Origin: Acinetobacter piscicola
Lineage (GTDB): Bacteria; Pseudomonadota; Gammaproteobacteria; Pseudomonadales; Moraxellaceae
Assembly: GCF_015218165.1 (NCBI RefSeq)
Contig: NZ_CP048659.1
Coordinates: 1,612,001-1,676,000, forward strand
Direction: 5' to 3'
DNA length: 64,000 bases
In this document: positions 1 to 64,000 of the stretch, piece by piece
How positions within the stretch are numbered: position 1 is the stretch's first letter
Layout: each line of letters opens with the position of its first letter
Notes under the pieces: generated by a model
Databases searched by the model: none
Told to the model about the DNA's origin: nothing
Seen by the model: the letters and a program-made list of their open reading frames with translations, nothing else
Made by a program: the position numbers and the translations under genes

Positions 1-533
1 GGTGAAATGAGGGTCACATTTGCATCGGCACATGCTTTTGCTTGGTGCAACCCAAAGAGTAAAGTTAAATTACAGTGGATTCCTTCAGCCTCAAGTACTT
101 TCGCTGCTTGAATGCCTTCCCAAGTCGAAGCGATTTTGATCAGAATGCGATTTTGATCTACACCATAGTCTTTGTACAATGCTAACAATTCTTTGGCTTT
201 AGCAATGGTTGCTTCTGTATCATAAGAAAGAGCAGCATCAACTTCGGTAGACACGCGACCTTCCACAAGTTTTAAAATTTCAACACCTAACTTGACTGTT
301 AAAATGTCAATGGTGCGTTCAAGCAACTGATCTGCTACATAACCTTCTTGTTTTGCTTGTAAATAAGCAGACTCAATTAATTCTTTACTTTCAGGTTGCT
401 GTGCTGCTGCGGTAATTAAAGATGGATTTGTGGTTGCATCTAAAGGGCGAAATTGTTGAATGGCAGTTAAATCACCTGTATCGGCAACAATAGTGGTGAG
501 TTGTTTTAATTGCGCTAATGCTGATTGTGTCAT
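1..533 (-). CDS. tal: Transaldolase, N-terminal part (runs off the window start)
   Basis: The minus strand reads from an ATG at 533 into a protein beginning [20 protein letters not shown] and continuing with [26 protein letters not shown] and [12 protein letters not shown]. These are classical transaldolase (TalB type) segments; the lysine of [11 protein letters not shown] is the Schiff-base lysine in the family. The enzyme moves a dihydroxyacetone unit between sugar phosphates in the cytosolic pentose phosphate pathway. About 177 codons are visible and the C-terminal half lies outside the window. Identity is firm; nothing odd is seen. Confidence 0.95.
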
Positions 534-623
534 TGCTGTTTAATTCTTAGATAAAAATACGTGTAACTTTATTTATATCACAATGTGTTTTCAGCGAAAG
601 TGGTTTCAGTGTTTTAGTGTGCA

Positions 624-1514
624 TTATTTTGTATGAATTCGTTGATTTCTGATGTGATTAATCAAAAAACGAGCAGCTTGTCCTAAATGACTTTCACGAT
701 TCCAAACCAAATCAACGTAATATTCAAACTTGGGCGTAAAATCTGCCAAATTTAAAATTTTAAGATTTTTTTTGTACTGACTATTTTCCTCAAAAATTTG
801 TAAAGGCAAAACGCCCCAACCTAAGCCTTGTAAAATCATTGAACACGCCAAATGATGATTATCAGTACGCCAATAATTTTTAGAATACAGTAGTTCGGGT
901 TTAATGGTTTTATCTCGGCTTGCCACTACGATTTGCCGACTTTGTAAAATTTCCTCGAAAGTCACCACATCATGTTGTGCAAGTGGAAAATGCTGTGCAG
1001 CAACAGGTACTAAAGCTTCACGTTTAACTTCAACAAATTGTTCACGGCGTTCTAAGATTTCACGTTCAAACATTAAAGCGAGCTGTGCGGTTTGGTTAAT
1101 CAGCATTTTTAAAGCATCTTCTTGCGGTGCAGAAAAAATATTAATTTGTAAGGTTGGGAAATGCTCAGCAAGCAGGGCAATGTATTCTGTCCAATCGGTA
1201 TGTAAAAGCTCAGTGACAACGACAATATTCAATGACGTTTCTAAGCCATTCGCTAGAGCCAAAGCTTGCTGTTTCCATTGATTCATTTCAATCAGAAGTT
1301 GTTCTGTTTTTTCATATAAAACATGTGCTTGAGCGGTTGGAATAGGCTCACGCCCAATGCGCTCAAAAAGTTTTAAATTCAAATCTATTTCTAAATTTGC
1401 AATGGACATGCTGATGGCAGAAGGGACTTTTGCAAGTTTACGTGCAGCCGCAGAAAAAGAGCCACATTCCATAACAGTTTTAAAAACAATCAGTTGTTCT
1501 TGGTTGATATTCAT
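624..1514 (-). CDS. LysR-family regulator, probable AceR-type activator of the divergent efflux gene
   Basis: A 296-residue LysR-type protein. Residues 1-60 form the winged helix-turn-helix (MNINQEQLIVFKTVMECGSF, then AAARKLAKVPSAISMSIANLE); the rest is the effector-binding domain. It is divergent from the AceI-type pump at 1617, with 102 bp between the starts. In Acinetobacter the LysR protein AceR activates aceI in response to chlorhexidine, and the same divergent order is seen here, so an AceR role is the likely one. The effector and operator cannot be read from the sequence alone. Confidence 0.8.
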   Translation of the reverse strand: MNINQEQLIVFKTVMECGSFSAAARKLAKVPSAISMSIANLEIDLNLKLFERIGREPIPTAQAHVLYEKTEQLLIEMNQWKQQALALANGLETSLNIVVVTELLHTDWTEYIALLAEHFPTLQINIFSAPQEDALKMLINQTAQLALMFEREILERREQFVEVKREALVPVAAQHFPLAQHDVVTFEEILQSRQIVVASRDKTIKPELLYSKNYWRTDNHHLACSMILQGLGWGVLPLQIFEENSQYKKNLKILNLADFTPKFEYYVDLVWNRESHLGQAARFLINHIRNQRIHTK

Positions 1515-1616
1515 ACTTTAGGATTTATCTATCAATTTTATTGAAAGAATCTAACTTTATTATTCACTATTATAAAAATAAAATTGCATTTGTCGAATAA
1601 ATTTGAGTATTGAAAC

Positions 1617-2039
1617 ATGTTGATTTCCAAAAGAAGGATTATTCATGCACTCAGCTATGAAATCATCTTATTGGTGATCATTGCGATTGCGTTGAGTTTT
1701 ATTTTTGAAGTTCCTATGGAAGTGACGGGGACTTTAGGTGTAGCGATGGCAGTTACATCTGTGGTCTGGAATATGATTTTCAACCATTTTTTTGAAAAAT
1801 TGGAAAAGAAACACCAGTTTAAAAGAACAATTGGTGTGCGTGTTTTGCATGCAATTGGCTTTGAGGGTGGTTTGATGTTGGCGACCATTCCAATGGTGGC
1901 ATATGCGATGGATATGAGTATCTGGCAAGCGATTTTGCTTGATTTGGGCATGACCTCGTGTATTTTAGTGTATACCTTTATTTTCCAATGGTGTTATGAC
2001 ACGATTGAAGCGCGTTTAGGTTTTCAACCTGCGCATTGA
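1617..2039 (+). CDS. aceI: PACE-family efflux protein, AceI-like
   Basis: A 140-residue protein with four hydrophobic segments in two tandem bacterial transmembrane pair repeats. The conserved acidic residue of the PACE family is present as E15 in HALSYEIILL, and both repeats keep their signatures (VWNMIFNHFFEK; FQWCYDTIEARLG). PACE proteins are proton-coupled inner-membrane exporters of chlorhexidine and short-chain diamines. The N-terminal sequence MLISKRRIIHALSYE closely resembles the Acinetobacter AceI I remember. It lies divergent from a LysR gene and is followed by a hairpin terminator. Confidence 0.9.
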   Translation: MLISKRRIIHALSYEIILLVIIAIALSFIFEVPMEVTGTLGVAMAVTSVVWNMIFNHFFEKLEKKHQFKRTIGVRVLHAIGFEGGLMLATIPMVAYAMDMSIWQAILLDLGMTSCILVYTFIFQWCYDTIEARLGFQPAH

Positions 2040-2058
2040 TGTGTTATGGTGTAAAGAG

Positions 2059-2086
2059 AAGGTATGCGTATTGCATGCCTTTTTTA
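2059..2086 (+). terminator. Rho-independent terminator after aceI
   Basis: AAGGTATGC and GCATGCCTT form a stem followed by a run of T residues, 20 bp after the aceI stop codon. Confidence 0.75.
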
Positions 2087-2091
2087 TTTAC

Positions 2092-3137
2092 TTGGATTCT
2101 CAAATGAAGTGCAACAGAGATTAAATTATTAGAAGGAAGCAAGATGAGCTAGCATTTTGCTTCCGACCGACCAAAGTCAAAGTTGCATCATGAACTATAC
2201 TCATCTTACTCAAGAAGAAAGATATCAGATTTCCACATTGTTACGTGAAGGTTTTTCTAAACGTTATATCGCCTGGAGGCTAAATCGTTCACCTTCCACT
2301 ATTTCTAGAGAAATAGCACGCAATCGAGCAAGGAATGGTTATTTCGCTCAACATGCCCATAAATTAGCTTGCAGACGGCATTGTCCTAATCCTAAAAGAA
2401 TCTCTCGAGAGGTTTGGGCACAAGTTATGGCTTACCTTGAACTTCAGTGGAGCCCCGAACAGATTGCTTCTCATGTTTCAGTCAGCCTGCATTCCATATA
2501 CAGGTTTATACAGCAGGATAAAAGCAGAGGTGGTGTGCTCTTCCGCAACTTACGTTTCAGAAATCAAAGAAAGAGAAAATATGGCTCCATTGAGACTCGT
2601 GGCCAACTGACAAACCGCAAAAGCATTCACGATCGACCTGCTGAGATTGAGCAGCGCTCCCGTTTCGGTGATTTGGAAATAGATACGATTGTTGGCAAGA
2701 ATCACCAACAATCCCTGGTTTCAATTGTAGATCGGAAGACAGGTTATCTTTGGCTGAAAAAGTGCAGCACGCGCAAGGCTGAGGAAGTTTGCCAGGCTAC
2801 GATCAGATTATTGGAACCGATCAAAGCACACCTAAAAACAATTACCGCGGACAATGGTAAAGAATTCAGCCTGCATGAGTATGCTGCTCAGGAATTAGAT
2901 ATAGATTGGTATTTCGCTGATCCCTATAGCGCCTGGCAGCGTGGAACAAATGAAAATACGAATGGATTGATCAGACAATATATTAGAAAAGGCAGTGACT
3001 TGAATGACTATACGGATGCATATATTGCAGAAATTACTCAACGCTTGAATCATCGTCCAAGAAAAAGACTCGGCTTTAAAAGTCCGAGTCAGGTATTATG
3101 GCAACAACATGGTGTTGCACTTCAAATGCTAATCTAA
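2092..3137 (+). mobile_element. IS30-family insertion sequence (about 1.05 kb)
   Basis: Imperfect terminal inverted repeats of about 28 bp are visible at 2092-2119 and 3110-3137, sharing the core TGAAGTGCAACA and GATT. The right repeat overlaps the last codons and stop of the transposase gene. No convincing short target duplication is seen at the edges, so the exact ends may be off by a few bases. The element sits between aceI and glnG and interrupts no recognisable gene. Confidence 0.8.
2190..3137 (+). CDS. IS30-family transposase
   Basis: The protein starts MNYTHLTQEERYQISTLLREG, the usual N-terminus of IS30 transposases, with a helix-turn-helix (RYIAWRLNRSPSTISREIARN) followed by the DDE integrase core: GDLEIDTIVG for the first Asp, ITADNGKEF for the second, and the NENTNGLIRQYIRKG segment carrying the Glu. 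I start it at 2190 because an upstream extension from 2157 lacks family similarity. All catalytic residues and full length (315 residues) are present, so it may be active. Confidence 0.93.
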   Translation: MNYTHLTQEERYQISTLLREGFSKRYIAWRLNRSPSTISREIARNRARNGYFAQHAHKLACRRHCPNPKRISREVWAQVMAYLELQWSPEQIASHVSVSLHSIYRFIQQDKSRGGVLFRNLRFRNQRKRKYGSIETRGQLTNRKSIHDRPAEIEQRSRFGDLEIDTIVGKNHQQSLVSIVDRKTGYLWLKKCSTRKAEEVCQATIRLLEPIKAHLKTITADNGKEFSLHEYAAQELDIDWYFADPYSAWQRGTNENTNGLIRQYIRKGSDLNDYTDAYIAEITQRLNHRPRKRLGFKSPSQVLWQQHGVALQMLI

Positions 3138-3282
3138 GTTAAAAAAATAATAGGATATAAAAAATGATTCAAGAATTTTTAAATATTGAAAAAAATATCA
3201 AGTTAAATTTCCAAAACATGCTGCATAAATTTTAACATGCGTCGTGCATGATGATGTAGGCTCTATTTTCTGAGTCAGGAGG

Positions 3283-3318
3283 TTAAGAATAGAAAACCCG
3301 AAAGCTTTCTATTCTTAA
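3283..3318. terminator. Bidirectional terminator downstream of glnG
   Basis: A perfect 13-bp stem (TTAAGAATAGAAA with TTTCTATTCTTAA) around a 10-nt loop, placed 24 bp beyond the glnG stop; U-rich flanks are short, so strength is uncertain. Confidence 0.65.
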
Positions 3319-3341
3319 ATTTATCGGTTTAAAGCTAAAAA

Positions 3342-4832
3342 TTATTCATTCACCGCTTTATGATTTTCATCTTCTTCATCATCGTCAGCAGAGTCCATAC
3401 CTAACTCTTTGAGTTTACGCGTTAAGGTATTACGTCCCCAACCGAGTAACTCCGCAGCATGACGCTTACGCCCACGGGTTTGTTGCAGTGCAGCATTAAT
3501 CAATGTGCGTTCAAACATTGGTGTGGCAATATCAAGTAATTTCATCTCGCCATTTTTTAACTTTTGTACCGCCCATTGCCCAAGTAATTCATCCCAGTGA
3601 TGGACTGCAATTCGATCAATGCCACCTTCTTGCGCTTTGTTTTGTTCATCGGTTTTATTGAGTGGGATTTGTTTTAACTCAGAAGGTAAGTCCTCAGGAT
3701 AAACTTCACGTCCCGTGATCATGACGGTTAACCAACGGCAGGTATTTTCCAATTGGCGTACGTTTCCGGGCCAAGGCAATTGTTTAATGTAGTCTTGAGT
3801 TTCTTGACGTAAAATTTTTGGGCTAACACCAAGTTCTTTGCCTGTGCTTGCCAAGAAATGTTGGGCAAGCATCGGAATATCTTCAGAACGATGAGAGAGT
3901 TTCGGAATATGAATACGAATAACATTGAGGCGATGATATAAGTCTTCACGGAAACGTCCATCATGGACGAGTTTTTCTAGATCTTGATGTGTTGCAGCAA
4001 CAATACGTACATCCACACGAACAGGAATGTGTCCGCCAACTCGATAAAACTCACCATCTGCTAAAACACGAAGTAAGCGTGTTTGAGTTTCAAATGGCAT
4101 ATCACCAATTTCATCTAAAAATAACGTACCGCCATTGGCTTGTTCAAAACGACCTTGACGTTGTGTATTTGCCCCTGTAAATGCACCTTTTTCGTGACCA
4201 AATAACTCGGTTTCAATCAAGTCTTTAGGAATTGCTGCCATATTGAGTGCAATAAATGGTTTACTGCTACGAGGTGAGTGACGATGTAGGGCATGTGCAA
4301 CCAACTCTTTACCTGTACCAGATTCACCATTAATTAATACGGTAATGTGTGATTGGGATAAACGTCCAATGGCACGGAAAACTTCCTGCATTGCAGGAGA
4401 TTCACCAATAATTTCAGTAGATTGAATAGGTGTAGTTTTTGCAGACTCTTGTTGTTGTAGTTTATTGATGTGTAAGATTGCGCGATTCACTAATGCCAAT
4501 GCTTCATCAATATCAAAAGGTTTAGGTAAATATTCAAACGCACCTGTTTGATAACTCGATACCGCAGATTCTAAGTCAGAATGTGCAGTCATAATAATGA
4601 CAGGCAGCTCAGGATGATTGGCTTTGACTTTACCTAAAAATGTTAAGCCATCAATACCCGGCATACGAATGTCTGTCAGAATCACATCAGGTGTATCTGT
4701 ATTCAGTTGATCTAAAGCAGATTGTGCCTCTTCAAAGCTGCTGACATCAAAACCTTCTTCTTTGAAAGTCTTTTCCAATACCCAACGCATTGCACGATCA
4801 TCATCGATGACCCAGATTTTATTTTGTGACAT
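3342..4832 (-). CDS. glnG: Nitrogen regulation response regulator NtrC
   Basis: A 496-residue sigma54 activator. Residues 1-120 are the receiver domain with the phosphorylated Asp as D54 in DVILTDIRMPG. The AAA+ core follows with Walker A GESGTGKE, the sigma54-contacting GAFTGA loop (EKGAFTGANT) and Walker B TLFLDEIGDM. The C-terminus is a Fis-type helix-turn-helix (HAAELLGWGRNTLTRKLKEL). The start at MSQNKIWVIDDD is preferred over an upstream extension because it aligns with NtrC and overlaps the end of the sensor kinase gene by 14 nt, typical of translational coupling. It activates nitrogen-assimilation promoters when NtrB phosphorylates it. Confidence 0.95.
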   Translation of the reverse strand: MSQNKIWVIDDDRAMRWVLEKTFKEEGFDVSSFEEAQSALDQLNTDTPDVILTDIRMPGIDGLTFLGKVKANHPELPVIIMTAHSDLESAVSSYQTGAFEYLPKPFDIDEALALVNRAILHINKLQQQESAKTTPIQSTEIIGESPAMQEVFRAIGRLSQSHITVLINGESGTGKELVAHALHRHSPRSSKPFIALNMAAIPKDLIETELFGHEKGAFTGANTQRQGRFEQANGGTLFLDEIGDMPFETQTRLLRVLADGEFYRVGGHIPVRVDVRIVAATHQDLEKLVHDGRFREDLYHRLNVIRIHIPKLSHRSEDIPMLAQHFLASTGKELGVSPKILRQETQDYIKQLPWPGNVRQLENTCRWLTVMITGREVYPEDLPSELKQIPLNKTDEQNKAQEGGIDRIAVHHWDELLGQWAVQKLKNGEMKLLDIATPMFERTLINAALQQTRGRKRHAAELLGWGRNTLTRKLKELGMDSADDDEEDENHKAVNE

Positions 4833-5928
4833 GTTGAGACTCCCAAGGTAAATATAAGCTAAATACTGTTTTGCCTGGAATAGATTGGCATTCAATCATT
4901 CCGTTATGTTGGTGCATGATGTTTTGTGCAATACTCAACCCAAGACCTGTACCTTTGGCACGTCCTGTAACGAGTGGATAAAAAATAGATTCTAATAATT
5001 CTTGCGGAATTCCTGGTCCATTGTCCTCAATGTCGATCCGAATCGCTGATTTATTCAATACGCCATTAATAGTGACAAGACGTTGAATGCGCGTACGTAA
5101 AATCAGTGCAGGTTGATCATCAACAAAGAACTCTTTATTTTCTGTCATGGCTTGTACAGCATTGACACTAATGTTGAGCATGACTTGAATGAGTTGATCA
5201 CGATCGGCTTTGACATCAGGTAACGATAAATCATAATCACGAGTAATTTTAATTTTCTTTTTGGTTTGATTAATAATTAACGCACGCACACGTTCAAGTG
5301 GTTCGTGGATATTAACAGGTTCATAGCTAGGCAGTTGTCTTGAGCCTAACATGGTGTCGGCAAGATTTCGCAGGCGATCCACTTCACTGATGATAATATC
5401 AGTAAATTCAATATATTGGGGATCATTTAAACTACGTGCAAGCAGTTGTGTTGCACCACGAATTCCCCCTAAAGGATTTTTAATTTCATGCGCAACGCCA
5501 CGAACCAATTGGCGAGTGATTTGATGTTGTTGGATGAGGTTTTCTTCTTTGGAAATTTTGAGCATTCGATCAATGGGGTTAAGCTCAATTAAAAGCAATG
5601 GGTGGTAGGGTTTACCTGTGTTTAACTGAGACACAGAATAGTCAACGTGCATATCTTTAAAATTAACATTAATAATTGCTTCACGGCGTGTATAGGCTTG
5701 ACCCGTTGTAATGGAATTTTTGAGTGCATCAAGTGTATTAAAATCATCATTTGGCGCATGTAAAATATTAATGACAGGTTGACCTTTTGCTCGTAGTAAA
5801 CTGATATCAAACAAAGCTTCGCAAGATGAATTTAAATAAAAAATATTTAAATCACAGTCGACCAAAAGTATCGCGGTGGTTAAATTATCCACCAATAAAC
5901 GATAATCAATGCTAGGGTGTTGATCCAT
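4819..5928 (-). CDS. glnL: Nitrogen regulation sensor histidine kinase NtrB
   Basis: A 369-residue soluble kinase with no membrane segment. An N-terminal PAS-like region (LLVDNLTTAILLVDCDLNIFY) precedes the dimerisation helix with the phospho-accepting histidine H147 in RGVAHEIKNPLGG. The ATP-binding domain has the N box (LNISVNAVQAM), G1 (DIEDNGPGIP) and G2 (GRAKGTGLGLSIAQNI). It phosphorylates or dephosphorylates NtrC under control of PII proteins. It is co-transcribed with glnG; a glnA gene, which precedes it in many bacteria, is not adjacent here. Confidence 0.95.
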   Translation of the reverse strand: MDQHPSIDYRLLVDNLTTAILLVDCDLNIFYLNSSCEALFDISLLRAKGQPVINILHAPNDDFNTLDALKNSITTGQAYTRREAIINVNFKDMHVDYSVSQLNTGKPYHPLLLIELNPIDRMLKISKEENLIQQHQITRQLVRGVAHEIKNPLGGIRGATQLLARSLNDPQYIEFTDIIISEVDRLRNLADTMLGSRQLPSYEPVNIHEPLERVRALIINQTKKKIKITRDYDLSLPDVKADRDQLIQVMLNISVNAVQAMTENKEFFVDDQPALILRTRIQRLVTINGVLNKSAIRIDIEDNGPGIPQELLESIFYPLVTGRAKGTGLGLSIAQNIMHQHNGMIECQSIPGKTVFSLYLPWESQHVTK

Positions 5929-6291
5929 TAGCTGAATGTTCCTGTTTTAAAATAGCGCAATGGCATCTGAACCTGATGTATTGAATTCTCTAATATGACA
6001 ATTCATTGTTGTTAAATCGACCTAATATAAAGCAATAAATAAGCCAACTTTTTATATTTGTGCGGAAATTTAGAGCATTCAATGGAATATGCGCGCAAAT
6101 TGCACTTTTTACAGGTTTAAATGTCAAACATCATCATACTGTAAAATTAAAATGTTCTAAAATGGTGCATGTATATTATTTGCAATTATTTATGGTTGTA
6201 TTTTGGTGCATTATGCAAAGAGTGACTATTTCAACTATTTTTATCGTGAGAAAAGACATACAATACGCGCATTCTAGTGGAGCGCAGATTC
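5929..6291. other. Intergenic region between glnL and rimO
   Basis: This 363-bp AT-rich stretch separates divergent glnL and rimO and must hold both promoters. I found no sigma54 promoter with correct GG-N10-GC spacing, no clear terminator and no credible gene. Confidence 0.5.
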
Positions 6292-7635
6292 ATGAAGTCC
6301 CCCAAAGTCGGTTTTGTTTCTTTAGGTTGTCCTAAGGCATTGGTTGATTCCGAACGAATTTTAACTCAGTTAAAGACTGAAGGTTATGATGTGGCATCGG
6401 ATTATGATGGTGCTGATTTAGTTGTTGTAAATACCTGTGGTTTTATTGAATCTGCAGTACAAGAGTCTTTAGACGCCATCGGTGAAGCGATGAGTGCCAA
6501 TGGTCGTGTGATTGTCACAGGCTGTTTGGGTAAAGATGAAGACAAAATTCGCCAAATGCATCCAAATGTTTTAAAAGTAACAGGTGCAGCAGCATATCAA
6601 GAAGTGATGGAAGCCGTACATGAGTACGTTCCTGAGCCACCAAAACACAATCCTTTTATCGACTTAGTGCCTGAACAAGGGATTCGTTTAACACCAAAAC
6701 ATTATGCATATTTGAAGATCTCAGAAGGCTGTAATCATCGTTGCACATTCTGCATTATTCCAAGTATGCGTGGTGATTTAGTTTCTCGCCCTGTAGGTTC
6801 TGTGCTCAATGAAGCGCAAGCGTTGAAAAAAGCAGGTGTGAAAGAAGTTTTAGTTATTTCTCAAGATACCTCAGCTTATGGTGTAGATACCAAATACAAG
6901 CTCGATTTTTGGAATGGTCAACCTGTAAAAACCAAATTCTATGACATGTGTGAAGCACTCGGTCAGCTCGGAATTTGGGTGCGTTTACATTATGTCTATC
7001 CATATCCGCATGTAGATGCAGTCATTGACTTAATGGCACAAGGTAAAATCTTACCGTATTTAGATATTCCTTTTCAGCATGCCAGCCCACGCATCTTAAA
7101 GTTGATGAAGCGACCAGCCCACAGCGAAAATACTTTGGAACGTCTCAAATTATGGCGTGAAAAATGTCCTGAATTAGTCATTCGTTCAACCTTTGTGGTG
7201 GGTTTTCCTGGCGAAACTGAAGAAGATTTCGTAATGTTGCTTGATTGGTTGAAAGAGGCACAGCTTGACCGTGTAGGTTGTTTCACTTACTCACCTGTTG
7301 AAGGTGCGACAGCAAATGACTTGCCTGATCATGTACCTGAAGAGATTAAGCAAGAGCGTTATGAGCGTTTTATGGAAGTGCAGCAAGCGATTTCGGCAGC
7401 TAAATTGCAAAAACGTATTGGTCAAACCATGACAGTTTTGGTGGATGATTTGGAAGAAGAATTCCCTGTTGCTGTGGCACGTTCTTATGCAGATGCGCCT
7501 GAAATTGATGGTAATGTTTTTGTTGAAGATATTGATAAGTCTTTGATTAAAGCGGGTGATTTACTTGAAGTCGAAATTACAGATGCAGATGAATATGATT
7601 TATTTGCAAAATTGATTCGCATTCAATCCGCTTGA
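6292..7635 (+). CDS. rimO: Ribosomal protein uS12 methylthiotransferase RimO
   Basis: A radical SAM enzyme of about 447 residues that adds a methylthio group to the conserved aspartate of ribosomal protein uS12. The N-terminal MTTase domain has [16 protein letters not shown] and [10 protein letters not shown]; the radical SAM cluster motif is [14 protein letters not shown]; the [13 protein letters not shown] segment and a C-terminal TRAM domain ([17 protein letters not shown]) complete it. I choose ATG 6292 (MKSPKVGFV), preceded by a GGAG element, over a GTG 15 nt upstream. It is a single gene with its own promoter region. Confidence 0.95.
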
Positions 7636-7683
7636 AAATTTGAAATTTAAAAAATATTAAGTATAGAAATTGGAGTTTTGACA

Positions 7684-8412
7684 ATGTTAGATTCAAAAAA
7701 ACCACGTTTTGAACGTATTTTATTGAAATTATCAGGTGAGGCATTGGCTGGTAATAAAGACATGGGTATTGATGCGCAAGTTTTGGATCAAATGTCATTG
7801 TCAATTGCACACTTGGTGGGTTTGGGGGTGCAAGTCGGTATTGTTGTTGGTGGTGGTAACTTATACCGTGGTAGCCAATTGCAAAAAGATGGTTTAGTGG
7901 GTCGTGTCACAGGTGACCAAATGGGCATGCTTGCGACTGTGATGAATGGTTTGGCATTACGTGATGCATTGGTGCGCCGTAACATTAAAACACGTTTAAT
8001 GTCTGCTTTACCAATTGGTGCGGTAGTTGAGTCTTACTCAAGTCGTGATGCGATTCGTCATCTTACTCAAGGTGAAGTGTGTGTATTTGTTGCAGGTACA
8101 GGGAATCCGTTCTTTACGACAGATACAGCAGCATGTTTACGTGGGATTGAAATCGAAGCAGATTTGATTTTAAAAGCCACTAAAGTTGATGGTGTGTATA
8201 ACAAAGATCCAAGTAAATATGATGATGCTGTGAAATATGAAGCACTGACTTTTGACCAAGTATTGGATGAAAAATTAGGTGTGATGGATTTAACCGCGAT
8301 TTGTTTATGCCGTGACCATAATGTGCCATTGCAAGTGTTCGATATGAATAAGGCGGGTTCATTACTTTCAGTGGTGATGGGTGAGAAAGAAGGGACTCAC
8401 GTTACAAACTAA
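7684..8412 (+). CDS. pyrH: UMP kinase PyrH
   Basis: Phosphorylates UMP to UDP using ATP in pyrimidine nucleotide synthesis. The 242-residue protein has the amino acid kinase fold motifs [24 protein letters not shown], the [17 protein letters not shown] region and [17 protein letters not shown] with [16 protein letters not shown] 7684 follows a good GGAG ribosome site; a TTG two codons upstream is less likely. It begins the housekeeping run with frr that leads into envelope genes, a common proteobacterial order. Confidence 0.97.
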
Positions 8413-8490
8413 TGTACGTAACGTGTAAAGCACTTTATACTATTACCATTTTTGGTTATACAATTTAGATAGATAAGTAAGGAAGATCAG

Positions 8491-9045
8491 ATGATTAACG
8501 ATCTTAAAAAAGATGCTGAAGACCGTATGAACAAGTCGCTTGACTCTTTAGAACACGGTTTCGCAAAGGTTCGTACAGGTCGTGCGCATCCATCGATTCT
8601 CAATGGTGTCATGGTTCCTTACTACGGTTCTGATGTGCCATTAAACCAAGTGGCAAACATTGGTGTAGAGGATTCACGTACTTTGTTGGTTCAACCTTTT
8701 GAGCGTTCAATGGTGAATGCGATTGATAAAGCGATTCGTGAGTCAGATCTAGGTTTGAACCCTGTAACTGCTGATGCAATTCGTGTGCCTATGGCAGCAT
8801 TGACTGAAGAAACACGTAAAGACATGTTGAAAATTGCACGTAACGAAGCTGAAAATGCTAAAGTTGCAATCCGTAATATTCGTCGTGATGTATTGGGTGA
8901 TATTAAGTCATTATTGAAAGATAAAGAAATTTCTGAAGATGATGAGCGTCGTGCAGGTGATGATATTCAAAAAATCACTGACAAATTTGTGGCTGAAGTT
9001 GATAAGCGTTTAGCTGCAAAAGAAGCTGATTTGATGAAGGTCTAA
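8491..9045 (+). CDS. frr: Ribosome recycling factor
   Basis: A 184-residue protein of standard length that, with EF-G, splits post-termination ribosomes. Signatures are [20 protein letters not shown] near the N-terminus, [39 protein letters not shown] and the C-terminal helix [21 protein letters not shown]. It lies 78 bp after pyrH and 8 bp before uppS, so it is probably co-transcribed. Confidence 0.97.
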
Positions 9046-9053
9046 AACGTATA

Positions 9054-9806
9054 ATGACCACATCTGAAGACAACCATCTTCCTCAACATGTTGCCATCAT
9101 TATGGATGGCAACAATCGTTTTGCGAAAAAGAAACAATTGCAAAAAGGTGATGGACATCGTGAGGGTAAGAATGTTCTTGACCCCATCGTAGAGCATTGT
9201 CGTAAAGTGGGTGTGCAAGCACTGACTGTTTTTGCATTTTCCAGTGAAAATTGGAACCGTCCGCAGTACGAAGTGGATTTGTTGATGAAATTGTTGGAAG
9301 AAACAATTCATGAGCAGATTCCGCGTATGGAAAAGTTTGAAATTTCTTTACGTTTTATTGGTGATCGTAGTCGACTTTCACCTGAGCTAAAAGAATTAAT
9401 GTTGCATGCTGAACAAAGGACTGCTAAGTTCAGTAACATGACTTTAACAATTGCTATTAGTTATGGTGGTATGTGGGATATTGCGCATACGGCACAACAA
9501 CTTGCGCAATTGGTGAAAGATGAAAAAATTGATGTGAATCAAATTGATGTAGCAATGTTTGGTCGAATGGTCAGTTTAGGTGATTTGGCACCTGTTGATT
9601 TATTGATTCGAACGGGTGGTGATTTCCGCTTGTCCAATTTTTTACTTTGGCAGGCTGCATATGCTGAATTGTATTTTACCCAGACTTTATGGCCTGAGTT
9701 TACCGTGAAAGAATTAGAATATGCGTTTAATGTTTTTTCGGGTCGTGAACGACGTTTTGGAAAAACATCTGAACAAATTCAACAAGAGCATATAGAGAAT
9801 TTATAA
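9054..9806 (+). CDS. uppS: Isoprenyl transferase (undecaprenyl diphosphate synthase)
   Basis: Makes the C55 lipid carrier for peptidoglycan and O-antigen by cis-condensation of IPP on farnesyl diphosphate. The 250-residue protein carries HVAIIMDGNNRFAKK with the catalytic Asp, FAFSSENWNRP, and the C-terminal LLIRTGGDFRLSNFLLWQAAYAELYF. The usual GNGRWA reads GNNRFA here, a conservative variation. The stop overlaps the cdsA start by one base, indicating translational coupling. Confidence 0.96.
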   Translation: MTTSEDNHLPQHVAIIMDGNNRFAKKKQLQKGDGHREGKNVLDPIVEHCRKVGVQALTVFAFSSENWNRPQYEVDLLMKLLEETIHEQIPRMEKFEISLRFIGDRSRLSPELKELMLHAEQRTAKFSNMTLTIAISYGGMWDIAHTAQQLAQLVKDEKIDVNQIDVAMFGRMVSLGDLAPVDLLIRTGGDFRLSNFLLWQAAYAELYFTQTLWPEFTVKELEYAFNVFSGRERRFGKTSEQIQQEHIENL

Positions 9807-10630
9807 TGTTAGAGCGGATAATTACCGCATTGGTGTTGGTTGCAGTCGTACTCAGTTGTATGTTTGCAACAACTTCACAATATCCAATGTTAGTGTTAAT
9901 GATTATCGCAGCTGGGGCGGCAGGTTATGAGTGGTTTAAACTCATGCCTCATCCTACTCAAACTGTGTCTAAACTAAAAGCAGCTTGTTTTGGTGTGTTT
10001 ACTGCCTGCATTTCTGGTTTGGCTTTATATTTTAGTGATCTTGCATTGATTTTGTGGAGCGCATCTATTCTGACATGGTTGTGCAGCTTATATTGGGTAA
10101 AATCCTATCCTGAATATGATGGTTGGTATAATGCTACACTGAATGTGATTGGTTTAGTGTTGATTAGTGCTGCAGTCACGGCAATTTTTAAAGTATGGGA
10201 AAGTTCACCGTGGTGGCTCATGTACCTATTCTTATTGGTTTGGGGTGCGGACAGTGGTGCATATTTTGTTGGACGTAAATTTGGTAAACGTAAGCTAGCA
10301 CCTGACGTAAGCCCAAACAAATCGATTGAAGGTTTGTTGGGTGGTATTGTTACTGTCGCAATAGTCATTGTTATTGTGCAATATAATTACTTGGATCTAA
10401 CGCTTCCACAACATATTCTCTTTTTAATTCTCTCTATTATTACTGTGTTTAGTTCTGTTTTAGGCGATTTGTTCGAGTCAATGATCAAGCGTCGTGCAGG
10501 AATTAAAGATTCAGGTCGTATTTTGCCGGGGCATGGCGGAGTGCTAGATCGTATTGATTCATTGCTGGCTGCGGCACCGATTTTTGCTGCAGGTATGGCT
10601 GTATTAAAACTTATTGGTGTAAATTTGTAG
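9806..10630 (+). CDS. cdsA: Phosphatidate cytidylyltransferase
   Basis: An integral inner-membrane enzyme that makes CDP-diacylglycerol from phosphatidate and CTP. The 274-residue protein has about seven to eight hydrophobic segments. It ends with the CDS signature (SVLGDLFESMIKRRAGIKDSG then ILPGHGGVLDRIDSL), and WGADSGAYFVGRKFGKRKLAPDVSPNKS is the upstream conserved part. The stop codon is immediately followed by the dxr start, so the genes are coupled. Confidence 0.96.
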   Translation: MLERIITALVLVAVVLSCMFATTSQYPMLVLMIIAAGAAGYEWFKLMPHPTQTVSKLKAACFGVFTACISGLALYFSDLALILWSASILTWLCSLYWVKSYPEYDGWYNATLNVIGLVLISAAVTAIFKVWESSPWWLMYLFLLVWGADSGAYFVGRKFGKRKLAPDVSPNKSIEGLLGGIVTVAIVIVIVQYNYLDLTLPQHILFLILSIITVFSSVLGDLFESMIKRRAGIKDSGRILPGHGGVLDRIDSLLAAAPIFAAGMAVLKLIGVNL

Positions 10631-11827
10631 ATGTCACAATCTGTTTGTATCTTGGGTGTTACGGGTTCCATTGGTCGCAGCACATTAAAAATTATAGAAC
10701 AACATCCTGAAACCTATTCAGTTTTTGCAATATCGGCTTATAGCCGTATTCAGGAACTGAGTGAAATTTGCAAACAATTTCGACCAAAAATCGTGGTTGT
10801 GCCTTCAGATAAATTGTTTGAGTTACAACGCTTGTTGAAACAAGAGAATTTGCAAGATATTGAAATTCTTTGTGATGAAGCGGGTTTAGTTGCTGTAGCC
10901 TCTTGTCCTGATGTAGATGTGGTGATGGCGGCAATTGTAGGGGCGGCAGGTTTGTTGCCAACACTTGCAGCCGTGAAAGCAGGTAAGCGTGTCTTATTGG
11001 CCAATAAAGAAGCTTTGGTCATGTCGGGTGACTTGATGTTGCAAGCGGCAAAAGAGCATCAAGCATTGTTGTTGCCTGTAGATTCTGAACATAATGCTAT
11101 TTTTCAGTGTCTCCCACAAAATTACTTACACATTGAAAAAAATGGTGAGCCTTTACTGGGTGTACAGCAAGTATTGTTGACGGCATCAGGAGGACCATTT
11201 TTAAATCATAGTCTGGAACAATTACAAAAAGTGACGCCTGCGCAAGCATGTAAGCATCCTAATTGGTCGATGGGACGCAAGATTTCTGTTGATTCTGCAA
11301 CTTTGATGAATAAAGGCTTAGAGTTGATTGAAGCGTGTCATTTATTTTCAATTAAAGAACAATTTGTTACAGTTGTTGTTCATCCACAAAGTATTATTCA
11401 TTCAATGGTTCAATATGTAGATGGTTCGACTTTGGCTCAAATGGGTAATCCTGATATGTGTACACCGATTGCACATGCACTGGCATGGCCAACACGGATC
11501 ACAACACATGTTCCACCTTTAGATTTGTTTTTACATTCTCAGTTAGATTTTCAACAGCCTGATTTGGTGCGTTTTCCTGCATTAAAATTGGCACGCCAAG
11601 CGATGCAATCGGGTGGATTAGCACCTGCAATTTTAAATGCTGCCAATGAAGTTGCTGTCGCTGCGTTTTTGGCTGAAAAAATTCAATTTTTAGACATTGC
11701 ACAAGTGGTTGAACATACTTTAAATCACGTTCAAAATAGTTCAGCAGAATCAATTGAAAAGATTTTGTATACAGATGAATTTGCACGAAATATTGCAACT
11801 GAACATATTGCGCAATTGGAAAGCTAA
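10631..11827 (+). CDS. dxr: 1-deoxy-D-xylulose 5-phosphate reductoisomerase
   Basis: Second enzyme of the MEP isoprenoid pathway, converting DXP to MEP with NADPH. The 398-residue protein has the nucleotide-binding LGVTGSIGRSTLKII, the LLANKEALVMSG loop, the metal and substrate part LPVDSEHNAIFQCL and LTASGGPF, and NWSMGRKISVDSATLMNKGLE. It supplies IPP used by the uppS product two genes upstream. Confidence 0.97.
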   Translation: MSQSVCILGVTGSIGRSTLKIIEQHPETYSVFAISAYSRIQELSEICKQFRPKIVVVPSDKLFELQRLLKQENLQDIEILCDEAGLVAVASCPDVDVVMAAIVGAAGLLPTLAAVKAGKRVLLANKEALVMSGDLMLQAAKEHQALLLPVDSEHNAIFQCLPQNYLHIEKNGEPLLGVQQVLLTASGGPFLNHSLEQLQKVTPAQACKHPNWSMGRKISVDSATLMNKGLELIEACHLFSIKEQFVTVVVHPQSIIHSMVQYVDGSTLAQMGNPDMCTPIAHALAWPTRITTHVPPLDLFLHSQLDFQQPDLVRFPALKLARQAMQSGGLAPAILNAANEVAVAAFLAEKIQFLDIAQVVEHTLNHVQNSSAESIEKILYTDEFARNIATEHIAQLES

Positions 11828-11830
11828 ATT

Positions 11831-13186
11831 ATGAATGTGCTATTTATCATTGTTGCTGCCATTTTCCTTTTAGGTCCATTGATTGCCATTCATGAGTTTG
11901 GGCATTATTGGGTTGCACGAAAACTGGGTGTGAAAGTTTTGGTGTATTCAATTGGTTTTGGCCCAACTTTGTTAAAGTGGACATCCAAAAAATCAGGAAT
12001 TCAATATCAGCTTTCAGCATTACCGCTTGGTGGTTATGTGAAAATGTTAGATGAGCGTGAAGGTAATGTGAGTGCAGAAGATTTACCTTATGCATTTAAC
12101 CGTCAGTCGCCATGGAAACGTATTGCGATTGTTGCTGCGGGGCCTTTGATTAATCTGATTTTTGCAATATTTCTATTTTGGATTTTATTTTTACCTGCAC
12201 AAGAGCAGCTAAATACGCGTGTAGGCAAAGTTTTACCAAATACCCCCGCTGCAACAGTACAGATGCAGCAAGGTGACAAAATTGTTGCGATTGATGGTAC
12301 GCCAACCACAACTTGGGAAAAGTTAAATTATGCTTTGGTCGATCGTGTGGGTGAAACGGGGTATATCGAAGTTCAGGCAGAGCGTGCAGGTCAAATCAAA
12401 ACTTTTGAGTTGCCGATTCAAGCATTCTTAAAAGATCAAACACAGTCTCCTTTTGATGTACTCGGTTTTACGCCATATCGCCCACATATTGCAGCTGTTG
12501 TGTATGACTTGAGTAATGATGGTGCGGCAATTCGCCAAGGCATGAAAAAAGGCGATCAAATCATCGCGATTAACCAAGTAAAGATGAAAGATTGGTTTGA
12601 TGTGGTGGATGTGGTACAAAAATCACCTGAAAAACTTCTAAATATCGATGTATTACGTCAAGGTCAAGTGGTGCATTTGCAAGTGATGCCACAAGGTCAA
12701 CGTGACAATATGGGTAAAGTTACGGGAATGTTGGGTGTGCAAGCACAATCGGGCAAAGCCAATATTCCTGCAGAATATAAACAAACGATTCAATATAATC
12801 CTGCTGAGGCTTTTGTTGTTGCTGTAGAGAAAACAGGGCAACTTTCAGGCATGATTTTAAATTCGATGGTGAAAATGGTTCGTGGTTTAATTGGCTTAGA
12901 TAATTTATCGGGTCCAATTACCATTGCAAAAGTTGCAGGTCAAAGTGCAGAAATGGGATGGCAAACCTTCATTTCATTTATGGCATTGATGAGCGTAAGT
13001 CTTGGTATTCTAAATTTATTGCCAATTCCAATGTTGGATGGTGGGCATTTAGTGTACTATTTTATCGAGGCTTTACGTGGTAAACCTGTTTCTGAACAAA
13101 TACAATTGGTTGGATTAAAAATTGGTATGGTATTGCTTGGAAGCATGATGCTTTTAGCAATATTCAATGATTTTATGCGTTTGTAA
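11831..13186 (+). CDS. rseP: RIP metalloprotease RseP
   Basis: Inner-membrane site-2 protease. The zinc site HExxH is IHEFGHYW at residues 21-25; the LDG motif for the third ligand is MLDGGHLVYY near residue 395. Two tandem PDZ domains occupy roughly residues 110-300. In other proteobacteria it cleaves anti-sigma factor RseA and removes signal peptide remnants. It is 3 bp after dxr and precedes bamA, a conserved gene order. Confidence 0.96.
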   Translation: MNVLFIIVAAIFLLGPLIAIHEFGHYWVARKLGVKVLVYSIGFGPTLLKWTSKKSGIQYQLSALPLGGYVKMLDEREGNVSAEDLPYAFNRQSPWKRIAIVAAGPLINLIFAIFLFWILFLPAQEQLNTRVGKVLPNTPAATVQMQQGDKIVAIDGTPTTTWEKLNYALVDRVGETGYIEVQAERAGQIKTFELPIQAFLKDQTQSPFDVLGFTPYRPHIAAVVYDLSNDGAAIRQGMKKGDQIIAINQVKMKDWFDVVDVVQKSPEKLLNIDVLRQGQVVHLQVMPQGQRDNMGKVTGMLGVQAQSGKANIPAEYKQTIQYNPAEAFVVAVEKTGQLSGMILNSMVKMVRGLIGLDNLSGPITIAKVAGQSAEMGWQTFISFMALMSVSLGILNLLPIPMLDGGHLVYYFIEALRGKPVSEQIQLVGLKIGMVLLGSMMLLAIFNDFMRL

Positions 13187-13228
13187 TGACGCAAGAGTGA
13201 AAAATTAACTTACTGGAAAATAATAGGC

Positions 13229-15757
13229 ATGCAGCACTCACATTTATTTATGCCATTGGCGCTCGTTAGTGCAATGGCAGCAGTACAACACGTACATGCA
13301 GCAGATGAATTCATTGCGCGTGACATTCGTGTAGATGGTTTGGTTCGTTTAACCCAAAGTAATGTGCTTGCTTTGCTTCCGATCAAGAGTGGTGATCGTA
13401 TCAATGATCCTGCAATTGCGGATGCAATTCGTGCATTGTATGCCTCAAATTCCTTTGATGATATTCAAGCGACTCAGGAAAATGATGTTTTAGTTTTTAA
13501 AGTGATTGAACGTCCAATCATTTCAAAAATTAATCTTAAAGGAAATAAACTGATTCCAAAAGAAGCCTTAGATGAAGGTTTGAAAAAAATGGGATTGGCT
13601 GAAGGTGAGGTACTTAAAAAATCATCTTTACAAACTTTAGAAACTGAATTAGAGCAACAGTATTCACAACAAGGTCGTTATGACTCGGATATTACGGTCG
13701 AGTCGGTTGCACGTCCAAATAACCGTGTTGATTTAAATATCAACTTTAATGAAGGCAAGCCAGCCAAAGTATTTAATATTAATGTCATTGGCAACACCGT
13801 TTTTAAAGACGAAGATATTAAACGTGCCTTTGCTGTCAAAGAAAGTGGTTGGGCATCGGTGATTACTCGTAATGACCGCTATGCACGTGAAAAAATGTTT
13901 GCAAGTTTAGAAGCATTGCGTGCAATGTATTTAAACAAAGGTTATATCAACTTTGATATTAACAGCTCTAATCTAAATATCAGTGAAGATAAGAAAAATA
14001 TTTTTATTGAAGTTTCTGTTGATGAAGGTGAACAGTTTAAGTTTGGTGAGTCTAAATTCTTAGGTGATGCACTTTATAAACCTGAAGAATTAAAAGCATT
14101 ACAAATTTATAAAGATGGCACGACTTATTCACAAGAAAAAGTGAATGGTGTTAAGCAATTACTGATGCGTAAATATGGTAATGCGGGTTATTACTATACG
14201 GAAGTCAATGTCGTTCCTGAAATTAACAATGAAACACATACAGTTGATTTGAATTATTATATTAATCCAGGTCAGCAAGTGACTGTACGTCGTATTAACT
14301 TCTCTGGGAATACTAAAACAGCGGATGAAGTTTTACGTCGTGAAATGCGTCAAATGGAAGGTGCTTTAGCAAGCAATGAAAAAATTGAATTGTCTAAAGT
14401 CCGTTTAGAGCGTACAGGTTTCTTTAGTAAAGTTGATATGAAAGCTGCACGTGTTCCAAATCAGCCTGATCAAATTGATTTGAATATCGATGTGGAAGAG
14501 CAGCACTCAGGTACAAGTACGTTGGCGGTAGGCTATTCTCAAAATGGCGGTATGACTTTCCAAGCGGGGATTAGTCAAACTAACTTCTTGGGAACAGGTA
14601 ATCGAGTGTCAATTGATTTATCTCGCTCTGAAACCCAAGATTACTATAACTTAAGTGTGACTGATCCGTACTTCACCATCGATGGTGTAAGTCGTGGTTA
14701 CAATATGTATTATCGTAAAACTAAGCTGAATGATAGCTATAACGTCAATAATTATGTGACTGACAGTTTCGGTGGTGGCATTAACTTTGGTTATCCAATT
14801 GATGAAAATCAAAGTTTAAGCGCAGGTTTAAATATTGATAATACTAAAGTAACGACAGGACCTTATGTATCTACCTATGTCCGTGATTATTTGCTAGCGA
14901 ATGGTGGTAAGGTTAAAGGAACAAGTTCTTATTGCGCAGGTGAGTGGAAAGCATTAGATCCTAAAGTGCCTGATGATTTAAAATGTGTCGATGCCAATGG
15001 TAAAGAAATAGCACTCTCAGAATATAATTCTGAGTTTACAGGTGAATTCTTAACATATAACCTAAATTTAGGTTGGTCATATAATACTTTAAACCGTCCA
15101 ATTTTCCCAACCAATGGTATGTCACATCGTATTAATGCTGAAATTGCATTACCTGGTAGTGATGTGGAGTATCAAAAAATTGTTTATGATGCGCAAGCAT
15201 TTTTGCCTTTAGGTAAGGACTTTGTATTACGTGGTTATGGGAAATTAGGTTATGGTAATGACCTTCCATTCTATAAAAACTTCTATGCAGGCGGTTATGG
15301 TTCGGTACGTGGTTATGACAACAGTACTTTAGGACCGAAATATCCTGGTGTGACTTATAACGAGCGTAATACTAAAGATTATAACCTTGAAGAAGTGGGT
15401 GGTAATGCTTTAGTGCAATTTGGTACTGAACTTGCCTTGCCTTTACCATTCAAAGGGGATTGGACCCGTCAAGTCCGTCCTGTAATCTTTGCAGAAGGTG
15501 CACAAGTCTTTGATACACAATGTGATGTGCCAAAAGGTAATCTAAACTTTGGTGAAAATACAACAGGTGTTAATGCGCAACAATATTGTAAAGATAATTT
15601 TGGTTTTGAACTTGATAACATGCGTTATAGTGTAGGTGTTGGCTTTACATGGATTACTATGATCGGACCATTATCCTTGAGTTATGCATTCCCATTGAAT
15701 GACAAGCCAGGTGATGAAACCAAAGAAATTCAATTTGAGATTGGTCGAACTTTCTAA
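13229..15757 (+). CDS. bamA: Outer membrane protein assembly factor BamA
   Basis: An 842-residue outer membrane protein with a signal peptide ending at about HVHA-ADEF (residue 24-25). Five POTRA domains cover roughly residues 25-420 (first: FIARDIRVDGLVRLTQSNVL), followed by the 16-strand barrel. The lid-lock motif is visible as GGYGSVRGYDNSTLGP (VRGY), and the protein ends in EIGRTF with the terminal aromatic expected of outer membrane proteins. It inserts beta-barrel proteins into the outer membrane. Confidence 0.97.
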   Translation: MQHSHLFMPLALVSAMAAVQHVHAADEFIARDIRVDGLVRLTQSNVLALLPIKSGDRINDPAIADAIRALYASNSFDDIQATQENDVLVFKVIERPIISKINLKGNKLIPKEALDEGLKKMGLAEGEVLKKSSLQTLETELEQQYSQQGRYDSDITVESVARPNNRVDLNINFNEGKPAKVFNINVIGNTVFKDEDIKRAFAVKESGWASVITRNDRYAREKMFASLEALRAMYLNKGYINFDINSSNLNISEDKKNIFIEVSVDEGEQFKFGESKFLGDALYKPEELKALQIYKDGTTYSQEKVNGVKQLLMRKYGNAGYYYTEVNVVPEINNETHTVDLNYYINPGQQVTVRRINFSGNTKTADEVLRREMRQMEGALASNEKIELSKVRLERTGFFSKVDMKAARVPNQPDQIDLNIDVEEQHSGTSTLAVGYSQNGGMTFQAGISQTNFLGTGNRVSIDLSRSETQDYYNLSVTDPYFTIDGVSRGYNMYYRKTKLNDSYNVNNYVTDSFGGGINFGYPIDENQSLSAGLNIDNTKVTTGPYVSTYVRDYLLANGGKVKGTSSYCAGEWKALDPKVPDDLKCVDANGKEIALSEYNSEFTGEFLTYNLNLGWSYNTLNRPIFPTNGMSHRINAEIALPGSDVEYQKIVYDAQAFLPLGKDFVLRGYGKLGYGNDLPFYKNFYAGGYGSVRGYDNSTLGPKYPGVTYNERNTKDYNLEEVGGNALVQFGTELALPLPFKGDWTRQVRPVIFAEGAQVFDTQCDVPKGNLNFGENTTGVNAQQYCKDNFGFELDNMRYSVGVGFTWITMIGPLSLSYAFPLNDKPGDETKEIQFEIGRTF

Positions 15758-15799
15758 GTTCGATCATTGAATACTTTAAAATACAGTTAGGATTAAATC

Positions 15800-16279
15800 A
15801 TGAAAAAAATAGTATGTGCATTGATTGGTTTGGGTTTTATTGGTTTAGCGAATGCAGCAGGGTATGGCATTGTTGATATTGAAAAAGTGGTTGAAAGTAG
15901 TACTTATTTAAAACAGCAAAATGCAAGTCTAGAGCAAACGATTAAACCTGAATCAGCTAAACTTGAGAAAATTTCTCAAGAGATCCAAGTATTACAGCAA
16001 CAAGCGCAAGCAAAAGGTGCAAATCCAGAGCAAATTCAGAAACAATATCAAGCAAAAGTGACTGAATATCAGTCAATTCAACAGTCTGTACAAGCGAAAG
16101 TACAAACCACGATTCAAAACACCAACAAGACTTTTGAAACGCGTGTGAAACAAGCTGCTGAACAATTGCGCCAAGAAAATGCATTAGATATGGTTTTGAA
16201 TAAAAATTCAGCTTTAGCCTATGACGCAAAGAATGATTTAACTGCTAAAATGATTCAAAAGGTTAATGCAATTAAATAA
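15800..16279 (+). CDS. skp: Periplasmic chaperone Skp/OmpH
   Basis: A 159-residue exported protein with signal peptide MKKIVCALIGLGFIGLANAA. The mature part has a small beta segment (YGIVDIEKVVESSTYLKQQ) followed by a long glutamine- and lysine-rich coiled coil (about residues 40-130) and a short closing segment, as in Skp trimers that shield unfolded outer membrane proteins. Its place between bamA and lpxD is the conserved order. Confidence 0.93.
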   Translation: MKKIVCALIGLGFIGLANAAGYGIVDIEKVVESSTYLKQQNASLEQTIKPESAKLEKISQEIQVLQQQAQAKGANPEQIQKQYQAKVTEYQSIQQSVQAKVQTTIQNTNKTFETRVKQAAEQLRQENALDMVLNKNSALAYDAKNDLTAKMIQKVNAIK

Positions 16280-16282
16280 TCA

Positions 16283-17353
16283 ATGACATCTCATCCATCT
16301 TATCTCGATGAATTAGCTCAACTTGTTCAAGGAGAGCTAATTGGTCAATCTGATCTTGTTCTGAACGGTTTAGCAAGTTTGGAACAAGCACAATCCAAGC
16401 ATATTTCTTTTGTTAACGGCGAAAAATATTTGCAAGAAGCACAAGCATCTCAAGCTGGTGCTTTGATTGTAACATCTGCCTTAAAAGCACAACTCAGTAA
16501 TCATCATAATTTTATTGTGGTGGATAATCCTTACTTAGCATTTGCAATTTTAACCCATCATTTTGAAGATAAAGTACTCAAACGTGGGATTGAAGTCACA
16601 GCGCAAATTGCTGATTCAGCCATTATTTCGGATCAGGCTTACATTGGTCATTATGTGGTGATTGGTGAAAACTGTGTAGTGGGTGATAATACAGTAATTC
16701 AGTCGCATGTTCGTCTCGATGATCATGTTGAAATTGGGCAGGATTGTTTCATTGATGCGCATGTCACCATTACAGGGAAATCTAAAATTGGGAATCGTGT
16801 GCGAATTCATGCCAATACTGTAATTGGTGGTGAGGGTTTTGGTTTTGCGCCTTATCAAGGTAAATGGAATCGAATAGTACAATTGGGTTCAGTTCAAATT
16901 GGAAATGATGTACGCATTGGTTCAAATTGCAGTATAGATCGTGGTGCTTTAGATGATACGATTTTGAAAGATGGTGTCATCATTGATAACCTTGTGCAAA
17001 TAGCACATAACGTTGTGATTGGTGAAAATACTGCACTTGCTGCAAAATGTGGTATCGCTGGTAGTACCATTATTGGCAAAAACTGTATCTTTGCAGGGGG
17101 GGTTGGTGTTGTAGGTCACATTAAAATCGCGGATAATGTGACGATTACAGGAATGTCAATGGTGACAAAAACTATTTCTGATGCGGGTTCTTATTCTTCA
17201 GGTACGGGACAGTTTGAAACAAACCAATGGAAACGGACGGTTGTTCGCCTGCGACAATTAGCAGATGTGCCATTGACCAAGATAGTCAAACAGCTAGATC
17301 ATATGCAGGCTCAAATTGAGCAACTTGAATCAACTTTAAAATCGCGTAAATAA
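16283..17353 (+). CDS. lpxD: UDP-3-O-(3-hydroxyacyl)glucosamine N-acyltransferase
   Basis: Third lipid A step, adding a 3-hydroxyacyl chain to the 2-amino group of UDP-3-O-acyl-glucosamine. The 356-residue protein has an N-terminal uridine-binding domain ([14 protein letters not shown]), then a left-handed parallel beta helix of hexapeptide repeats from about residue 105 to 280 (for example [16 protein letters not shown]), with catalytic His in [13 protein letters not shown], and a C-terminal helix. Confidence 0.96.
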
Positions 17354-17355
17354 TT

Positions 17356-17841
17356 ATGACTGAGTCTAAATCTCTACCTTTTACGGTTCCTGAATTACCA
17401 ATGCAAACCCAAACGATCCGTGAGTATTTGCCACATCGTTATCCATTTTTGCTTGTAGACCGTGTAACTGAAGTAACGGAAAATGGCATTGTTGGTTACA
17501 AAAATGTATCTATCAATGAAGAATTTATGCAAGGTCATTTCCCTGGCTATCCAATTATGCCAGGTGTATTGATCGTAGAAGCGATGGCACAAGTTTCAGG
17601 TGTATTAGGTTTTATCATGAATGATGAAAAGCCTCAGCCTGGTTCTTTATTCTTATTTGCGGGCGCTGAGAAAGTCCGTTTTAAGAAACAAGTCGTTCCT
17701 GGTGATCAACTTGTGTTAAAATCTGAGTTACTCATGCAAAAACGCGGCATTTACAAATATTTATGTACTGCTAGTGTGGACGGCATAGTCGCAGCAACCG
17801 CTGAAATTATCATTTCTCATCAAAAATTAGAGCAGGCATGA
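17356..17841 (+). CDS. fabZ: 3-hydroxyacyl-ACP dehydratase FabZ
   Basis: Dehydrates 3-hydroxyacyl-ACP in fatty acid elongation and competes with LpxA for its substrate. The 161-residue hot-dog protein shows LPHRYPFLLVDRV with the catalytic His, FMQGHFPGYPIMPGVLIVEAMAQ with the catalytic Glu, and AGAEKVRFKKQVVPGDQL. Its end overlaps the lpxA start by 4 nt (ATGA), so the two are translationally coupled. Confidence 0.97.
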   Translation: MTESKSLPFTVPELPMQTQTIREYLPHRYPFLLVDRVTEVTENGIVGYKNVSINEEFMQGHFPGYPIMPGVLIVEAMAQVSGVLGFIMNDEKPQPGSLFLFAGAEKVRFKKQVVPGDQLVLKSELLMQKRGIYKYLCTASVDGIVAATAEIIISHQKLEQA

Positions 17842-18626
17842 GCAACACAAATCTCATTCATTCAACCGCTATTATTGACTCTACTGCACAGATTGCGCCT
17901 GATGTAGAAATTGGACCGTATTGTATTATTGGACCACAAGTCAGTATTGATTCAGGGACAAAGCTTCACTCACATGTCGTTGTGGGGGGCTTTACCCGTA
18001 TTGGTAAAGACAATGAAATTTTCCAATTTGCGAGTGTTGGCGAAGTATGTCAGGACTTAAAATATCAAGGTGAAGAAACTTGGTTGGAAATTGGTGATTC
18101 AAATAAAATTCGTGAACACTGTAGTTTACATCGTGGTACGGTACAAGATCACGGTTTAACTAAAGTCGGTAGTCATAATTTACTCATGGTAAATACTCAT
18201 GTAGCACATGATTGCCAAATTGGTGATCATAATATTTTTGCCAATAATGTGGGTATAGCAGGGCATGTTCACATTGCAGATTATGTCATTGTGGGTGGAA
18301 ACTCAGGCATCCATCAATTCTGTAAGATTGACGCTTATAGCATGATTGGTGGTGCCTCTTTGATTTTAAAAGATGTTCCTGCTTATGTGATGGTTTCGGG
18401 TAATCCTGCACATGCTTTTGGTATGAATGTGGAAGGTATGCGTCGTAAGGGATGGTCTAAAAATGTGATTCAAGGCTTACGCGAAGCATTTAAATTGATC
18501 TATAAAGAAAATTTAACGACTGAGCAAGCGATTGCAAAAATCACAGCAGAGATTCTACCTGAAGTTGCTGAAGCACAATTGTTGTTAGACTCTTTAATTG
18601 AGTCCAAGCGTGGTATTGTGCGTTGA
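17838..18626 (+). CDS. lpxA: UDP-N-acetylglucosamine acyltransferase
   Basis: First enzyme of lipid A synthesis. The 262-residue protein is a left-handed beta helix of hexapeptide repeats (IAPDVEIGPYCIIGPQV) with the catalytic His in MVNTHVAHDCQIGDHN and the GNSGIHQFCKIDAYSMIGG region. The C-terminal helical domain is present. lpxB, which follows lpxA in enterobacteria, is not here; the operon ends at a strong terminator. Confidence 0.97.
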   Translation: MSNTNLIHSTAIIDSTAQIAPDVEIGPYCIIGPQVSIDSGTKLHSHVVVGGFTRIGKDNEIFQFASVGEVCQDLKYQGEETWLEIGDSNKIREHCSLHRGTVQDHGLTKVGSHNLLMVNTHVAHDCQIGDHNIFANNVGIAGHVHIADYVIVGGNSGIHQFCKIDAYSMIGGASLILKDVPAYVMVSGNPAHAFGMNVEGMRRKGWSKNVIQGLREAFKLIYKENLTTEQAIAKITAEILPEVAEAQLLLDSLIESKRGIVR

Positions 18627-18647
18627 GTTAATCCATAAGTCATCATA

Positions 18648-18677
18648 AAAAGACATCCTTGGTGATGTCTTTTTTAT
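18648..18677. terminator. Terminator between lpxA and the convergent cpoB-like gene
   Basis: AAAAAGACATC pairs with GATGTCTTTTT around a short loop and has T-runs on both strands, so it can serve both convergent units. Confidence 0.85.
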
Positions 18678-18692
18678 TGCTAGAAGAATGGT

Positions 18693-19559
18693 TTAACTAT
18701 TTTTTAAATAATGAGCTTCTTCTGAGTCAGGAAATGTCGACAATAATTTGTTTTTGTATACATTTGCTGTTTGTGGGTTTTTATTCACTTCTGTTGCAAT
18801 ACTATAAAGGCGGTATAAAGCACGTGGTGCTTTAGATGAATTGCTGTATTTGGCTGCAACAACTTCATAATTTTTTTTAGCTTCTTCGTAATTTGGTGGT
18901 TCAATTGCTAAATTAAATTCTGCTAACCAAAAGTAAGCATTACCTGTATATACGCCATTTGGATTGTTTTTAATAAAATTTTGCATAGGTGCAATGGCTT
19001 TTTGAGCACCCCCTTGTTTGTATGCATCTAAGGCAATGGTATAAGCCGCTTTTTCAAGCTCAACAGCATTGCTGCTATTTGTCGTATCTTCTGGTTTGGA
19101 TTGGACAGTGTTTTGCGAGTTTGCTGTAGTCGCAATCGGTGTTTGAGTAGTTGAATCTTTTGGTGTAGTGGTTGGGGCAGGCTGTGTTGAGTCCTGTCCA
19201 TCTGGTGTGGTTGTATCAGGATGGCTTTCATCTGTTGCATCAGCATCTGCTTCTAATTTTTGTGCCATGAGCTCTAAGCGTTGATCTAAGTCTGTATAAC
19301 GGTTAGACAGTTCTTTATTAAGTTGTTCAATGGCATTGTCTTGTTCTTCAATCTTACCGCGTAGTTCGCGGATTTGGTTTTCTAATTGTTGATTTTTTTG
19401 AATTAAATCCCAATTCATATTTCCTGTGATCGGGGTAGATGAGCCAGAAATACCGACATCAGTATTTTGATTGCTCAAACCTCGTGATTCAATTGGGATA
19501 GCATACAATGTCGCAGAACTTAAAAGTGCGAGAGAAAAGAGCGCATGCTTTTTTAGCAT
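18693..19559 (-). CDS. cpoB: CpoB/YbgF-like periplasmic TPR protein
   Basis: A 288-residue exported protein with signal peptide (LFSLALLSSATLYA). After it comes a coiled coil (residues 55-100, QKNQQLENQIRELRGKIEEQDNAIEQLNKEL), a Thr/Pro/Gln-rich linker (about 100-165), and a C-terminal TPR domain of the YbgF type (YTIALDAYKQGGAQKAIAPMQNFI, AYFWLAEFNL). CpoB couples the Tol-Pal machine with peptidoglycan synthesis. It is unusual that no tol or pal gene is adjacent, so the symbol is assigned by architecture only. Confidence 0.8.
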   Translation of the reverse strand: MLKKHALFSLALLSSATLYAIPIESRGLSNQNTDVGISGSSTPITGNMNWDLIQKNQQLENQIRELRGKIEEQDNAIEQLNKELSNRYTDLDQRLELMAQKLEADADATDESHPDTTTPDGQDSTQPAPTTTPKDSTTQTPIATTANSQNTVQSKPEDTTNSSNAVELEKAAYTIALDAYKQGGAQKAIAPMQNFIKNNPNGVYTGNAYFWLAEFNLAIEPPNYEEAKKNYEVVAAKYSNSSKAPRALYRLYSIATEVNKNPQTANVYKNKLLSTFPDSEEAHYLKNS

Positions 19560-19831
19560 AATGTTAAATCCATAAAAGTAACTTTATTGACTTTAATTTC
19601 TTATTCGGAAATTGGTCATATCATTCGAGAATGGGTTTTATTTAAAACGGCTCAGCACTGAAATGCAAGTTACTTTTACAATGTTCTAGCATTTCTTTAA
19701 AAATGTCTTTACTTCCTCATGAATATAGAAGAAATTTTGTGGTTTTTTTGAATTTATGCCGCTGTTTTTATTGGAATTGCTGAGAGATTAATCAAACAGT
19801 CGCAAAAATGCTTAAAAGTAGATATCTCTAC

Positions 19832-19859
19832 TTGCAAGAAATTTAAAAATCTCTATACT
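19832..19859 (+). promoter_or_regulatory. Sigma70 promoter of the SRP RNA gene
   Basis: TTGCAA (19832-19837) and TATACT (19854-19859) are separated by 16 bp and lie about 12 bp upstream of the SRP RNA. Confidence 0.6.
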
Positions 19860-19867
19860 CTGTTCTT

Positions 19868-19990
<123 letters not shown>

Positions 19991-20042
19991 TTAAAATAAT
20001 AATTTTATATTTGCTCAACTTTTTTATTTCAGTTATTTAATT

Positions 20043-20639
20043 TTACCCATCAAAATCATCTGTTTTTCGGCTAATTGCTTTCATAATCACATCCATTTCA
20101 AAACCACGATATTGCAAAAATCGAATTTGTTTAGCTTTGATTTTTGGGTCTTTACTGACCTCTGTACCGTATTTTTTGACTTTTAGTTGATACGCTTGCT
20201 CATACCAGTCAATTTCTTTTAAATCTTCGGTGACTAGGGTGTTATCTAAATGTTTGCTGCGTAAAGCCATTTTGATACGGTTTGGACCTTTGCCTTGACG
20301 AATTTGACTGCGTACTGTCATTTCAGCAACACGTTGATCACTTTGATAATTCTCTTCAGCTAATTCTTCTACTAAAGCAATGACTTCCTCTCGATTGGCT
20401 GCATAGAGACATAGTTTTTCAATCAAATCTGCTTTTGAATATTCTCTACGTGTTAATTTCGCAAATGCATAAGAGCGTAGGCGAGAGCCTGTTAAGCCTT
20501 GCGTTTTTGCTTGGCGTTCTTGTTCGAAGTTGAGCGCATCTTCGTTGGAGCGGGTTGTATGGTTTGTAGAGGGCTCATCGGAAAATTGTTGTTTCAATGC
20601 TTCATAATTCAGCATTTTAGGAAATTTAGGAGATGACAT
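20043..20639 (-). CDS. recX: RecA regulator RecX
   Basis: A 198-residue protein with the three-helix RecX repeats: GSRLRSYAFAKLTRREYSKADLIEKL, then EEVIALVEELAEENYQSDQRVAEMTVRSQIRQGKGPNRIKMAL, and a C-terminal repeat (KAKQIRFLQYRGFEMDVIMKAI). RecX caps and limits RecA filaments. It follows recA on the same strand, separated by a terminator, so its expression probably depends on read-through. Confidence 0.92.
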   Translation of the reverse strand: MSSPKFPKMLNYEALKQQFSDEPSTNHTTRSNEDALNFEQERQAKTQGLTGSRLRSYAFAKLTRREYSKADLIEKLCLYAANREEVIALVEELAEENYQSDQRVAEMTVRSQIRQGKGPNRIKMALRSKHLDNTLVTEDLKEIDWYEQAYQLKVKKYGTEVSKDPKIKAKQIRFLQYRGFEMDVIMKAISRKTDDFDG

Positions 20640-20741
20640 AGTCGTAGAGAGATTTTTAACCTTAATTAAAATAGTGTATTTCTATTTTAATCTGTTTACT
20701 GGATATTCCAAAATTGAATTATTTAGGCTTGTCATAACAAA

Positions 20742-20762
20742 AACGCCCAAAGTTGGGCGTTT
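20742..20762 (-). terminator. Terminator between recA and recX
   Basis: AACGCCCA and TGGGCGTT form an 8-bp GC-rich stem with A/T runs at both sides, 23 bp after the recA stop. Confidence 0.8.
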
Positions 20763-20784
20763 CATTGTGAGATCGATTACTCGA

Positions 20785-21831
20785 TTAAGCATCTAAAAAT
20801 TCAGGCTCGATTTCATCATCTTCTGATACGGGTGCTGCATTGGTTGTGGTGAGTAATTTTTCACGAATCAATGTTTCAATCGCAGCCGCCATTTCAGGAT
20901 TTTCTTCCATATGGCGAATGGCGTTATTTTTACCTTGACCAATTTTTTCACCTTGATAAGAATACCAAGCACCTGCTTTGTTGACTATGTCTTGTGCAAC
21001 AGCAAGATCAATCAATTCACCCAGATGGTTAACGCCTTTACCATATAAAATTTGGAACACTGCTTCACGGAAAGGAGGTGCCATTTTGTTTTTAACGACT
21101 TTGACACGGGTTTCTGAACCAATGATTTCATCACCTTCTTTGACTTGACCAATACGGCGAATATCAAGACGTACAGAAGCGTAGAATTTAAGTGCGTTAC
21201 CACCTGTTGTAGTTTCAGGGCTACCAAACATCACACCAATTTTCATACGAATTTGGTTAATAAAGATCACCATACAGTTTGAACGTTTAGCATTACCTGT
21301 GATTTTACGTAATGCTTGGCTCATCAAACGTGCTTGTAAGCCCATGTGTGAGTCGCCCATTTCGCCTTCAATTTCAGCTTTTGGTGTTAAGGCTGCAACG
21401 GAGTCGACCACGATCATGTCAATCGCGCCAGAGCGGACTAGCATATCTGCAATTTCAAGTGCTTGTTCACCGTGGTCAGGCTGTGATACCAGTAGGTTAT
21501 CAATATCTACGCCAAGTTTACGTGCATATTGTGGGTCGAGTGCATGCTCGGCATCAATAAAAGCACATGTACCACCTGCTTTTTGGCATTGTGCAATCGC
21601 TTGTAAAGTCATGGTAGTTTTACCTGAAGACTCAGGACCATAAATCTCAACAATACGACCTTTAGGTAAACCACCGATACCGAGTGCAATATCAAGGGTT
21701 AAAGAACCTGTTGATACAGACTCGACTGCTTGTACAGTGTTGTCACCTAAACGCATGACTGTATTTTTACCAAATTGTTTTTCAATTTGACTTAACGCAG
21801 CATTCAGCGCTTTACTTTTGTTATCATCCAT
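20785..21831 (-). CDS. recA: Recombinase RecA
   Basis: A 348-residue protein with the Walker [11 protein letters not shown], Walker [13 protein letters not shown], loop L1/L2 regions ([43 protein letters not shown]) and an acidic C-terminal tail ([12 protein letters not shown]). It forms filaments on single-stranded DNA for recombination and induces the SOS-like response. Acinetobacter lacks LexA, and I see no LexA box upstream. Confidence 0.98.
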
Positions 21832-21987
21832 CTTGAAACCTCAAAACAATATAAATTCACTATTCACTAAAGTGGATGTCTTTAAATTTGATCTTCGTCC
21901 ACAAACGCAATAGTGACAGAAAAATAATTTGCCATCTACATTAAACCACGTTATTACGACATAGAGTGTCGCATAGGTAGTTTGCTT

Positions 21988-22452
21988 TTATTCATCATGA
22001 TATGACCAATTTTGCTCATAACCTGCATCATTTTCTTGTCGAAACCTACTGATGTCTCGACGGTCTTTTTTACTTGGTCGATGCTCAGGTCGTGCAAGAT
22101 TATGCAATTTTCTTTGGGTTGAAATCAATTCCCGTCGAGCAATACTGACTTCAGTTTCTTCGTACAAGAGTTGAGCAGCGGGTGCACCGCCACGAACATT
22201 GGATAGTGCTTTAACCACCACGGTTTTACGATCAAAACCTTGTTGAATAGTGAGCTCCATGCCAATGCGGATTTCTTTCGAAACTTTAATCCGTTCACCT
22301 TCATGATGTACTTTACCGCCTTCGATTGCTGCTTTGGCAATGGAGCGAGTTTTAAAGAAACGAGCAGCCCAGAGCCATTTGTCAGCACGTACACTGTCAG
22401 TTGCTAGAGCGTCTTGATCTTTACGGTTTTTAGGCTGTTTTGACATCGACAT
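21988..22452 (-). CDS. hslR: S4-domain RNA-binding heat shock protein Hsp15
   Basis: A 154-residue protein with an S4 RNA-binding domain at residues 20-85 (VRADKWLWAARFFKTRSIAKAAIEGGKV) and a basic C-terminal tail. Hsp15 binds free 50S subunits carrying a nascent chain and helps recycle stalled ribosomes. Its start overlaps the end of the upstream HAD gene by 23 nt, and the same yrfG-hslR order is found in E. coli, supporting the call. Confidence 0.88.
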   Translation of the reverse strand: MSMSKQPKNRKDQDALATDSVRADKWLWAARFFKTRSIAKAAIEGGKVHHEGERIKVSKEIRIGMELTIQQGFDRKTVVVKALSNVRGGAPAAQLLYEETEVSIARRELISTQRKLHNLARPEHRPSKKDRRDISRFRQENDAGYEQNWSYHDE

Positions 22453-23116
22453 CCTTACTTTGATATTGCGCCAATAATGGCAATAATTCAGTTAAATGTT
22501 GAATCGCTGGATACTGTAACTCTAAAGGATTACGTGCAGCTTTTAAACTAGAAGGTTGGGTAATGGTAATTAAATTTGCAATCCCAAATTTTTTGGCACC
22601 TTCAAGTACAGGTGCTGTATCATCAATCATAAATGCATGTTGTGGATCGAAAGGATATTTTTCTTGTAATTGTTGCCAAAATTCGACAAATTCTTTGGAA
22701 TATCCAAACTCTTGACTACTAACAATGACTTCAAAATAGGGAGCAATGTCGACATTGTCCAATTTTAATTTTAAACCAGCAGTGTCAGCATTGGTCAGCA
22801 ACCAACAGCGATAACCTTGTGCTTTTAGCTGTTCAAGTAATTCGATACAACCAAAACGAGGTTGAATTTTATCTTTAAAATCATATTGTAATTTTAGAAC
22901 ATCGACCCCAACTTTTTCACTCCAATAACGTGATGAGTACCATAAAATAGTATGTTTATGCTCTTGATAAAATTCAAACAAAGTCGCTTTGCTTTGTTCT
23001 AATGAACATTGATGGGTTTGAGCATGACGTTCAGGTAATTTTTGATTCCAAATCAAATCATCAAATGCAAGGTCAAGAAGAGTTCCATCCATATCGAACA
23101 TCAGGATTGGCTGCAT
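22430..23116 (-). CDS. yrfG: HAD-family nucleotidase, YrfG-like (GMP/IMP phosphatase)
   Basis: A 228-residue HAD hydrolase with motif I FDMDGTLLDL, motif II LLTNAD, a motif III lysine around GYSKEF and motif IV MIDDTAP. The segment LAFDDLIWNQKLP and WYSSRYWSEKVGVD match the YrfG subgroup, which dephosphorylates purine monophosphates. It is upstream of and overlaps hslR. Confidence 0.82.
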   Translation of the reverse strand: MQPILMFDMDGTLLDLAFDDLIWNQKLPERHAQTHQCSLEQSKATLFEFYQEHKHTILWYSSRYWSEKVGVDVLKLQYDFKDKIQPRFGCIELLEQLKAQGYRCWLLTNADTAGLKLKLDNVDIAPYFEVIVSSQEFGYSKEFVEFWQQLQEKYPFDPQHAFMIDDTAPVLEGAKKFGIANLITITQPSSLKAARNPLELQYPAIQHLTELLPLLAQYQSKDVDVKTA

Positions 23117-23482
23117 AATTTAACTACCTTTTATTTTTAAAATACAATGAAAGCCTGAAATAGATCATGATTCATTGATTTTTAAGAAATAAATCAAAAC
23201 TAAAAATTTTGATATATTGATCAATTTGAATGACGTTATACACGTTTCAAAAAGTATGTACAAATTTGTGAACCTATTTTAGGTCGGATTTTGTATTAAA
23301 TTATAGCGCTAAATGTGAATTGGTCGAAAAAAATCTAAAAATCTAAATTTTTATTTCTCTTAATTTTTCAGGTAGTCTTGAGGTGCATCTATAATTATCT
23401 ACACTTGAGCAATTTTATTCACGATGCTTTTAATAAATGCAAAGATGAAATATCGATTTCTACATGATTTTGAGGAATGAAT
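23117..23482. other. Intergenic region between yrfG and the lysozyme gene
   Basis: A 366-bp AT-rich divergent spacer. I see no gene, repeat or terminator in it; a GAGGA ribosome site for the lysozyme is at 23472-23476. Confidence 0.5.
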
Positions 23483-24064
23483 ATGCGCTGGCAAGATATA
23501 TTGCATGTGGTGAAAGAACTCTTAGTGCGCAGCCGTAAACAGCAACATTCAACAGGCATTGCAACCGCTACAGATGCTGATTCTAGCCAAATTGCAGTCG
23601 CAACAGACATGGTTCAGCGTCAAGTAAGTGCCCATGGGCGAGAGCTGATTTGTAGTTTTGAAGGCTTGGAATTGACTGCATATGATGATGGTACAGGTTG
23701 TTGGACGATTGGTTATGGTACAACCCGCTATCCTGATCAAACTGCTGTGAAAGCATTTGATACCTGTAGTCTTGATGATGCAAAACGCTATATGCAGCAT
23801 GATTTAAAAAAAATTGAAAATGCAGTCAATCGGGCTGTAAAGGTCAACTTAAATCAACATCAGTTTGATGCCTTGGTTTCTTTAACCTATAACATTGGGA
23901 TTGCAGCATTTCAAAATTCGACTTTGTTGCGTTATTTAAATGCAGCAGATCATCAAAAAGCTGCTGAGCAGTTTGAGGTTTGGGTCTATGCAGGAGGAAA
24001 GAGAATGCAAGGCTTGATTCATCGTAGAGCTGCAGAAAGAGCATTATTTGAGAAAAGATCGTAA
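23483..24064 (+). CDS. GH24 (T4-type) lysozyme / endolysin-like muramidase
   Basis: A protein of about 193 residues. From residue 51 on it is a glycoside hydrolase 24 domain with the exact catalytic pattern E-x8-D-x5-T: E60 in CSFEGLEL, D69 and T75 in DGTGCWTIGYGT. The conserved LVSLTYNIG and GLIHRRAAERALF are present. The first 45 residues are charged and have no clear signal peptide. I prefer ATG 23483 over 23477 because GAGGA is then 6 nt upstream. No phage genes flank it, so it is either a prophage relic or a domesticated enzyme. Confidence 0.87.
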   Translation: MRWQDILHVVKELLVRSRKQQHSTGIATATDADSSQIAVATDMVQRQVSAHGRELICSFEGLELTAYDDGTGCWTIGYGTTRYPDQTAVKAFDTCSLDDAKRYMQHDLKKIENAVNRAVKVNLNQHQFDALVSLTYNIGIAAFQNSTLLRYLNAADHQKAAEQFEVWVYAGGKRMQGLIHRRAAERALFEKRS

Positions 24065-24209
24065 ATTTATTATTGCAAGTTGAATTGGAAAATGCATTGA
24101 ACGTCAATTCATCGATAAATTGTTACTGTTAAAATATGGATGTCATTTTTTGATGTTAAAATATACCGTTTAAAAAATGTCATTTAAAAAAGCAGGTAGG
24201 TTGCACACA

Positions 24210-25061
24210 ATGTTTATTACCACCCAAGCACCACAAGATGAACAAATTCTGAATTTAACTCCAATTTTGGCACATGCAAGCCAAATTTTATTGGATGAAT
24301 ATGAGGCATATTGTGCTGGGCGTGATTTTAGTATTGATGAAAAAGCAGATCACTCACCTGTAACTCAAGCAGATTTAAAAGTAAATGCCTATTTATTAGA
24401 ACAATTGGCTCTTTTAACTCCAGATATTCCTGTGATTTCGGAGGAAAGTGATCACTCTGAACGTCAGGCGTGGGGTGTGTGCTGGATGCTTGATCCTTTG
24501 GATGGGACTAAAGAGTTTATTCATGAACGTGATGAATTTACGATTAATTTAAGTTTGATCCAAAATCATCAAACGATATTTTCCATTATTGCTGTGCCGA
24601 CTGAGCAAGTGATGTATGTAGGTTATCTAACTGAATTACCTTATAAATACTCATTTAGCCAAAAAGTATGGGAACGTTATAGTAAGTTTAAAGATGTTGA
24701 AACTGATGCGATTCAGGTGGGATTGAGCCACAGTAGTAAAAACCCAAAATATCAGCAATATATTGATTATATTGAGCAAGAACATCCAGTCATCAAACGT
24801 GAAGCAGGTAGTGCTTATAAGTTTTGTATGATGCTAGAAGGTGAAATTGACATTTATCCGCGTTTTCATCCTACGTCGGAATGGGATACGAGTGCGGGTC
24901 AAGGTTTACTTGAAAGCATTGGCGGTGGTTTAGTGAGTTTAAAGGCACAAGCTTTTACGTATAATCAGCGTAAAACAGTATTAAATGATGGTTTTATCGC
25001 CTTTAGAGATAAGGAAAATCAAAAAATAGCATTAGATGCGCTAAGTAACGTGACGTTATGA
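24210..25061 (+). CDS. cysQ: 3'(2'),5'-bisphosphate nucleotidase CysQ
   Basis: Removes the 3' phosphate of PAP, a by-product of sulfate assimilation. The 283-residue protein has the inositol-monophosphatase metal site: EKADHSPVTQADLKVN, then EESD and CWMLDPLDGTKEFIHERDEFTINLSLI, and the late motif SEWDTSAGQGLLESIGG. I start at MFITTQAPQ because an AGGTAGG element precedes it; an upstream in-frame ATG at 24177 is possible. Confidence 0.9.
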   Translation: MFITTQAPQDEQILNLTPILAHASQILLDEYEAYCAGRDFSIDEKADHSPVTQADLKVNAYLLEQLALLTPDIPVISEESDHSERQAWGVCWMLDPLDGTKEFIHERDEFTINLSLIQNHQTIFSIIAVPTEQVMYVGYLTELPYKYSFSQKVWERYSKFKDVETDAIQVGLSHSSKNPKYQQYIDYIEQEHPVIKREAGSAYKFCMMLEGEIDIYPRFHPTSEWDTSAGQGLLESIGGGLVSLKAQAFTYNQRKTVLNDGFIAFRDKENQKIALDALSNVTL

Positions 25062-25122
25062 GATTGAGAGTTTTTTTCGGCATGGTATAGTAGCGAAGAG
25101 CTAAAAAATAAACTGAGTCTGT

Positions 25123-25860
25123 ATGGCGCTTGAGTTATTGCCGAAAAGCATGTTGAAAGCAATAGATTTATTGCCTGACCCGAAAATTCCTGTGACTTTG
25201 TTTACACGCCATTCGATTCGTGAGATGGTGAGTGGGCAAGGTTTAGCGGGTTATGATTTGCAATTGACATCACAAGGTCGTGATTTGGCACAAGCTTGGG
25301 GTTCATATTTAACGGATCATACAGACCGTGTAATCCAGCATTGCATTTCAAGTCCGATTCAACGCTGTGTGGATACGGCTGCATTAATGATTGAGGGGGC
25401 TGATTTATCTAGTCCAGATCATAATACCCATCATATTGAAATCGTTGAACAAGGTTTATTGGTTGAGCCGGGAAGTTTTGTTTTAGATATTCAAAAAGCT
25501 GCGCCGTATTTTCAAAAACAAGGTGCATTAGGTTTTATTAATAGTTTTGTGAACAATGCTTTGCCAGGCATGAAACATCCGATTTCGGGTGTAGTTGATG
25601 TTCTAGAGCTCATTTATAACACACATCCACGCAATGCACAGGGTTTAAGTCTAGCTGTGAGTCATGACACGATCTTAGCGGCGATTATTGCCGTGATCTC
25701 AGGGCGTCATCAGGTGGACAAAGCAGATTGGCCACAGATGATGGAAGGTCTGTTTGTGTGGTTTGAGGGTGATCATTTTGAAGATTGTGATTTGAGATGG
25801 ATTTGGCGTGGTGAAGTGAATAAATTATCAATTCGGGATTTTCAAAAGCTGGAAAATTAA
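25123..25860 (+). CDS. Histidine phosphatase superfamily protein
   Basis: A 245-residue protein with the phosphohistidine motif FTRHSIREM near residue 28, CISSPIQRCVDTAALM, and the second catalytic His in LAVSHDTILAAI. The layout is that of branch-2-like or broad acid phosphatases rather than phosphoglycerate mutase. The substrate is unknown. It lies 61 bp after cysQ on the same strand. Confidence 0.8.
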   Translation: MALELLPKSMLKAIDLLPDPKIPVTLFTRHSIREMVSGQGLAGYDLQLTSQGRDLAQAWGSYLTDHTDRVIQHCISSPIQRCVDTAALMIEGADLSSPDHNTHHIEIVEQGLLVEPGSFVLDIQKAAPYFQKQGALGFINSFVNNALPGMKHPISGVVDVLELIYNTHPRNAQGLSLAVSHDTILAAIIAVISGRHQVDKADWPQMMEGLFVWFEGDHFEDCDLRWIWRGEVNKLSIRDFQKLEN

Positions 25861-25973
25861 GTCTCAATGTTGAGATGAGATAAAGCGATCTTAAAATTTA
25901 TACAAATGAGAATTTTATCGCCAAAATTAATCATGAATTAAGCAATATTTCGAGTGAATAGATCAAGTCAGTA

Positions 25974-27023
25974 TTAAATACTGACTTTGATTTGCCAAGC
26001 GTCTGTTTTTATTGGGGTAAATGTAATTTCACAATCCACAAATTTTTGAATCATCTCCGCTTGAGTTTTGCTATGTTCGCTGATGACTTGTGCAGTAAAT
26101 ACGCCACCTTGACCTAATGCTAATGGTAGTAACAATTGGTCAGTCAGATATTCATCCGCAATTGCATCAGCATTTAAATAAGCTTTGACTTCTTTTGCTA
26201 GATCACTTGCAACTTTTTCAGCACTTTTTTTCATTTCACCTAAAGCAGAAAATACTTGTTGGTGATGTTCATAATTCAGTACCACAAAAGCCGTATTTCC
26301 CTGACTGATGCCTTGAAAATTTAAACGCTTACGCTCAGTTAAATCTAATTTGTTATTCAGTACTTCAAGTTCACGGTCTGCAATATTTACAGGGATATTT
26401 AAAGCAGAGGCGTAGGCAATGGTATCTAATAATTTACCACGATCTTGCGCTATATATTTAGTTTGCTCTGTCCAAGGATAAATCGTTGCATTGATCTGAC
26501 CTGCGCCAATTGGGAAAAATCCTGCACGTTTACACTCGAAATCAATGTGTATCCCTAAGCGTTGAATCGCAGGTAGAAAACATTGTTCAATAAAATCAGC
26601 CGTTGGTGCCATTGGGTTATGCGTTCCGCCGTGTATACTAATTTGACTGGATTCACTTTGCATCATCAGGGCAGGGAGCAAAGTTTGTAAAACTAGAATT
26701 GTGCTACCTGCTGAACCGATGTGAAAATCGTACTTTCCTGCTTGGACTTGTTGAGGCTTGAAATATAATCTTTGTGAATGTAATTCAGCACCTTCAACCG
26801 TTGCATTGCTGATGCGTTGTGACGCTTGCACGCAGACTAAGTGCTGGCGCATTAACCCTGGTTTTTTACGTCCTGCACGGATATTCACTAGTTCAAATGG
26901 AATGCCTGTCAGCATGGATAATGAAAGGGCAGTGCGGAGGATTTGTCCGCCACCTTCACCTTGTGAGCCATCAATTTGAATGGTTTTGTTTTTTAGTTGT
27001 GTTTTCATTTTACTCTTCATCAT
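25974..27023 (-). CDS. rtcA: RNA 3'-terminal phosphate cyclase RtcA
   Basis: Converts RNA 3'-phosphates to 2',3'-cyclic phosphates through an RtcA-AMP intermediate, and can adenylylate 5' ends. The 349-residue protein has IQIDGSQGEGGGQILRTALSL, IRAGRKKPGLMRQHL, and the nucleotidyl histidine in a late SEHSKTQ segment. Start is uncertain: 27023 or 27008 (MKTQLKNKTIQ). It is the last gene of the minus-strand rtcB unit, unlike E. coli where rtcB and rtcA are adjacent. Confidence 0.95.
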   Translation of the reverse strand: MMKSKMKTQLKNKTIQIDGSQGEGGGQILRTALSLSMLTGIPFELVNIRAGRKKPGLMRQHLVCVQASQRISNATVEGAELHSQRLYFKPQQVQAGKYDFHIGSAGSTILVLQTLLPALMMQSESSQISIHGGTHNPMAPTADFIEQCFLPAIQRLGIHIDFECKRAGFFPIGAGQINATIYPWTEQTKYIAQDRGKLLDTIAYASALNIPVNIADRELEVLNNKLDLTERKRLNFQGISQGNTAFVVLNYEHHQQVFSALGEMKKSAEKVASDLAKEVKAYLNADAIADEYLTDQLLLPLALGQGGVFTAQVISEHSKTQAEMIQKFVDCEITFTPIKTDAWQIKVSI

Positions 27024-27263
27024 TTTTTTCTAAAATATTTGACTTTCGTACATTTTTGATAAAACGCTCTTCACTTGAACCAAACTTCCTATAATTCTCT
27101 TTAGCCTCGTTTAAAGAAACTTTATTTGCACCGCTATATGAATCAGGATGAGTATTTTGTACAGGATCATCTTCCCAAAAACAGACAGGGCATATAATAA
27201 ATCCCAAACAACTTGCGGTTCATCTCGGGTAAATTCATTACAACATGCACATGTATAATTCAT
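27010..27263 (-). pseudogene. Cysteine-rich CPCC protein gene, frameshifted
   Basis: From ATG 27263 the frame reads MNYTCACCNEFTRDEPQVVWDL with one CxCC pair, then loses similarity. The rest of the family domain (IICPVCFWEDDPVQNTHPDSY, then VSLNEAKENYRKFGSSEERF) continues in another frame ending at 27010. The shift lies near the TTTGGG run at about 27203-27210. Together they make one full-length zinc-ribbon CPCC protein. Its end overlaps the rtcA start by 14 nt. A sequencing error is the alternative explanation. Confidence 0.8.
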
Positions 27264-27278
27264 ATTTTTCTAGTCGCT

Positions 27279-27857
27279 TTAATCTTCCCAATAGAAAAGA
27301 GCATCGAAAAGGGTAAATTGTTCGCCAATATTTAATATTGTTGGAATTTCCCATTTCCCTATTAATGTAGTATTTAATTGTTCATGTGTAAGACGAATCA
27401 ACCCATAAGAAGCTAAAATAGGTTCAACTTGATTTGCTAGATCATTTATAGCCCACGATTTTAAATTATCAACCATATTGGAGTCGGGCATATATGAAAA
27501 GCCACTTTTATCATGCCAACCTTTTTCGCCTTGCATAAAAACATAGTAAGGAGACAATTTACTAAACAATATAACCAGACCATAAAAATGTTGATTTGGG
27601 TAAGGAGAGTTTGGAAATTTAAATGATGCTTTTTCTTTGTAAAACCATGTATCGTAAAATGAGGCATAGCCCGAACCGTAATCATTAAACTCTTTTTCAG
27701 ATAGACACTCAGTTTTTCTCTCAATATCACCGCAAATATTTAAACAAAAATTTTCTATGGTTTCTTCATTATTCGTATTCCAAGGATATTGATCGGTAAT
27801 TGCTGAACCAGAGAGCAAAGTTCTAATTTCAAAATCTGTGAATTGAAATTTTTCCAT
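27279..27857 (-). CDS. Protein of unknown function in the rtcB-rtcA unit
   Basis: A 192-residue soluble protein, rich in aromatic residues (MEKFQFTDFEIRTLLSGSAI; YFYGLVILFSKLSPYYVF-like core), without signal peptide or membrane segment. I do not recognise the family. Size and single-domain acidic character resemble polymorphic-toxin immunity proteins, but no motif proves that. It lies just after the second structured RNA copy and before the CPCC pseudogene. Confidence 0.6.
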   Translation of the reverse strand: MEKFQFTDFEIRTLLSGSAITDQYPWNTNNEETIENFCLNICGDIERKTECLSEKEFNDYGSGYASFYDTWFYKEKASFKFPNSPYPNQHFYGLVILFSKLSPYYVFMQGEKGWHDKSGFSYMPDSNMVDNLKSWAINDLANQVEPILASYGLIRLTHEQLNTTLIGKWEIPTILNIGEQFTLFDALFYWED

Positions 27858-27878
27858 TTTTTATTCCAATATTGAGGT

Positions 27879-28061
27879 GAACATACTGTCAGTACATGGT
27901 TGTGCTAAATGCTAGGTAAAGTCTAATTTGTGCTAAGTGATGAGCTAATGTGTAAAAAGTTAAGCTAGCTCACTTGCTTGGCAGCCTCTACGCAACTTCT
28001 TTTCAATCCTGCGCTGAGGTAGTAAAGCTGTTATCGGATCTTGCACTCGCCCAGTATGTTC
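27879..28061 (-). ncRNA. Structured RNA, copy R2 (two-copy family between rtcB and rtcA)
   Basis: Read on the minus strand, the ends GAACAUACUG and CAGUAUGUUC form a perfect 10-bp stem. A conserved internal loop GGCG/GA follows, then AGUGC with GUACU. Inside are a hairpin closed by GAUCC/GGAUU and a longer arm starting AAGUG and ending CACUU. Sequence is shared with the copy at 28101-28290 only at loop positions, while stems change on both sides. Strand is inferred from its place inside the minus-strand operon. Confidence 0.65.
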
Positions 28062-28067
28062 GGGTGT

Positions 28068-28093
28068 ATTCTAAAACAATCAATTGCTTTAGA
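28068..28093. other. Hairpin separating the two structured RNAs
   Basis: TTCTAAA pairs with TTTAGAA around an inner CAAT/ATTG. A similar hairpin at 28294-28317 precedes copy R1, so each RNA copy has a hairpin at its 5' side on the minus strand; this could be a processing site. Confidence 0.5.
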
Positions 28094-28100
28094 AAAAGGT

Positions 28101-28290
28101 GAAATATATTGTCAGTACATGGTTATGCTATATAACGTATGACTTTGCCTTGCAAAGGTTTAAGTGATGATGTGTGATGGATTAATTTGTGCATTGCCGC
28201 ATAAATCCACTTTGCTCATTACCCAAAAATGATGCTGACTTTTATTTCAATCTATACAGCCTTAGATCTCGTACTCGCCCAATATATTTC
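28101..28290 (-). ncRNA. Structured RNA, copy R1 (two-copy family between rtcB and rtcA)
   Basis: On the minus strand GAAAUAUAUUG and CAAUAUAUUUC close an 11-bp stem, followed by the same GGCG/GA internal loop as copy R2, then AGUAC with GUACU. The next helix is GAUCU/AGAUU where R2 has GAUCC/GGAUU. Three helices show compensatory differences between the copies, strong evidence for a conserved RNA fold rather than coding sequence. No ORF spans it. Confidence 0.68.
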
Positions 28291-28293
28291 GGA

Positions 28294-28317
28294 TTTGATA
28301 TAGCGAGCTATATCAAA
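28294..28317. other. Perfect 10-bp hairpin 5' of copy R1
   Basis: TTTGATATAG and CTATATCAAA around CGAG. No good T-run follows on either strand, so a processing site is as likely as a terminator. Confidence 0.5.
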
Positions 28318-28340
28318 ACTACGAAACTCTTTAAATTATA

Positions 28341-28802
28341 TTAAGTTTCAAGTAAATCCACTTGCCAATTGGTCGCCTGAATCAATACATTTAAATCACG
28401 CAGTTTGGCACTGATATCATCGGCTTGTTTTTGCAATGATGATACTGGAATCACTTTATGCCATTTAATCTCACGGGTACTGTAGCGATCAGGCTCACGA
28501 TTGGTATTGCTGATTGCAGAGGTTAAGATTTTATGACGTTCTACAACTTCATCACGTTGTGTCAATAAAGCCAACAACGAACGACCATCAGCTAATTTTG
28601 CTAAAGCATTGGTTTGGTGGATAGCCAAAACCAACTTTTGTGATTCCTGAGTTAAGGCAAATACTTGCTTTAATAACTCATTTGGATCTTCAGATGGTTC
28701 ATCACCATCTTGTACCAATACGTTTGCATTGATCCGTTGTTTGAGTGAAGCGAGTTTCTTTTGTTGATCGCTTCGTAATAATAATGCTTCTGCAAGTTTC
28801 AT
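28341..28802 (-). CDS. DIP1984-family protein
   Basis: A 153-residue all-helical protein: MKLAEALLLRSDQQKKLASLKQRINANVLVQDGDEPSEDPNELL, then INxTN-like HQTNALAKLADGRSLLALLTQRDEVVERH and a C-terminal coiled coil ending QATNWQVDLLE. This pattern is the DIP1984 family (once called septicolysin-like); its function is unknown. It sits in the rtcB unit between two orphan genes and the structured RNAs. A link to RNA repair is inferred from position only. Confidence 0.8.
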   Translation of the reverse strand: MKLAEALLLRSDQQKKLASLKQRINANVLVQDGDEPSEDPNELLKQVFALTQESQKLVLAIHQTNALAKLADGRSLLALLTQRDEVVERHKILTSAISNTNREPDRYSTREIKWHKVIPVSSLQKQADDISAKLRDLNVLIQATNWQVDLLET

Positions 28803-28855
28803 ATTCTTATCCTTCTTTTAAGATTCTAAATGAATGTGTAAATAGTACAGTTTGT

Positions 28856-29320
28856 CTATATCTGTCCAAACATATTGGTAATTAGGACCGCCTTCGTCAG
28901 GGCAATTGGATTGAGCCCAATTTTTCCTATAATTTCACAGATATTTTTCGCTTGAACAGTATTGATCTGATTCAAATATTCCTTAAATATTTTTAAATTT
29001 AAGTCTTCAGGAAAAATTTCTAATTTCTCATTTAAGTCAGCGATAACGCCATTAATATTCTGAACTAATATTTCACGATTAGATTCTTGGAATATTGTAT
29101 TGCCTATCCAACTTGGAGAAGAATGATTCCTGTTTGAAGTATATTTTAAGATAAAACTTAATAATTCATCATAGCTATACGAGTTTTCAGCATCTATGTA
29201 ACTAAACTTTACATAGCTTGCTTGCCAAGTTGAGCAAAATAGATGAACAAAACTATCCGTATAAAGCTCATTGCAATCGGAATTTACTATTTTCTCGGAA
29301 TTAAATATAAATGTTGTCAT
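28856..29320 (-). CDS. Protein of unknown function in the rtcB unit
   Basis: A 154-residue soluble protein (MTTFIFNSEKIVNSDCNELYTDSFVHLFCSTWQ...). It is not recognised. It has no signal peptide or membrane helix and is mostly helical by composition in the C-terminal half. It is 11 bp from the upstream orphan gene and probably co-transcribed with rtcB. AT content is higher than in the flanking rtcB gene, hinting at separate acquisition. Confidence 0.6.
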   Translation of the reverse strand: MTTFIFNSEKIVNSDCNELYTDSFVHLFCSTWQASYVKFSYIDAENSYSYDELLSFILKYTSNRNHSSPSWIGNTIFQESNREILVQNINGVIADLNEKLEIFPEDLNLKIFKEYLNQINTVQAKNICEIIGKIGLNPIALTKAVLITNMFGQI

Positions 29321-29331
29321 TTTTCCATCTG

Positions 29332-29832
29332 CTATGTATTCGCTTCAAAAGTTATTAGCAATTGAATATCGTTACTGTGAATATAAAGATGTTGCCAATG
29401 CTGACAGTATGGATTGAATTGCCAAGGAGGGCTGATATAACCCTGCTTAGCAAATTCAATTTCACCCATCAAATTTTCAATTTTGTTGAATAGACTTTGA
29501 TAAATTTCCGAAAATTGATTGATGTTTAGTGTGGGAAATAAATTTTTGTAGAAAAATTCATGAATCGCATCTGTCCAATTAAGTGACTCCATTTCAAAAA
29601 TCCAATCAGTATGATGTTGAAAATTTGATGGCTGTTTTATATTTAATTTTTTGCATTTTTGATAAAAAAACGCTTTGAAATTATCCTCAAACGCTTTGTC
29701 TTTGGAAAAATTTAATTGTTCAATATAACAATCAAATTCAGGACCTGTATATGATGTACGTAAAGCATTTGCTGCGGTACATAAACCATTCAAGAACTCA
29801 TTAAACTTTTCTATTTCAAATGCAAAATTCAT
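29332..29832 (-). CDS. Protein of unknown function directly after rtcB
   Basis: About 166 residues from MNFAFEIEKFNEFLNGL; an in-frame extension to 29853 would overlap rtcB and is less likely. Aromatic-rich, soluble, with CTAANALRTSYTGPEFDCYIEQLNF near the N-terminus. I recognise no family. The start is 5 bp after the rtcB stop, so it is translated from the rtcB mRNA. Confidence 0.6.
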   Translation of the reverse strand: MNFAFEIEKFNEFLNGLCTAANALRTSYTGPEFDCYIEQLNFSKDKAFEDNFKAFFYQKCKKLNIKQPSNFQHHTDWIFEMESLNWTDAIHEFFYKNLFPTLNINQFSEIYQSLFNKIENLMGEIEFAKQGYISPPWQFNPYCQHWQHLYIHSNDIQLLITFEANT

Positions 29833-29837
29833 AATAA

Positions 29838-31106
29838 TTAACCTTTTACACAAACAACCTGATTTAGCGTATAAACCACTTCCACCAAATCACTTTGCGC
29901 TTTCATCACATCTTCAATCGGCTTATAAGCAGACGGAATCTCATCAATCACGGCTTCATCCTTACGGCATTCCACACCTTGAGTTTGCTCAATCTGATCT
30001 TGCACAGTAAACAACTTCTTCGCAGCAGTACGGCTATGCACACGACCTGCACCATGCGAACACGAACAGAATGATTCCTGATTTCCCTTACCTTTGACAA
30101 TAAATGACTTCGCACCCATCGACCCTGGAATAATTCCATACTCACCCAAGCGGGCACGTACCGCACCTTTACGAGTGACCAAAACTTCCTGACCGAAATG
30201 TTCTTCCTTATCCACATAATTATGATGACAGTTTACCGCTTCAACTTTGGCGTTAAATGGTTTTTTGATAATAATACGTAAAGCTTGTACCGCAGCTTCC
30301 ATCATTAACTCACGGTTTTTCATGGCAAAACGTTGCGCCCAACCCACTGCAAACCAATAATCGTCGAAATGCTCAGTTCCTTCAACCAAATAAGCTAAAT
30401 CTTTATCAGGCAAGTTAATAAAATGCTTTTGCATGTCTTTACGAGCCAGCTCGATAAAGTGGTTACCAATCGCATTTCCTACACCACGAGAACCTGAATG
30501 CAACATAATCCACACCTGTTGATGTTCATCCAGACAGATTTCGACAAAGTGGTTTCCAGTTCCCAAAGTCCCTAACTGTTTATGGTTATTGGTATTTTTT
30601 AAACGTGGATGCTTGGCACAAATGTATTCAAAATCAGTGACCAATTCAGCCCAAGCCTGATCTACACGTTCGGTTGGCGTATCCCAAGATCCTCGGTCAC
30701 GACGACCACGCCCTTTGGTCATACCATGCGGAATTAATCGTTCTAACTCAGTACGTAAGGCATGTAAATTATCAGGCAAATCAGATGCAGACAGTGAAGT
30801 ACGAGCTGCCATCATCCCACAACCAATATCCACACCCACCGCAGCAGGGATAATCGCGCCTTTGGTTGGGATCACGCTACCAATGGTTGCACCGATTCCG
30901 ACATGCACATCAGGCATTACCGCCATCCATTTATAAATAAAAGGCATTTGCGCGGTTTTTAATAGTTGATCTTTCGATTTCTCATCGATAGGGACACCTT
31001 TAGTCCACATTTTAATTGGAACGCCTTTTGCGTCCTGAATAATGTTATATGCACGTTCATTTGCAGCTTGTTTTTCAATTTGTTCTACGACTGACATTAT
31101 CATCAT
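29838..31106 (-). CDS. rtcB: RNA-splicing ligase RtcB
   Basis: A 422-residue GTP- and Mn-dependent ligase that joins RNA 2',3'-cyclic or 3'-phosphate ends to 5'-OH ends. Metal and catalytic residues are visible: C96 in GVDIGCGMMA, GTGNHFVEI, HSGSRGVGNAIG, and the guanylylated His in CSCSHGAGRVHSR. Ribosome site AAAGGAA lies just upstream. Expression is predicted from the sigma54 promoter at 31192-31206, through a leader with a strong hairpin. Confidence 0.97.
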   Translation of the reverse strand: MMIMSVVEQIEKQAANERAYNIIQDAKGVPIKMWTKGVPIDEKSKDQLLKTAQMPFIYKWMAVMPDVHVGIGATIGSVIPTKGAIIPAAVGVDIGCGMMAARTSLSASDLPDNLHALRTELERLIPHGMTKGRGRRDRGSWDTPTERVDQAWAELVTDFEYICAKHPRLKNTNNHKQLGTLGTGNHFVEICLDEHQQVWIMLHSGSRGVGNAIGNHFIELARKDMQKHFINLPDKDLAYLVEGTEHFDDYWFAVGWAQRFAMKNRELMMEAAVQALRIIIKKPFNAKVEAVNCHHNYVDKEEHFGQEVLVTRKGAVRARLGEYGIIPGSMGAKSFIVKGKGNQESFCSCSHGAGRVHSRTAAKKLFTVQDQIEQTQGVECRKDEAVIDEIPSAYKPIEDVMKAQSDLVEVVYTLNQVVCVKG

Positions 31107-31122
31107 CTTTTCCTTTCTCTAA

Positions 31123-31151
31123 ACCTGCCTGCCAAGCGGTTGCAGGCAGGT
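31123..31151 (-). promoter_or_regulatory. Stable hairpin in the rtcB mRNA leader
   Basis: ACCTGCCTGC and GCAGGCAGGT form a perfect 10-bp GC-rich stem with a 9-nt loop, ending a few bases upstream of the rtcB ribosome site. There is no T-run, so it is not an obvious terminator; it may stabilise or gate the mRNA. Confidence 0.6.
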
Positions 31152-31191
31152 GAAAATTTCATACATCTTGATGATGTATGTAATGTATATT

Positions 31192-31206
31192 GCTAAGAGT
31201 GTGCCA
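31192..31206 (-). promoter_or_regulatory. Sigma54 promoter of the rtcB unit
   Basis: Minus strand TGGCACACTCTTAGC: the -24 GG and -12 GC have the exact sigma54 spacing, with the first six bases matching consensus TGGCAC. It differs at one base from the promoter upstream of rsr. RtcR, encoded nearby, is the expected activator. Confidence 0.88.
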
Positions 31207-31374
31207 AATTTGATTTTATTTGGAATTTAATTTTTAAGTAATTGATATTTAATGATTTAAAAATATTTATTTTATTTTTAGATTTTTTAGTACGATTTTA
31301 TTTTCTTTGTTTATATATAAAAATATATAGTTAAATATAAGAATAGATATTTAAAAATTAATCACTGCATAAAA

Positions 31375-31402
31375 AATCCATGCTAAATTCGGCATGGATT
31401 TA
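31375..31402 (-). terminator. Terminator downstream of the bS21-like genes
   Basis: AAATCCATGC and GCATGGATTT form a 10-bp stem; on the minus strand it is followed by TTTTTT. It separates the bS21-like unit from the rtcB promoter. Confidence 0.8.
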
Positions 31403-31423
31403 AGTTATAGGAAAATATTGTCG

Positions 31424-31684
31424 CTAAGGTTTTTGATTGATCTTGAGATAGTGCTGTTCAAGATGAATATCCAAGCGTTCTGCCAATGGATCATCATCTA
31501 AAACCTGACGATGCCCAATCAGCAATTTCATATCGGCTGTTTTGCGCTTTTTACTTGGTGGTTTTTCATGATAGGCATGGCATTTTTTATACCAATGATG
31601 CGTGGTTAAATAATAACTTTTGATGCGAAGTTGCTCTAAAGCAAGATCGAGATCGTCATCTTTAACGTGGACTTTGATGCTCAT
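31424..31684 (-). CDS. Small bS21-like protein, paralog 1
   Basis: From ATG 31684 the protein is 86 residues: MSIKVHVKDDDLDLALEQLRI, then WYKKCHAYHEKPPSKKRK and a C-terminal extension. The first 50 residues follow ribosomal protein bS21 (xIKVxxxxxxxxALxxx, then FYEKPxxxRKR). A longer frame from 31729 has no family similarity and runs through a conserved leader element, so I reject that start. Housekeeping bS21 sits on the 30S platform near the 3' end of 16S rRNA. This copy is divergent, with an acidic C-terminal tail, and lies between rtcB and the Y-RNA array. Confidence 0.75.
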   Translation of the reverse strand: MSIKVHVKDDDLDLALEQLRIKSYYLTTHHWYKKCHAYHEKPPSKKRKTADMKLLIGHRQVLDDDPLAERLDIHLEQHYLKINQKP

Positions 31685-31698
31685 AAATCGTGTTTTAC

Positions 31699-31714
31699 AG
31701 ACTGACACCTGTCT
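31699..31714 (-). promoter_or_regulatory. 16-nt leader element upstream of bS21-like paralog 1
   Basis: AGACAGGTGTCAGTCT on the minus strand, 14 nt before the start codon. The identical 16-mer precedes paralog 2 at nearly the same distance. It can fold as GACA/TGTC or AGAC/GTCT. Confidence 0.7.
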
Positions 31715-31746
31715 CTTGTGATGAAACAAAAAAGAAAAGAATAGGT

Positions 31747-32037
31747 TTATTGACCTACGGCAAAAGTATTGCCTGTACGTTGATATTGTTGCTTTAAATC
31801 AATTTTATGCCAAAAAATAGGATGAGGTGTAGGTGGTGTACATAGTGCAAAATGGCTTTGTGCCTGACTGATCAGGCGTTTCATTTTACGTTTTTTGCGC
31901 TTTAAAATGGCAGCTTGCTCATAAAAGCCTTGGCGTTTTTTATACCAACGGGTGGCTTGTAGGGAATATTGTTTTTGCTGGAATTGATGTAGCGCGAGTT
32001 CAATATTGTTATCTGTAACAATGATGTGAATAGACAT
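31747..32037 (-). CDS. Small bS21-like protein, paralog 2
   Basis: A 96-residue protein: MSIHIIVTDNNIELALHQFQQ, then RWYKKRQGFYEQAAILKRKKRKMKRLI, then a variable tail. It shares the N-terminal fold and basic helix of bS21 (FYExxxxxKRKxR) with paralog 1, though the EKP is changed to EQA. It is first in a two-gene unit with a sigma70-like promoter at 32088-32116. The 16-nt element lies 13 nt upstream of the ATG, and no ordinary AGGAG ribosome site is close to the start. Confidence 0.72.
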   Translation of the reverse strand: MSIHIIVTDNNIELALHQFQQKQYSLQATRWYKKRQGFYEQAAILKRKKRKMKRLISQAQSHFALCTPPTPHPIFWHKIDLKQQYQRTGNTFAVGQ

Positions 32038-32050
32038 GATTGCGTTTTAA

Positions 32051-32066
32051 AGACTGACACCTGTCT
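32051..32066 (-). promoter_or_regulatory. 16-nt leader element upstream of bS21-like paralog 2
   Basis: Identical to the element at 31699-31714 and followed by the same TAAAACRCRAT stretch before ATG. The element lies in the mRNA leader downstream of the predicted promoter. Confidence 0.7.
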
Positions 32067-32087
32067 TTGTTTTTGATTTGAGATATT

Positions 32088-32116
32088 AAATTAGCAAAGA
32101 ATAAAGGTATTTGCAA
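32088..32116 (-). promoter_or_regulatory. Sigma70-like promoter of the bS21-like pair
   Basis: Minus strand TTGCAA (32116-32111) and TAATTT (32093-32088) with 17 bp between them; transcription would start near 32080, leaving a leader of about 40 nt that contains the 16-nt element. Confidence 0.5.
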
Positions 32117-32169
32117 TTCATGCGTTCTTTTCTGCTAAGGTATTTCATGAATTTAACAAGAAAGAGAAT

Positions 32170-32523
32170 ATGGGAATGAGTAAATTAGGTTGCTTATGTG
32201 GTCATGTTATACGGGATCAAACAGACTATATTCCTTATAAAGCATCGTTCATAAGTGATAAATTGGACTTTGCCATGCTTGATGAACTAGAGAAAAGAAT
32301 CGAAATGTATAAGCTGAAAATGGCTGAAGGTAAAAAACTTCCCGATTATTATTTATATGATTCACTTTCAGGTGTCGATATTAATTTTAGAAAGCATATG
32401 TATGAATGTGTTAATTGTGGTCGTATTTGGCTACAAACTACTGAGAATAATTTCAAATCATATTTATCTGAAACAGGGCAATATGAAGCTGTTCTAGATG
32501 TGGATAATATAGAGTTAAAATAA
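32170..32523 (+). CDS. Small zinc-ribbon-like protein of unknown function
   Basis: A 117-residue protein with two cysteine pairs: LGCLCGH near residue 8 and CVNCGRIW near residue 78, a likely zinc ribbon split by a charged helical insert (EKRIEMYKLKMAEGKKLP). It is on the plus strand, convergent to the Y-RNA array (50 bp away) and divergent from the bS21-like pair. I do not recognise the family. Confidence 0.65.
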   Translation: MGMSKLGCLCGHVIRDQTDYIPYKASFISDKLDFAMLDELEKRIEMYKLKMAEGKKLPDYYLYDSLSGVDINFRKHMYECVNCGRIWLQTTENNFKSYLSETGQYEAVLDVDNIELK

Positions 32524-32572
32524 TTTTTTAACTGAAAATTATGTAAATAAATTTTTAATTTATAAAACAACA

Positions 32573-32705
32573 GGATATAAACAAAGTTGCGAAGACAATC
32601 GTGGCTCTACCTACTGAGCTACTGTTTCATTGATTTAAAAGTGAAACAGGGTGGAATCGAACCACCGACAAACGGATAATGTAGTCCTCAAGGCATTTTA
32701 TATCC
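32573..32705 (-). ncRNA. Y-RNA-like unit Y6 with permuted tRNA mimic
   Basis: Minus strand order: outer stem GGAUAUAAA, internal loop AUGC, inner stem AGGAC, UACAU, T-arm GGUGG-UUCGAUU-CCACC, closed acceptor CUGUUUC/GAAACAG, D-arm GCUC-AGUAGGUA-GAGC, inner stem GUCUU, UUUG, and outer UUUAUAUCC. The T half precedes the D half, so it is not a normal tRNA gene. The anticodon arm is replaced by the Y stem. Last unit of the array. Confidence 0.75.
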
Positions 32706-32722
32706 TATTATTTTTACAACAG

Positions 32723-32868
32723 ATCAATCATCCATCAACAAGTTGAATGATAAGACATTTATCTTAGCGCTTTTACTTTAAGCGACAGTATGTACATACC
32801 GCAGCGGAGTCTAACCGCTGATCTCTAAGTCCCTATGTAGTCCTATCGGCATTTGATGGATGAATGAT
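32723..32868 (-). ncRNA. Y-RNA-like unit Y5, divergent tRNA mimic
   Basis: Outer stem of 11 bp plus 4 bp across one mismatch (32853-32868 with 32723-32738); inner stem GAUAGGAC/GUCUUAUC is perfect. The inside holds a T-arm-like hairpin CAGCGG-UUAGACU-CCGCUG, an acceptor-like hairpin and a D-arm-like GCUU/AAGC hairpin in the same permuted order as Y3, Y4 and Y6, but the T-loop no longer has UUCGA. Confidence 0.7.
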
Positions 32869-32900
32869 CTCAGTATATTTTCATATACTGTCTTACTTAT

Positions 32901-33022
32901 AAATCAACAAAATATCAAAGACGTTCGCGCCTTACCACTTGGCTACCATTACCGAAATAATGGGGTGGATTCGAACCACCGATTACGTCAATTGAAGATG
33001 TAGTCCTTGAAGCATTTGATTT
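32901..33022 (-). ncRNA. Y-RNA-like unit Y4 with permuted tRNA mimic
   Basis: Outer stem AAAUCAA/UUGAUUU, inner stem CAAGGAC/GUCUUUG, T-arm GGUGG-UUCGAAU-CCACC, acceptor CCAUUA/UAAUGG capped by a UUUCGG loop, D-arm GCC-AAGUGGUAA-GGC. All helices are perfect and differ in sequence from those of Y3 and Y6. Confidence 0.77.
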
Positions 33023-33036
33023 ACTTTTACTACATT

Positions 33037-33164
33037 TGCATAAACAAAATATTGAAGACGTTTCGTTGCTCTATCCAACTGAGCTACCGTATGTCTGCCA
33101 TACAGGATGGACTCGAACCACCGACCTACGCATTAAAGATGTAGTCCTCAACGCATTTTATGCA
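33037..33164 (-). ncRNA. Y-RNA-like unit Y3 with permuted tRNA mimic
   Basis: Outer stem UGCAUAAA/UUUAUGCA, inner stem UUGAGGAC/GUCUUCAA, T-arm with loop UUCGAGU, acceptor CUGUAUG/CAUACGG closed by GCAGA, D-arm GCUC-AGUUGGAUA-GAGC with the G18-G19-like pair. The internal loop AUGC opposite UUUUG is shared with the other units. Confidence 0.78.
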
Positions 33165-33178
33165 TTTTTTCACTTTCT

Positions 33179-33247
33179 GATCACCAACAAGGTATTGATA
33201 AAACATGTCATTTGGAAAGAATGTAGTTCTATCTGCATTTGGCAATC
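33179..33247 (-). ncRNA. Y-RNA-like unit Y2, minimal (no tRNA mimic)
   Basis: Outer stem GAUUGCCAA/UUGGUGAUC (9 bp with two wobbles), conserved AUGC and UUG internal loop, inner stem GAUAGAAC/GUUUUAUC (8 bp). The tRNA-like part is replaced by a short loop of about 21 nt beginning UACAU. Confidence 0.7.
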
Positions 33248-33257
33248 TGTTACAACG

Positions 33258-33320
33258 CGCACAACAAATTATTTTAGAAACGTTTCATTGGAAAAATGTA
33301 GTTCCTAGCGCATTTGTGCG
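33258..33320 (-). ncRNA. Y-RNA-like unit Y1, minimal (first after rsr)
   Basis: Outer stem CGCACAA/UUGUGCG, conserved AUGC and UUUG internal loop, inner stem UAGGAAC/GUUUCUA, then a loop beginning UACAU. It starts 83 nt beyond the rsr stop, so it is probably processed from the rsr transcript. Confidence 0.7.
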
Positions 33321-33402
33321 TTTATCTAACACGGTCAATATGGATATCACATTTTTTAGATGAAATATCTCACAATGACAATGTCAAATTTGCTTTGCAG
33401 AA

Positions 33403-35031
33403 TCAGCTTGCGTGAAGCTGAGACTGCGGAATTTCTATCTTTTCAATTTCGCCAACCCAATGATCTGCATGCATTTCATTATTGGTAAAACTTTCAATCA
33501 GTTTAAATACCGTATCGGAAAATCCACCAATATTCATCACATCTTTTTGCTCAGGCATTTGCGCAGTCGCATAAGGCTGTAAATCGACACAGACAAGTTT
33601 TGCATTTGGATTTTGCTGTTTTAACTTGTTCCAGTAAATCATCATTCCTGTTGAGTGTTTTAGTCCTCGTATTTGATCAAGCCATGACTCATTATCCGAA
33701 AAATAAATCACCAAATCGACCTCGGCATTTTCTTTCACTAACTGTTCCAATGGTTTAGAACAATCTGTTCCGCCACCACACATATTGGCAAATTTTTTGG
33801 CTAAGGCGAAAATATCAATTTCTTCCTGTCGATCTCCTAATGTCTTTTTACGCAAATATTGCTGTACTTTAGTCAGATTGGACAATGCACGCACTTGAGT
33901 ATCAAAGGGCATTAAACGTATGCTTGGATTCACATATTTAAATGCACTTGCAAATAAAGCCGCCGCATCAACACAACGTAACTGTGAAGTTGCCCCTTTG
34001 CGATAACCCGTTACAGGGCTTCCCATTGAACCTGAAACATCAATCGCAATCACCACATTTCCTGATAATTTTGGTACATGAGCAATGGCACGCTGCATGG
34101 CAAATTTTAGTGCATTGGCAATTTCATGCGGCATTCCATCGGCAAGGGCAGACCACGCCATCATGAGCTGATAAGGTAAAACTCGACTTTTCGCAATCGC
34201 CGTTTCATCCATCAATTTATCCGCAATAATTTTGGTCATGCCTTTAATTTCAAATACACCATGACGCAAAAAAGTATTCAGATTCATTCTGAGCATTTGC
34301 CAAGAACCATTTTTAGCAATTTCCGCCCATTGTGCTGCTGTTAAATTCAGATTAGTTAACAGTTGCATCGGTACTTTTGGTACTTCAGTCGTCTGACCTA
34401 AGCGAAATTGTTCCAATGCCTGAATCTGAGGTGGCAATTGTTCAATTGCATAATCTTTTCCTAACACATAGGCAAAGAAGGCATTATATTGCTCAGTCTT
34501 TGGTTTTGGATGGGTCATTTTCAACACATCCGCAAGTGATGGGCTGTTTCCAATATTCGCCGCCATAAGCTGTTGATCATTTGCCGTTAAAATCCAATCA
34601 TTCACCATACGTTTTGGTAATGAACCCAAAGACTTACGTCCAATGATTCCTGCACGCATAATCTGCACAAAGTTACGCAATTGTTTTCCGTTATCGATAA
34701 TGATTGGGAAAAGTTGTTTAAATAAATCGGCATCGAGTTCTGAAAGCAATGCCAATAACACCACAGGCGTATCTTTCATATGTGCATGTTGACGTGCATA
34801 AATCGCTGTTTTGGCAACAAATTCAGGTTCAACTTCCAATGCCAAAGTGAGAATCTGATCCAATTGGACTTGGGCATCTTGGTAAAAAGTATGGTTCAAC
34901 GTACCTGTTGCCGCCAACTGTGCCAAAGCTGAGCGTGATTTTAAAGGATAAGCACGACCGCCTACTTCATTCAGTCCTAATGGTGGTTTGACCTTCGCAG
35001 TGCGAGAGGCAAAAATTGTCTTGTTCGCCAT
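33403..35031 (-). CDS. rsr: Ro60-family protein Rsr (TROVE plus vWA domains)
   Basis: A 542-residue homolog of the Ro autoantigen. Residues about 15-320 form the TROVE HEAT-repeat ring (GGRAYPLKSRSALAQLAATGTLNHTFY, FVQIMRAGIIGRKSLGSLPKRMVNDW). The C-terminal von Willebrand A domain has the metal site DVSGS at 331-335 and later GGGTDCSKPL. Ro binds Y RNAs and the ends of misfolded or damaged RNAs, and in some bacteria directs them to PNPase. A sigma54 promoter lies 46 bp upstream and the Y-RNA array follows downstream. Confidence 0.95.
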   Translation of the reverse strand: MANKTIFASRTAKVKPPLGLNEVGGRAYPLKSRSALAQLAATGTLNHTFYQDAQVQLDQILTLALEVEPEFVAKTAIYARQHAHMKDTPVVLLALLSELDADLFKQLFPIIIDNGKQLRNFVQIMRAGIIGRKSLGSLPKRMVNDWILTANDQQLMAANIGNSPSLADVLKMTHPKPKTEQYNAFFAYVLGKDYAIEQLPPQIQALEQFRLGQTTEVPKVPMQLLTNLNLTAAQWAEIAKNGSWQMLRMNLNTFLRHGVFEIKGMTKIIADKLMDETAIAKSRVLPYQLMMAWSALADGMPHEIANALKFAMQRAIAHVPKLSGNVVIAIDVSGSMGSPVTGYRKGATSQLRCVDAAALFASAFKYVNPSIRLMPFDTQVRALSNLTKVQQYLRKKTLGDRQEEIDIFALAKKFANMCGGGTDCSKPLEQLVKENAEVDLVIYFSDNESWLDQIRGLKHSTGMMIYWNKLKQQNPNAKLVCVDLQPYATAQMPEQKDVMNIGGFSDTVFKLIESFTNNEMHADHWVGEIEKIEIPQSQLHAS

Positions 35032-35076
35032 GACAGCATCCTCAAGTTTAATTTTTAATTTCTTGATGGATATATT

Positions 35077-35091
35077 GCGAAGAGTGTGCCA
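35077..35091 (-). promoter_or_regulatory. Sigma54 promoter of the rsr-Y RNA unit
   Basis: Minus strand TGGCACACTCTTCGC with exact -24/-12 spacing; one base differs from the rtcB promoter. The roughly 60 bp further upstream also resemble the rtcB upstream region, so RtcR probably controls both. Confidence 0.88.
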
Positions 35092-35318
35092 AGTTTAATT
35101 GTTATGCTTAAATTAATTTTTAAATCATTGATTTTAATTTGTTAAATTATTTTAATTTTATTTTTTTATGTGGATTTAAAATTATAAGAATTTTGTCTTT
35201 GATATTTTTTTAGATATAAAACTATATATTTTTATAATCATTTATGCGCAGTTGATTTAATTTTTTTATAAAATGAGACAAGGTAAGAAATATCTTAAAT
35301 TTTGAAATTTTTGAATGA

Positions 35319-35382
35319 GTTGAATGAAGTCCATTACAATGGCGTGGTCTTGAACCAAGATCAGTCTAATATATTACTCAAC
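35319..35382. other. Structured inverted repeat in the rsr upstream region
   Basis: GTTGAAT and ACTCAAC (G-U allowed) enclose two hairpins, CCATT-ACA-ATGG and TCTTG-AAC-CAAGA. It lies about 230 bp upstream of the rsr sigma54 promoter, in the 463-bp gap that otherwise is AT-rich and without genes. It might be an RtcR enhancer or an RNA leader. Confidence 0.4.
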
Positions 35383-35494
35383 TAAAGCAGGTGACACGAT
35401 AACTTTTAATTGTTAAATATTTATAGAGGGTTATATTTGAAATATCATAAGGTGAATACAGCTCAACATTGAATAAATGAAGGTCGATTGAATC

Positions 35495-36733
35495 ATGGAT
35501 ATCACCGATATTTTAAGTGAATTAGAAGAACAGTCCATGAAGGCATTTCGCAGCAAAGATTTTCAGGCTGCCCGTCAAATATTACTGAAGCGACTTCAAT
35601 ATCAGCCGATGGAGAGTTGATTATATGCCAACTTAGCTTTGGCTGAGTTGCGTTCGGGATATTTAGAGGATGCCTATACACATTATTTACAAGCGATTGA
35701 AGTAAGCCCGGCAATCGTAAACACTACGATTTATGATGGTTTGGTTGAGGTTTGTTATTTATTGGGGAAAACAGAGGAACAACAGAAAATAGCACGCTTG
35801 TCTTTGCAGCATAAAGCAGAGGAAGTAAAACATATCCAAGGGATTACGCTCGCTCAACCACGTCCTCAATTTAAGCGTAATACTCCCCATCGTAACATCA
35901 TTAGTTTTTCTTTATTTGGTCAACAACCGAGATATTGTGAAACGGCTATCTTGAATGTAGAAAAAGCAAAACAGCTTTATCCTGCATGGACTTGTCGCTT
36001 TTATGTTGATTACTCTGTACCTTTTCACGTGATTTTACGTTTGCAGTATTTGGGTGCAGAAGTCATTTATGTAAGTGATGAGCAAAAAAAAGTTTCAGGT
36101 TTATTTTGGCGATTTTTGGTCATGGAAGATCCTGAAGTTGATTTTTATCTTATTCGAGATGCTGACTCATTATTGTCTTATCGTGAGCAAGCAGCAGTTG
36201 AGGCATGGATAGATTCAGATCGATATTTTCATATCATGCGTGATGGCTATACACATACAGAGTTGATTTTTGCAGGTATGTTTGCAGGTTGTGGGCATGT
36301 GTTTTCAAATTTATTACAACAAATCAATGATTTTATGATTAATGGTGAGTATTTGAATCTACGAGTTGTTGATCAGCATTTTTTACGACATTGTATTTGG
36401 CCAACCTTTAGGCAAAGTGTAGTCATTCATGACAGTCAAGGTTATACAGAGGGCGGTTTAAATTTTCCTCAGTCTAAGCATACGCCCCCTGAAGAATTAA
36501 GACCTGATTTTCATGTAGGACAAAATCATGCGGCTGAAGATATAACGATCAAGATACATTATGCACCACAGCAGCGGATTGCTTGGTTACTGATAGATGA
36601 GCAAAAACGGGAGGTTTGTCGCTATGAGCAGAATGTTTTATCGAGTGCTCAAATGTTTTCAATTTCACTGCCTTATGAATATATCAACCGATTAAAAAAA
36701 GGTGAATGGCAAATTCTACATTATACTATTTAA
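35495..36733 (+). pseudogene. TPR/glycosyltransferase-like gene interrupted by an in-frame TGA
   Basis: From ATG 35495 the frame reads MDITDILSELEEQSMKAFRS and stops at TGA 35618-35620 (codon 42), then continues in the same frame without another stop for 371 codons. The joined protein has an N-terminal TPR-like region (NLALAELRSGYLEDAYTHYLQAIEVSP) and a nucleotide-sugar-transferase-like region (YLIRDADSLLSYREQAAVEAWI, HIMRD). TGG to TGA at a tryptophan codon is the simplest explanation. The downstream part could still be expressed from an internal start near 35639. Function is unknown; it lies between rsr and rtcR. Confidence 0.7.
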
Positions 36734-36831
36734 TCTTAATCGCATTGAACTATGCTGTATAAAATGAATAGCATGAAAGTGCTAGATTGGCTATATTGTA
36801 AATATAGAAACTATAAAATTTTATAGAAAAT

Positions 36832-38424
36832 ATGCAAAAATCTAAAAAAACGGTGGTGATTGGTTTTGTCGGTTCAACGTTGGATCAGGGCAAAAAGGAA
36901 GAACGTTGGCAACGTTGGCGCCCAACCATGAGTTTATTGATGCATGAAGACTTGCTGATTGATGAATTAGTTTTATTGCATGACCGTCGTAGCCTAAGTT
37001 TGATTGAGCATTTACAACAAGACGCACAACAAATCTCCCCAAATACTCATATTTCAGGTCATCAAGTTAATATTCGAGATCCGTGGGATTTTTCGGATAT
37101 GTATGGAGCACTCTATGATTTTGTAAGATCTTATCCTTTTGATACGGAAAATTACCAATATCTACTGCATATCACTACAGGAACGCACGTTGCACAAATC
37201 TGTTGGTATTTATTGGTCGATGCTCATTATTTACCAGCCAAATTGATTCAGAGTTCACCCACAGGCAAGCAGCAACCTGAAGGTGAGTATCGCATTATAG
37301 ATTTAGATTTGTCTCGTTATGCCGCTTTAAATCAACGTTTCGAGAATGAAAAAACGGCAAACTGGCAACAACTTAAAGCCAATATTGCTACCAAAAATAA
37401 AGATTTTAATCAATTGATTCAAGAGGTTGAGTTGGTCGCAACACGTTCCATTGCACCGATTTTAATTATGGGCGCAACAGGTGTTGGAAAGTCACATTTA
37501 GCGAAACAAATTTATCAGTTGAAGAAAGAAAAATTCCATTTAGAAGGGCGTTTGGTTGATGTGAACTGTGCAACTTTATGCGGTGATGGTGCTATGTCGG
37601 CACTATTTGGGCATATCAAAGGTGCATTTACAGGGGCTGCTAATGCCCGTACAGGCTATTTAAAAAGTGCTGATGGTGGGATTTTATTTTTAGATGAAAT
37701 TGGTGAATTAGGCTTAGATGAACAAGCCATGTTACTAAAAGCATTGGAAGATAAATCATTTTTTCCGGTCGGTTCAGACAAAGAGGTGCAGGCAGATTTT
37801 CAACTGATTGCGGGGACGAATAAAGATTTGCGTGAAGAAGTACAAGCAGGACGCTTTCGGGAAGATTTGTGGGCACGCTTAAATACATGGACTTTTTTCT
37901 TACCTGATTTAAAGCATCGCCGTGAAGATATAGCACCCAATATTGAGTTTGAATTACAGCGTTTTGCTATGCAACAACAGCGTCAATTGCGTTTTCATAG
38001 TGATGCTTTAGAAAAATATTTAAAATTTGCACAATCTTCTGAAGCCACTTGGCAGGGAAATTTCCGTGATTTAACCGCAAGCGTGACTCGCATGGCAACT
38101 TTGGCAAATGGTGAACGCATTGGTTTGTTTGAAGTTGAGGCAGAGATTCAACGTCTGCAACGCTTGTGGCACTTACAATCTGAACCTGAAAAAGTGTCTA
38201 ATTTAATTGGATTGCTCAGTACACAACAATTGGCTGAAATAGATGAATTTGATCGAATCCAGCTTGAAGGGGTGATTGCGGTGTGTCAGCAGTCAAAGTC
38301 GATGGCAGATGCAGGCAGACGTCTATTTGCCATTTCCCGTGAACAACGCCAAAGCACGAACGATTCAGATCGAGTGAAAAAGTATTTGGCGAAGTTTGGT
38401 TTAACATGGGCGGATATAGGTTGA
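36832..38424 (+). CDS. rtcR: RtcR, sigma54-dependent activator of RNA repair
   Basis: A 530-residue regulator. Residues 1-180 form the CARF-like sensing domain (KTVVIGFVGSTLDQG, LLHITTGTHVAQICWYLL). The AAA+ domain has Walker A GATGVGKS at 214-221, the sigma54-contacting GAFTGA at 264-269 and Walker B LFLDEI at 285-290; a C-terminal DNA-binding region follows. In enterobacteria RtcR is activated by RNA ends such as tRNA halves or cyclic-phosphate ends. Two sigma54 promoters in this locus are its expected targets. Confidence 0.95.
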   Translation: MQKSKKTVVIGFVGSTLDQGKKEERWQRWRPTMSLLMHEDLLIDELVLLHDRRSLSLIEHLQQDAQQISPNTHISGHQVNIRDPWDFSDMYGALYDFVRSYPFDTENYQYLLHITTGTHVAQICWYLLVDAHYLPAKLIQSSPTGKQQPEGEYRIIDLDLSRYAALNQRFENEKTANWQQLKANIATKNKDFNQLIQEVELVATRSIAPILIMGATGVGKSHLAKQIYQLKKEKFHLEGRLVDVNCATLCGDGAMSALFGHIKGAFTGAANARTGYLKSADGGILFLDEIGELGLDEQAMLLKALEDKSFFPVGSDKEVQADFQLIAGTNKDLREEVQAGRFREDLWARLNTWTFFLPDLKHRREDIAPNIEFELQRFAMQQQRQLRFHSDALEKYLKFAQSSEATWQGNFRDLTASVTRMATLANGERIGLFEVEAEIQRLQRLWHLQSEPEKVSNLIGLLSTQQLAEIDEFDRIQLEGVIAVCQQSKSMADAGRRLFAISREQRQSTNDSDRVKKYLAKFGLTWADIG

Positions 38425-38518
38425 ACTTATTGCTGTAAATTTGATTTTAAATAGAACATAGATTGTAAGCAACTCAGTATGATCTGACTTTTAAGATGAT
38501 CATTTTAATCAGTCATTT

Positions 38519-38563
38519 GAATATTTCCCTAAATACAAGATTTGTATATTTAAGGAAATATTC
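38519..38563. terminator. Bidirectional terminator between rtcR and the TerD/TerA-like gene
   Basis: A long hairpin whose arms start GAATATTTCC and end GGAAATATTC, with ATACAA/TTGTAT around the GAT loop, placed between two convergent genes. Confidence 0.8.
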
Positions 38564-38574
38564 TTTTAAAATCG

Positions 38575-39825
38575 TTATTTAAACATTGGTTTACCATCCA
38601 CTTTAATGTCGACAGTTCCATCTTTTTTCCAAATAATTCGAGGTGTGTCTTCACTAAAACGTCCACTGGTCATGCCTGAATGTTGTAAGGTAATACCTTG
38701 TTCATCAATGATGGCTACCCCAATGACATAGGTATAAACAAAACGACTTTTGGCTTTGGCGGAGACGCTAGCGTTAAAAACGCACTCCACCAATTGATCA
38801 CCATATTGCATGCGCATTTTAGGTTGTAATGAAGCAATCGAAACAACACCATTACTGACTGCTGAATACACAGAAAAGACTAAGGCAACCTTGCCACCTA
38901 GCTTTTTGGCGATATCAGGATGAACCAAAACCGTTTCTTTACCCGGTTGAGCAATAGATGCACCTGTAATATCACCTTGATGTTGAATATAAGGATAACT
39001 TTCTAAAGCCCCTTGCTGAGATGGACACCATACATAACCCATTGTATTTTGGTGTTGCAGCATAAAACCGACACGCAAATCTAGGTCATCATTGTCACTA
39101 CGACCATCACCATTGTCGACCCAAATCGCTTCAATTTTGAGATATTCATGATTGTTTTTATTGAGATTAATGTGGTGAGATTGTCCCGTTTTTTCCAATT
39201 GAATTTTATTTAAATTTAACCCGCTTGGGTTCGTTGTTGTTGGCTGTGAAATTGGTGGGGTTGGGGTTGAAACAGGTTGTGTTATCGTTGATGGCGTTGC
39301 CTCATCTTGTGCAACTTCACCCCCAAAATGCTCAACTAGGGCAGCCAAACCACCATTAAACCCTTGTGCAACAATGCCTAAACGCCAAACATCTTTAAAA
39401 TAAACATCGGCAAGCATGATGGCTTTTTCTTGGTGAAAGATTTGAGGTTGAATCGTAAAGCTTGCCAAAATTTGACCTGACGGATTTTTAATATTGATTG
39501 TTCCACCTTGAATTTGCTTCATAGTGGCATGTGGGTCATCGATTGCAGCACAAATGCTAAAACGTTGTATTTGATTTAAATTGACTAAATTAAGTTGAAA
39601 ATGGAAGGTTTGTTTGGGTTGTGCTTGCCAACGCACAGCACCGTCAGGGGTTACGGGTTGATTATAAAACACCATGAATGCTTCATCGCTGAGTTTTTGA
39701 TTTGCATCTAAACCAAAACATGAAAGATCAATATTAAAAGATGCTTGAATATCGACTTCGATACTTAATTCTTGTTGAAGACTAAGTTGTTGTAATTGTA
39801 ATTTTTGACCTTGTTGTAGTTGCAT
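38575..39825 (-). CDS. TerD/TerA-family stress protein, two-domain
   Basis: A 416-residue protein. The N-terminal 170 residues are a TerD-like domain (LQLQQLSLQQELSIEVDIQASFNIDLSCFGLD, VFYNQ, RFSICAAIDD, LADVYFKDVWRLGIVAQGFNGGLAALVEHFGGEV). A Thr/Pro-rich linker follows (about 175-200), then a second domain of the TerA type with DNGDGRSDNDDLDLRVGFML. TerD domains bind calcium, and the family is linked to tellurite, phage and envelope stress. It has no ter neighbours here but is convergent with rtcR. Substrate and role are unknown. Confidence 0.82.
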   Translation of the reverse strand: MQLQQGQKLQLQQLSLQQELSIEVDIQASFNIDLSCFGLDANQKLSDEAFMVFYNQPVTPDGAVRWQAQPKQTFHFQLNLVNLNQIQRFSICAAIDDPHATMKQIQGGTINIKNPSGQILASFTIQPQIFHQEKAIMLADVYFKDVWRLGIVAQGFNGGLAALVEHFGGEVAQDEATPSTITQPVSTPTPPISQPTTTNPSGLNLNKIQLEKTGQSHHINLNKNNHEYLKIEAIWVDNGDGRSDNDDLDLRVGFMLQHQNTMGYVWCPSQQGALESYPYIQHQGDITGASIAQPGKETVLVHPDIAKKLGGKVALVFSVYSAVSNGVVSIASLQPKMRMQYGDQLVECVFNASVSAKAKSRFVYTYVIGVAIIDEQGITLQHSGMTSGRFSEDTPRIIWKKDGTVDIKVDGKPMFK

Positions 39826-39925
39826 TGTGAAATATTCCCTATATTTATCAAAGTATAATTCAAAAATGAGAGAAGAAATGATAGGGCTTAACGGATCAAA
39901 CCCATCATTTCAAAGTTCTTTAACA

Positions 39926-40713
39926 GGTGGTGTTTCAAAAAGTATGCTGACATTAAATGAAGCCATTATTGATGTAAAAAAAGGTTAAGTCGAAAGCTTT
40001 AAAATGGTTTTCAATCTTTTTTGAAAAATTACAACTCCTTCTAAAACCGCGCCTAATTCGATGCCTTATTTTGCAATTATTACCTTCAATACCTACAGTA
40101 AAAAATTTACCAATACTTTGCTTGCAGTTTTTAAAAGCAGTTATGAAACTGTCCCAATGATCACTTGCAATTCGGGTGTAGTGAATACCTAATTGTTTAA
40201 GCTTTGCCTTCAATCGTTGAACTGTAGCTAAGTCTCTTTTACCCCAAACATAAGCAACAATCTCACCTGTTTCTCGATGGTAGGCGTAAATAAGCCATTG
40301 TTTATTATTTTTATTTCCCACAAAAGTCCAAAACTCATCAACTTCAAGAGACTCATAATGACTTTGTTTAGGCTGAATTTGGTAGGTCGATTCGGTTAAA
40401 GTACGTAAAACTTTACCGATACTGATTCGCTCAACTTCAGCGATATCTCGTATACCACTACCTCTGACCATCAACTGTAATATTTTTCGAGTAATGCCTG
40501 AATGACATCCTAGATAGCTCAGAGCATGGTCACCAATAAACTGACGTTTACAGTCTTTGCACTGATAGTTTTGTTTCCCATCTACTTTGATGCCATTTTT
40601 CTTTATACTGTCACTGAGGCAGGTTGGACATTTGATTTCTAGAGTTATTCGCATTTCTCTATTTTATCAAAATTCAACCTGCTTTGTTTCAGCATACTTT
40701 TTGAAACACCACC
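39926..40713 (-). mobile_element. IS1-family insertion sequence (788 bp)
   Basis: Perfect 25-bp terminal inverted repeats at 39926-39950 and 40689-40713, each starting GGTGGTGTTTC at the element edge. The single transposase ORF lies between them. No 8-9 bp target duplication is seen. It has cut the 3' end of an alpha/beta hydrolase gene. Confidence 0.92.
39953..40654 (-). CDS. IS1-family transposase (single ORF)
   Basis: A 233-residue protein with an N-terminal zinc finger (CPTCLSDSIKKNGIKVDGKQNYQCKDCKRQF) and a helix-turn-helix (GIRDIAEVERISIGKVLRTL). The DDE core follows: LEVDEFWTFVGNK, IASDHWDSF and the GIEGNNCKIRHRIRRGFRRSCNFSKK region with Glu. InsA and InsB are fused in one frame, as in several Acinetobacter IS1 relatives, so no frameshift is needed. 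Confidence 0.93.
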   Translation of the reverse strand: MRITLEIKCPTCLSDSIKKNGIKVDGKQNYQCKDCKRQFIGDHALSYLGCHSGITRKILQLMVRGSGIRDIAEVERISIGKVLRTLTESTYQIQPKQSHYESLEVDEFWTFVGNKNNKQWLIYAYHRETGEIVAYVWGKRDLATVQRLKAKLKQLGIHYTRIASDHWDSFITAFKNCKQSIGKFFTVGIEGNNCKIRHRIRRGFRRSCNFSKKIENHFKAFDLTFFYINNGFI

Positions 40714-41334
40714 TAAAAAACGTGCAATTGCGATATTTAATTGCTTTAAATATCCCGTGAAAAAGTGATTTGCACCGGGAAGTACCGTGATTAAATGCTT
40801 TTGCGGCGTTGCCCAAATCAATAAATCTGCAAGCAGTGTAATCTCATCTTTTTCACCATGAATCAATAAAATGTCGCCATTTAAGTTGGGTGTTTTATAC
40901 TCGCGAATCCCACGTACACGTGCTGTTGGTAAGCCACATAAAATCATTTGTTTAGGTTGTTGGACATCGGTGAGTTGTACATAACATTTTGCTAAAACAT
41001 GGGCGCCAAAACTAAAACCACCGGCATAAAAATTTAATCTAGGGTGCAAGCTTTGAATATGTTGAATCACCGCTAAAATATCATCACTTTCACCAAAACC
41101 ATCATCATGTATGCCTTCAGTTTGTCCCAAACCACGAAAATAAGGACGATAAACAATACAGCCATGTTGGTTGAAAATTTGTGTTAATAAGGTAGGAACT
41201 TTATGTTGTGGTGTCCCTCCTTGCAAAGGATGTGGATGGCACACAATGGCATAGGCTTTGACTTCACCCTGTGGAAGATCCACTAAAACGTCGATATTTC
41301 CTACTTGACCTTGAATGAGGAGATGTTCAGACAT
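40645..41334 (-). CDS. Alpha/beta hydrolase with 3' end replaced by IS1 sequence
   Basis: The first 207 residues are a serine hydrolase of the dienelactone or YpfH-like class: VCHPHPLQGGTPQHKVP, GGFSFGAHVLAK with the nucleophile Ser, GEKDEITLL with the Asp and PGANHFFTGY with the His. The triad is complete. The last 22 residues (GGVSKSMLKQ...) come from the IS1 end. Beyond the other IS edge, minus strand 39923-39891 still reads LKNFEMMGLIR then stop, a plausible original C-terminus. The protein may still be active. Confidence 0.75.
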   Translation of the reverse strand: MSEHLLIQGQVGNIDVLVDLPQGEVKAYAIVCHPHPLQGGTPQHKVPTLLTQIFNQHGCIVYRPYFRGLGQTEGIHDDGFGESDDILAVIQHIQSLHPRLNFYAGGFSFGAHVLAKCYVQLTDVQQPKQMILCGLPTARVRGIREYKTPNLNGDILLIHGEKDEITLLADLLIWATPQKHLITVLPGANHFFTGYLKQLNIAIARFLGGVSKSMLKQSRLNFDKIEKCE

Positions 41335-41454
41335 GTCACTTCAATATTTACGAAAGTGATTTATTGTAACGATAATTTATTACGAAAAACACAATTCGCA
41401 TAAATACAGTGCAACTGTTATATTATTTAAGTTAATTTTTGAAGTGAAATCTTT

Positions 41455-42237
41455 ATGCTTGTTCTTATTTCTCCTGCAAAAACATTGAATTATGAGTCAG
41501 CCTTGCCTACAGATCAGTATACTTTACCAAGGTTATTAGAACAGTCTGAACAACTGATCGCGGTTTGCTGTGCTTTATCTGCATCTGAAGTTGCAAGTTT
41601 AATGAGTGTGAGTGAAAAAATTGCCAATTTGAATGTTGAACGCTTTCGCGATTGGACACCTGATTTTAATTTTTCTAATGCGCGGCAAGCGATTTTTGCC
41701 TTTAAAGGTGACGTCTATACGGGCTTAGATGCCTATCATTTATCTGCAAAAACTATTGAATATTCACAACAACATTTACGCATGTTGTCGGGTTTATATG
41801 GGGTGTTGCGTCCTTTAGATTTGATGATGCCCTATCGTTTAGAAATGGGTACAAAGCTTAAAAATACGGTGGGGAATAACTTATATAAGTTTTGGGGCAA
41901 CCACATTACCGATTTGATTAATCAAGATTTACAACAAGCGGGCAGTAAAATTTTACTGAACTTGGCTTCTGATGAATATTATAAGTCAGTGAAAGAAAGC
42001 AAAATTGATGCTGAAATCGTTAAACCTGTGTTTTTAGATCAGAAAAATGGCAAATATAAAGTCATTAGTTTTTATGCGAAAAAAGCCCGCGGTTTAATGG
42101 CACGCTTTATTATGGAAAATCAAATTGAAAACATTGAAGATTTAAAAGCATTCAATGTAGATGGTTATTATTTTGATGCAGACAGTTCACTCAAAGGTGA
42201 GTTGGTCTTTAAGCGAGATGAGCAAGCTGCTGAATAA
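41455..42237 (+). CDS. yaaA: Peroxide stress protein YaaA
   Basis: A 260-residue DUF328 protein with typical segments [49 protein letters not shown] and [11 protein letters not shown]. In E. coli YaaA lowers free iron during peroxide stress and binds DNA. It precedes the HD gene by 25 bp and they may be co-transcribed. Confidence 0.93.
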
Positions 42238-42262
42238 TCTTTGTCGAGTAGGAGTGTGCCCA

Positions 42263-42883
42263 ATGCAAAATTATCATGATAAATTTCAACAGTATTGGGC
42301 ACAGTTTTCTGATTCTATGCATTTAAAATCTGTGCAATCAGAATCATTATCTTCAATTCTTTTTCATTTCTATGTTGGTAATTATTATCATAACCATCAA
42401 CATATTGTGGAATGTTTAGAGTTATTCTATGAAATCAAGCACCAACTTAAAGATCCAGTCGCAGTCGAGTTAGCCATTTGGTTTCATGATATTATTTATG
42501 ATCCGCAAGCATCAGATAATGAAGAGCAAAGTGCAAAATTCATGCAAAAACACTGTGTTGGCATTTTAAAACGAGCCAAACTTGAAAAAGTTGCAAGATG
42601 GATTATTGCCACCAAAAAGCATCTACCGACAAAAGAGCATGATTTAAAATATTTATTGGATATTGATTTGGCGATTTTGGCAAGTTCAACCCAACGTTTT
42701 ACTGAATATGAACAACAAATCCAACAGGAATATGCATGGGTGCCTCCTGAGACTTATCAAGTGAAAAGGGCAGAAGTTTTGACAAAATTTTATCAAAAAC
42801 AGCCCTTATTTCAGACTCAATATTTTCAACAAAGATTTGAAGAAGCTGCAAAAAAGAATTTAGCTACAACTTTAAAATTTTGA
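42263..42883 (+). CDS. HD-superfamily hydrolase-like protein
   Basis: A 206-residue protein starting MQNYHDKFQQYW after a TAGGAG ribosome site. Metal-binding histidines are visible in YYHNHQHIVECLELF and the HD pair in AIWFHDIIYDPQASDNEEQSA; the later LLDIDLAILASS motif completes the predicted metal-dependent phosphohydrolase fold. The substrate is unknown. Confidence 0.78.
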   Translation: MQNYHDKFQQYWAQFSDSMHLKSVQSESLSSILFHFYVGNYYHNHQHIVECLELFYEIKHQLKDPVAVELAIWFHDIIYDPQASDNEEQSAKFMQKHCVGILKRAKLEKVARWIIATKKHLPTKEHDLKYLLDIDLAILASSTQRFTEYEQQIQQEYAWVPPETYQVKRAEVLTKFYQKQPLFQTQYFQQRFEEAAKKNLATTLKF

Positions 42884-42913
42884 TTTATATATAATTTTAT
42901 TTTTACTTAAACT

Positions 42914-43162
42914 TTAGGATTCATTTAAGTCATATAGTTTTTCTAAGTGGTCAAATTTATGCAAAATATTTAACGCAATTTTTTCTCCTGTTGCCCAAGT
43001 CGCTTGATTCATGGTGAGGTCAACATCAATAATATCAAGCTCTTTACATAGTGTACGTTGGCTTTCCAAAGTAATATATTGTGGTGAATTTTGTTTTAAG
43101 CATTTTGCGATGTAATGTTGGGTATTGTTATGATGATAAATATCAATAATTTTATAACGCAT
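42914..43162 (-). CDS. Small protein of unknown function
   Basis: 82 residues (MRYKIIDIYHHNNTQHYIAKCLKQ... ending LEKLYDLNES), soluble, possibly a small beta-barrel followed by a helix. Not recognised. Convergent with the HD gene. Confidence 0.55.
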   Translation of the reverse strand: MRYKIIDIYHHNNTQHYIAKCLKQNSPQYITLESQRTLCKELDIIDVDLTMNQATWATGEKIALNILHKFDHLEKLYDLNES

Positions 43163-43576
43163 GATTTCTCTGATATTGATTTAAAAATCAAAGATTACTT
43201 TAGAATCAAAATAAAATTTTATCAATTGTTAAATATATCAAAATATGAAATAAGAATGATAAATACATCATCAAAATTATAATTTATGCAAATTTAATTT
43301 ATACTATTTTATGCTTAGATCAGTCCAATTTATATAAATACAACAATTTGTTCAGTATTTAAAAGAATAAGTTATGGTTCTTTATTAAGAAATATGGTCT
43401 ATATTTGAACGTTTTTTAAAATTAAATGGGTTGAATTTTATATAAATTGTTGAAAATAAATACTAAATATCACATTTATGCAGAATATCGGGAACTCATA
43501 ATTTTAGCTTGTTACAATCAGTAAAACTTGTTAATTTGAATTAGAAAATAAAAAATAGATAGAAAGGAACTTAAAG
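43163..43576. other. AT-rich intergenic region
   Basis: A 414-bp divergent spacer, extremely AT-rich. A GAAAGGAAC ribosome site for the next gene is at its end. I see no gene, repeat or clear promoter. Confidence 0.5.
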
Positions 43577-44032
43577 ATGGATCGTCATGTGGATTGTTTA
43601 GATCAAACGAAATTACAATGGATTATGGCTATTTTGCTTGCTTCAGTGTGTACTCCATCCTTTGCAATTTCACCTTTGAAAGATGATGCACTTGCAAAAG
43701 ATGCAAACGGAGGAGGCACGATTACCCCCGTGGTTATTACGGCAGTCAAACGTGATGTACAAGCACCTGTTGAACAGCAAAATCAGATTAATAGTCAGCT
43801 TGCAGCAAAACATGCCAATGAAAATAAAAAAGAGCATTTAGCATATACGGTGCTCAATAACCATGAACAACAACGCCAAGAAGATGCTTACCAGAGTCAA
43901 AATCAAGAAAAACGCCCCTTGTTACCCCATAAAGCCATCATGACAGAACATGGTACAAGTGCGCATAGCAACAAAGTCACAGTGACGACCGCAGATAAAG
44001 TCACCATTTATGTGAGTCGTGATGCGCACTAA
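43577..44032 (+). CDS. Small exported protein of unknown function
   Basis: A 151-residue protein with a signal peptide (WIMAILLASVCTPSFA, cleavage near residue 33). The mature part is hydrophilic and rich in Gln, Asn and Lys, with low complexity (HENQQRQEDAYQSQNQEKR-like), so probably disordered in the periplasm. No family recognised. Confidence 0.6.
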   Translation: MDRHVDCLDQTKLQWIMAILLASVCTPSFAISPLKDDALAKDANGGGTITPVVITAVKRDVQAPVEQQNQINSQLAAKHANENKKEHLAYTVLNNHEQQRQEDAYQSQNQEKRPLLPHKAIMTEHGTSAHSNKVTVTTADKVTIYVSRDAH

Positions 44033-44046
44033 AACATGCAAAATGA

Positions 44047-46251
44047 CTAGTTTTGAATGTGGGTGATTTTCCAAGCGCGATGGATTTTTTGATTGCGTTT
44101 AAAATCTAAGCCAATGGTTTCATTGCTGATTTCTTGTACATCATACATCGCTTCAATTTCCTCATCCATCTCAAAACCACGATAGTTGTTTGAGAAATAT
44201 AATGTACCTTGTGTGCTTAAACGATTCATTGCACGTTTAATCAATGAAATATGATCACGTTGTACATCAAAAGTACCATAGAACTTTTTCGAGTTTGAGA
44301 ATGTTGGGGGATCAATAAAAATTAAGTCATATTGCTCATGACCTTCTTTTAACCATTCAAAGCAGTCACTTGCAAAGAATTGATGTTGTTCATCTGCATG
44401 ATCAACAGTTAACCCATTCAAAACAAAGTTTTCTTTTGACCAATTTAGATAAGTATTCGATAAATCGACACTGGTTGTGCTCGCTGCACCACCTAAAGCT
44501 GCATGCAAGCTTGCTGTAGAAGTATAACTATACAAGTTGAGGAAATGTTTACCTTTGGCTTCTGCGGCAATACGTAAACGCATTTGACGATGATCTAAGA
44601 ATAAACCTGTGTCTAAATAATCAGTTAAATTGACTAAAATTTTCGCTTTACCTTCTTGTACGATAAAGCGCTTTGATGCGGTACTTTGTTTTAAATATTG
44701 AGTTTTACCTTCTTGGCGGGCACGTGTTTTGATGAAGATTGCATCACGACCTAGACCTGTAACTGCACGAATTGCAGCCAATGCGAGATTAAAACGTTTT
44801 TTAGCTTTTTCAGGATCAATGGTTTTTGGGGGAGCATATTCTTGTACATGTAGACGCTCACCATACAAATCTACTGCGACATTAAAGTCTGGTAAATCAG
44901 CATCATATAGACGTAAACAATGGATATTTTCTTTCACTGCCCACTTTTTCAAAGTTTGCATATTTTTTTGCAAACGATTGGTAAAGTCTTCTGCTCCTTC
45001 AATTTTTTCAAATTGTTGTGGCTGCCAGTCAGCAAGGAAAGGTTGAACCACAGTTGCAGGTTTAATATCGCCAAAACGGATATAAATTGGCAATTTACCA
45101 TTCATTAAACGTAAAATTTGTGGATGATTAAATGCAAGCACGTCTGCTTGTTCAACGGCAGCAGCAATCACAGCAGCATATTGATTTGGGAAATTCTTTT
45201 GTAAAAGTGCTGAAAGACCTAAATATAATGCACGGTTTGATGCTTTGTCACCCAAACGTTCACCATAGGGTGGGTTAGTGACCACAAACGCTGATTTACC
45301 TTCAGCTTTAAAATCAGGCCAATCTGCTAAGGTACGTTCTTCAATTTTGATTTGATCTAAAACGGATTCAAACCCTGCGGCAATGATATTTTGTTTGGTA
45401 GCCTTCACTGCTTCCCAGTCGGCATCGTAGGCATACAACTGAGGTAAGGGTTGTGCCATGGCATTTTTATGACGTTCAGCAGCTTCAGCTTTGATGCTCA
45501 TCCATAAATCATGATCGTGACCATTCCAACCTAAGAAACCAAAACGGCGTACCAAACCCGGCGCACGATCAGTCAAAATCATTAAAGATTCAATGATAAA
45601 GGTACCAGAACCACACATTGGATCGAGAATAATATCAGGATGGCGCTGTTTTAATTTGGCTTTTTGTAAAATTGCTGCAGCAAGGTTTTCTTTAATCGGA
45701 GCATCTGTCATATAACGACGATAACCGCGTTTATGCAAAGAATCACCTGATAAATCCAAACAATAAGTATGTTCGGTTTTACCTGCTAAAACGTATAGTG
45801 TAATTTCAGGTTGTTTAATATCAATACTTGGGCGTTTACCCACGGCTTCCATAAAGGAGTCAACTACACCATCTTTCACACGTAAAGTAGCGAATTGGGT
45901 ATTCACTTTAATATCACGTTCAACATGCAAACGAATAGCGAATGTACTTTGTGGTGCAAAAATTAGTGACCAGTCAAAATTGATTGCACCTTCATATAAC
46001 TCTTCAGCAACATCACGTGCATCATGTGTGAACTCTAGCTCATGCACATGGATTGGGGTTAATACCCGTGAAGCCAAACGTGACCACATACAAACACGAT
46101 AGGCTTGCTCAAGTGTTCCTTTAAAGATCAGGCGACCAGGAAAACGTTCAACATTTTCAACGCCTAAACCTTCTATTTCTTCTTGTAGTAAGGTTTCTAG
46201 TCCATCCGCACAGGTAACCCAATATGTAGAAAGACGTGGTTTCGAATTCAT
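44047..46251 (-). CDS. rlmL: Bifunctional 23S rRNA methyltransferase RlmKL
   Basis: A fused enzyme of about 734 residues. The N-terminal THUMP domain and RlmL methyltransferase (DPMCGSGTFIIESL, VVTNPPYGERLGDK) make m2G2445; the C-terminal RlmK part (FLDHRQMRLRIAAEAKGKHFLNLYSYTST, DLIFIDPPTFSNSKK) makes m7G2069 in 23S rRNA. I favour a start at MNSKPRLSTYW, or two codons upstream. Full-length and intact. Confidence 0.94.
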   Translation of the reverse strand: MNSKPRLSTYWVTCADGLETLLQEEIEGLGVENVERFPGRLIFKGTLEQAYRVCMWSRLASRVLTPIHVHELEFTHDARDVAEELYEGAINFDWSLIFAPQSTFAIRLHVERDIKVNTQFATLRVKDGVVDSFMEAVGKRPSIDIKQPEITLYVLAGKTEHTYCLDLSGDSLHKRGYRRYMTDAPIKENLAAAILQKAKLKQRHPDIILDPMCGSGTFIIESLMILTDRAPGLVRRFGFLGWNGHDHDLWMSIKAEAAERHKNAMAQPLPQLYAYDADWEAVKATKQNIIAAGFESVLDQIKIEERTLADWPDFKAEGKSAFVVTNPPYGERLGDKASNRALYLGLSALLQKNFPNQYAAVIAAAVEQADVLAFNHPQILRLMNGKLPIYIRFGDIKPATVVQPFLADWQPQQFEKIEGAEDFTNRLQKNMQTLKKWAVKENIHCLRLYDADLPDFNVAVDLYGERLHVQEYAPPKTIDPEKAKKRFNLALAAIRAVTGLGRDAIFIKTRARQEGKTQYLKQSTASKRFIVQEGKAKILVNLTDYLDTGLFLDHRQMRLRIAAEAKGKHFLNLYSYTSTASLHAALGGAASTTSVDLSNTYLNWSKENFVLNGLTVDHADEQHQFFASDCFEWLKEGHEQYDLIFIDPPTFSNSKKFYGTFDVQRDHISLIKRAMNRLSTQGTLYFSNNYRGFEMDEEIEAMYDVQEISNETIGLDFKRNQKIHRAWKITHIQN

Positions 46252-46438
46252 GAACATTTCCAAAGACAACAAAGCAATCGCATATTTTAACGTATTTTTA
46301 TGACGAAAACTTAGCGTTTACGTTCCGTATGAGGATTTATTTAAAAAAATCAGCAGACCACACTTAATTTAATGCTTTATTTTATATTTTTGCTTGAAAA
46401 ATAGACGCTGCATCCATATTTAAAAATCTATTCCAAAA

Positions 46439-47065
46439 ATGAAAACCATAAATATGTTGAGTCTTTTGTTTGCAATGACAACATTTTCTTTGTCAATGTC
46501 GATATCGCCCGGACCTGTAAATTTGACGATTCTCAGTAGCAGTATAAATTACGGGGTGAAAAAAACGTTTGCATTTATTTCAGGTGCAACGATTGGTTTT
46601 ACCTTATTACTCGCTGCCGTTTGTTTTGGTTTATATCAAATTATTGTGAACTATCCTATTTTATTGGATGCCATTACCATTTTGGGCACAGCATTATTGG
46701 TTTGGATTGGGTGGAATATTTTTAAAGCCGAAGGTGAAACAATCCAAACGTCCGAACAGGATCACGCTCAAATTCCAAATTTTATGCAAGGTATTTTGAT
46801 GCAATGGCTGAATCCGAAAGCGTGGATTGCGGCCGTTTCAGGCACCGCTTTATTTTCTGCCTCGCATAATCAATTTTATTTGGCATTGTTTGTGTTGATC
46901 TATTTTGTGGTCTGTTATCTCTCTTTGTTTATTTGGGGTGTTGCAGGGCAGAAATTAGCAGGATTTTTAAATATCGGACAACGTGCTAAAGTTTTTAATA
47001 TGATTATGGGCGCTGTCTTGATCGGAATTTCGTTGCAGATGTGCTGGCAGCATTTTTATTCATGA
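46439..47065 (+). CDS. LysE-family amino acid exporter
   Basis: A 208-residue membrane protein with six hydrophobic segments. The LysE/RhtB signature is SMSISPGPVNLTILSSSINYG near the N-terminus, with FISGATIGFTLLLAAVCFGL and QWLNPKAWIAA in the middle. It probably exports amino acids; the substrate is unknown. Confidence 0.88.
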   Translation: MKTINMLSLLFAMTTFSLSMSISPGPVNLTILSSSINYGVKKTFAFISGATIGFTLLLAAVCFGLYQIIVNYPILLDAITILGTALLVWIGWNIFKAEGETIQTSEQDHAQIPNFMQGILMQWLNPKAWIAAVSGTALFSASHNQFYLALFVLIYFVVCYLSLFIWGVAGQKLAGFLNIGQRAKVFNMIMGAVLIGISLQMCWQHFYS

Positions 47066-47170
47066 TCTAACTTAATTTATCTGAGTAAATATATCAGAGT
47101 CAAATGCTGTTTAAAGGATTTATTTTTGAATATCTGTTTAATTTTTATATAGATTTAGGCATCATCTATT

Positions 47171-47719
47171 ATGGGAAATGATAAACAAACTCAGTTAAGT
47201 GAATATGTTTACAGAGTGTATCTAGATTGGTTCTCTGTGGCAAAGGGTGGGCGAAAACAAACACCACTAGAAGGTCTTTATTATTGTACAACTGAATTGA
47301 AACAAGAACAGAGAGTTTCTAGTTGGAGTATTGTGCTTAAATTAGGTGAATATTCACAGGAAGCATTATTATGGTTTTTAGTAGATGCACAGCAAAGAGT
47401 GGCTATTGGTGATGTTATTGATTTAATGGAAGGTTCACGCTGTGTTGGGCAAGCAATCGTTTATTTGGTTGAGCTACAAAACATGTTGAATTTTTGGTTT
47501 GAAACATGTCAGATATGTGATGGTCAAGGGCGTTTAGTTTTATATATGGATGAAAAATATCATCGTCCGATTTTATGCTGTGATGAGTGTGATTTGGTGG
47601 TGAATTTACACAATCAAGAAAAATTGCATATAAGACAAGTGAAATTAGGGCATATAACTTTGGCGGATATTGGAAAATACAAGTTGGAACAATACGCACG
47701 TCACATATATAAAAAATAA
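47171..47719 (+). CDS. Protein of unknown function with C-terminal zinc-ribbon-like motif
   Basis: A 182-residue soluble protein. The C-terminal third has CQICDGQG and, 20 residues later, CCDECD, a likely zinc ribbon. The N-terminal part contains EYVYRVYLDWFSVAKGGRKQTP. Not recognised; nothing nearby suggests a role. Confidence 0.6.
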   Translation: MGNDKQTQLSEYVYRVYLDWFSVAKGGRKQTPLEGLYYCTTELKQEQRVSSWSIVLKLGEYSQEALLWFLVDAQQRVAIGDVIDLMEGSRCVGQAIVYLVELQNMLNFWFETCQICDGQGRLVLYMDEKYHRPILCCDECDLVVNLHNQEKLHIRQVKLGHITLADIGKYKLEQYARHIYKK

Positions 47720-47871
47720 TAAAATATTTAGAAATATTTGGTATATTTTTACTCATAAACCTCGCTATTTGATGCCAAAATCATCATTTTGATCTAAAAA
47801 TTAAGATTTCTGGAAATAAAATACAAAATCACCTTGTAGATGAATATCGTGCAAATAATTTAACATTTACT

Positions 47872-48162
47872 GTGGCAACACGTTTATATAATCGTTTTAG
47901 ACGTGTATCAGGGCGAGTGATTGATGTTAGATATCTAATTGAAAATAAAGAATATGCAGAATATGTTGTACAACAAGCACTTGTAACTAATGACTTAGAA
48001 TTAAAAGAAATATCAGAACAATTGTCCAAGCTTATTTATCTTGAAATTACACCTGTAAAAAACTCAGAAGATGAACTTTATGATCGATATGCCGCAGAAG
48101 TCACCGAGGAAGAAATTTATAAAGCACAAGTTCCTCATCACTATATTGGTGCACTCAGATAG
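47872..48162 (+). CDS. Small protein of unknown function, start uncertain
   Basis: 96 residues from GTG 47872 (MATRLYNRFRRVSGRVIDVRYLIENKEYAEYVVQQAL...). The frame is open further upstream to 47773 with plausible protein-like sequence (KISGNKIQNHLVDEYRANNLTF) but no ATG, so the gene may be 5'-truncated or use a non-standard start. Not recognised. Confidence 0.55.
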   Translation: MATRLYNRFRRVSGRVIDVRYLIENKEYAEYVVQQALVTNDLELKEISEQLSKLIYLEITPVKNSEDELYDRYAAEVTEEEIYKAQVPHHYIGALR

Positions 48163-48479
48163 TTTTTTTTGCATAATTTTAATTCTAAATTTCAAATTTA
48201 GCGTTAAAATTATGCTAAATGCAGGCAGCTATATATTGATTAAAACAAGTTAGATTGAGTGGCTTAAAAAGTTAACCTGCATATTCTTATATAAATCTAC
48301 CACTCATTCTCATTTCCCAAATACCACTTATTCCTGTTCCTAGTAGAGTACTAGGAGAAGCCTGTCGACACATCGCCAAAATCTATACAAGCAGTAAAGA
48401 CTTTCCTTTTAAGCTAGTCGAAAATTAATCCAAAAAAAAGCCCACACAATCGAGGGCTTTTTTACATCAGATGATATTT
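48163..48479. other. Intergenic region with hairpin and possible gene remnant
   Basis: Contains a 7-bp hairpin CCTAGTA-GAG-TACTAGG near 48337-48353. A plus-strand frame reading VLGEACRHIAKIYTSSKDFPFKLVEN then stop (48349-48429) may be the end of a lost gene. A terminator follows at 48436-48463. Confidence 0.4.
48434..48465. terminator. Terminator beyond the NERD gene
   Basis: AAAAAAGCCC and GGGCTTTTTT around a 10-nt loop, with A/T runs on both sides; it ends the minus-strand NERD unit. Confidence 0.8.
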
Positions 48480-49316
48480 TTAGCGACCAAAGATCAAACT
48501 AAATAAGTACCCAACACCTTCATCTTTCATACCATTAGCAATATGAAAAGCAATAGCTAAACAGATGATGACCGTTCCATAGAAAAACAGGTACGGTGCT
48601 AAAACACCTTTGAATTTCTTTTCCATTTGATCATGTAATGTGTATTTGATCGGAGCGGAACTTTGATCACGACTATTATCACTTGGAGTATCACGATCAT
48701 CTGACTGAATAAGATTGCGCTCTCTAGGAGCAACACCCTGATCCCAAGAATATTCTTTAAGTTTTAACTTGTTTACTAGGTATAAAATATCATCACTAGC
48801 AAGACTAATCCCCTTGGTATGGAGTCTAGACAAAGTATCCACTGAATTGGCAATATCGGTAACATAAAACCACTTTCTTACCGAATGAGACAAATCCATT
48901 TGCGTACTAGATAACTCATTCAGGATGATGCAACCACTAATAAAACCTAAGTTTTGGTCGGTAAACAATTCAGCACTTTTGAACCACTCTAAAACAGCAA
49001 ATCTGTTCTTCCGAATCTGAACAAATGGATTAATCTGAGAGCCACCCTGAACCTCAAGTTCACCATTAATCTGCCATTCCCCATTTTCCGACCCAACCAG
49101 ATTGCCGGAATAGTTTTTTAGGTCAATAACAATGATTGCTTCCTTGGTGAAAGCAATAACATCAACTTCTTGACCTGACCACATTGTGTTATAGAACAAA
49201 TAAATCCAATCTTCACTATTACCCCAATGAAGCTTCAATTGGGTTAATAAGTCTTCAAACATTTTTTGTTCATTTTTCAGGTGGCTAACATCACCATAAT
49301 ACGCATGAATAGTCAT
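48480..49316 (-). CDS. NERD-domain protein with C-terminal membrane segment
   Basis: A 278-residue protein. The N-terminal half is a nuclease-related domain with the PD-D/ExK-like core: MWSGQEVDVIAFTKEAIIVIDLKNYSGNLV, then NPFVQIRKNRFAVLEWF. One hydrophobic segment lies near residue 245-265 (LAPYLFFYGTVIICLAIAFHIA), so it is likely membrane-anchored. NERD proteins are candidate nucleases, sometimes in defence islands. It is 2 bp from the zinc-ribbon membrane protein gene upstream and co-transcribed with it. Confidence 0.8.
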   Translation of the reverse strand: MTIHAYYGDVSHLKNEQKMFEDLLTQLKLHWGNSEDWIYLFYNTMWSGQEVDVIAFTKEAIIVIDLKNYSGNLVGSENGEWQINGELEVQGGSQINPFVQIRKNRFAVLEWFKSAELFTDQNLGFISGCIILNELSSTQMDLSHSVRKWFYVTDIANSVDTLSRLHTKGISLASDDILYLVNKLKLKEYSWDQGVAPRERNLIQSDDRDTPSDNSRDQSSAPIKYTLHDQMEKKFKGVLAPYLFFYGTVIICLAIAFHIANGMKDEGVGYLFSLIFGR

Positions 49317-49318
49317 TA

Positions 49319-49741
49319 TTAATCCTCATCCGTATAAAACAAAACTTCACCGCATTTAGCACAAGAGTTGCGAATTTTGTAAGTATTGTTTTTTAACGCA
49401 TATCTGCGAATTGATGTACTTTCGCAAAAACAGCATTTCACAATATTTGTAGTCACAACACATTGAGGATATTCAGTCTTATACCATTCAAGTGTTTGGG
49501 TGTTACGAACAAAGCGCTGTCTCTGCCACCCAATTTGCCCAATTGTTCCGTGGTAATGGAAATACAATCCTGCTAGAGAGAAAACACCACCCCAAACCAA
49601 AAAGAACAAACCAGAATTACCACCCATCAACACGTAGTTATAAATTAACGCCGTGAAACCCACCGTCATAAAAAGACCAGTGAATATACTTGAAAAAATC
49701 ACCTTCTCATTCCACCTAAAGTTAAAAAATACTGCTTTCAA
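49319..49741 (-). CDS. Two-TM protein with C-terminal zinc ribbon
   Basis: A 140-residue protein with two hydrophobic segments (IFTGLFMTVGFTALIYNYVLM; GLFFLVWGGVFSLAGLYF) followed by a four-cysteine ribbon (VKCCFCESTSIRRYALKNN, then NSCAKCGEVLFY). It resembles DUF3592-like proteins in the IGQIGW...TEYP layout. It is paired with the NERD gene in one operon. Function unknown. Confidence 0.65.
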   Translation of the reverse strand: MKAVFFNFRWNEKVIFSSIFTGLFMTVGFTALIYNYVLMGGNSGLFFLVWGGVFSLAGLYFHYHGTIGQIGWQRQRFVRNTQTLEWYKTEYPQCVVTTNIVKCCFCESTSIRRYALKNNTYKIRNSCAKCGEVLFYTDED

Positions 49742-49946
49742 TTAATTTCTAATAACAAATCCAAAATAATCACATCAACCCAATACTTCTAATTTTCGAG
49801 CAATACATTGGTTGATTATAAGTCAAGTTGCGAAAAATTATGGTTTGAGCAATTTCATGATCCAACTATAGCTGATTACTTGACTCTTCAGTACACCAAA
49901 GACCTTAAAGAATGAAATTTTACAGGTATGTTTACGTACTGATATT

Positions 49947-50067
49947 TTTAGAATTTAGCTATATTGCTGATGCTGTAATGGATCAAATTTTACATAGGTC
50001 CTACGAATTAGAGATTAAAGGAAAATCATACAGAGAAAAAATTTACGCTGACAAAGGCAATAACTAA
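49947..50067 (+). pseudogene. Remnant of an IS21-type IstB ATP-binding protein
   Basis: The frame FSYIADAVMDQILHRSYELE followed by IKGKSYREK and a stop matches the C-terminal tail of IstB proteins (IADAILDRLxHxAxxIELKGxSxR). Only the last 40 residues remain, with no inverted repeats, so this is the scar of an old IS21-type insertion. Confidence 0.6.
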
Positions 50068-50186
50068 ATTTTTTGATTAAAGTAGCCTACTAGGAATAAG
50101 AATGACTGGTAGGCCATATATAGGAATGAGTGGCTGATTAATCCAGTAATTTGCAGTTAACCTCAATATTGAACTCAGGAATTCGT

Positions 50187-50660
50187 ATGAATAATATCTA
50201 TAAAATCAGTTGTATTTTTCTATTTTCAATCAGTTGCATGTCGGCTTTTGCAACTGAGGAAAATATTTATCGTGGTTTAGGGAAGGGAGCTGCTCAATTT
50301 CCTGATTTTAAAACTTTACAGCAAAAAGGTTTAATTCCAAATAAACCGACTGTTTCACGAGCGGATTATAATGATGTGTATCAGTTTAAAAAACCGTATC
50401 AATTTTTAGGTCAGAATTTTGTTTTATTGTTTGATGAATATATGTCTGAATATGCGGGTTGTTGTGTGAATGAAGGTTGGGGCGCTATTTTTGCCAAAGC
50501 TTCTGATTTAAAGCAGATTCAACAGTTTGCTCAAAGAAATCAATGTAAAATTGAAAAAATGGATTTGGACAGCAAATATTATTATGGTTATGAAGTTAAA
50601 AAATTAGCTAAAAACAAGGAATATTATGAGCTATCTTGTCGAGAAAATGATGTTGAATAG
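50187..50660 (+). CDS. Small exported protein of unknown function
   Basis: 157 residues from MNNIYKISCIFLFSISCMSAFATEE, a clear signal peptide with cleavage near residue 22. The mature part contains FLGQNFVLLFDEYMSEYAGCCVNEGWGAIFA and several cysteines. Similar small secreted proteins are found in Acinetobacter, but I cannot name a family. An upstream ATG at 50151 is less likely because it would bury the signal peptide. Confidence 0.65.
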   Translation: MNNIYKISCIFLFSISCMSAFATEENIYRGLGKGAAQFPDFKTLQQKGLIPNKPTVSRADYNDVYQFKKPYQFLGQNFVLLFDEYMSEYAGCCVNEGWGAIFAKASDLKQIQQFAQRNQCKIEKMDLDSKYYYGYEVKKLAKNKEYYELSCRENDVE

Positions 50661-50915
50661 AAAATCATATCAATGCTATGGCGATGATTGAACCGTCTTA
50701 TATTGATATTGCAACACTCAATAGTTTTGGTTCTAAATACGAAGTGAGCAGAGGTTGCTTGTGTACAAGATTGACTATTTTTAAGAAATATAATTAATTG
50801 AAAGTAAAAGATAAATATTAAAAAATTAAATATACTGTTATTTGCCCAAAACTTCATCTGCCAAAGCTGGGACATTTCTGTATAATACGTTGACTTAACG
50901 TATAAGGAATCTCTC

Positions 50916-51932
50916 ATGCACTTGGCGGCATTGCATACACCGAGCCAGATTCAACTCAATAAAGATGGAAATTTAAAACATTTCATCACCATCGAAGGTC
51001 TTTCCAAAGACACTCTCACCAAAATATTGGACACCGCGGCGTCCTTTTTTAATGATCAAAATCAGCTGATTACCAATAATTTATTGGAAGGTCGTACAGT
51101 GATGAATTTGTTCTTTGAAAATTCAACACGAACTCGTACTACATTTGAAGCTGCTGCAAAACGCTTGTCAGCAAACGTTTTAAATATTGATATTGCACGT
51201 TCAAGTACCTCAAAAGGTGAAACATTACGGGATACTTTGTGGAATCTTGAAGCGATGGCTGCGGATATTTTTGTGGTACGCCATTCTTCTTCAGGTGCAG
51301 CACATTTTATTGCTAAAGATGTTTGCCCACATGTTGCAATCATTAATGCAGGTGATGGTCGTCATGCACATCCAACCCAAGCAATGTTGGATATGTTGAC
51401 CATTCGCCGTGAAACAAAGAAAAAATTTGAAGACATTTCTATTGCGATTATTGGTGACATTAAACATTCACGTGTTGCACGTTCTGATATTGCCGCATTG
51501 CAAACTTTAGGGTGTAAAGATATTCGTGTGGTTGCGCCGAATACTTTGTTGCCACATGGCTTCAATCATTATGGTGAAGGCGTTCGTCTATTTAACAAAA
51601 TGGATGAAGGCATCAAAGATTGTGATGTGATCATTACTTTGCGTATTCAAAACGAACGGATTGATTCACCTGCGTTATCGTCACAAGCTGAATTTTATAA
51701 AATGTACGGTTTGAACAAAGAGCGCTTGGCTTTGGCAAAACCCGATTGTATCGTGATGCATCCTGGTCCAATGAATCGTGGTGTTGAAATTGATTCAAGT
51801 ATTGCAGATGGTGCACAGTCGGTGATTTTACATCAGGTCACCAATGGTATTGCAGTGCGAATGGCAGTGTTGGCATTGTCGATGCAAGGTCAGTTGCAAG
51901 AGCAAGGTTTGTTAGATGTGATCGCGGGTTAA
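50916..51932 (+). CDS. pyrB: Aspartate carbamoyltransferase catalytic subunit
   Basis: A 338-residue enzyme that makes carbamoyl aspartate in pyrimidine synthesis. Carbamoyl phosphate motif is [16 protein letters not shown]; substrate motifs [15 protein letters not shown] and [14 protein letters not shown] are present. The N-terminal extension and the pyrC-like gene one base downstream match the Pseudomonas-type dodecameric ATCase, which needs the inactive dihydroorotase for assembly. Confidence 0.96.
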
Positions 51933-51933
51933 G

Positions 51934-53187
51934 GTGAAAGTCATGTGTATTGTAAAAATTGAAAATGTCCGCGTCTTAGATCCCATCAAAAAAACAGACA
52001 GCGTAGACACTGTATTTATTGAAAATGGTCAATTATTAACGACACGTCCTGACCAAAGCCAAATTACGGAAGTCATTGATGGGCAAGGGAAATGGCTGAT
52101 GCCAACCATGGTTGATTTGTGTGCACGTTTGCGTGAACCAGGTCAACAGCAACATGGTACATTAAAGTCAGAAGGTAAAGCCGCACGTGAAAACGGTATT
52201 CTTCATGTGTTTACCCCACCTGATTCAAAGCCGATTGTACAAGACAATGGGGCTTTGATTCATGGCTTAGTAGAAAAAGCCATGTTGGATGGCGGGATCT
52301 ATTTACAAGTCATAGGTGCGCAAACGCAAGGTTTACTCGGCAAACAACCTGCAAATATGGCAGGATTGAAAAAAGGTGGATGTACAGCAGTTTCAAATGC
52401 TTATGCAACATTTGAAGACGATGATGTGGTGATTCGTACTTTAGAATATGCCGCAGGTTTGGACATGACCGTGGTGTTTTATGCAGAAGAGCATGAAATT
52501 GCCAAAGATGGTTGTGTGCATGAGGGTTTTATTGCATCTCGTCAAGGCTTGCCGATGATTCCTGCTTTGGCTGAAACGGTTGCGATTGCAAAATATCTGT
52601 TGATGATTGAAGCAACAGGCGTAAAAGCCCATTTTGGTCTACTTTCAAGTGGTGCATCTGTTGAATTAATTAAAAATGCCAAAGCCAAAGGTTTACCTGT
52701 CACTGCCGATGTTGCGATGCATCAATTGCATTTAACCGATGAGCTTATTGATGGTTTTAATTCTTTGGCACATGTACGCCCACCATTACGTTCAGAACAA
52801 GACAAACAATTGTTACGTCAAGCTGTAAAAGATGGCGTAATTGATGCGATTTGTACGCATCATGAACCTTTAAGTGGTTCGGCAAAACTTGCCCCTTTTG
52901 CTGAAACGCAACCAGGAATGACAGCCTTTGATAGTTATGTTTCTTTCGGTGTGCAATTGGTGGAAGAAGGCTTATTTACCCCACTAGAATGGGTTGAAAA
53001 AGTGACCATTGCACCTGCACGAGTGGCAAATATGACTGAAACTTGGCAGCAACAAGCAGGTTTGGTTTTAGTTGATCCTGAACTTAAATGGTCAATCAAT
53101 AAAGACAGCATTTTGTCGCATGGTAAAAATACCCCTTTAATTGATCAAACCATTAAAGGTAAAGTGGTTAAAACTTTTATTGCTTAA
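51934..53187 (+). CDS. Dihydroorotase-like protein (PyrC', probably inactive)
   Basis: A 417-residue amidohydrolase of the dihydroorotase class (LMPTMVDLCARLREPGQQQHGTLKSEGKAA, MTAFDSYVSFGVQLV). The metal-binding DxHxHLREPG is changed to DLCARLREPG, losing both histidines, and the late DH motif reads CTHHEPL. So it should not bind the catalytic zinc. In Pseudomonas a similar pyrC' is needed for PyrB assembly, and the adjacent pyrB here fits that role. Start at 51943 is also possible. Confidence 0.85.
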   Translation: MKVMCIVKIENVRVLDPIKKTDSVDTVFIENGQLLTTRPDQSQITEVIDGQGKWLMPTMVDLCARLREPGQQQHGTLKSEGKAARENGILHVFTPPDSKPIVQDNGALIHGLVEKAMLDGGIYLQVIGAQTQGLLGKQPANMAGLKKGGCTAVSNAYATFEDDDVVIRTLEYAAGLDMTVVFYAEEHEIAKDGCVHEGFIASRQGLPMIPALAETVAIAKYLLMIEATGVKAHFGLLSSGASVELIKNAKAKGLPVTADVAMHQLHLTDELIDGFNSLAHVRPPLRSEQDKQLLRQAVKDGVIDAICTHHEPLSGSAKLAPFAETQPGMTAFDSYVSFGVQLVEEGLFTPLEWVEKVTIAPARVANMTETWQQQAGLVLVDPELKWSINKDSILSHGKNTPLIDQTIKGKVVKTFIA

Positions 53188-53260
53188 TGCCATTCGATGT
53201 ATTTCACAAGAGTTTTAAATAAGCTCTTGTGAAAATGCACAATTTTTAAATGTTTTGTTT

Positions 53261-53602
53261 TTATTTGTCTGCTTTTATTCCTGCCACAATTAAGTCAATA
53301 ACTGAATCGGCATAATTTTTTAAAGCCTATTTCATCCTCAGGTTGGGCTAGAAATCTTAATGCACCTTGTGTAATGATGGCCACCAAGTTGCGACTTGTA
53401 TTTTCATCGTCTAAATTTGCTCGAAAAATACCTAATTTTAAGCCATGTTTTAAATAATTGAAGCTAAACGTTTCACAATATCTGTGAAAGCCTTTTGAGG
53501 ATAACCATGTTCGGAAAACTCTAAAAAAGCAGCGTTGAGACTATAGGCTTGCAATTATAAGCGTTGCCCTTCGGCAAGACTTAAATGTATCGTTTCAGAC
53601 AT
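53261..53602 (-). pseudogene. Degraded TetR-family regulator gene
   Basis: Minus strand fragments from ATG 53602 read MSETIHLSLAEGQRL, stop, AYSLNAAFLEFSEHGYP, then shifted frames with GLKLGIFRANLDDENTSRNLVAIITQGALRF and YADSVIDLIVAGIKAD. These are C-terminal TetR segments broken by stops and frameshifts; no DNA-binding domain is left. It lies upstream of the monooxygenase gene and may once have regulated it. Confidence 0.6.
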
Positions 53603-53706
53603 AGGCGAAAAGTACCAAAAAATAATTCAAACTGTCCAACAATGGAAATTGACAAGCTATTCTGTTTTTGACATGGTACTCCTATTGTTTGTATTTTAAG
53701 CGTTTT

Positions 53707-55215
53707 ATGATGGATCAACACAAAAATAACAGTAATGGGCAAAATTTTTATAAAATCATTATTGTTGGGGGCGGCTTTGCGGGTTTAGGTGCGGCAATTA
53801 AGCTCAAAGAAGCAGGGATTAAAGATTTTATTCTGCTAGAAAAAGCCTCAGAAATGGGTGGGGTATGGCGTGAAAATACCTATCCAGGTTGTGCCTGTGA
53901 TGTACCATCTGCATTGTATTCTTATTCTTTTGAACAAAATCCATCGTGGTCACGCGTATTTGCACCTCAAGCTGAGATTAAACAGTACTTATTAGATGTG
54001 GTTGATAAATATCAAGTCATGCCATATGTCAAATTAAACCATGAAGCCTTAGAAGCAAAATGGTCAGACCAACAACAGTGTTGGATTATTCAGACCAATC
54101 ATGGTGAATTGCGATCACAGTTTACCATTTTGGCATGTGGCCCAATGCATGAACCTGTATTGCCTAATGTCAACGGTATTCAAGACTTTAAAGGCGAGAT
54201 TTTTCATTCATCTCAATGGAGACATGATCTTGATTTAACAGGAAAACGTGTTGCAGTAATTGGAACGGGTGCTTCAGCATTGCAATTTGTGCCACAGATT
54301 CAGCCTAAAGTACAACAATTAACCGTATTTCAGCGCACTGCACAGTGGGTTTTGCCAAAATCGGACATGCCACTGCTTGCTCCTGTACGTGCGATGTTTA
54401 AATTATTACCTTTGACGCAACAACTGATGCGTGGTTCGGTCTATGGAATTTTTGAAACCATAAATGGTGGTATTCAAAGTCCTGCTGCAATGAAACAATT
54501 CCAAAAGCTTGCCAAATGGCATTTAAATTTTCAAATTAAAGATCCTGTGCTACGTGAAAAATTAACGCCGAATTTTATTATTGGTTGTAAGCGTATTTTA
54601 CAATCAAATCATTGGTATCCTGCACTTGCTCAAAAAAATGTGGATGTGATCGCAAGTGGATTAACTGAAGTTAAAGGGAATCGCTTAATTGCAAAAAATG
54701 GTGAAAGCTGTGAAGCTGATGTGATCATTTTAGGAACAGGGTTTGAAATTGCAGAACCACCGATTGCCAACCGTGTTTATAATCGTTTTGGGCAAAAAAT
54801 GTCAGATGTCTGGCAAGGTAGCCCAGAAGGTTATATGGGGACAATGGTTGAAAATTGCCCGAATGGTTTCTTAATGTTTGGTCCTAATGTTGCTGTGAGT
54901 TCATCGGCATTTATTATTATTGAAGCACAACTGAATTACATTATGGATGCTTTGAAACAAGCGATTCGGTTAAATATTCAAACCATTGAACCAAACCCAG
55001 TAATTAGCCGGCAATTTAATGAGAAAGTACAGGCAGCATTACAGTCAACTGTGTGGAATAAAGGGGGGTGTCAAAGTTACTTTATTGACCGTAATGGGCG
55101 TAATAGTACGGTGTGGCCGTGGACAACCTTTAAGCTGCGTGAAAAAATGAAACAATTTAATTTATCGGAGTATTTGATTGATTACACGCCTGACACAAAA
55201 AATTCACACCTATAG
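53707..55215 (+). CDS. Flavin-containing monooxygenase, Baeyer-Villiger type
   Basis: A protein of about 502 residues. The first dinucleotide motif is IIVGGGFAGLGAAIKLKEAG, the FAD part EMGGVWRENTYPGCACDVPS, the Baeyer-Villiger fingerprint FKGEIFHSSQW, and the second Rossmann motif VAVIGTGASALQFVPQI. It oxidises ketones or related compounds using NADPH and O2; the substrate is unknown. The start is at 53707 or 53710. It may act with the SDR gene 270 bp downstream. Confidence 0.9.
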   Translation: MMDQHKNNSNGQNFYKIIIVGGGFAGLGAAIKLKEAGIKDFILLEKASEMGGVWRENTYPGCACDVPSALYSYSFEQNPSWSRVFAPQAEIKQYLLDVVDKYQVMPYVKLNHEALEAKWSDQQQCWIIQTNHGELRSQFTILACGPMHEPVLPNVNGIQDFKGEIFHSSQWRHDLDLTGKRVAVIGTGASALQFVPQIQPKVQQLTVFQRTAQWVLPKSDMPLLAPVRAMFKLLPLTQQLMRGSVYGIFETINGGIQSPAAMKQFQKLAKWHLNFQIKDPVLREKLTPNFIIGCKRILQSNHWYPALAQKNVDVIASGLTEVKGNRLIAKNGESCEADVIILGTGFEIAEPPIANRVYNRFGQKMSDVWQGSPEGYMGTMVENCPNGFLMFGPNVAVSSSAFIIIEAQLNYIMDALKQAIRLNIQTIEPNPVISRQFNEKVQAALQSTVWNKGGCQSYFIDRNGRNSTVWPWTTFKLREKMKQFNLSEYLIDYTPDTKNSHL

Positions 55216-55486
55216 AAACAATATAAATAGAACGATATAAGCAAAGTGCAGATTTAATCAATAAGGGTTGCATTTTTCGTGCAAAGCTATGTTCAATTCG
55301 TTCGCAGCTCATAATGCTGAGGACATATTTTTTGTACTTTTACAATCTTTTTTAGATGACTTACTGGTTGATGGAAAATGGACATTTTCACTAGTTTATC
55401 GGGAATTTTGGCATATTTTGTCCTGTGGTGATGAAAACTTATACCGTACATTCAAGAGGTAAAATAAAAAGTCAATTGAGGAATGT

Positions 55487-56314
55487 ATGTCATTAAAAGG
55501 AAAAACTGTATTTATTACAGGTGCGAGTCGTGGTATAGGGCGTGAAATAGCATTACGTGTCGCAAAAGATGGTGCCTATGTGGTCATTGCTGCTAAATCT
55601 ACAGAAGAGCATCCAAAATTGGGTGGTTCAATTTATACCGTTGCCAAAGAGGTCGAAGAAGCAGGTGGTCGAGCACTTGCAATTGCGTTAGATGTGCGTG
55701 ACCAAGCGCAAGTTGTGCAAGCGATGCAGCAGGCAGCGGAACATTTTGGTGGTATTGATGTGGTGATTAATAATGCAGGTGCAATTAAACTTTCCGGAGT
55801 CGAGTCACTAGATCCAAATCGCTTTGACTTGATGTATCAAATTAATACTCGTGCGGTTATGGTGTGTAGCCAAGCGGCATTGCCTTATTTGAAAAAAAGT
55901 GAAAACCCACATATTTTAAATCTTTCTCCGCCGTTAAATTTGGATGAACAGTGGTTTGCAAGCTATGCACCGTATACCATTACCAAATATGGCATGAGTA
56001 TGTTGACCATTGGCATGAGTCAGGAATTTGCCCATTATGGTATCAGTGTCAATTCATTATGGCCAAGAACGATTATTGCGACCGCTGCTGTTGAATTTAC
56101 CGTTGGGGGCAAACAACTTTTTAATCAAGCACGCTTACCAACGATTATGGCAGATGCAGCATATGCCATTTTAACGAGCGAAAAACGTGCGATCAGTGGG
56201 CGTTTAATGATTGATGAAGATATATTACGCGAAAAAGGAGTGGCAGATTTTGCTCAATATCGCTATACAGATACTGATGACGAATTAATGGTTGATTTAT
56301 TTGTAGAAAAATAG
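55487..56314 (+). CDS. Short-chain dehydrogenase/reductase (HSDL2-like)
   Basis: A 275-residue SDR with cofactor motif TGASRGIGREIALR, NNAGAIKLSG, catalytic Ser in ILNLSPPLN and YTITK (Y, K) and the ATAAVEFTVGG tail typical of the HSDL2-like group. It probably reduces or oxidises a hydroxy or keto compound linked to lipid or terpenoid breakdown. A GAGG ribosome site precedes ATG 55487. Confidence 0.88.
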   Translation: MSLKGKTVFITGASRGIGREIALRVAKDGAYVVIAAKSTEEHPKLGGSIYTVAKEVEEAGGRALAIALDVRDQAQVVQAMQQAAEHFGGIDVVINNAGAIKLSGVESLDPNRFDLMYQINTRAVMVCSQAALPYLKKSENPHILNLSPPLNLDEQWFASYAPYTITKYGMSMLTIGMSQEFAHYGISVNSLWPRTIIATAAVEFTVGGKQLFNQARLPTIMADAAYAILTSEKRAISGRLMIDEDILREKGVADFAQYRYTDTDDELMVDLFVEK

Positions 56315-56354
56315 CCTAAGAACGCATAGAAATCTCGACTCTTATTGCGTAGAG

Positions 56355-56386
56355 AGCAAGCGCGTAGAGATGCGCTTTGCTTTTTT
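56355..56386 (+). terminator. Terminator after the SDR gene
   Basis: AGCAAGCGC and GCGCTTTGCT pair with one bulge and are followed by TTTTTT. Confidence 0.75.
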
Positions 56387-56606
56387 AAATCTGGATGTTG
56401 AAATAAAAATGTACAAATACGTTGAAAAGCTATTTTTATGCTACATAAGGATAAATTTTAACATTGGAAAATAGTCGAAAAAGGTAGATGATATATGAAG
56501 GTTTATTGACAATTGTTCTATACTGACGATGACGCAAGCCATATCAGTGATGTCAATAAATCCGAATATGTTGATGACAACATTGTTCTTAAAGTCAAAA
56601 TAACAG

Positions 56607-57563
56607 GTGAGATTTAACTTCGTGTTTGAACTGGATTGCAAACTACTCAGCATTTTTTATTATATTTATAAATTTAAAAGTGTTTCTTTGGCAGCAGACC
56701 ATTTAGAAATGAGTCAGCCCACGGTGAGTAATATCCTCAATAAAATACGTGCACATTATAATGATCCATTATTTTTGCGTATTGGCAATGAAATGGTGCC
56801 CACTGAGTTGTCGAAGCAATTATTCCCATTGGTCAGTGAAGCATTGAGTAAAGTTGAAATTATTAATAATTTTACAGTGGATTTTGATCAAGAAGCGTCG
56901 CATCAACAATTTACGATTGCGATGACTGATGTCTCGCATTTGGTCTTATTGCCGAAAATATCGCAATATCTCAAAGCACATGCGCCGCATGTTAAACTCA
57001 ATGTGCGTGCAATCACCACTGAAACCAGTTATCAAATGGCAAATGGTGAGATTGATCTCGCGATTGGTTTTTTACCACATTTGGAAAATGGTTTTTATCA
57101 GCAAAAATTATTTGAGCAGTTTTATGTTGTGATTGCTTCGAAGGATCATCAACGTTTGAATAATCAAAATATTTCTGTTGAACAATATTTGAATGAATCA
57201 CACATTGATATTGATGCGGGCATTGGACATTATCATATTGAAAATGAGCTACATAATTTAGGCTTAAAACGTAATATTTTGATGCGTATTCCGAGTTATT
57301 TGGGTGTGGGTTTGGTGGTGCAAGATACAGATTCAATCGCCACTGTGCCGTATTATTTAAGTCAGGTCTTATTATCGCGTGGTAATCTGCAAATTTTACC
57401 TGCACCGATTGCTTTTCCAACCTATTCGATTAAACAGTATTGGCATATGTCTTGCCATCATAAAACCAGTCATCAGTGGTTGCGACACATGTGTTATGAA
57501 ATTTTTAGTCAAGTTAATTCGATGCCTTTGCCGAGTCAATTACTGAATGTTGCGCGAGACTAA
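56607..57563 (+). CDS. LysR-family regulator
   Basis: A 318-residue LysR-type protein: LLSIFYYIYKFKSVSLAADHLEMSQPTVSNILNKIRAHYNDPLFLR is the DNA-binding domain, and the effector domain follows. It resembles the NodD/LinR/PcpR-like group with FLRIGNEMVPTELS. The start may be GTG 56607 or a later GTG at 56622. It could regulate the monooxygenase/SDR genes; no direct evidence. Confidence 0.85.
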   Translation: MRFNFVFELDCKLLSIFYYIYKFKSVSLAADHLEMSQPTVSNILNKIRAHYNDPLFLRIGNEMVPTELSKQLFPLVSEALSKVEIINNFTVDFDQEASHQQFTIAMTDVSHLVLLPKISQYLKAHAPHVKLNVRAITTETSYQMANGEIDLAIGFLPHLENGFYQQKLFEQFYVVIASKDHQRLNNQNISVEQYLNESHIDIDAGIGHYHIENELHNLGLKRNILMRIPSYLGVGLVVQDTDSIATVPYYLSQVLLSRGNLQILPAPIAFPTYSIKQYWHMSCHHKTSHQWLRHMCYEIFSQVNSMPLPSQLLNVARD

Positions 57564-57617
57564 GGCTGAAAAAACCTCATCATTTTGCATGATTCAGTGA
57601 TGATGTCTAACTCGAAG

Positions 57618-58238
57618 TTAATTCGCTTGGAGCTCAGATTCAGTTAATTTGTCGGGTGTCATGAGTGCTTGATTTACATAGAGTTTGATCAGGCGTTCAC
57701 GAGAACCAATTGACTTTTGGTAATGTGTTGAATTTAAAAGTAAGGATGCACCATACGTCACTGTCCAAATATATGAAAGATAATCTCGGATGGACATGAT
57801 GCTATTTAATGATTTTAAATGATCTGCAAATAAATCACGAATTTCTAAAATCCGCGCTTCACGAACTTGATATAATTCTTCAAATAAGTCTTTGAGTTTA
57901 CGCTCATTATTGGTTAGGCGTTCTTCGATGACATGCAATAAGATTGTACGATTTGAATTCAGCATGTTGTAAAGCATATATTGCGATACATAGGTTTTAA
58001 TATCATGATTGTAGTTTTTAGAAATTTCTAATAAGCGTTTTTCGTTAAGAATAATTAGCTCTAAATACAACTGGTTTTTGCTTTTAAAATGTTTATAGAT
58101 GGTGCCTTTGGCAATATCTAACTCTGCCGCCAATTCAGCAAGGGTAATATCTTGGTTATTATCGAGTAAAAGGGTTTCTGCCATGGCTAAAATTTTCTCT
58201 TTTCTGAGTAGAAAATTTTGTTGGCGAACTGTACTCAT
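57618..58238 (-). CDS. TetR-family regulator of the acyl-CoA dehydrogenase region
   Basis: A 206-residue TetR protein: residues 1-55 form the helix-turn-helix (ILAMAETLLLDNNQDITLAELAAELDIAKGTIYKHFKSKNQLYLELI), followed by the ligand domain. A perfect 13-bp inverted repeat with 5-bp spacer lies 61 bp upstream of its start at 58299-58329, in the gap toward the divergent acyl-CoA dehydrogenase gene. It is the obvious operator candidate. Confidence 0.88.
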   Translation of the reverse strand: MSTVRQQNFLLRKEKILAMAETLLLDNNQDITLAELAAELDIAKGTIYKHFKSKNQLYLELIILNEKRLLEISKNYNHDIKTYVSQYMLYNMLNSNRTILLHVIEERLTNNERKLKDLFEELYQVREARILEIRDLFADHLKSLNSIMSIRDYLSYIWTVTYGASLLLNSTHYQKSIGSRERLIKLYVNQALMTPDKLTESELQAN

Positions 58239-58706
58239 TTAAATAGTTCCAAATTATGGATAAAGAACGAAAATGAATTATAACAGGTATTCATTGTCTT
58301 GAATAAAACTATAGTCTAGTTTTATTCAATAATTTTCAGTTTTAGAAGTAAAAATCACGTAAATATTCAATATCCTACTTTCTCGAATTATTTGTCAATA
58401 AAACTGAACCTATGAGGTCAATATCTTGGAATAAAATTCCATTTTTAATCGATTTCATTTATTGTTTTTGACAATCTAAAACTTGCAAAAGTTTTGAAGA
58501 CACAAGATGTGTTATGCAATTTAGGATTATCATCACTTCTTGGCTATGATCTTGGTTCAGGCATTTGTAACTGCAAAGCTGTTGATATGATGATTTAAAA
58601 GTTGATATTTCAAGTAATTTGAAATATCCCCAGTGATGATTTTCACCGATTTTTATTATGTAAAAAGGCTTCTAATCATAAGGAAGTCTGCAAAAAGGAA
58701 TGCGAC
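58239..58706. other. Divergent regulatory gap between TetR and acyl-CoA dehydrogenase
   Basis: A 468-bp region holding the TetR palindromes near 58.3 and 58.4 kb and the promoters of both genes. No further gene is seen. Confidence 0.5.
58299..58329. promoter_or_regulatory. 31-bp palindrome, probable TetR operator
   Basis: TTGAATAAAACTA, spacer TAGTC, TAGTTTTATTCAA: 13-bp perfect arms. A second smaller palindrome TGGAATAAAATTCCA shares the GAATAAAA core at about 58429-58443. Both lie between the divergent TetR and acyl-CoA dehydrogenase genes. Confidence 0.7.
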
Positions 58707-60488
58707 ATGCCTATCTATAATGCACCGCTTAAAGACATGGATTTTATTTTAAATGATGTGTTTAAAGCGGAACAATTTTGGCAAAACAATGAAAATTTAG
58801 CGCATTTGGACATGGCAACAGCCAATGCGATTTTGGAAGAAATGGCTAAATTTTCGAAGAATGTCATTCTTGATTTAAACCGTTCAGCAGATGAAGACGG
58901 CGGTGCACAGTTCAATCAAGGTGTGGTTACAACACCAAAAGGTTTTAAAGAAGCATTTCAACAATTTGCAGATGGTGGTTGGGTTGGCTTAGGTGCAAAT
59001 GAAGCATGGGGCGGTCAGGGCATGCCTAAAATGCTGACTGTACTTGCAGATGAAATGATTTGGAGTACTAATCCATCATTTATGTTGTATCCACTGTTGA
59101 CTGTGGGTGCAGGCATGGCAATTGATCAAGCAGCATCTGAAGAACAAAAAGCGACTTATTTACCGAAGTTTTATACAGGTGAATGGTCAGGTACCATGTG
59201 TCTGACTGAGCCGCATTCAGGCACAGACCTCGGGATTATCAAAACCAAAGCTGAACCGAATGAAGATGGTTCTTATAACATCACGGGCACTAAAATCTTT
59301 ATTACCAGTGGTGAACATGACTTGTGTGAAAACATTATTCACCTTGTTTTAGCAAAAACACCAAATGCGCCTGCGGGTTCTCGCGGTATTTCGCTCTTTA
59401 TTGTGCCGAAATTTTTAGTGAACCAAGATGGTTCCTTGGGTGAGCGTAATACTTTAGGTGCAGGTTCGATTGAACATAAAATGGGCATCAAAGGCTCGGC
59501 AACCTGTGTGATGAATTTTGATGCTGCTAAAGGCTTTATGGTGGGTAAAGAAAATCAAGGCTTGGCAGCCATGTTTATCATGATGAACTATGAGCGTTTG
59601 TCGATGGGGATTCAGGGCATTGGTGCATCTGAATATGCCTATCAAAATGCAGCACAATATGCGACGGATCGTTTACAAGGTCGTGCCGCTACAGGTGCGA
59701 AATCTCCTGAAAAACCTGCTGACTCTATTTTAGTACACGGGGATGTACGCCGTATGTTATTGAATGTACGTGCTAATAATGAAGCTTCTCGTGCATTTGC
59801 AGTCTATGTAGGGCAGCAATTGGATATTACCAAGTTTTCAACCGATGCCGAAGCTGTGCGTAAAGCCAATGACCGTGTGGCATTGTTAACGCCGATTGCT
59901 AAAGCTTATTTAACTGATAAGGCACTCGATTCTGCATTAGAAGCACAAATGTGTTTCGGTGGTCATGGTTATATCCGTGAATGGGGGATGGAACAGTGTA
60001 TTCGTGACTTACGTATTTCACAGATTTACGAAGGGACGAATGGCGTTCAAGCCATTGATTTGATTGGTCGTAAAACCATTAAGTCAAATGGTGCTTTTAT
60101 TGCGGAATATATTGCGGAAATTCGTGAGTTTGCAGCTGTAATGGATGATGCTTTAAGCATTAAAGCTGCCACTTTAGATGTGTGTAATCAAGTTGAATCA
60201 TTGACGCAGTTTATTCTTGGGCAAGCGAAGGCGAATCCTGATTTTTCAAATGCAGTTGCTGTCGATTATTTACATGCTGTTGGCTTGTTGAGCTTCACTT
60301 ATATGTTTGCTCGTATTGCTCAGGCAGCACAGGCGAAGTCGGAAAGCTTCTATCAGAATAAACTCGTGTTAGCGCAGTATTATGTCGCGAAAGTATTGCC
60401 TGATTTGGCTGCGCGTATTCAGCGTGTCCAAGCAGGTGCAGAGTTAGTTATGCAGTTACCTGAAGACTATTTTACAGCGCAGGCGTGA
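58707..60488 (+). CDS. Acyl-CoA dehydrogenase, long form with C-terminal domain
   Basis: A 593-residue flavoprotein (MPIYNAPLKDMDFILNDVFKAE at the start). The FAD and acyl-CoA signatures MCLTEPHSGTDLG and GTKIFITSGEHD are followed by MGIKGSATCVMNFD; the catalytic Glu region is IYEGTNGVQAIDLIGRK. The length and C-terminal extension match the 3-methylmercaptopropionyl-CoA/long-chain group of Acinetobacter beta-oxidation dehydrogenases. Probably repressed by the divergent TetR. Confidence 0.92.
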   Translation: MPIYNAPLKDMDFILNDVFKAEQFWQNNENLAHLDMATANAILEEMAKFSKNVILDLNRSADEDGGAQFNQGVVTTPKGFKEAFQQFADGGWVGLGANEAWGGQGMPKMLTVLADEMIWSTNPSFMLYPLLTVGAGMAIDQAASEEQKATYLPKFYTGEWSGTMCLTEPHSGTDLGIIKTKAEPNEDGSYNITGTKIFITSGEHDLCENIIHLVLAKTPNAPAGSRGISLFIVPKFLVNQDGSLGERNTLGAGSIEHKMGIKGSATCVMNFDAAKGFMVGKENQGLAAMFIMMNYERLSMGIQGIGASEYAYQNAAQYATDRLQGRAATGAKSPEKPADSILVHGDVRRMLLNVRANNEASRAFAVYVGQQLDITKFSTDAEAVRKANDRVALLTPIAKAYLTDKALDSALEAQMCFGGHGYIREWGMEQCIRDLRISQIYEGTNGVQAIDLIGRKTIKSNGAFIAEYIAEIREFAAVMDDALSIKAATLDVCNQVESLTQFILGQAKANPDFSNAVAVDYLHAVGLLSFTYMFARIAQAAQAKSESFYQNKLVLAQYYVAKVLPDLAARIQRVQAGAELVMQLPEDYFTAQA

Positions 60489-60524
60489 TAAGTTTTTAGC
60501 TGAGGCATAAGTTTGTAATGAGAG

Positions 60525-60640
60525 TTCCTTCTCTCGCGCTGTATAAGGCTTAGGGAAAAGGTTAGGATGAGGAGAATTGTACATAAATAAAATTCTCCCT
60601 CCTGAGAAACGACGTTTTTCATCCTGAAAGGAGAGGGAAC
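60525..60640. repeat. Intergenic inverted-repeat element
   Basis: Outer arms GTTCCTTCTCTC and GAGAGGGAAC and inner arms AGGAGAATT and AATTCTCCCT give a nested hairpin of about 116 bp between two genes of the same strand. Its content (GAGAGGGAAC, GGTTAGGATGAGG) resembles short dispersed elements that I know from Acinetobacter genomes. Copy number cannot be judged from one window. Confidence 0.55.
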
Positions 60641-60785
60641 GATTATTACCTGTGTAATACTCTTATCAGTACTTACAATAATTTATTTGAAACATGATTC
60701 AAGATTAATCATGGACAGTTTTGAGTGAGTACGCTTGCTCAAAATGCATAACAAAATTGAAAATAGATGGAATAGGTAGATAACA

Positions 60786-61955
60786 ATGATTGTAATTGTA
60801 GACGCAGTACGTACCGCGATGGGCGGTTTTCAAGGTGCATTATCGGCATGTAGCGCACCTGATTTAGGTGCAGTAGCCATTAAAGAAGCGGTTGCACGAG
60901 CAGGTTTACAACCGACAGATATTGATGAAGTGATTTTTGGTTGTGTGCTTCCTGCAGGTTTAAAACAAGGTCCTGCACGCCAAGCCATGCGTCAGGCAGG
61001 TTTACCTGATACAACAGGTGCAACCACTATTAATAAAATCTGTGGTTCAGGCATGAAAGCGGTCATGCAGGCAGCAGATGCAATTAAAGCGGGTTCGGCA
61101 AATATCGTGGTTGCAGGAGGCATGGAGTCGATGTCTAATGCCCCTTATTTGTTGGACAAAGCCCGTGCAGGCTATCGTATGGGGCATGGTAAAGTCACAG
61201 ATCATATGTTCCAAGAAGGTCTGGAAGATGCGGAAACGGGCCTTTCTATGGGTATTCTTGCACAAGAAATGGCAGATAAAAAAGGCTATACGCGTGAACA
61301 ACAAGATGCTTATGCCATTAGTTCTTTGAATAAAGCTGTTGAAGCAGTTCAGAATGGTTATTTCAAAGCTGAAATCGTGCCTGTTACTGTGTCTTCACGT
61401 AAAGGGGATGTGGTTATTGAGCAAGATGAACAGCCTTTAAATGCCAAAGTTGATAAAATCCCAACATTACGTCCTGCATTTAAAAAAGATGGAACAATTA
61501 CCGCAGCGAATGCCAGTTCAATTTCAGATGGTGCATCGGCTTTGGTGGTCACCTCTGAAGAGCTTGCTGCTGAACGTGGTTTAAAACCATTGGCAAAAGT
61601 TGTGGCATATGCAACCAACTCGCAGCATCCATCTGAGTTTACTATTGCACCTGTAGGCGCAATTGAAAAAGTGTTGAAGCAAACAGGTTGGACTGCTGAA
61701 GAGGTTGATCTTTGGGAAGTGAATGAAGCGTTTGCGATGGTGGCAATGCTTGCAATCGATGGTTTTAATTTAGATCGTGAAAAAGTCAATATCAATGGTG
61801 GTGCATGTGCACTCGGTCATCCATTAGGTTCTTCGGGTTCTCGTATTATTGTCACTTTGATTCATGCTTTAAAACGTACAGGTGGCAAAAAAGGGATTGC
61901 ATCCTTATGTATTGGTGGCGGTGAAGCAACTGCGATTGCGATTGAGCTTATTTAA
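60786..61955 (+). CDS. Acetyl-CoA acetyltransferase (thiolase)
   Basis: A 389-residue thiolase. The acyl-accepting Cys is in TINKICGSGMKAVM (about residue 85-90), the His in WEVNEAFAMVA and the second Cys in GGACALGHPLGSSGSRI/SLCIGGGEATA. It condenses two acetyl-CoA or cleaves acetoacetyl-CoA. With the acyl-CoA dehydrogenase upstream and CoA-transferase downstream, it fits short-chain fatty acid use. AtoB or PhaA cannot be separated from sequence. Confidence 0.93.
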   Translation: MIVIVDAVRTAMGGFQGALSACSAPDLGAVAIKEAVARAGLQPTDIDEVIFGCVLPAGLKQGPARQAMRQAGLPDTTGATTINKICGSGMKAVMQAADAIKAGSANIVVAGGMESMSNAPYLLDKARAGYRMGHGKVTDHMFQEGLEDAETGLSMGILAQEMADKKGYTREQQDAYAISSLNKAVEAVQNGYFKAEIVPVTVSSRKGDVVIEQDEQPLNAKVDKIPTLRPAFKKDGTITAANASSISDGASALVVTSEELAAERGLKPLAKVVAYATNSQHPSEFTIAPVGAIEKVLKQTGWTAEEVDLWEVNEAFAMVAMLAIDGFNLDREKVNINGGACALGHPLGSSGSRIIVTLIHALKRTGGKKGIASLCIGGGEATAIAIELI

Positions 61956-62066
61956 TCGTTTTTCTATATAGATTTAAAACTCAAGATGAATCAACATCCT
62001 TGTGCGCAAGGGTGTTGGATAGTGACATGCAATATTTTTATTTTTTTTGTATTTTGAGATTTTTCA

Positions 62067-63566
62067 ATGATTAACGGTTTAGAGCGTATTCGCTGTGCAG
62101 CATTGCACGAAAAAGTCATGTCTGTAGAAAAGGCGATTTCATTCATTCAAGATGGTGCAGTGGTCGGTTTAAGTGGTTTTGGTGGTGCAGGTGAAGCAAA
62201 AACAGTACCACTTGCCTTGGCAGATTATGCACAAAATCATCCAATGAAGATTACTTTGGCAACAGGTGCAAGTTTGGGCAATCGCATTGATGGGCGTTTA
62301 AATGATGCTCATGCTTTGGCACGCCGTTATCCTTACCAAGCTGATCCAACTTTACGTAAAGCCATTAATAATGGCGAAGTGATGTATATCGATCAGCATT
62401 TGTCAGAACTGGCCGATAATATTCGTCATAAAAACCTACCGAAAATCAATGTCGCTGTGGTTGCTGCAACAGCAATTACTGAAGATGGACAAATTATTCC
62501 TACAGGTTCATGCGGTAACTCAGCAAATTTCATTGAAATGGCAGATCATGTGATTATTGAAATTGACAATACCATTAGCCCTGTACTTGAGGGTGTGCAT
62601 GATATTTACTTGCCAAAAGCACGTCCACATCGTGATCCGATTCCTTTAACTGCGGCAGGTGAGCGTATTGGCACAGTGGGGATTCATGTTGACCCAAGTA
62701 AAATCTCAGCCATTGTGATGAATGATTTGCCTGATACCTCATTTAAAATGGATGAGGCAGATGATGAAACGCTTGCGATTGCGAAACATTTGGTTCATTT
62801 TTTTGAAAATGAAGTAGCAGTGGGACGTTTACCTGAAAATTTAGGTCCGCTACAGTCGGGTGTTGGTTCAATCGCTAATGCGGTGTTTGCAGGTTTTGAA
62901 CACTCTAATTTTCATGATCTAGAAATGTATTCGGAAGTTTTACAGGACTGTACTTTTAAATTAATCGATTCAGGGAAAATGAAGTTTGCTTCAGGCTGTT
63001 CGATGACCTTGTCGGATGAATGTGCCAAACGTGTCATGAATAATTTTGAGCAATACAAAGATAAAATTGTACTGCGCCCGCAGGAGCTTTCCAATAATCC
63101 TGAAATTATTCGCCGTTTAGGTATTATTGCGATTAATACCGCACTTGAGTTTGATATTTATGGCAATGTCAATTCAACCCATGTCACAGGTACTAAAATG
63201 ATGAATGGTATTGGGGGGTCAGGTGATTTCACTCGCCATGCGCATTTAGCAATTTTTGTGACGAAATCTATTGCTAAAGGTGGCGCGATTTCCTCAGTTG
63301 TGCCGATGGTCAGTCATTGTGATCATGCTGAACATGATATTGATGTTTTAGTTACAGAGCAGGGCTTAGCAGATTTGCGTGGTCTTGCACCACGTGAGCG
63401 TGCATTAAAAATTATTGAGAAATGTGCGCATCCAAGTTATCAGGCTGATTTGCTGAGTTATTTTGAACGAGCATGTGCGTTGGGTGGTCAAACTCCACAT
63501 GTTTTGCGTGAAGCTTTGGCTTGGCATGCGCAGTTTGAAGAAACAGGCAGTATGAAGTCAGCTTGA
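62067..63566 (+). CDS. Succinyl-CoA:acetate CoA-transferase / acetyl-CoA hydrolase family
   Basis: A 499-residue CoA-transferase. It has the N-terminal GLSGFGGAGEAKTVPLALADY, YLPKARPHRDPIPLTAAGERIGT, and late GIGGSGDFTRHAHLAIFVTKS with VVPMVSHCDHAEHDIDVLVTEQGLADLRGLAPRERA. It probably moves CoA from succinyl-CoA to acetate, or hydrolyses acetyl-CoA. The Glu of the active site lies in the EQGLADLRG region. Third gene in a fatty-acid group. Confidence 0.92.
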   Translation: MINGLERIRCAALHEKVMSVEKAISFIQDGAVVGLSGFGGAGEAKTVPLALADYAQNHPMKITLATGASLGNRIDGRLNDAHALARRYPYQADPTLRKAINNGEVMYIDQHLSELADNIRHKNLPKINVAVVAATAITEDGQIIPTGSCGNSANFIEMADHVIIEIDNTISPVLEGVHDIYLPKARPHRDPIPLTAAGERIGTVGIHVDPSKISAIVMNDLPDTSFKMDEADDETLAIAKHLVHFFENEVAVGRLPENLGPLQSGVGSIANAVFAGFEHSNFHDLEMYSEVLQDCTFKLIDSGKMKFASGCSMTLSDECAKRVMNNFEQYKDKIVLRPQELSNNPEIIRRLGIIAINTALEFDIYGNVNSTHVTGTKMMNGIGGSGDFTRHAHLAIFVTKSIAKGGAISSVVPMVSHCDHAEHDIDVLVTEQGLADLRGLAPRERALKIIEKCAHPSYQADLLSYFERACALGGQTPHVLREALAWHAQFEETGSMKSA

Positions 63567-63602
63567 AGGTTTTAGTCATTCCTATTTTTTTATCCATAAA
63601 TT

Positions 63603-63636
63603 AAAAAGCCGCATCATCATCGTGATGCGGCTTTTT
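63603..63636 (+). terminator. Terminator after the CoA-transferase gene
   Basis: AAAAAGCCGCATCA and TGATGCGGCTTTTT, a 14-bp stem with T-run, closes the fatty-acid gene group. Confidence 0.92.
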
Positions 63637-63711
63637 AATAATATAGTTTGAATATTTTGAGTAAAAATCATACACTATTGTTTTTATATAATTGATTTAA
63701 AAGGTATTATT

Positions 63712-63837
63712 TTGAATAAATTCTTCATTTTGTGTTTAGTTATTTTAACAGTAAGTGCTGCAAATGCTCATTCTGGTGGTACCAACTCACAAGGTTGTCA
63801 TACCAATAGTAAAACGGGCGATCATCATTGTCATTAA
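63712..63837 (+). CDS. Small exported His/Cys-rich protein (YHYH-like)
   Basis: A 41-residue protein starting at TTG: MNKFFILCLVILTVSAANA is a signal peptide, and the mature 22 residues HSGGTNSQGCHTNSKTGDHHCH match the conserved HSGGT-xxxGCH-xxxKTGxxHCH motif of small YHYH-type proteins. It could bind metal. The motif supports the start choice. Confidence 0.72.
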   Translation: MNKFFILCLVILTVSAANAHSGGTNSQGCHTNSKTGDHHCH

Positions 63838-63840
63838 GTT

Positions 63841-63871
63841 AAAAAAGCAGGAAAAAATCCTGCTTTTTTAA
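63841..63871. terminator. Bidirectional terminator between the YHYH-like gene and cysS
   Basis: AAAAAAGCAGGA and TCCTGCTTTTTT around a short A-rich loop, between convergent genes. Confidence 0.88.
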
Positions 63872-63900
63872 TAATCTATCAAAAAAGAAAAGAATTTTCT

Positions 63901-64000
63901 TTAATCCGCACGACGCCAAATGGTGCCTTGACGAGTATCTTCCAAAACCACACCTTGATCTAACAATGACTGACGAATGGCGTCGGCTTTGGTAAAGTCT
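63901..64000 (-). CDS. cysS: Cysteinyl-tRNA synthetase, C-terminal end (partial)
   Basis: The minus strand reads [20 protein letters not shown] followed by [12 protein letters not shown] and stop, which is the C-terminus of CysS (ADxIRxxLxxxGVxLEDTxxGTxWRR). Only 33 codons are in the window. Confidence 0.9.

Follow-up and report, generated by a model that had tools for sequence, protein, structure and literature searches.

Between rsr, which encodes a Ro60-like ring protein, and an RNA ligase gene, the window (the whole 64-kb stretch of DNA that was analysed, part of an Acinetobacter chromosome) carries six minus-strand units resembling bacterial Y RNAs, and the question raised by this locus is whether these units are real and, if so, why one ring protein should be accompanied by six of them. 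Along the minus strand, rsr (33403..35031; 542 aa, TROVE and vWA domains) is followed by the Y array (33320-32566), two small open reading frames, the RNA ligase gene rtcB (29838..31106), further genes and the RNA 3'-phosphate cyclase gene rtcA (25974..27023), and the sigma-54 activator gene rtcR (36832..38424, plus strand) is divergent from rsr. The three rtc genes were assigned by domain annotation, and rsr by Pfam domains, structure comparison and conserved residues. Bacterial Y RNAs, their mimicry of tRNA and an rsr-yrlBA-rtcBA operon are already known. Chen et al. 2014 reportedly described Y RNAs in the vicinity of Ro60 for >250 species and, in every one of them, one or more tRNA-like RNAs, which implies several Y RNAs per species. 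The Salmonella operon, as described in the excerpted text of PMC9879122, shares with the locus studied here the order rsr, Y RNAs, rtcB and rtcA and a divergent rtcR, and its sigma-54 promoter before rsr has a possible counterpart here in a sigma-54-like site; it differs in that two Y RNAs are named there against six units here, and in that the present locus has a second sigma-54-like site before rtcB and extra small genes between the array and rtcB.

The units, all on the minus strand, were numbered Y1 to Y6 in transcript order. Y1 (33258..33320) and Y2 (33177..33249), recognized by motif and pairing, are headless: Y1 follows a YrlB-like plan, with a 7-bp outer stem, a 7-bp inner stem and a 19-nt loop region, and the loop region of Y2 measures 21 nt. 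The other four units carry a head and match the Rfam YrlA model (RF02553) end to end, at scores below its cut-off of 69 bits: Y3 (33037..33164; 59.4 bits), Y4 (32899..33024; 49.1 bits), Y5 (32723..32868; 28.9 bits) and Y6 (32566..32712; 59.4 bits). Common to all six is a 19-nt motif, AATGC-N4-(A/G)G(A/G)ACTACAT. The original prediction, which was made from the sequence alone, had given unit sizes of 63-146 nt, gaps of 10-32 nt, a 20-mer shared by all units (ATGTAGTYCTnnnnGCATTT, plus strand) and perfectly complementary outer stems. On closer measurement the units span 63-147 nt and the gaps 8-30 nt; the 20-mer is exact in five of the six units and off by one base in Y1, and the outer stems are near-perfect, with an internal mismatch in Y5 and G-U pairs in Y2, Y4 and Y6.

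The predicted number of units between rsr and rtcB was recovered exactly. A scan combining the motif with an outer and an inner stem, the threshold of which was chosen after the Acinetobacter units had been seen, returned six matches on the two strands of the 64 kb, every one of them inside the array. Allowing for up to one mismatch, the 19-nt motif occurs seven times in the 4.28-Mb assembly; all six exact occurrences belong to the array, and the search for further Y units in the rest of the genome yielded no exact motif and one copy with 1 mismatch. Pairing is likewise specific to each unit. Given a choice among all the 3' regions of the array, the own 3' strand was the best partner in 6/6 units, a result equaled by 0/5000 permutations, and the same test on four other arrays gave 8/8, 7/7, 8/8 and 5/5, or 34/34 for the five arrays together; when 26 units from four arrays were pooled, with orthologues mixed, the own partner came first in only 23.

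Covariation was assessed on 58 distinct cores (53 from Acinetobacter and 5 from Diaphorobacter) out of 108 non-redundant candidates. In this set 96.8% of cells are paired, against 64.3% when shuffled and 37-42% when slid, but best pairing had served to pick the 3' strands of these cores, which inflates the first figure; the own-partner test is the fairer of the two. The covariation score is 0.841, compared with 0.203 for shuffled cores, and 0/500 shuffles reach it; changes on both sides are seen in 13/16 pairs, a count that 102/500 shuffles equal. Own-partner pairing, the covariation score and the changes observed in the head helices bear out the earlier claim that the stems are preserved by compensatory change. 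The headless units Y1 and Y2 fold modestly better than their shuffles (z of -1.6 and -2.0). In Y3, a competing 12-bp hairpin (AUGCGUUGAGGA/UCUUUAAUGCGU) includes the docking strand and is preferred by the minimum-energy fold, and it would hide the docking stem; present in 5/5 aligned sequences, with a broken pair in one and no compensatory changes, it is possibly a switch and possibly the product of chance. The array adjoins the gene for the Ro60 orthologue Rsr, and its units combine a terminal stem, a conserved internal loop and an inner stem under covariation. The six units, putative small RNAs, are real and of the bacterial Y RNA kind.

At its 69-bit cut-off, RF02553 gives no match in the six units or in 10 related Acinetobacter loci. 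Used as a genus-wide probe at E<=0.1, the same model matched 99/99 Acinetobacter and 10/14 control genomes, without any match above the cut-off and with at least one match in the own genome falling on a tRNA-Lys cluster. Because this probe is unspecific, Rsr was taken as the search anchor, and motif-plus-pairing scans replaced a covariance model built from the six units, the head lengths of which differ too much. Rsr was found in 11/175 Acinetobacter genomes, in 5/369 genomes of the class (one a fragment and one the own genome) and in 10/398 genomes of the phylum (one the own genome and one also in the class set), and 38 loci were drawn from named genomes, with species partly overlapping. Scanning approximately 1.5 kb downstream of rsr revealed 2-8 units in 51/51 loci (264 units in total), and these counts are lower bounds because the scanned stretches end at ~1.5 kb; control scans of the 51 regions produced one match on the opposite strand and one in reversed sequence.

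Two short records (L202 and L203), labeled phage and resembling bacterial chromosome, served as a positive control with an enterobacterial-type rsr - Y - rtcB arrangement. Rfam identifies YrlB in them at 105.5 bits and YrlA at 70.9 bits, and after yrlB and yrlA there is a third, YrlA-related unit (924-1037 in L202, 1077-1190 in L203) that scores 31.7 bits, below the cut-off; a slightly looser scan places all three units above its threshold of 29 and the other candidates below it. The expectation that arrays occur in relatives is thus borne out in every Rsr locus scanned, and the claim that an array of six is unusual is not supported: against 2-8 units per locus and three in the positive control, six is high but not odd. 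By the same control, the headless units follow the plan of YrlB. They share with YrlB the absence of a head and an AATGC...TTACAT-type core, and the scan recovers YrlB itself in the control loci; they differ from it in that the family model (RF02565) has no match to Y1 or Y2 even at E<=1.

The heads of Y3 to Y6 consist of a T arm, an acceptor hairpin and a D arm, in that order. In the frame of a tRNA, the Y stem takes the anticodon-arm position, and a loop caps the acceptor stem. This order of T arm, closed acceptor hairpin and D arm is that of YrlA, with which the units also share the position after rsr and a docking-type stem; they differ from YrlA in their scores, in the presence of several distinct heads side by side and in the signature-less Y5. 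UUCGA-type T loops and GG-containing D loops are present in Y3, Y4 and Y6. Y5 has all the helices, which are kept in the 4/4 species having this unit and show eight pairs with changes on both sides, but lacks the tRNA signatures of the T and D loops: its T loop reads UUAGACU or UUAGAUU, and its D and T arms score at best 9 and 10, no higher than the best shuffles (11 and 10, respectively). The loose head patterns of the multi-locus array scan still flag it. Two other identities were considered for the heads and rejected. Plain tRNA genes do not account for them, as ARAGORN reports 0 genes in the 64-kb window and the heads have a loop-closed acceptor and no anticodon arm, and the tmRNA model matches weakly (24.5 bits vs 70, E 0.0011) over the T arm and acceptor hairpin of Y6 because that unit has a tRNA-like head. 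The original prediction did not recognize that the longer units bear tRNA-like heads of several types, that two units are headless, that one head has decayed or that there are two sigma-54-like sites, described below.

The predicted protein partner, encoded next to the array, matches Ro60 by domains, sequence and predicted fold. Pfam assigns vWA_Ro60 and TROVE domains to Rsr, its sequence matches Ro60 structures (2NVO, E 6.8e-14), and its predicted fold (mean pLDDT 78, pTM 0.77) has 12 PDB matches at E<=0.001 that are Ro60, Rsr or TROVE chains. The residues D331-x-S333-x-S335, T422 and D446, which we take to be the vWA metal-site motif, are invariant in 16 aligned sequences. The NCBIfam RNA-bind_Rsr equivalog is not reached (60.9 bits vs a cut-off of 900), and among the genomes examined the nearest Rsr is that of A. 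sichuanensis, at 97% identity. Judged by its sequence, Rsr is a divergent member of the Ro60/Rsr family. A PNPase gene is also present in the genome (1041 bits).

Pattern matching places a sigma-54-like site (TTGGCACACTCTTCGCA; 35076..35092, minus strand) upstream of rsr and a second, nearly identical one (TTGGCACACTCTTAGCA; 31191..31207, minus strand) directly upstream of rtcB. Single matches of this kind mean little, with 7 found at <=2 mismatches vs 6.2 expected, and the case for these sites is instead built on the constancy of their place, as each is found before its gene in 11/11 Acinetobacter loci with <=2 mismatches. On the strength of these separate sites, rsr with the array and rtcB with rtcA may be two separately started, RtcR-driven units.

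We propose, with a probability of roughly two in three, that the six units are interchangeable RNA adaptors for Rsr that present different heads on one conserved two-step stem; several adaptors, as had been suggested at the outset, are the best reading here as well. We infer such a set by combining the anatomy of the array with published findings on RtcR, PNPase and YrlA modification. In the excerpted texts of the respective studies, 5' tRNA fragments with a terminal 2',3'-cyclic phosphate activate RtcR (PMC7790460), Rsr and YrlA bind PNPase (PMC9879122) and YrlA is modified by tRNA enzymes, acquiring dihydrouridine and pseudouridine (PMC8394870). Under the adaptor reading, broken RNA ends would activate RtcR, which together with sigma-54 would switch on rsr and the array, and the array transcript would be cut in the short spacers between units. 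The common stem and the AUGC/UUG internal loop would serve to dock each Y RNA on Rsr, and the head would decide its partner: tRNA-like heads would recruit PNPase and/or tRNA-binding enzymes, and headless units would only gate the Rsr ring. Points against the adaptor reading are the competing hairpin of Y3, the weak folding of the headless units and their likeness to each other, the loss of Y4 and Y5 from one genome (G048), the largely different heads of a second Acinetobacter group, the small contrast between acceptor and D arm in the Y4 and Y5 groups, and the Rfam scores below the cut-off. In Acinetobacter sp. Tol 5 under severe desiccation, rtcB_2 and rsr go up together with recA, in an excerpt that does not mention Y RNAs (PMC13130816), and the role of Rsr and Y RNAs beside the RtcBA repair genes is placed outside the scope of their studies by the authors of PMC7790460.

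The proposed adaptors resemble the Deinococcus RYPER assembly (Rsr - Y RNA - PNPase) in that a Ro60-fold Rsr and PNPase are both encoded in this genome, and differ from it in that the complex is a predicted one here and would have several possible Y RNAs per ring protein. One docking stem with naturally different heads amounts to a ready-made experiment, in which partners can be compared head by head and the headless units and the decayed head of Y5 provide built-in controls. Should partners prove to be selected by the heads, a Ro60 protein would be a platform whose program is set by its Y RNAs.

A further reading, which we advance tentatively as a possibility, is that the arrays are panels of tRNA-type-specific mimics (Arg, Gln and others) on one Ro-docking stem, attached at the anticodon position in Acinetobacter and also in the D loop in Rhizobiales. 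The Ro ring would use them to address different tRNA-handling enzymes or toxins individually, and the Arg-type mimic would be the most widespread of the panel. The resemblances were scored against the 42 distinct tRNA sequences of the own genome. Over 15 nt the D arm of Y4 (GCCAAGUGGUAAGGC) is the same as in tRNA-Gln, with a score of 15 against 11 for the next isotype and 13 for the best of 60 shuffles, and the A. guillouiae orthologue of this unit scores 17 with tRNA-Gln and 8 with the next isotype; among the 11 genomes compared, the tRNA-Gln match is absent in one (G086). No coevolution of this Gln-type head with the host tRNA-Gln was seen: the tRNA is identical in 10/11 genomes, yet a single base of the D loop sets the A. 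guillouiae head apart. In Y3, the D loop contains GGAUAG, and with it the GGAUA of tRNA-Arg, and the motif GGA[TC]AG is found in 6/6 distinct tRNA-Arg and 0/36 other tRNAs of the own genome, as well as in 4/4 tRNA-Arg and 0/25 others of one Ensifer genome (29 distinct tRNAs, from around 30 of 48 tRNA places); by plain score, tRNA-Arg leads tRNA-Thr by only 20 to 19. A20 is an identity element of arginine tRNAs. A head with the Arg-type D loop is present in 34/51 arrays, which are not independent of each other because of shared descent, and in two of the six genomes of a second Acinetobacter group (ANC 4805 and A. gyllenbergii) GGGT takes the place of this loop. The recurring Arg-type head offers a concrete target for tests. 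Two other isotype calls were dropped: Y6 has a common type of D arm, as in one tRNA-Phe of the genome, for which Phe leads by 2 here and His or Asn in orthologues, and a Leu-like head of other Acinetobacter scores 11, equal to the shuffle maximum of 11.

In Rhizobiales, one unit (30 distinct heads listed, e.g. in L097, core CCGGCAGGAC) has a head that alignment folding draws as a tRNA-like cloverleaf with four arms, open at the D loop. The D-stem halves lie at the ends of the head and enclose an extended anticodon-type hairpin, a T arm and a closed acceptor hairpin. Among 17 aligned cloverleaf heads (16 from Rhizobiales and 1 other), 14/27 predicted pairs have a both-side change in at least one sequence, and among the outputs listed for un-permuted Rhizobiales heads ARAGORN draws cloverleaves for some and none for at least one. 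The docking stem thus takes the place of the D loop in this anatomy and of the anticodon arm in YrlA-type heads.

The variety of heads could also be incidental. If the units were redundant copies that simply supplied more Y RNA for each Rsr, the heads would differ through functionless drift, and several observations agree with this idea, which we nevertheless consider unlikely. Unit number varies within Acinetobacter, with 5-8 units in each of the 11 Rsr-bearing genomes (two scans differ by one unit in three of them) and a genome, G048, that is without Y4 and Y5. The docking core is the same in all units, Y5 has lost its tRNA signature, and the headless pair is more alike within the array (Y1 vs Y2, 0.81) than either member is to its A. 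guillouiae orthologue (0.68 and 0.77). The four headed units, however, are each closer to their orthologues than to the other heads of their own array, as exemplified by Y4 (0.88 to the A. guillouiae orthologue and <=0.74 to the other heads). Their type and order are kept in the four nearest genomes (the own genome, A. sichuanensis, CFCC 10889 and A. guillouiae), and this persistence without homogenization argues against mere dosage; a second Acinetobacter group has a largely different head set. The parts of the heads are also conserved to different degrees. In the Y3 group, mean identity is 0.42 for the acceptor, 0.98 for the D arm and 0.85 for the T arm, and in the Y6 group it is 0.57 for the acceptor and 0.96 for the D arm, with acceptors that vary and mostly stay paired in both groups; the Y4 and Y5 groups show little contrast (acceptor vs D arm, 0.84 vs 0.89 in both). 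The much stronger conservation of D arms than of acceptor hairpins in the Y3 and Y6 groups is not what dosage alone would lead us to expect, and neither is the loss of the Y5 signatures, which is the same in 4/4 species having this unit.

Slightly less probable again is the notion that the heads are tRNA decoys, soaking up tRNA-cutting toxins or tRNA enzymes under tRNA-breaking stress while Rsr merely stabilizes them. Anticodon nucleases read mainly the anticodon loop, and this loop is missing from the heads; moreover, two of the six units are headless and one has lost its signature, which sits poorly with a decoy role. The heads do copy different tRNA D arms, without an anticodon loop, and the frequency of the Arg-type head among the arrays is in keeping with decoys, as is the competitive-inhibitor role of YrlA raised by the authors in the excerpt of PMC7790460.

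That the array feeds back on RtcR as a sponge, with the D-arm portion of the heads imitating the activating 5' tRNA halves and so turning the operon off again, appears very improbable: three heads have intact D arms, as this mechanism would need, but the heads as drawn are without a free 2',3'-cyclic phosphate end and the headless units would be useless. Least credible of all is that the units are non-functional relics of tRNA or Y genes, since, for all the scores below the Rfam cut-off and the one decayed head, compensatory changes occur in both stems and in the acceptor hairpins, so that covariation already disfavors this idea, and arrays are found in all the loci scanned.

Among the literature matches listed (titles and abstract starts), none deals with Y RNA arrays in Acinetobacter or with isotype-like heads. 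Relative to these matches, the size of the array, the isotype-like differences among heads, the recurring Arg-type head, the decayed head and the D-loop graft provisionally appear to be new.

Several features of the neighborhood deserve mention in their own right. Between the Y array and rtcB, two small bS21-like proteins are encoded (31747-32037 and 31424-31690, both on the minus strand), with relatives at the same place in 9/11 Acinetobacter rtc loci, the own locus counted. A profile built from 11 members leads to bS21 chains (best E 5.7e-4), and Pfam S21 weakly matches 8/11 of them (best E 0.0039). In the ribosome, bS21 sits close to the 3' end of 16S rRNA. Cleaved 16S rRNA is one proposed substrate of RtcA/RtcB in the excerpted text of PMC9879122. 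Downstream of rtcB lies a gene of the DUF6847 / DIP1984 family (28341-28802, minus strand); each of the 11 Acinetobacter rtc loci has a relative, and none was found in the Diaphorobacter locus (13.6 kb). A 117-aa open reading frame (32170-32523) is found on the plus strand, opposite to and between the array and the S21-like genes, and a relative with 41% identity adjoins rtcR in A. gyllenbergii. In genome G086 (L071 and L072), rsr is split into two overlapping pieces in different frames, and the six-unit Y array downstream looks intact. Ro60 relatives are also present in 333/50,697 phage records, all at <60% identity, and in the Myxococcus phage Mx1 (L204) such a relative has a tRNA-Gly and a gene for peptidyl-tRNA hydrolase close by.
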